From contig JAQIFP010000019.1 in the NCBI GenBank assembly GCA_030141585.1, positions 143,966 through 168,599 on the forward strand: a stretch of 24,634 nt of DNA, read 5' to 3'. A model generated the notes under the pieces. That model saw only the letters and a program-made list of their open reading frames with translations, was not told the DNA's origin and ran no database searches. Numbering within the stretch: the first letter of the stretch is position 1; every line of letters starts with the position of its first letter. The DNA is from Ophryocystis elektroscirrha. Lineage: Eukaryota > Apicomplexa > Conoidasida > Neogregarinorida > Ophryocystidae. A program made the position numbers and the translations under genes. Below, one piece after another: positions 1 to 24,634 of the stretch.

Positions 1-3000
1 TGTAAATTTATTTGTAAAGCCAAATCATACAGCTTGTAATAACTAACATCATAGACTAATGTCTGAAATTCTATGGATTTGGTGGGATATTTAAATAAAG
101 TATTTTTAGATATATCTTCTAAAATTTTTTCTGCTTTAGGTCGGTCATTTGGTAAAAATATATAATAGCTTTCTAAATAAGCATATATGTAAATTCTGTA
201 TACATACTTGTATTTGGGTTGCTAGTAAATCCGTTTAATATTAAAGCATCTAAAACCTATTGATATGTACATATAAAATATGATATACTTCTTTATTGTT
301 CTCATAAAATTTTACCGATATCCTCATTGAGCTATCTGATATACCAACTCCCCACAAATACACTAATAAAGGGTCTGGATTATGTTTTAGAAATTCGTTT
401 TTATAAACTCTTTTCTTTTGTTCTACATCATCGGTTAACAGCATTTTTGGCAGAGCTAACTGCAAAATATAGTTAAATTAATGTTTCTGTTATCCAATTT
501 CAATATATTAATAAATTACAAATAAACCATTTTTTATTAATTATTTTTTTAATTAATAACATATATATATATCTATATATATATATATAGATATAAAATA
601 AAGTTTTCTATAATTATTAATATTATTTAATATGTTAAAACTATAGGTTATACTTACATGAATCCATTTATGAAGCTGCTCTTCAGTATATATATCACTG
701 ATATCTCTAGGCCTTTCTACATTAGGTGCCTTTATAGGCCAAACCATCATATAATCTTTATAAAATGGTTTCAAGAATAAATTAACTAGTGTTTTTCTTT
801 CATTTTTGACTTCTGAGTGAAACAACGGATTGGGAATGTGCATTAAGATCAAAAAAACTATTATACAAAGCTAATATAAGGAAATTTGAGCAAAAACATT
901 TCATTACTAATTGATAAGGTGTTTTCTTCATGTGATATCTAAATTCTTCATATTGCATATAAAATGTATTGGGACGATTGTGTTCAAAAGATTGCGTCAA
1001 AGCAAGGAACTTATTGTCTATGTCTTGCACTTTTTCCAAGGCAATTTGCTTATTTTTAAGTTTTTGCTTTTTAAGATTTGCAGGTGATTTTTCATTGATG
1101 TCATTTGAAGTAAAGCCTTGCCAGCTAAAGTAAGTTTATACAGGATTTTTACTAACCTGGGTTGACTTCCTATATTATGGACATTCCCGTGTATATCTTG
1201 AATATAATTCTATTAAAAAATTAAATAGTATTATTTTTGATAGCTAATATATTTATGGATATACTTAATTAATTACGACAAGTACAAATAGTGGCATTAA
1301 GTAACAGTTCATTATAAAGCTATTCAGCTTGAAGTAAAAACTCATTAATAATAATAATAATAATTTATAAGCACTGTTATAGGCTTCAATTATCAATGAC
1401 ATTAAATGTAGTATATAAGAATGTATATTATATACTATAAATATACAATTTTTGTATTTAGTAATTATATAATTACATTCTGGTTTTCCTTCCAAGAATC
1501 GTCAACAACGTAATCTTCAGGTATATATTGTTCGTTTGTACTTTTATTTTCTGACTTATTTTTGATCCATGAAACTAAGTTTAGCAATAATATATATTTA
1601 ACTTACAGAATTTTTGAGTTTTTCGAATGATTCTTAGACACCCATACCGATATATTTTCTTAAACTCATACACTGGTGGATTTTGTAATAGATAATCATC
1701 ATAAACCTTTATCAAAATACAAGTATTTTAGTAAAGTTTATATGTATAAATAAAAATATATAATCGTATTATAATAAAAATTTATTATATATAATAAAAT
1801 TTATATATATTATATACATTATAAATATTATATATGTAATATATAATATATTATATATAATAATGACTATTTAATATATATATATATAACATATAGTATA
1901 CAATATATAATATATAGTATATAATATATTGTATTATATAACTATTATATATCATATATGAATACATATATATATATATATCATTTGTATAATTAAAGAA
2001 AAAAAGTATGTATATGTAATACAATATAGTTAATGTATGCTGCTAACAGCTTATACGTTTGATATTCACCTTTTGATAACGAGAAGCAAATTCTACAAAA
2101 TACATGGCAGGGAAAAGAATATGGTTTAGCAATATAAAAAAAAATATAGTGATCTGGGATAGAATGGAATTATCTTGAGTTTGGATATTTCTAAGTGTCT
2201 GAAAACATTCTTTCAAGATAAATAATTACTGTGAAAAAACATTGCTTAAATGTAGTTAAAAAACTGTTTTTAAATCCAGCAAAGTATTGATCATCAGAAG
2301 CATATAATGCAGAGTTCCAAACGGTAAATACTATAAAAAATAAATTGCTCCCGTCATTCAAAGTATACGAAAATATAAATAATGTTATATAATAATGGAT
2401 ATGCTTGAATATTATATTTGAAAAATATATTGCATATATACATTAACATATTAAAATTATATCCAGCTAAATAATAATGCAATTATGTATTTCTAAGTCT
2501 TTACTTGATATACTTTTAACTGCTTTTCTATTAAGGGAAGTTTTATAGTATAAAAAAATAATTAAGTTATATGGGAATATACTTACATATTGTAAAGACA
2601 ATTTGCAATATAAATATTGAGAGAGAATGTCGAAACCATATTGGTATTGTTGCTGCTACAACGTATACTTCTGCTTCATTTGATAATATCAAGTATCTAG
2701 ATTATATGTGGTACTTATTAACTTACTTGTTCAACAAAAACACTAATCCAAAGCAAGAAATTGTATGAAATATTCTCAAAGTATTTCTAAGCCTTTTAAG
2801 TGTTCGGAATGCATCAAAAACGCGAATAAAAACAGCCTAGAAATGGAAAAAAGTTGTTAAGTAAATAATTGTGCATGAATAGTTTATTATACAAATTTTC
2901 CGCCTATATAAAATTTTATACAAATTTTGTATAGAATATCAATATATACATAATTTATTCAATAAATAAGATTACCTCATTAGTATTAATCATTGTATAG

Positions 3001-3284
3001 TTTTCTATCAAGTTAATATCCTTTCCAACAGTTACAGCATTGCCAGCAAGGCTGGAAGCTGAAGAGAAATTGAGTTTTCTGGAGTGTAGAAAAGCCACGT
3101 TATTTAAAATTACAACACAGACTATCAAAAAATAAAACCCAGCATTAGAAAAAAGCTGCCATACTTTTAAAAACGTTATTCCTTTCAACTCTGATTATAT
3201 ACATTATATTAATTATATTAATTATATTAATTATATTAATTATATTAATTATATTAATTATATTAATTATATTAATTATATATG

Positions 3285-3340
<56 letters not shown>

Positions 3341-5612
3341 ATTACTATTTATAATATACATTAATTTCATAAATTTAATTGTTATTCTGAGAGTGAAATA
3401 AATTTTTATAATTTATGTTATAATCTTTGTATATCGTTATTACTTTCTTCATACGCTTTGGGAAGGTGATTTACTATTGCAATTATGGAGTACAGGATAA
3501 GAAGTATAGAGTAAATGATTTGCATAACGGTAAAACCATTTTCAATGTTTACATGCGTTATAATAAGATCATGATGTATATATCCCGATGACTCCAACAT
3601 GACAACTAACCTGAGAAGAAAAAAAATACTGAATAAAAAAATGGACGGCCAGGGCATCGATCCCTGTACCTCTCGCATGCAAAGCGAGCGCTCTACCATT
3701 TGAGCTAGACGCCCTTACTCAATATATGCCGTGGTTTTTGCTTTAACATTATAAGTGAAAAACTCTAACACTACGCTTGCAGTGTGGCGGTCAAAAGGAT
3801 TATTCATAAACTTTTGTTCAAGAGATTTCTGTTGGTATATAATTATTAAAAATGTTACATTAAACGTTGCAGGATTAGTGGCAGTAAACCAATAAACAAA
3901 ACCCCCATATCTTCGGTATCCTAGAGATGAATTTTGAGGAGGTATTTCTTCCCTAAATGAATTCAAACGCTTATATGGAGAAATAACTGGATACACCCAA
4001 GCCTATATATATATATATACATTTTAATATTGTTATACGTCTTTGAAAAACCCTTTAAAAACTGCATCTGTACTCTTTGCAGCGCGTCTTTCGGTCATTC
4101 GTATACCGCCACTAATTATATTGTATTTTGCCACAGCTGGTAACAATTTGCCTAAGCTCTATAAAACAAAGCAACTTTTAATTATTTATCCAACATGTTG
4201 AAACATACGGTATTATAATGTAAATTGCACATGATTTTATCAATATTTAATAATATATATCAATTACCATATGTATATATAAATATACGATATACCATAA
4301 GATGTCTAATTAATAGATACTATGTTTATATATCATGCCTATAGCTTTGTATATGATATCCATAAGTTCACGCTAAAGAAATGTCCGCTGTATTAAGTTA
4401 TAAAACCCATGTTGTATATAATTAAATATACTATTATAATTAATTATACTATTATAATTAATTATATTACTATAATTAAATGTATATACCATAACTATTA
4501 TATATATTATGATAATAGAATATCTAATCAAGCATTATTTACTGCATTTCTTTTCATTTATCTTTATTAATATACTTTTTTAATACCCTGATTGCAATTT
4601 ATACTAAAATAATTAATTAAGTACAATTAATTAATTAATTATTATTACAAATAATTAAATAATTAATCACTATTACATTTATTCCTTGTCATGTGTGTCT
4701 AAACTTTACACATAGAAAAAAACTTATATGTGTATAAACAAATTATTTAATACTTAATTTAATGTATAATTCAATATATACATATTTGTATATATACATG
4801 GTAAAAATAAGACGTACTTGAAAACACCATGCGGAAAAAGCCTCAGTCGTGGTAAGATTAGATATAGTTGTCCATTCTTCGAGCATGATAAGATTACTGC
4901 TTGATATATTTGTGCCTCTACTTTCAAAAGGATTAAACTTTTCAATTTCTATAGCAGCTCGTAAAGGTAGAATATCGAAATGTCCGAAATTCGGTACAAT
5001 ATATAAACATGTGTATATTATGTAGGTTATAAAAACGCATATATATAGAAGAATAGAATAACTAAAAGTACGCTCATTTTTATTCTCCAAATTGACATTT
5101 TTAAGAAACCGTGTCCAATGTGTAAAATCCACAGGAAATATCAAATACCGCATAAGTTGATTATTTTCAACAGGTTGTTCATTTTTTATGGAAAATCCAA
5201 ACTCCTTCACTTCATATTCGTTTATTAACTCTTCATTTTCTTCTATGGATTCCTCTTTTTCGGTGACGTCAAACTTAACATTTTTTTCTGTTCGAGAGTG
5301 AGTTTTTTTAAGTGTGCTTGTCAACTCTTTTTTTACTGCCTCATTATTGTGATTTATTTTTTTTTTATTTCTTGGTTTTCTTTTTCTTATTTCATTATTT
5401 GACTGATTTACAATATTCTCCGATTTCTTCGTTATCAGATTATCAGCTGATACGTTATTGTTCGAATATTGTTCATTTTCTAATATCCTGCTCTCTAGAT
5501 TTAAATCAGCTGAGTTTGGTGCTTGTGATTGACGCTTTTTTATCAAATTTTGATAAACCTCTTCATCAATCGGCGGGGGCGGTGATAGCAATAATTTATC
5601 ATGATTTTCCAT
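1..5612 (-). CDS. Tandem polycystin-like (PKD2/TRPP-type) cation channel, 3' end beyond window
   Basis: A multi-pass membrane cation channel of the polycystin family. I model 17 exons: 5612-4818, 4158-4039, 4002-3719, 3610-3444, 3190-2976, 2836-2727, 2696-2587, 2330-2230, 2198-2070, 1706-1607, 1574-1477, 1209-1157, 1124-908, 870-658, 459-289, 256-208 and 172 to the edge. All phases agree, giving 1034 codons without a stop. The start ATG at 5612 opens a charged cytosolic N-terminus of about 180 residues. Unit 1 has TM1 (about 183-206), an extracellular TOP/polycystin-like region (to about 425, including the stretch ending FFTYNVKAKTTAYIELVV), further membrane segments (about 426-448, 471-490), a basic S4-like stretch, S5 and a pore helix (about 588-634) and an S6 segment FFFILLNHILFPAMYF. 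After a hydrophilic linker, a second TM1-like segment (about 832-848) and a second TOP-like region (SKNTLFKYPTKSIEFQTLVYD) follow. Membership of the family is well supported; ion selectivity cannot be read. Confidence 0.75.
1707..2069 (-). other. Long AT-rich intron 9 of the channel gene
   Basis: This 363-nt intron lies between the S6 exon and the linker exon. It is almost pure A/T with many TATATA runs (1790-2000). I see no coding signal or RNA gene in it. Confidence 0.6.
3203..3340. repeat. 9-bp ATTAATTAT tandem array followed by a TA tract (intron 4 of the channel gene)
   Basis: About nine direct copies of a 9-bp unit (ATTAATTAT phase) lie at about 3203-3283. They are followed by a nearly pure TA dinucleotide tract to about 3340. 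Both sit in the 253-nt intron 3191-3443 of the polycystin-like gene. Confidence 0.9.
3635..3641 (-). terminator. Pol III oligo-T terminator of tRNA-Ala
   Basis: Seven consecutive T on the minus strand follow the discriminator base directly. This fits RNA polymerase III termination. The same T-rich stretch, together with a second T8 run just downstream, also makes up the pyrimidine tract before the CAG acceptor of the host intron at 3611-3613. Confidence 0.7.
3642..3714 (-). tRNA. tRNA-Ala (anticodon TGC)
   Basis: A 73-nt cloverleaf can be folded by eye on the minus strand. It has a 7-bp acceptor stem, D stem GCTC/GAGC, anticodon stem CTCGC/GCGAG around loop TTTGCAT (anticodon TGC), T stem CAGGG/CCCTG and discriminator A73. 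The acceptor stem carries a G3-U70 wobble pair, the classic identity element for alanyl-tRNA synthetase. One acceptor position (T6-C67) is mismatched. The internal promoter resembles A box TAGCTCAAATGG and B box GGATCGATGCC, the latter of the form seen in plant tRNA-Ala. A run of seven T follows directly and would end Pol III transcription. The gene lies wholly inside intron 3 of the polycystin-like gene, in the same orientation, and starts 4 nt after the intron's first base. Confidence 0.93.
4159..4817 (-). other. Long AT-rich intron 1 of the channel gene
   Basis: This 659-nt intron has donor GTACGT after residue 265 and acceptor TATAG before the next TOP-domain exon. It holds short TATTATAATTAAT-like repeats (4429-4480) and AATTAATT runs (4610-4640). 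I see no exon or RNA gene inside it. Confidence 0.6.
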
Positions 5613-5981
5613 GACGAATTTATATTAATTTTTTAATAGATAATTTTTTAGGTTTTGATATAATTTTTGCGTTTCATGCTACATAATAAATAACTCGTAG
5701 CATAATTTATCATTACATCAAAAAAAATTCTTATGAATTTATAGAATACAATTCTTTAGGTTGAATCATAAGTTTTAAAGAAAAATAGTTAATTAAATAT
5801 GAAAACTGTTATATATTGAAGAATTATAAATAAATTAATTTATTAACTCGAAGAATTTAAAATATGTTAACATTGCAAAATTTACTAAATTTCATGTCTT
5901 AACAGAAAAAATACAAATTATATCGGAATGTAAAGTTCAATTTATTCTACCTTCAAATTTTGAGTCACTAATCAGTTATTT
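5613..5981. promoter_or_regulatory. Shared divergent upstream region (channel gene / PIG-C)
   Basis: 369 bp separate two divergent start codons, the channel ATG on the minus strand and the PIG-C ATG on the plus strand. Any promoters for both genes must lie here or within the 5' ends. The stretch is AT-rich and no specific motif can be named. Confidence 0.5.
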
Positions 5982-8278
5982 ATGACAAAGCCTCCTTGGG
6001 AACGTGTTCTATATAAACGACAATGTTATGATGACGATTATATAAGTCCTGAGTTCATGGAGCAGCTAAAAGCGAGATACAGTAATTCACATAAAATACG
6101 TAATTCAGTTCAACACGTATAAATGCGTGTTGTTGTAAGTTAATATCATGTTGGACAAAGCTTAATTATTTAATAATAGTATTTTGATTTTAGTTCCAAA
6201 AAAGAAAAGAAGCTTTAAAAGCGTAGTTCATTATCTTGGAGTTGCTTTGTTATTAATGGTTCTCCAATTCGTACTCATTTTAACTGTATGGTGTCGGTGT
6301 TTTCCTCAAGAAACTGCTCCACTTTACCTTCCAGAAATTTCATCTACGTAATATAATTTAATTAATATACACTTATAACACTCAAAGGAAATAAGTCATT
6401 AATAAATTATATATAATCACATTTATACAATCATATATCATTTATGCTTTATTCACAGCAAAATAATAAAATTGATTTTCTTTTATACGAAATAGCATAC
6501 GTTTATTTAACTGTATAAAATTATGTTTTATTCAATAATTTAACAATTGTTTCAGTAACAGAAAAAATATGTTTATATATATAGCTAGTAATATATATAT
6601 ATATATATATTATATTCAAGATAAATTTGTATTAAATTATCAATTATACTTGAATTTAGATTATATATTTATAAATATCTGTTTTTGTATGTTGACAAAT
6701 ATAAAGAGAATATCTATAAGAGTAGCAATTTTTATTTAGAACAAATATAATAATTATATTTTCCTTTCTTAAGTAAAAAAAGACAATTATTAAATACAAT
6801 TATAATTTATACATTATCTTGTAAAACATATAATTTTATTTCACGTATATTTGTTAATACTAAAATATGTATATATAACCAAATAGAAACAATGCAATAT
6901 TATGTTAATACTATAATTATTGTCTGATTTGAGATACATGACAAAGAACATTATATTAAGTATATTTATGTATAAAAATTATAATTTACATTCAAGTAGC
7001 TATTAATTTATTCGTTAAATTAATTTGCTTTTTGCAGGCAGCTGAATGTGTTTAATGTAGTAGCGTTTCTGATTGGGTAAGATTTATTTGAGCTGAGGGT
7101 ACAAACAATAGGTGCTTAATTCATAATTATAATGATGGAAGAGAAAAAAGGTTTAATTACAACGAATTCCTTTCAAAATTAACTTCCGCTATGAAAATGG
7201 AGTTTATTATATTCGTATATATAAAGTCTGAATATATCTAACTGTAAATTTAGATATTTGCTCCGGTATTTCAAAATCTGACAGTTGTGTATTCTAAAAC
7301 CACATATACTGTTTCAGTGCTATGTAAAAATATTGTTACTGCTCATCTAAATAGGTTGCTTTATTTTATATTTAATGACTGCAGACCATTTATTCATTTT
7401 TACATGCAGTAATGCTCCCTTGAAAACAATCAAGTCTCCTTTAAACGTCAGTGCTGCAACATATGCTATAACTCTTCTTGCTGCTCAAATAAGATCTATT
7501 GAAAAAAGTTTTACATTCATTACTTTTGCTAATTTGTAAATATAAACAACTAATTAATCGATTCAGTAGAATGCTTTTTATGCATCCACACTTTTGCAAA
7601 GTATTACAGGTAATTTTATTATCAAAATTTTATTTAAATTATTCGAATAACACATATATTATTAAACAAAATTTATTTTAATATTATTTTGTTGATTTTA
7701 ATATGTTTTAACTACTATTATAAATTTAAACAAGAAGATAATTCAAAGTAACATATATAAGTTTATTTAATCATATCAAAATTCTTTTAATGGAATTTAA
7801 GAAGGCAAAAATTACATGCATGTTAGATTTCACAGATAACTTAAAAAAGTATACTCTAAAAATAAAAGTTACTCTTATTACTAAACATATATTATAATAT
7901 ATGATATTATTATATCATATATGATAAGTTTTTTTTTACGAATGAAACGTTTAGCAATTATTTAAAAGTAATATTTATCAAATTTGCAGCATAATTTTCC
8001 TCTAATATTCTACGTTTTTTACATACCGTTATTAATAAGTATATCGCAGTTTTTATTGCTTGGATTGCTTAAATATTCAGTTCCTATTTATTTATTTATG
8101 TAAGATAACACCCATTCCATAATTAAATGTAGAGTGTTTGATTTTCTAATTGTCTTTCCTTATATGTTTGCTGTTGCCCAGCGTTACCAAAAGTGTTCAA
8201 ATACCACACATTTATTTTTGCTTTAGAAAAATAGATGGCCCATGGATTATTAGATACAAATCAAAGAATACTATTTGA
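5982..8278 (+). CDS. PIGC: GPI-GlcNAc transferase subunit PIG-C/GPI2
   Basis: A multi-pass ER membrane subunit of the complex that adds GlcNAc to phosphatidylinositol, the first step of GPI-anchor synthesis. Nine exons: 5982-6081, 6194-6347, 7038-7076, 7112-7214, 7254-7323, 7355-7535, 7567-7609, 7990-8099 and 8227-8278, giving 283 residues (the human protein has about 297). The N-terminus PPWERVLYKRQCYDDDYISP matches the family signature W-x-x-[IV]-L-Y-x-R-Q-x-x-x-D-[ND]-Y. Later blocks also match: FLIGCLIHNYNDGREKR, IFAPVFQNLTVVYSKTTYTV, SPLNVSAATYAITLLAAQI and the C-terminal IDGPW. Four introns are only 31-39 nt. The gene diverges from the channel gene and converges on the small secreted-protein gene, 78 bp away. 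The last junction (8099/8227) leaves about seven residues fewer than the human protein, so a short exon could be missing. Confidence 0.87.
6348..7037 (+). other. Long intron 2 of PIG-C
   Basis: This 690-nt intron lies between the second and third PIG-C exons; the protein joins smoothly across it. It is almost pure A/T with a TA tract at about 6592-6612. I see no second gene or RNA gene in it. Confidence 0.6.
7610..7989 (+). other. AT-rich intron 7 of PIG-C
   Basis: This 380-nt intron has donor GTAATT and acceptor TTTGCAG. It holds a short ATATGATAT inverted-repeat-like stretch near 7890-7925 and nothing coding. Confidence 0.55.
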
Positions 8279-8356
8279 TTCTTTATTGCCCTCCATAAAT
8301 TCTTTAAATGTTAGCATGGAAGTTTGGCAAGCATGAACTAATTCAGGGAAACTCTA

Positions 8357-8714
8357 TTAATTTTTTCTATTATATAGTACAATTACTTTAACAGCGTTTT
8401 TTTTTTTCTCTACACATCTTTCAATATACGGGTCGTAATATTCATCAAACAAATCACATATAAGAGGAGATAAACATTCTATTACTATAATTACGCATAA
8501 ATCTTTCAAATCTCTACCTTTTGGGTCATTGAAAATATATTTACGTAGATTTTCAATTATTATAGATTGAGAATCTGTAGTCTTTAATTTGATATTTTGA
8601 ATTACCAGATAATAAATTTTTATAAGCTTCATAACTCAAAATTTCATTATTATCTATTGAAACAGTTGGACATAATACATATGTGATAAACAATAAAAAA
8701 TAAAAATTAATCAT
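8357..8714 (-). CDS. Small secreted protein of unknown function
   Basis: Two exons (8714-8606, 8574-8357) separated by a 31-nt GT-AG intron give a 108-residue protein. Without splicing, the upstream frame stops after about 53 codons, so the join is supported by reading-frame continuity. The start MINFYFLLFITYVLCPTVS looks like a cleavable signal peptide. The mature part is mostly helical-looking and charged, with cysteines in LCVIIVIECL, LICDLFDEYYD and ERCVEKKK, and ends in a Lys/Asn-rich tail. I do not recognise the family. It converges with PIG-C across 78 bp. A secreted lineage-specific protein is possible, but nothing shows its role. The coding call itself is moderately secure. Confidence 0.55.
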
Positions 8715-9057
8715 TTATTCCGGATATGTTTGTAGAATTGAAATCCCGAATTATGAAATTTTCTGATAATTTAAAATTTATGCAGTTACATCAAATTTAA
8801 GTCCATATGATAGAACGTCAGACTTTAATGTGTCAATCTAGATAAAGCAAATTAAAATATCCCATAAAAAAAGTAAAACTCAATATACACGTTTTTAGAT
8901 TAGATTTATGAAAATTACATTTTTAGTTATTAATATATACTAAACATACTTAATTATTTTATTAATAAAATTAAATAATATAATAATAATAAAATCAAAT
9001 AAAAAAAAAAATTTAGTATTAAATTATTATTTATTTGTGCAATTATTAATGTATACT
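8715..9057. other. Intergenic region between VDAC and the small secreted-protein gene
   Basis: 343 bp of AT-rich sequence between two minus-strand genes. It should hold the 3' UTR of the porin and the promoter of the small secreted-protein gene. There is a poly-A run near 9000-9010. I see no further gene. Confidence 0.5.
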
Positions 9058-10666
9058 TTAAATAAAACTACACAAAGTTGGTGCATTCAGTTTAATCTGT
9101 TAAATACCATAAATTATATTTATTTATAATAATTCTTTAATTTGAATTTGTATAATTTTGAGAAGTAAACTGTAGATAAAGTACTGAATAATACTGGGTG
9201 TTATTTAATATTAAGTAGAGTGTAAAATCAACATAATTTAGTAAAGTTATTTGAAAGAATAGACACGTATGCGGTTACCTCTGTTCCAAGTATAGCAACG
9301 ACGCTGTCATTGACTGGATGACGAAGTGAAAGAGAAAGTCTGGCGTTGTGACTAAGTTTCGCTCTAAGCACGCTTTTGGAGGGTTTATTTTCATTTGGAA
9401 GAGGAACTTTGCCAATTAAAGCAATTTGTGTATCAGCAGATTCAATATGGTGCGAAATTTCCGCTCCGTATTCGGCAGCGTCTTTTTTATAATGTACGAA
9501 TCCTATTAGTTTGGCAATAGCGGATTTCTCCTCTGGAGCTGTTAACATACCAACCGTATATGTTGAAGCATCAATTGCTTGCTGTGTAACAGAAACACCC
9601 ATTTTATATTTTATTGACTCTGAAGCGTTCTGTAATTTGCCGGACATCTCCAAAGCTAAACGTGCCATAACTGATTCCCTAACAGGCACCGTAAAGACAG
9701 CTGAAGTTGTTAGCATATTGCTGAAAGGTAGCAAACTCATTTTCACTTTTGGAGACAACTTGTTCTTTATTGCAGGGGGACGGTATTCTGCATTAACCTC
9801 TAATTGACTCTTTAGAGAATCTGGGGTATTGTGTCTCCTTTCGATATGTGCTCCCATAGTTGTGAATGGCAAAAATTTAGGCTACACAAATAAGTATATA
9901 TATTAATTAATAATAAATATCAATAAATAATATATATTGATAAATAATATAAATTAACATATATAATAAAATAATATTAATTGACATTTTTACTTAAAAA
10001 AATAATATTTTTTAATATATAATATATATATATAGTCAACTACAAAATAATCTTCTTTATATATAATTATGATTAGTTAGATTTTTCACATTTATAGCTT
10101 TATTGTGAAGTATTACTAATTAATAATTCATTTATAAGTAATATATCAATATATAATCTGTTTACTTTCAATATATACACACATATATTGGTTCTTAAAT
10201 AATTATTATTAAGCTTACTTGAAAGCGAAGGTTTGAAGCTATGGATGTGGTGTTTACAGTGAGGTCTCCAGATCCCCATGGTATGGAAAATCGAAATAAA
10301 GGATTTGCAGTAAAAAGACCGGAATGATTTGTAAAAATGTTATAGTTAAGGTTCTACAAACTCAATTTTAAAGAAATCTTAATAATAATAATATATATAT
10401 ATATATATATATATACTAATTTATGTATATAATATATATCTAAATAATATCAAGAGAAATCTGATATTTTTCTAATTTACGAGTATAATTAATTTAATAG
10501 TTGCTATGAATTATTACGGGCGCTGATTTTCCTATATTAAGATTCACATGCCAAGGTTTTTCATGTGGAAACGGTTCTCGAAAAAACCCTATTGAAATTG
10601 AATATAAAATAAATATTTTATATATTTACCACCAGTATTATGATATACATCGTTAAATACACTCAT
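9058..10666 (-). CDS. Mitochondrial outer-membrane porin (VDAC family)
   Basis: A 294-residue beta-barrel voltage-dependent anion channel that would pass metabolites across the mitochondrial outer membrane. Exons: 10666-10630, 10588-10518, 10353-10219, 9881-9279 and 9096-9058. The N-terminus has MSVFNDVYHNTG then FPHEKPWHVNLNI, like the N-terminal helix and first strand of VDACs. Near the C-terminus, YGAEISHHIESADTQIAL and LRAKLSHNARLSLSLRHPV align by eye with the plant VDAC stretch that precedes the last strands. Length fits the family (about 280). Alternating polar and apolar residues run throughout, with no hydrophobic TM helix. The last intron is uncertain. Reading through the GAG|GTAACC donor instead gives a different 17-residue tail that ends at 9228. 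Presence of a porin implies a retained mitochondrion. Confidence 0.78.
9882..10218 (-). other. AT-rich intron 3 of VDAC
   Basis: This 337-nt intron has donor GTAAGC and acceptor TGTGTAG. It is rich in ATATA and AATTAAT runs. I see nothing coding in it. Confidence 0.55.
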
Positions 10667-10938
10667 GGCTATATTAGATATATTACTGTACAAAAAGGTT
10701 CATTACTACAGTTTCTAAGATATATATATGAACTTTTCATATTACATGTACGTTTCATGTATTTTGGTTCATAAAATTAGATGAATGATGATACAAATCT
10801 ATTAGTGTGTGATACATAAGACTAAATCTAAAGATTGTATATTCAACTATTATTATAATATATGCACATATAAAACACAGATAAATACATAAAAAAATCC
10901 AAAAAAAAAAGTGAATAAATCGCATCAAAAATAATACG

Positions 10939-13713
10939 TTAACTATTTCCATAAGTAGATTTTCTGTCTGAGTCGTAATAATAATCGTCGGAACCCTCAG
11001 AATCAGTGTATTTACTATAGTAATGAGTGCTTTTGCGTCGATCTTTTTTATATTTGTCCTGCTCATCACTGTATTTTCTATGTGTATCAAAGCTAGGATA
11101 ATTATCTTGTTGTTGCTCGTAAGATACTGAAGGTTTATTTAAATAAGTATTTCGATGGGATCCATAATCAGCATCTGGGTTTAAGTATATTGGCTGACTT
11201 GGAATTAATACCGACGCTCTATTAGCAGGAGGTACTGATAAAAACTGAGCAGGTACAGCCTCTGTTGACGTCAATACGGTTTGAGGATAATTTGGCGCTT
11301 GAATGTATTGTGAATATCTAGTTAATCTTCTTCCTGAAGGTCGTCTTTCTGATTGTCTTCTTTCTGATTGTCTTCTTTCTGAATGTCTTCTTTCTAATGA
11401 TCTCCTTTCTAATGATTTTCTTTCCGACGGTCTTCTCTCTGATGGTCTTCTCTCTGATGGCCTTCTCTCTGATGGCCTTCTCTCTGATGGCCTTCTCTCT
11501 GATGGCCTTCTTTCTGATGGCCTTCTCTCTGATGGCCTTCTTTCTGATAGTCTTCTTTCTAATGGTATTTTTTCCGATGGTCTTCTTTCTGATGGCCTCC
11601 TTTCTGACAGCCTTCTTTGTGATAACCCTTTTTCATATGACGCTTGATCTAATTCTGTACTTCCCCTTGCATCTTCATATTTTTCGGAATCTAAATTTCT
11701 ATCAATTTCTCCATCGTGTGGCATGAAGGTTGCTATAGATGGTTGTTGCGTAGAATAGTATAGTGGTGGCATAGTGTACATTTGAGGTTGTACTTGAGGC
11801 ACAGCTAATACATATGGTACAGACAATCGCTTTGTATGCTTGGTTTTATTCGTAGTTTTTACACTTCGTAAATCAGCAAAGGTTTTTCGCGTTTTAGGTA
11901 TTTCGTTTGAATTTGATGGTGAATATTTGTCGCTGCTGGTATATTCTGGCGTTATAACATTTGGAGGTGCTATTGGTTTAATAGTTTCAGATTGCCGTTT
12001 TTGATATTGAGATTTTCTAGCTTTAGCGGTTGTTGTTTGGCTTTTTGATTTTCGAGAGCTACTTTTTGCTCGACCTATCAATGCAAAACACAATAAACAA
12101 GAATATAATAATCATTTGAACTGATTATTATATAATTATTATATGATATAATTAATCTTATTCTATATTTTACTCAAAATTGATTTTACTTGTACCTTTT
12201 GACGAATTCGAAGAGATTTGTAAGTTTTCTTGTTTTTCGGGCTCATAGAACGGTACACTCAGCATTTTTGATTTATATTCAGTATAGTCTTCAGTTTTTG
12301 GATGCACCACTAATAAAATGTAATTTACTGTACAGTTATTAAATTTATGTACTCGTTAAATTAGTTTAAACAGTTTGTTAGCATATTATGAAAATTTTTC
12401 TTAACTAGTTGAATTCTTTTAATAAGTTATCAGTAGATATATGAATTGTTTGTTGAAATAAATAAGTTGTATAAAATATTTGAATTTATATTTATAAATA
12501 AGCATTGATAAATTTAACTAATTGACTAAATTAGATATACTCTATACGTATTCTCAATAATACCAGTTTCATATACAGGTATATGCAATTCTCGTGTTTT
12601 AGTTTGCTCAGATATGTTGTTAGTATTGAAATAAGATTTTCGCGTTGAATTTCCTTGTTCATTGGACAGAGGGAATTCATTGAATGTTGGTGTATAGCTT
12701 GCGCGTAATTCATTATTTACTTCATTACTCGGATTATAACAAGCTCTTGGCTCTGGGTAATAACTAGGTCGGGGATCAGGATTGTAGCTAAGTCTAGGAT
12801 CTGGTTTGTAGCTAGGTCTAGGATCTGGGTTATAGCTGGGCCTAGGGTCTGGGTTATAGCTGGGCCTAGGGTCTGGGTTATAGCTGGGCCTACGGTCTGG
12901 GTTATAGCTGGGCCTAGGGTCTGGGTTATAGCTGGGCCTGGGGTCTGGGTTATAGCTGGGCCTGGGGTCCGGGTTATAGCTGGGCCTGGGGTCTGGGTTA
13001 TAGCTGGGTCTGGGGTCTGGGTTATAGCTGGGTCTGGGGTCTGGGTTATAGCTGGGTCTGGGGTCTGGGTTATAGCTGGGTCTGGGGTCTGGGTTATAGC
13101 TGGGTCTGGGGTCTGGGTTATAGCTAGGCCTGGGGTCTGGGTTATAGCTGGGCCTAGGATCTGGGTTGTAGCTAGGTCTGGGATCTGGGTTGTAGCTAGG
13201 TCTGGGATTTGAGTTGTAGCTGAGTCTGTGATCTGGGTTGTAGCTGGGTCTATAGCTTGTGTTATAACTAGCTCTTCGAACCGGTTCGTAATCATTCATG
13301 GGCGACTCATAATTGATGCCAGTATTATCGTTATAAGAATCGGAGAGTTTTTCTTCACAAGGTCTGAAAGTGGCAGGTTCTTGGTTTTGTTTGAAAGCAA
13401 CGGCTTTTTGATTCGCATTTGAAGCAGCGGCTTCAAGTCTGGCTAAAGAAGGTTCTTGAGTTGATTGTTTAGAATTTTCTGGAGGCGAGTTATTGAATTT
13501 CGATCGCACATATTGGCACATTGACAAACAGCATTTCTCAGGTGGAGCAGATGAATCTGGTCTACGTTGTGCAGCAGCAGTACATCGCGAAATCACATTA
13601 GAATGATATGCGCAACAAAATTTCGATCTATTGCATGGTGTTGTTACTTGAATATTGACAATAGGAAGTTCTTTATAACCATGTAGAGATTCTACATTAC
13701 TCTGGCCACACAT
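10939..13713 (-). CDS. Double-repeat protein (octapeptide PRPSYNPD and pentapeptide SERRP arrays)
   Basis: Three exons (13713-12564, 12309-12196, 12074-10939) join in phase to give 799 residues; the family is not recognised. The N-terminal 110 residues are Cys-rich (pairs CCAY and CCLSMC), with no signal peptide. Next come about 21 copies of an eight-residue unit PRPSYNPD. A short middle exon follows (HPKTEDYTEYKSKMLSVPFY). Exon 3 has a Lys/Ser-rich stretch, a Pro/Tyr region, then exactly 20 pentads around SERRP, and a Ser/Tyr/Asp-rich tail ending DRKSTYGNS. The protein looks largely disordered and strongly basic in the pentad array. Merging the exons rests on phase and splice sites. Otherwise the first exon could be a separate 395-residue protein ending at 12526. 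A structural or cytoskeletal role is possible but unproven. Confidence 0.7.
11323..11622 (-). repeat. 15-bp tandem array encoding 20 SERRP-type pentads
   Basis: Twenty contiguous 15-bp units occupy exactly 300 bp inside the last exon of the double-repeat gene. The central eight units encode identical SERRP, while flanking units vary (SEKIP, LERRS, SERRQ, SGRRL). The array reads in frame with the gene. It also leaves other frames open, which explains long spurious frames on the opposite strand. Confidence 0.95.
12732..13252 (-). repeat. 24-bp tandem array encoding about 21 PRPSYNPD octapeptides
   Basis: About 21 units of 24 bp lie in the first exon of the double-repeat gene. Central units are nearly identical and differ in silent positions in blocks, while units at both ends carry amino-acid changes. 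The plus strand here has regularly spaced GGG runs, a local G-rich island in an A/T-rich genome. Confidence 0.95.
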
Positions 13714-14069
13714 TGCGATCTGAAGACATTAATTTGATCAGTATTTTGTTAATTAAATGTGCTTCAACTAATTATACATTAATTAAGTATTATTTTACAG
13801 ATTTAACAATATTTATACTTGTTAATTGAGCACAAATTATCTCTTTAATTCACTTAGCCAAGTGTGTGGTATATATTGCATGCAATGAAAGATTATCTTC
13901 TTAATAAAAAAAAATGAAAACTTCAAATTATCTTAATTAACATATCATTGAACTGTCATTGGAAATAATATAAGCGCTTAAAAAATTATATCAATAATTT
14001 TTTGGAAAACTGTGTGTATTTTTTCTAGATTACTTGTAGTCCTTTTAAAGTCAGCTAAATAAAAAATAT
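13714..14069. promoter_or_regulatory. Shared divergent upstream region (double-repeat gene / Rtf2)
   Basis: 356 bp lie between two divergent start codons. It is AT-rich, with a poly-A run at about 13905-13913, and should contain both promoters. I cannot name a motif. Confidence 0.5.
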
Positions 14070-14766
14070 ATGGGTGGCGACGGAGGAAGTATTCCTAAGC
14101 GTGGTGATGTTGTTAAAACAGCTGGAATGCGATTTGCTCGTAACCTTGGTGGCATGGGATACCTTCCAAATACTCAGGTATTATTATAGTTTATTATATG
14201 CTAAATCACGTCAGGTATTAGCCGGATCGGATAAATTCAATACTGTTACAGAAAAGCAGCTACGGTGGACAACTTGCGCTGTAAGTCAAGAACCATTACG
14301 TCCTCCTTTATTAGGATGTCGCCTGGGACAAATTTATAATAAAGAAAGTGTTTTAAAGCGTCTCTTACTATTGAAAACACAAAACGTGCCTCTACCTGAA
14401 AATATGTCTCACATAAAATCTTTAAAGGATCTTAAAAACTTGAAAGTAGAATTTGAGAATTCTTTTTTAGTCTGCCCTATATCGAAATCCCACTTAAGCG
14501 TAGGTTCCAAAGGATTATTTTTATGGTCTTGTGGATGTGTATTTGGTACAAAGGCATACAAGGCCATTAAAACATGTGAAAATAATGTTCTTCTTTGTCC
14601 TGTTTGTGATAAACCGTATGATCCCATACAGGACGTTGTCCATCTTGTGTTAGATCACGAAGAAATGCAAGTTTTAAAACAGAAAATATTACAAAATAAA
14701 AATAGTAGTTGTAATCAACAAGCAAAAAGGCAACGAAGGCTGGAAAATGCCCCTATTTCTGTATGA
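14070..14766 (+). CDS. RTF2: Replication termination factor 2 (Rtf2-domain protein)
   Basis: A nuclear protein of the Rtf2 family, linked to replication-fork pausing and pre-mRNA splicing in other eukaryotes. Exon 1 is 14070-14177 and exon 2 is 14215-14766, with a 37-nt intron between, giving 219 residues. The true start is the ATG at 14070. It gives MGGDGGSIPKRGDVVKTAG, the diagnostic N-terminus of the family. Exon 2 carries the two RING-like zinc modules: first LRWTTCAVSQEPLRPPLLGC then LGQIYNKESVLKRLL, second VCPISK, WSCGCVFGTKAYKAI and CPVCDKPYD. The C-terminus is basic (QQAKRQRRLENAP), possibly a nuclear localisation signal. The exon 1 tail MRFARNLGGMGYLPNTQ is longer than in the animal protein. 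Divergent from the double-repeat gene and 247 bp ahead of the oocyst-wall-like gene. Confidence 0.93.
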
Positions 14767-15013
14767 ATTTAAATTCATCTTTTTTTTTCTAAACCAAATT
14801 ATGCAAATGGTTTATCTTTTCATCCTATCTTAATTGAATTCCTCCAGTGTTTTTTTTTCAAATCAGTATTATTAAATTCGACATCTTGAAATTTTGATAA
14901 AACGTATATTTTTCAAAAAATTTTAGTTCAGTTTGTATCGCTCTAATATGCATCTATAAAGTCGAGATTTTGAAAAAAATCAGTTTTTATAAATATACTC
15001 TGAAAATTTTTTA

Positions 15014-16105
15014 ATGCTGAAGTTATACAGTTTAGTTGCATTGTTTTATACAGTTAACGCTTTACCAAGGCCATCAAGTAAAACATGCTATGAAGGGTAT
15101 ACATTAAGTCGTAATAACATATGTGTTCGTGAAATAGACGAAACTCCTCAGCCGGCCTGCCAAGCAGGGGACTTAGATGGGAAAGGATGTCGTGTTCAAA
15201 TACCAAAAATTACAAGGTGCAATGAAGGTTATACAATGGACAGTCAAACTAAAACTTGTTCATATATATTACCTAGTGAATTTCAATACTTTTGCCCACC
15301 AGGTTTCACTGATAATGGTGATGATTGTATATTATCTACTCCGGGACCTATTACCGAGTATTGTGAGGATTCCGAACGTGTAGGAGATAAATGTATTAAG
15401 TTTTTAAGAGCGGACAAAATAGTTACAGTAGACTGTCCTGAAGGTTCTGTAAAAGACGAAGAGGATAAATGTTGGAAAGTAGCTGAAACATTTGACTGTA
15501 GTGAAAATCTTCCTAAAATTGCAGCACTTCTTGATAATAACAAAAAAAAACACAGAACTTTAGCTGGAAATGAAGGTTTTACTCCAGCTACACCTCCAAA
15601 ACAGTTTAGAACTGTTGTTGTTACACAAGGTTGTGAAAAAAGATTTGAAGTCCCAGCAGTTGTCACGCAATATTGCCCAGAAAATTTTGTTTCTGATAGC
15701 AAAGGTTGTTTTTTAGAAGAAGCAGTACCACTTAAGACGAAATGTATTGCTACTGGAGGATCAGTTCTAGAATGTCCTCCAGTTATTAGAAGGACACCAA
15801 AAGTTGCAAGATGTCCTGATGGACTTATCGGAACTCGAGGAAAATGTTTGGAGATAGTTAAAGGAGATACTATACAATATTGCCCCCCAGATTTCGAAGA
15901 TAAAGGAGATATGTGTGAGAAATTTATAGAAGTTTCTCTAAAATGTCCTGCTGATTTATTGTTTAAGAACGGAAGATGTTTGGGAAGAAAAACGCATGCT
16001 CCAGTAATATTGTCAGATACTCAAGTTGGTAATTTAAGTAGTACAACATCCACACCTCTAAAGATTCCATTCAAAGAGCCAAGAGCAATGAAACCATTTA
16101 AATAA
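15014..16105 (+). CDS. Oocyst-wall-protein-like cysteine-rich secreted protein
   Basis: A single-exon, 363-residue protein. The start MLKLYSLVALFYTVNA is a signal peptide with a likely cleavage before LPRPSS. The mature part has 24 cysteines in repeated modules of the form C-P-x-G-F/Y then about 6-8 residues then C, e.g. CPPGFTDNGDDC, CPEGSVKDEEDKC, CPPDFEDKGDMC and CPADLLFKNGRC. This is the pattern of apicomplexan oocyst wall proteins (Cryptosporidium COWP and coccidian OWP families). A spacer of about 40 residues without Cys (from SENLPKIAALLD to the Gln-Gly-Cys) splits the modules, and the tail is Ser/Thr-rich and basic. By analogy it would be disulphide cross-linked into the oocyst wall or stored in wall-forming bodies. 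It is shorter than COWP1. It converges with Sec23, 52 bp away. Confidence 0.85.
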   Translation: MLKLYSLVALFYTVNALPRPSSKTCYEGYTLSRNNICVREIDETPQPACQAGDLDGKGCRVQIPKITRCNEGYTMDSQTKTCSYILPSEFQYFCPPGFTDNGDDCILSTPGPITEYCEDSERVGDKCIKFLRADKIVTVDCPEGSVKDEEDKCWKVAETFDCSENLPKIAALLDNNKKKHRTLAGNEGFTPATPPKQFRTVVVTQGCEKRFEVPAVVTQYCPENFVSDSKGCFLEEAVPLKTKCIATGGSVLECPPVIRRTPKVARCPDGLIGTRGKCLEIVKGDTIQYCPPDFEDKGDMCEKFIEVSLKCPADLLFKNGRCLGRKTHAPVILSDTQVGNLSSTTSTPLKIPFKEPRAMKPFK

Positions 16106-16157
16106 ATATTTTATTAAGTTAAATTTTTATGCATAGTTTTTTGATAAAAGTAAAATT

Positions 16158-16964
16158 TTAAGATTGAACAGCAAGTTTTATTAAATGTTCCATGAAGTAT
16201 TTGAGAGACACATCATCTAGTATAAAAAATTTAAAATATAATTTGATTTTTACCAGTGATTACAAAGTTATTATTATCTGAAGCAAATGTGCCTACAGAC
16301 TCCGATAATGTGTGATGTGTAGTAGAAGGGTTCACTTTAGCTAATAAAAATCGAGCCTGGCTTCCTCCAGCGTTGCAACAAACAAATTTGGGAGCGGGAA
16401 AACGTAGATTGATCATAGTTTTAGCATCTTTGAGAGGGTTCTATTATAAACTTAATTGGGAAAAATAATTTACACATAATAACTCTGCGAATGATGCGTA
16501 TTCCGGGTTTTTATCATAGCCTTGTTCTTTCCAAGATGTAATTGTATCCCCATACCAAACCACGATCTAAAATTAATTACAATTATTTCAGTTTTTATAT
16601 ATACATGTTTATGTATATATGTACTAATATTATTAAATATAAATATCCATGTATATGAATATCCGTATATATACATATCCATAGTTATACATATTCATAA
16701 TTATACATATATATATATATATGTTTATTTACATATATATATATATATGTTTATTTGCATATATATATATATATGTTTATTTACATATATATATATATAC
16801 ACATATTCACATATATATATACTCATATATATGTATATATTCATATATATACATACTAATGTGTTTACATATACATATAGTTTAAATACATATTTTAATA
16901 TATATATAGTTATACATGCTTTTATATAAATATATTAATACATATACATACTAATGTAATTACA

Positions 16965-16999
<35 letters not shown>

Positions 17000-17448
17000 G
17001 GATTTAAATACACATTGTTATATATAAATAATTATACATGCTATAATATAAACATGTTGTCTATATATACATACTATTGTAACTACATATACATATATAT
17101 ATATATATATATATTAGTTTAAATAAATATTTTTATATATAGATAATTATACATGCTCTTATACAAACATATTAATATATATACATGTTAATTTATATAC
17201 ATATTCTAATTATAAATATTTGAATTTATAAATTTCTATATATATACATATCCATACAGTTATAAATTAAATACTACAATTTTTTGGCATATGTGTATAA
17301 TTTGATTGTGATTGATTATTTAGTTCTTAAACTCTAAATATATAATAAAAGAGATAACAATATATATTCAATCAATTATAATATACTTCCTGGTTTATAT
17401 CATATTGAATACACTATTTAATAAGGGTCCACCTCTATAAATTAAATT

Positions 17449-17488
<40 letters not shown>

Positions 17489-17953
17489 CTGTCTAGTATT
17501 AATTTAAATTCACGCAAATATTTTCTTTTAATTCTATATATAATTATATTCATTTCTTATGTTTATATAAGAAAGTACTTTGAACCTATAAAGTCGAAAC
17601 CTTACATGGAAAAAAGAGTCAAGTAATAATATGGCGTCCGGTTTAAGTGCTGCGACGTCAAGTTGAACAGACTGCATAGGTCCTGATTATAATTTAAAAT
17701 CAAAATAGTCTACTTTCAAGCTGATAACTGAATAGAGCAGGCTGAATCATCAGTAAACTATTGTGGACATTTTCACGAAGCATTATTGAGCGGTAATAAG
17801 CGGTTTCATCTGGACTGATAAAAAATACATTATATACATTTTTTTCTTTATAATCACACACATATTCAATATTCTTAATACGTGAGTCGTTATAAAATAT
17901 CTTTATATCAATTGATATTATACTCTTCGCAGAATAACTTTTACCGATGCATC

Positions 17954-17997
<44 letters not shown>

Positions 17998-18954
17998 TGT
18001 ATATTTTTATGTATACTTAAATCTTTATATATATATATATATATATATGTTCATGTATATTTTTATGTATATATTTACAATTTTATTTATTAATATATAT
18101 ATATTTATGCATATATATATTTATAATAATTTATGAAAAATTATATATACAATCGAAGACATACAGTAGAGAATATATAAAAAGAATATAAATAGAAATA
18201 AATAAAAATAGTTTATGGTTATATCATAAACTAAATAATATGAATAAAACTATTTCTTACATACCTAATATTGAAGGTTTGCAAAAAGTGCGAGCGTCTA
18301 AGATGGTACATGAAACCAGGGTAAAGACAGAATTGTTGAGCAAGCTGGAAAGTTGAAGGATCGTCTGGCTGATAATCAGCGAAACGGCTAACAAATCTTA
18401 TCAATTTTCGATCAAGCCATCTATCAAGTAGTTGTAAAAATCGCAAGCATACTTCAAAACATCTAAACTGTCCTCTAGTTCCGCTTTATGTACAGCTAAC
18501 TTTGCTACTAGTACTGCTGCAGCTTCTTGATCAAATCCATTTCCGATATCCAGTAAATTGCCCTCTGAGCATCTGTACGCTACTAAAAACGATATTACAG
18601 TAAATAATTAAGTGAGGAGTGTATAATATATATATGGATTTTTGGATATATATTGACATTATAAGCACATAATTATAAAATTAAACAAATATAAAAAACC
18701 ACAGATAGGGTTTCTCTTTAATTATATTAATTACCAGTAGTAATACGGATACGACGTTGTCCAGATGGATGACTATATGTCGTTTTAAACTGAAAATAAT
18801 TTTGTTGATTATTGGATTGATGCGTATTTGACTTTGAATTCCCTATCTCAAAATAAATTGCTATGGTGGACTGATATTTAAAAAAAAAAAGAATGAATTT
18901 GTTTCAAAATAAATATGTAACTAATTAAATTTATATATATACTATATACATATA

Positions 18955-18999
<45 letters not shown>

Positions 19000-21856
19000 T
19001 AGTGTATATATATAAATATATTTTATATTTATAGGTATGTTAACGTTATATGTATTACAAGTGTATTAAATATATAATATTACCCTATGATCTAGAGCTG
19101 GAATAGACCATTCACAAGTTTGGCTTTCTCCAACAGATGTATCTCCTACTTGTGGGCTTTTTTTGTTAGTGGAAGCACAGCTGCCCACAGCTCCACAGAT
19201 CTAAAAAAAAATTTAGTGTAAAATAATTGAAGACTTTTATATCCTTGGAAACTAAAAGCTCGATTTTTGCAGAGTACGCTTGTTGAAGATGTCCATTTGA
19301 ATCGGTTTCAAAAATTGCTTTAAAAGTATCTGTGAAGACATTCATCGAAAAAGAATCACTCATGACTACATATCCTCCAGTTTTGTCGGATATAACCTGA
19401 AAGTGTAATACAATTTATGAGATGTACTCTCATTTCATACAAGCCTGTTTGGTCAAGCGAGCAAGCAAAAATATCTACAGCGTGCCCAGCATTCACAGCT
19501 CTAGCTGCAAGTTTTTGGTAATAAGCTATGGCTTTTTTTGCGTATTTAGCGTTATCTGTATTTCTTTGGAAGTCCAAATGATGTCTTAAGTTTTCGCTCA
19601 AAGATGATCCCACTATTTGACCGGGCCCCACAGTACAGGCTCCTCCTGTAAATAACATAACTCTGCCACTCTGCTGTGCTGCGCAGGATTCCAGTAAAGC
19701 CAATGCTACGCTTAAAGCAACTCCTGTACAGCGTTCTGCTCTACATACAATAATTGATTTATACTGTAAATTATCGTCATATTTTACGTTATTTATTTTA
19801 CATATATATATATATATATATTAAAATATGTAGCATGTCTTTATACATATATATACATAATTGGATCTATATATATGTGAATAACATTAAGTATGAAATG
19901 ATATATATATATATATATATATTTAACCATACTATTGAGTAAATAATACTTTATAGCAGATATTTTTTTAAGATATGTGAGACGATTAGTACTTTGCAAA
20001 ATTTATTTTATGCTTATATTATACACAGCCAAGTAATATTGAAAATTAACTTGTATGAATATGTACATAGGCAAAAATTACCTATGGTCGGGTAAGCTGG
20101 GCCAATCATCTTTTTGTAGATTTTCTAATATAGTATTTATTGAAGTAGAGCATTCTTGAATTGGCAGTAAAAATCTTCTGGCAGTTGCGCCTCCAGCTGC
20201 TCCTCTTGGATCTCTTGAAACTATGCGAAGTTGTTTTTGAATGGCTTGAGAATCAATTAATTTGTCGCCTTTAAATACATAAGCCTTTAGGCATTCAGTG
20301 AAACCTAACTCGTGGACTGTGCATAACTTTCCAAAAGTAATTAATCCAATGGAAGTTGATGGAGGAATGTTTTTTAATGTCTGTAATATTAATATTTTTT
20401 AATTTGTTATTTATGTATATATATATATATATATCGTCTTTATAATTATAGTATACGTATATATATATTAGCAAAATGTGCAAAAATATAAAACTGCGTA
20501 AAAAATGTGTTTATAAAACTAAATACCTGATGTAACGTTTGTTTTAAAATGTCTAATTCTTCAGGAAATAAACACGTATCTATAACTAATAGAATGCTGA
20601 GAGGATTTATAAAGCCAGTTAATTGAGGAGGGAGCACATAATCGACACAAGTATATAGCATTTCTGGAGGAGGTCGAGTGGTCAGATGATCAAGATACTT
20701 AGGAGGAAAAGGAGTTCGTTGACCCGAAAAAGGACATATCCAAGATTTATTCCTTCAATCCAATAAAATAAATTATTAAACACTATATTCCATTAATTCA
20801 ACTTATTATATTACAATTTATCAATAGACAATGTCTTATACATATTCATATATATATAAACACAGACATATATATATATATGTATATATTGTATATGAAT
20901 TTATATTTGGAAATATGTATATATATATTATGTATTTATATATGTATATATATGTAAAAATGAATGTATACATATATATGTAATCTGTATCAATATGTAT
21001 ATATATATATATGTAACAAAATTATTTCCGGAGACATTTTTAACAAACCCTTTATTTATCTTTATCATATATATTTGCTTAGACGGGGATATATTGGATA
21101 TTGTGTAATACCTGTGGTCTATTTGACAGAAAGGATTCAGTATGCATCCTGATTGTTTACACCGTAATGGTTCGTATTCTAGTCTAGGGGTATTAATTTC
21201 CTAAAAAGAACACTAGGTTATAGCTGCTTAAAATTCTGCCAGAAATTGCTATTGATATAAGCAAAAACAATTAAGCTTAATTTAAGGTATATAATAAAAA
21301 TATTCTTTTTTTTTTTTTCTTTCAATATATTACCTAAAACTTTTGATAAACATAATAACTCTGATTTGCACATATATATATGACACGTTTTATTTTTATC
21401 ACTCTATATTCATATATGTATATACTAAATGATACGTAACTCAGCTACATGTATAATGTTTCTTCTATTATTAAGAAAAACCCCAGATTATATATGTGCA
21501 CGTTAAGTTATTTGAAGTTAGGCTAAAGCCCATACTTAGGGTAGGATGTTCATGTATATTTGAAAACTCAAGTACTGTGTAAATCATGAAAGTATTATTA
21601 ATAATTTGTAAGATGAAGGGGATTGTAGACTAATAGTCACCACGCATATAAATTGAGCTATATGTATGTGCTTATTCGTATACACGTTATAATAATAATA
21701 TATGCAGTATTATATGCAATTTGAAGAATATACTTTTAATGGGGTGAATAAGGCGCCAAAAGGCAAGTCTATTTTAGAGGCTTCAGTTTTGTTAGGAGGC
21801 CAAATATTCCATGAAAACCTTAAGCCCGTTTGCGACTCAATATCAATTATATCCAT
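16158..21856 (-). CDS. SEC23: COPII coat GTPase-activating subunit Sec23
   Basis: The inner COPII coat subunit and Sar1 GAP at ER exit sites. Fifteen exons: 21856-21734, 21200-21112, 20752-20527, 20380-20082, 19740-19428, 19396-19235, 19200-19084, 18870-18735, 18582-18453, 18420-18265, 17814-17714, 17682-17606, 16566-16474, 16440-16254 and 16216-16158. They join in phase to a complete 755 residues (human 765). Landmarks: [19 protein letters not shown]; zinc finger C55, C60, C77 with Ser at the fourth ligand position 80; trunk ILLVIDTC and [15 protein letters not shown]; beta-sandwich with [13 protein letters not shown]; helical [23 protein letters not shown]; gelsolin domain [15 protein letters not shown] with the catalytic arginine finger about residue 704; C-terminus [19 protein letters not shown]. 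Six introns are 31-37 nt. It lies head-to-tail 127 bp after the PI-kinase gene. Confidence 0.95.
16567..17605 (-). repeat. Microsatellite-rich intron 12 of Sec23
   Basis: This 1039-nt intron is the longest in the window and is dominated by TATATA and CATATA tracts. At about 16703-16800 a unit of about 32 bp, a TA tract followed by TGTTTATTT(A/G)CA, recurs about three times. A similar motif with GTTTAAAT recurs between 16880 and 17120. No exon or RNA gene is seen; Tyr/Ile-rich open frames are repeat artefacts. Confidence 0.85.
17815..18264 (-). repeat. TA-microsatellite intron 10 of Sec23
   Basis: This 450-nt intron contains two long TA tracts (about 17950-17995 and 18025-18048), each followed by a similar segment of TTCATGTATATTTTTATG type. 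That suggests a local duplication of about 60 bp. Confidence 0.7.
18944..19020. repeat. TA dinucleotide tract in Sec23 intron 7
   Basis: A nearly uninterrupted TA tract (about 18957-18994) with flanking TA-rich sequence, inside the 213-nt intron 18871-19083. Confidence 0.85.
19741..20081 (-). repeat. TA-rich intron 4 of Sec23
   Basis: A 341-nt intron with TA tracts at about 19800-19822 and 19901-19922. No other feature is seen. Confidence 0.6.
20753..21111 (-). repeat. TA/CATATA-rich intron 2 of Sec23
   Basis: A 359-nt intron rich in TATATG and CATATA runs (20840-21012). Nothing coding is seen. Confidence 0.6.
21201..21733 (-). other. Intron 1 of Sec23
   Basis: This 533-nt intron joins residue 41 (after FTPLK) to the exon beginning [11 protein letters not shown]. 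It is less repetitive than the other long introns and has some G/C-containing segments (21480-21620). I found no exon or RNA gene in it. Confidence 0.55.
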
Positions 21857-21983
21857 ACTTGTTTGCAAACTTACAGTTTGGTAAGGTATGTTGACTATAT
21901 ACAAAAAAAAATATATGTGGGAATAATGTATATGTATCAACACATAAAATGATATAATTTAAATTATATGACATTAAAAGAAG
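21857..21983 (-). promoter_or_regulatory. Short spacer between the PI-kinase stop and the Sec23 start
   Basis: Only 127 bp separate the kinase stop codon from the Sec23 ATG on the same strand. Polyadenylation signals of one and promoter elements of the other must therefore be packed here or overlap coding sequence. Confidence 0.5.
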
Positions 21984-24367
21984 TTAACTATTGTCAAAGA
22001 CACCATGGCCGTAGTATGGGTATGTTTTCCAGCATGGATGTGCCTCAGCAATATCACGTTTAATTATTAATTCAAAGCACTCAAAAAAAGTCCTAAAAGA
22101 TAAATTATATTATAAAAAAACTATTTTTATTATTTATATTATTATTATATTTACGTACATAGATATATTTACTTAAAAGGCATATATGTATGTAAAGATA
22201 TAATACAAAAAATACTATATATATATATATATATCTGTCAATTTATATATAGGTATATAAACATATAGATACATGTCTATATATATAGTATTCTAATATC
22301 TATGAATCTCTGTATTTATATAAATATATATATATATATATATTTATATAAAAGTTTATTTATCTATATCCATATATATATGAATGTATTTGTATATATA
22401 TATATCAATTTATATTAAGGTATATATACATATAGATACAACCTATATATATAGTATCTTTTATTCATGAATCTATGTATTATATATAGGTATATCTATT
22501 TATATACATATATATATCAATGTATATATATATATATATATTGGATAAGAATGTGTTAAAAATTATAAGTTAGATAATACCTTTCAAATAAAGCGTTGCT
22601 CCAATCTAGTTTAATAGGCCTTTTATGACTGTCAATTAATGTCCATGCTGAATTAGTTGGCGTACTCATTCTGTAAGCTTCTCGTCTAATAAAATATATT
22701 ATGTTAATTTATTTATGCTTATAATATAGGCGTGTGTTAATTAATAAAAATATACCTCAAAAGAGCAGTGGATTTCTTTCTATTTCCTGTAGTGTGGGAT
22801 TTATTTTCGGAAACAGATTCCGTGTTTCTTTTTATTGATGGTGTTGAAGTTTGCTTAAGAAATTTGGGTGTAAGCTCAAGTGAAGAAAATTCTGCTACAA
22901 TTGCGTTTTTTGGTTCTGTAAACAAAGACTGGTCGCTTTTATAATCGTCAAATTCATTATCGCAAAAGGTTGTTTCTGTATCAGAGGTTGTTGAATTACA
23001 CACAGAGTCATCATCGTCGCAAACAGGGTTTTTGGGACTTGTGTTCCAGTTGTCTGTTTGATCTTCAGTTTGCTTTGTTGAAGAATGAAGATCTATTTCT
23101 GCGCCATAATTGAGTCGGTTTTGCTGCACATAGGCTGAAGCGCAAACAGCCATGTAAGCTTGAGCCAAAGATGTTTGAACCGCTTTTTCTAATAAAGAAG
23201 GGACCTCAAAGTCATCCACTCTCACAATCATCGCGGCTATTTGGTGTAAATTTAAATGCTATTTTGTGTATATAGTTAACAATTTATTCTACCATTCTTG
23301 CGCCTAGTTTTAATAAACGTGTTGTGACCCTAATTGTGCGAAGACACTCTCCTCTTATCTCTAACTTTTTTGCAAGCCTCGACGCATCTTTGTCTCCATC
23401 TAACGAAAATATATGTTCCAATTCAGATAAACTAAAGGGTATCTGAATAAAACAACAATATAAATCCATTCAAAAAATTCCTCTATCTATTGTAGAGTAA
23501 ACGATTTAATTTATTTAATTCATATATATACCAGGTATACATATATGTATATATATACACATAAATATATATATTTACACATATATACATAAAATATATG
23601 TATACATATATATTATATATTTATGTATACATATATATAATATGTATACATAAATACGTATATATATATATATACATACATATTCTCATATATATATATA
23701 TATATGTATAAATGTGTATATATATATGAATGAGTGAGTTAATACTTACAAAGCTTTGAGGCCAACGATACCAAACCAAATCAACATCTCCAATGTCTAA
23801 AGTATCAGGCAAAATAAATCCATGATCAATCGGAATCAATTTAAATTTTGAAATCTTTCCGTTCGGGGTGATATCTTTTTCTGTATCTGTTGGTATACGG
23901 TTTGTGACAAGTATATTCCCATCATTTCTATCCATATTTAAAACAGTGACATCCAGTATACCTGTAAAGAATAGTAAGTATTTTTATAATTTCTTTATAA
24001 GTGAGACTTTGTAATTAATTAATTTACATTTTTAGTATAATAATGCCTAATTTTTACCAATATAATGGGCGTCACTTATTGCAAATACTCTAGGGTCGTA
24101 GTCTTCACAGGTATCTTCAGCGTCAACATATTCCTGTAAAGAACCTTCTTTCCAAAAAGTCTGGTTTGGACCCAAAAGTAAACCTTTGATGCCTGAGCCC
24201 TAAGGAAATACACAACTTTGATTGATTACTTGAATCAATGTCTTGTGACAAAATGACGGATGTCTACCTTCTACCTTAGTTGTTTGCGGAACACCTGCTC
24301 GTCCACCATGCTGTGCGTCGATGAAAAATGCGGCTACTTCACGGTTTGCTCCCTCACCAGACAACAC
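21984..24367 (-). CDS. PI4K-gamma-like phosphatidylinositol kinase, C-terminal part (5' end beyond window)
   Basis: A PI3/4-kinase-fold protein closest by eye to plant PI4K-gamma (ubiquitin-like-domain) kinases. Seven exons are visible: 24367-24275, 24199-24058, 23961-23750, 23442-23293, 23258-22756, 22685-22581 and 22092-21984, encoding 437 residues to a TAA stop. Landmarks in order: GEGANREVAAFFID, AGVPQTT, GSLQEYVD, the catalytic loop LNMDRNDGNILV (Asp and Asn present), the DFG-equivalent IPIDHG, YRWPQSF, and RGECLRTIRVTTRLLKLGARM leading into LNLHQIAAMIVR. A Ser/Thr/Asp-rich acidic linker and a C-terminal tail follow. The glycine-rich loop and the ATP-binding lysine are upstream of the window, as would be any ubiquitin-like domain. 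The family is firm. Whether it phosphorylates lipid or protein cannot be told, since plant members include protein kinases. Confidence 0.88.
22093..22580 (-). repeat. Microsatellite-rich intron of the PI-kinase gene
   Basis: A 488-nt intron. Two similar segments of about 120-170 bp (about 22215-22295 and 22385-22475), each with a TATAGATACA motif followed by CTATATATAGTAT, suggest a degenerate tandem duplication. Confidence 0.65.
23443..23749 (-). repeat. TA/CATATA microsatellite intron of the PI-kinase gene
   Basis: A 307-nt intron almost filled with TATATG and CATATA runs (23522-23728). Nothing else is seen. Confidence 0.65.
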
Positions 24368-24634
24368 CTGAATATAGGCATAAGATATATTTATTTAAAA
24401 TACATTTACTATAAATTAAACTTAATATAGGTTTTACAGTACCTATATAAAAATTTGCATGCAACTATTATTATACATATTTTAAATAAATCTGGACTAT
24501 TATATATTCATATGTATAAATAGAGATATTTGCATACTATGCATATATAATATACGGTATACTTATTTATATATTTTAAATATATTTTTAATATAATTTT
24601 AATATAATTTTAATATAATTTTAATATAATTTTA
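24368..24634 (-). other. Partial intron at right edge with 11-bp tandem repeat
   Basis: Upstream of the first visible kinase exon, 267 bp of AT-rich sequence show no coding signal and are read as part of an intron. The last 45 bp (24590-24634) are about four perfect copies of an 11-bp unit AATATAATTTT that runs off the edge. Confidence 0.75.

Follow-up and report, generated by a model that had tools for sequence, protein, structure and literature searches.

Transfer RNA genes inside introns, and other structured RNAs embedded in pre-mRNAs, have been described in several systems. In C. elegans, 44% of 609 tRNA genes are intron-hosted, on either strand; effects of the host promoter are described, Pol III occupancy is lower for tRNA genes on the same strand as the host than for those on the opposite strand, and tRNAs that are spliced out of introns are called possible (PMC4999229). 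Human introns contain nimtRNAs, look-alikes derived from mitochondrial tRNAs, which are reported to raise splicing and which in 293T cells are left unprocessed as tRNAs (PMC7722341). The essential RNase P RNA of Drosophila, once made by Pol III, is now trimmed from a Pol II intron (PMC6797745). Among apicomplexans, a class of short introns is known, with a mode of 28 nt in Porospora cf. gigantea and a length of 37 nt in Gregarina niphandrodes (PMC9250747), and a polycystin-type TRP channel, TgTRPPL-2, is known from Toxoplasma (PMC8216714).

The locus described here lies in a window of 24,634 nt (the whole stretch of DNA that was analysed, C29:143966-168599) from an assembly of 8,008,172 bases in 118 contigs. 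In our preferred reading, to which we assign a probability of roughly 0.73, it is a functional, single-copy tRNA-Ala(UGC) gene, transcribed by Pol III, that shares its strand with a polycystin-like channel gene and is nested in one of the spliceosomal introns of that gene, an intron of the minimal class (Table 1). Like the cases in C. elegans, it places a tRNA gene inside the intron of a protein gene; in the present case, tRNA sequence fills most of the intron, 4 nt lie between the splice site and the first tRNA base, and the tRNA is single copy (PMC4999229). With the nimtRNAs it has in common a cloverleaf within an intron, but it possesses a sister gene of 95% identity, tRNA-Ala(AGC), and intact A and B boxes (PMC7722341). 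By comparison within the assembly, where tRNA-Ala(AGC) sits on a contig of 51.8 kb, a mitochondrial-derived look-alike of the nimtRNA type seems unlikely. It resembles the Drosophila RNase P RNA as a structured RNA in an intron and departs from it in that its Pol III signals look intact (PMC6797745). Its intron, counted without the tRNA, may be compared with the short introns that apicomplexans such as Porospora cf. gigantea possess; in the available parts of that account we found no intron-hosted tRNA (PMC9250747). The host gene is probably of the same kind as TgTRPPL-2, a likeness of type and not a claim of orthology (PMC8216714). For an overlap between a tRNA and a splice donor, the literature on tRNA, introns and splice sites, as far as its texts were available to us, yielded no case, which is weak evidence of absence. 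We therefore class the locus as an intron-hosted tRNA gene, unusual in its tightness, and not a new kind of system.

Table 1 Features of the tRNA-Ala(UGC) locus, its host gene and the other nested tRNA genes (window positions, unless another locus is named)
Feature	Position	Strand	Basis
tRNA-Ala(UGC) gene, 73 nt	3642..3714	-	ARAGORN + Rfam RF00005
A box, TAGCTCAAATGG	3696..3707	-	identical in sister tRNA-Ala(AGC)
B box, GGATCGATGCC	3653..3663	-	identical in sister tRNA-Ala(AGC)
T7, putative Pol III terminator	3635..3641	-	directly after tRNA
Predicted spliceosomal intron, 108 nt, GTAAGG...TTCTCAG, hosting the tRNA	3611..3718	-	sequence signals, frame, weak Pfam match, MAFFT, gene finder
GTAA, donor start and 4-nt intronic leader of the tRNA	3715..3718	-	sequence; donor statistics
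Second T run (T8), pyrimidine tract, acceptor CAG	3611..3626	-	sequence
Alternative in-frame acceptor AG (90-nt intron, +6 residues)	3629..3630	-	read from sequence
Leader arm of predicted 11-bp helix covering donor, ATATTGAGTAA	3715..3725	-	folding; weak statistics
Trailer arm of predicted 11-bp helix, TTATTCAGTAT	3626..3636	-	folding
Host exon 1, start codon	4818..5612	-	gene finder
Host exon 2	4039..4158	-	gene finder
Predicted minimal intron, 36 nt, just upstream in the channel gene	4003..4038	-	table of introns
Host exon 3, preceding the tRNA intron, with polycystin-like domain	3719..4002	-	gene finder + Pfam match
Host exon 4, downstream of tRNA intron, 3' end less certain	3444..3610	-	gene finder + Pfam match
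Further channel-gene exons, approximate model	1..3190	-	gene finder
155-nt intron of ARF-like GTPase gene with tRNA-Thr(AGT), sense	L019:2453-2607	-	junction FFD|MSGAQ aligned to ARF1, E 4.7e-10
169-nt intron of folC-like gene with second tRNA-Asn(GTT), sense	L017:2950-3118	-	TIGR01499, Mur_ligase_C
133-nt intron of coiled-coil-like gene with tRNA-Pro(TGG), antisense	L046:2963-3095	-	reading frame only

Four things can be read directly from the DNA: the tRNA, its nesting, the putative splice signals and a frame that stays open over the predicted junction. From 3718 to 3611 on the minus strand the interval reads GTAAGGGCGTC...TTTTTTTTCTTCTCAG, a GT-AG intron of 108 nt in which the tRNA occupies bases +5 to +77, with +5, +6 and +7 being G1, G2 and G3 of the tRNA. 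The joined exons stay in frame (phase 2, GA|G; ...KTTAYIE|LVVMLESSG...), and the retained intron would read GAG TAA, an immediate stop. The same splice sites were picked by a crude, home-made gene finder, which was trained on long ORFs and in which tRNA bases were barred from exons by design; it merged neighbouring genes and could not classify every tRNA context. We regard the intron as very probably real and spliced as predicted. The initial annotation, which had placed the tRNA on the coding strand of an intron with its first base at +5 and had described an intron with hardly anything in it besides the tRNA and splice sites, agrees with the sequence on both counts, 35 of the 108 nt lying outside the tRNA. 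Its placing of the Pol III terminator in the pyrimidine tract needs correction: both are in the same intron, but the T7 run (3641-3635) abuts the tRNA and the acceptor tract is a separate run, T8CTTCT, at 3626-3614. An alternative acceptor 18 nt upstream of the main one is also in frame, and its product scores 12.3 bits (E 0.12) against the Pfam family Polycystin_dom (PF20519), compared with 17.2 for the main acceptor.

A length of 108 nt is by itself acceptable for an intron here, 19 of 111 gene-finder introns measuring 60-145 nt and 25 of 111 measuring 31-37 nt. The 15 ordinary introns that could be anchored by homology, namely 13 in Sec23 (within the alignment to Sec23 structures), one in Rtf2 and one in the ARF-like gene, measure 31, 31, 32, 33, 34, 37, 54, 146, 152, 213, 341, 359, 450, 533 and 1039 nt. 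Subtracting the tRNA from its intron (108-73) leaves 35 nt, and minimal introns of the genome are 31-37 nt; since introns of that size are common here, we take the tRNA gene to occupy an intron that would otherwise measure 35 nt. Sec23 itself (window 16228-21894, minus strand) has two length classes among its 13 introns, five of 31-34 nt and the rest of 146-1039 nt.

The overlap between tRNA and donor is narrower than first proposed. The sharing of bases holds from +5 onward, but GTAA lies outside the tRNA. In the 15 anchored introns, A stands at +3 in 14, G at +5 in 3 and G at +6 in 1, and among the 111 introns of the gene finder, which form a crude set, G is found at +5 in 28 and at +6 in 7. 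By these counts the tRNA supplies only weakly used donor positions, and the constrained GTA(A) lies in the leader. The suggestion of a contest between U1 recognition and 5' processing of the tRNA over identical bases was therefore overstated. The 5' end of the U1 candidate of this genome, AAACTTACCTGG, pairs with GTAAG, so that a contribution from tRNA base G1 is still possible. A physical competition between spliceosome and processing is plausible as a side effect, because the expected RNase P cut falls directly after +4, and +5 and +6 are paired in the acceptor stem.

Could such a competition amount to regulation, in line with the possible link between tRNA output and channel expression raised in the initial annotation? 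On this account, which we consider unlikely, the tRNA fold and an 11-bp helix between leader and trailer would hide the donor, RNase P and the spliceosome would be mutually exclusive, and tRNA maturation would be traded off against channel mRNA. The predicted helix extends the acceptor stem over the donor with -8.7 kcal/mol, ranking first among the 44 tRNA genes of the assembly; the predicted pre-mRNA fold pairs the donor, and retention would bring the immediate stop described above. It also fits that +5 G (GTAAG) occurs in all three sense-nested introns of the genome compared with 3 of the 15 ordinary introns (hypergeometric 0.0245, post hoc), as though a structured intron called for a stronger donor. 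The helix, although the strongest of the 44 by folding, is statistically weak, the null fractions being 0.027 for 1892 chimeras and 0.028-0.039 for shuffles (5000 each), all post hoc. A Sec23 donor whose splicing is supported by the protein is, moreover, predicted to be equally closed (0.02 vs 0.04), so that closure of a donor does not imply silencing. One could further speculate, with the same low expectation, that tRNA gene and intron form one functional object, in which the folded tRNA is looped out and the spliceosome sees a 35-nt intron, the helix and RNase P allow a transcript either splicing or tRNA maturation but not both, the supply of the only tRNA-Ala(UGC) and channel mRNA are thereby linked, and the intron may even have arisen together with the tRNA, the donor coming from the tRNA leader and the pyrimidine tract from its terminator.

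Under the preferred reading of an independent Pol III gene, the A and B boxes of the tRNA would direct its transcription by Pol III, which would stop at T7 and would not depend on the Pol II host. Splicing of the Pol II pre-mRNA would use the donor GTAA(GG), which begins immediately before the tRNA, and once the tRNA has folded, donor and acceptor would lie about 35 nt apart. The tRNA copy within the excised intron would mostly be discarded, and an RNase P cut in an unspliced pre-mRNA would mean the loss of that transcript alone.

The stop codon right at the junction could instead mean that there is no intron at all, and that the tRNA separates two genes, the first of which ends at GAG TAA. 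We hold this to be quite unlikely, although the gene models of the host come from the crude finder. The stretch in exons 3 and 4 was taken by eye to be presumably polycystin-like before the Pfam scan. PF20519 matches the joined exons with an E-value of 0.0037 in a 96-aa cut and of 0.0093 and 0.013 in longer cuts; the match runs ungapped over the junction and reaches 17.2 bits, under the Pfam cut-off of 23.6. Exon 3 alone, exon 4 alone and the 752-aa spliced model gave no match to this family. In the controls, the read-through frame matched another family, CitMHS (E 0.0029), and when the joined stretch of 96 aa was shuffled 8 times, 3 of the shuffled versions matched some family at E <1 (0.00052, 0.056 and 0.09), the best of these being the unrelated family Kei1 at E 0.00052; PF20519 was matched by none of the 8 shuffles, and the reversed stretch matched no family. 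Being under the cut-off, with read-through and shuffle controls reaching similar E-values, the match is weak, which favours two genes. Against two genes, however, stand the need of the ungapped match for both exons, the presence of the same family in a paralogue in the genome, the fact that a first gene would end within the domain and before the channel part, and the fit of donor, acceptor and phase.

MAFFT aligned the joined exons to polycystin-2 (PKD2; PDB letters) with no gap through the junction, and a pairwise phmmer comparison of the two gave 0.9 bits. A protein search with the spliced channel returned 6739 candidates, none at E 0.01, a PDB search with exons 3 and 4 found no match, and the pore domain PKD_channel (PF08016) was matched neither in the 752-aa spliced model nor in a by-exon scan of the genome, for which the control genomes were prokaryotic. 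The intron appears better supported by the MAFFT alignment, together with two homology-proven sense tRNA-bearing introns elsewhere in the genome, than by the PF20519 match. The polycystin-like paralogue (L055, G000:C31:21780-21980, minus strand) scores 22.1 bits against the PF20519 cut-off of 23.6 and carries the homologous stretch in one uninterrupted frame, so that the 108-nt intron is not common to both paralogues, which fits a gain of the intron as well as a loss.

With an intron in place, the tRNA could also be a product of the Pol II transcript, made from the excised intron or from the pre-mRNA by RNase P and Z or by exonuclease trimming and not by Pol III; the initial annotation had named the excised lariat as a possible source. 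The position of tRNA and host on one strand would permit this, and for the Drosophila RNase P RNA just such a move from Pol III to the processing of a Pol II intron is described (PMC6797745). We nevertheless judge it very unlikely, since the A and B boxes are identical to those of tRNA-Ala(AGC) and a T7 terminator follows, which together make up a complete set of Pol III signals as judged from sequence, and since a tRNA-Pro nested antisense in the same genome cannot work in this way.

The gene itself looks like a canonical tRNA. ARAGORN and Rfam RF00005 both uphold the tRNA-Ala(TGC) call of the initial annotation, the Rfam match being full length at 50.5 bits against a cut-off of 29. G3:U70 is present, and the acceptor stem contains a U6xC67 mismatch. 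A DNA search of the 8.0-Mb assembly found two similar places, the gene itself and tRNA-Ala(AGC), and among the 44 tRNA genes read, those for Ala comprise one each with UGC, AGC and CGC, making this the sole UGC-Ala gene found. The two similar genes differ at 4 of 73 positions (34, 50, 64 and 67): the first anticodon base, 34; the T-stem pair 50/64, in which the change is compensated; and 67, opposite U6. The compensated pair argues for function of tRNA-Ala(UGC). That the gene is a degenerate copy dropped into the intron, and a tRNA no longer, is hardly credible: its score is the lowest of the 44 and it has the 6-67 mismatch, but the sister, at 51.1 bits, has a mismatch there too, the T-stem pair is compensated, no second UGC-Ala gene was found, and GCA is a common codon, with 356 of the 1014 Ala codons counted in long ORFs.

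The locus is not the only nested tRNA gene of this genome. Introns host at least 4 of the 44, three in sense (in the polycystin-like, folC-like and ARF-like genes) and one in antisense, a count that was obtained by reading the 90-nt flanks of all 44 genes and three loci at length, together with homology, and that is a lower bound, long introns being possible for the remaining 40. In the ARF-like gene the junction presumably falls in a G3-like motif. The folC-like gene matches TIGR01499 with 203.1 bits against a cut-off of 162.65, the best stretch covering 171-498 of 505, and its match to Mur_ligase_C, at 24.7 of 28.4 bits, spans the junction. A local nesting score did not separate tRNAs from random positions, values of at least 35 being reached in 4 of 88 tRNA-strand tests and in 20% of 800 random placements. 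The distance from donor to tRNA is 45, 44 and 23 nt (the last antisense) in the other three loci and 4 nt in tRNA-Ala(UGC), the tightest of the four. What had been called unusual is thus so in part: intron-hosted tRNAs occur repeatedly here, and in C. elegans they make up 44% of the tRNA genes (PMC4999229), but the 4-nt donor spacing stands out. The locus offers a natural limit case for the packing of a Pol III gene into a spliceosomal intron, with 4 nt between the donor and the mature tRNA end and a stop codon if splicing fails, and the nested loci, at least four in number, can be compared with the other tRNA genes of the genome, which makes interference between Pol II and Pol III, and between spliceosome and RNase P, testable by ordinary RNA sequencing.

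The survey behind these counts scored 63 of 376 candidates, so that the 44 tRNA genes found in the 8.0-Mb assembly and read with ARAGORN are a lower bound; a run of at least 4 T within 40 nt accompanies 40 of the 44. One locus (L048:3001-3225) holds a tandem pair of nearly identical tRNA-Leu(TAA) genes with fewer than 60 bases between them. The window is AT-rich, with 22-36% G+C per 2 kb, and carries intron-rich eukaryotic genes (Sec23, Rtf2 and a PI3/PI4-kinase-like gene). (TA)n and long TTAAT repeats occur in introns and intergenic DNA, for example at window 3190-3340, and minus-strand ORFs at 12564-13719 and 10944-12074 encode tandem protein repeats (YNPDPRPS and RRPSE); a Pfam scan with the first 193 residues of the ORF at 12564-13719 gave no match. 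On the plus strand, a single exon at 15014-16102 encodes a cysteine-rich protein that gave no match in a Pfam scan, has 48% identity to one unnamed protein and looks CPW-WPC-like.
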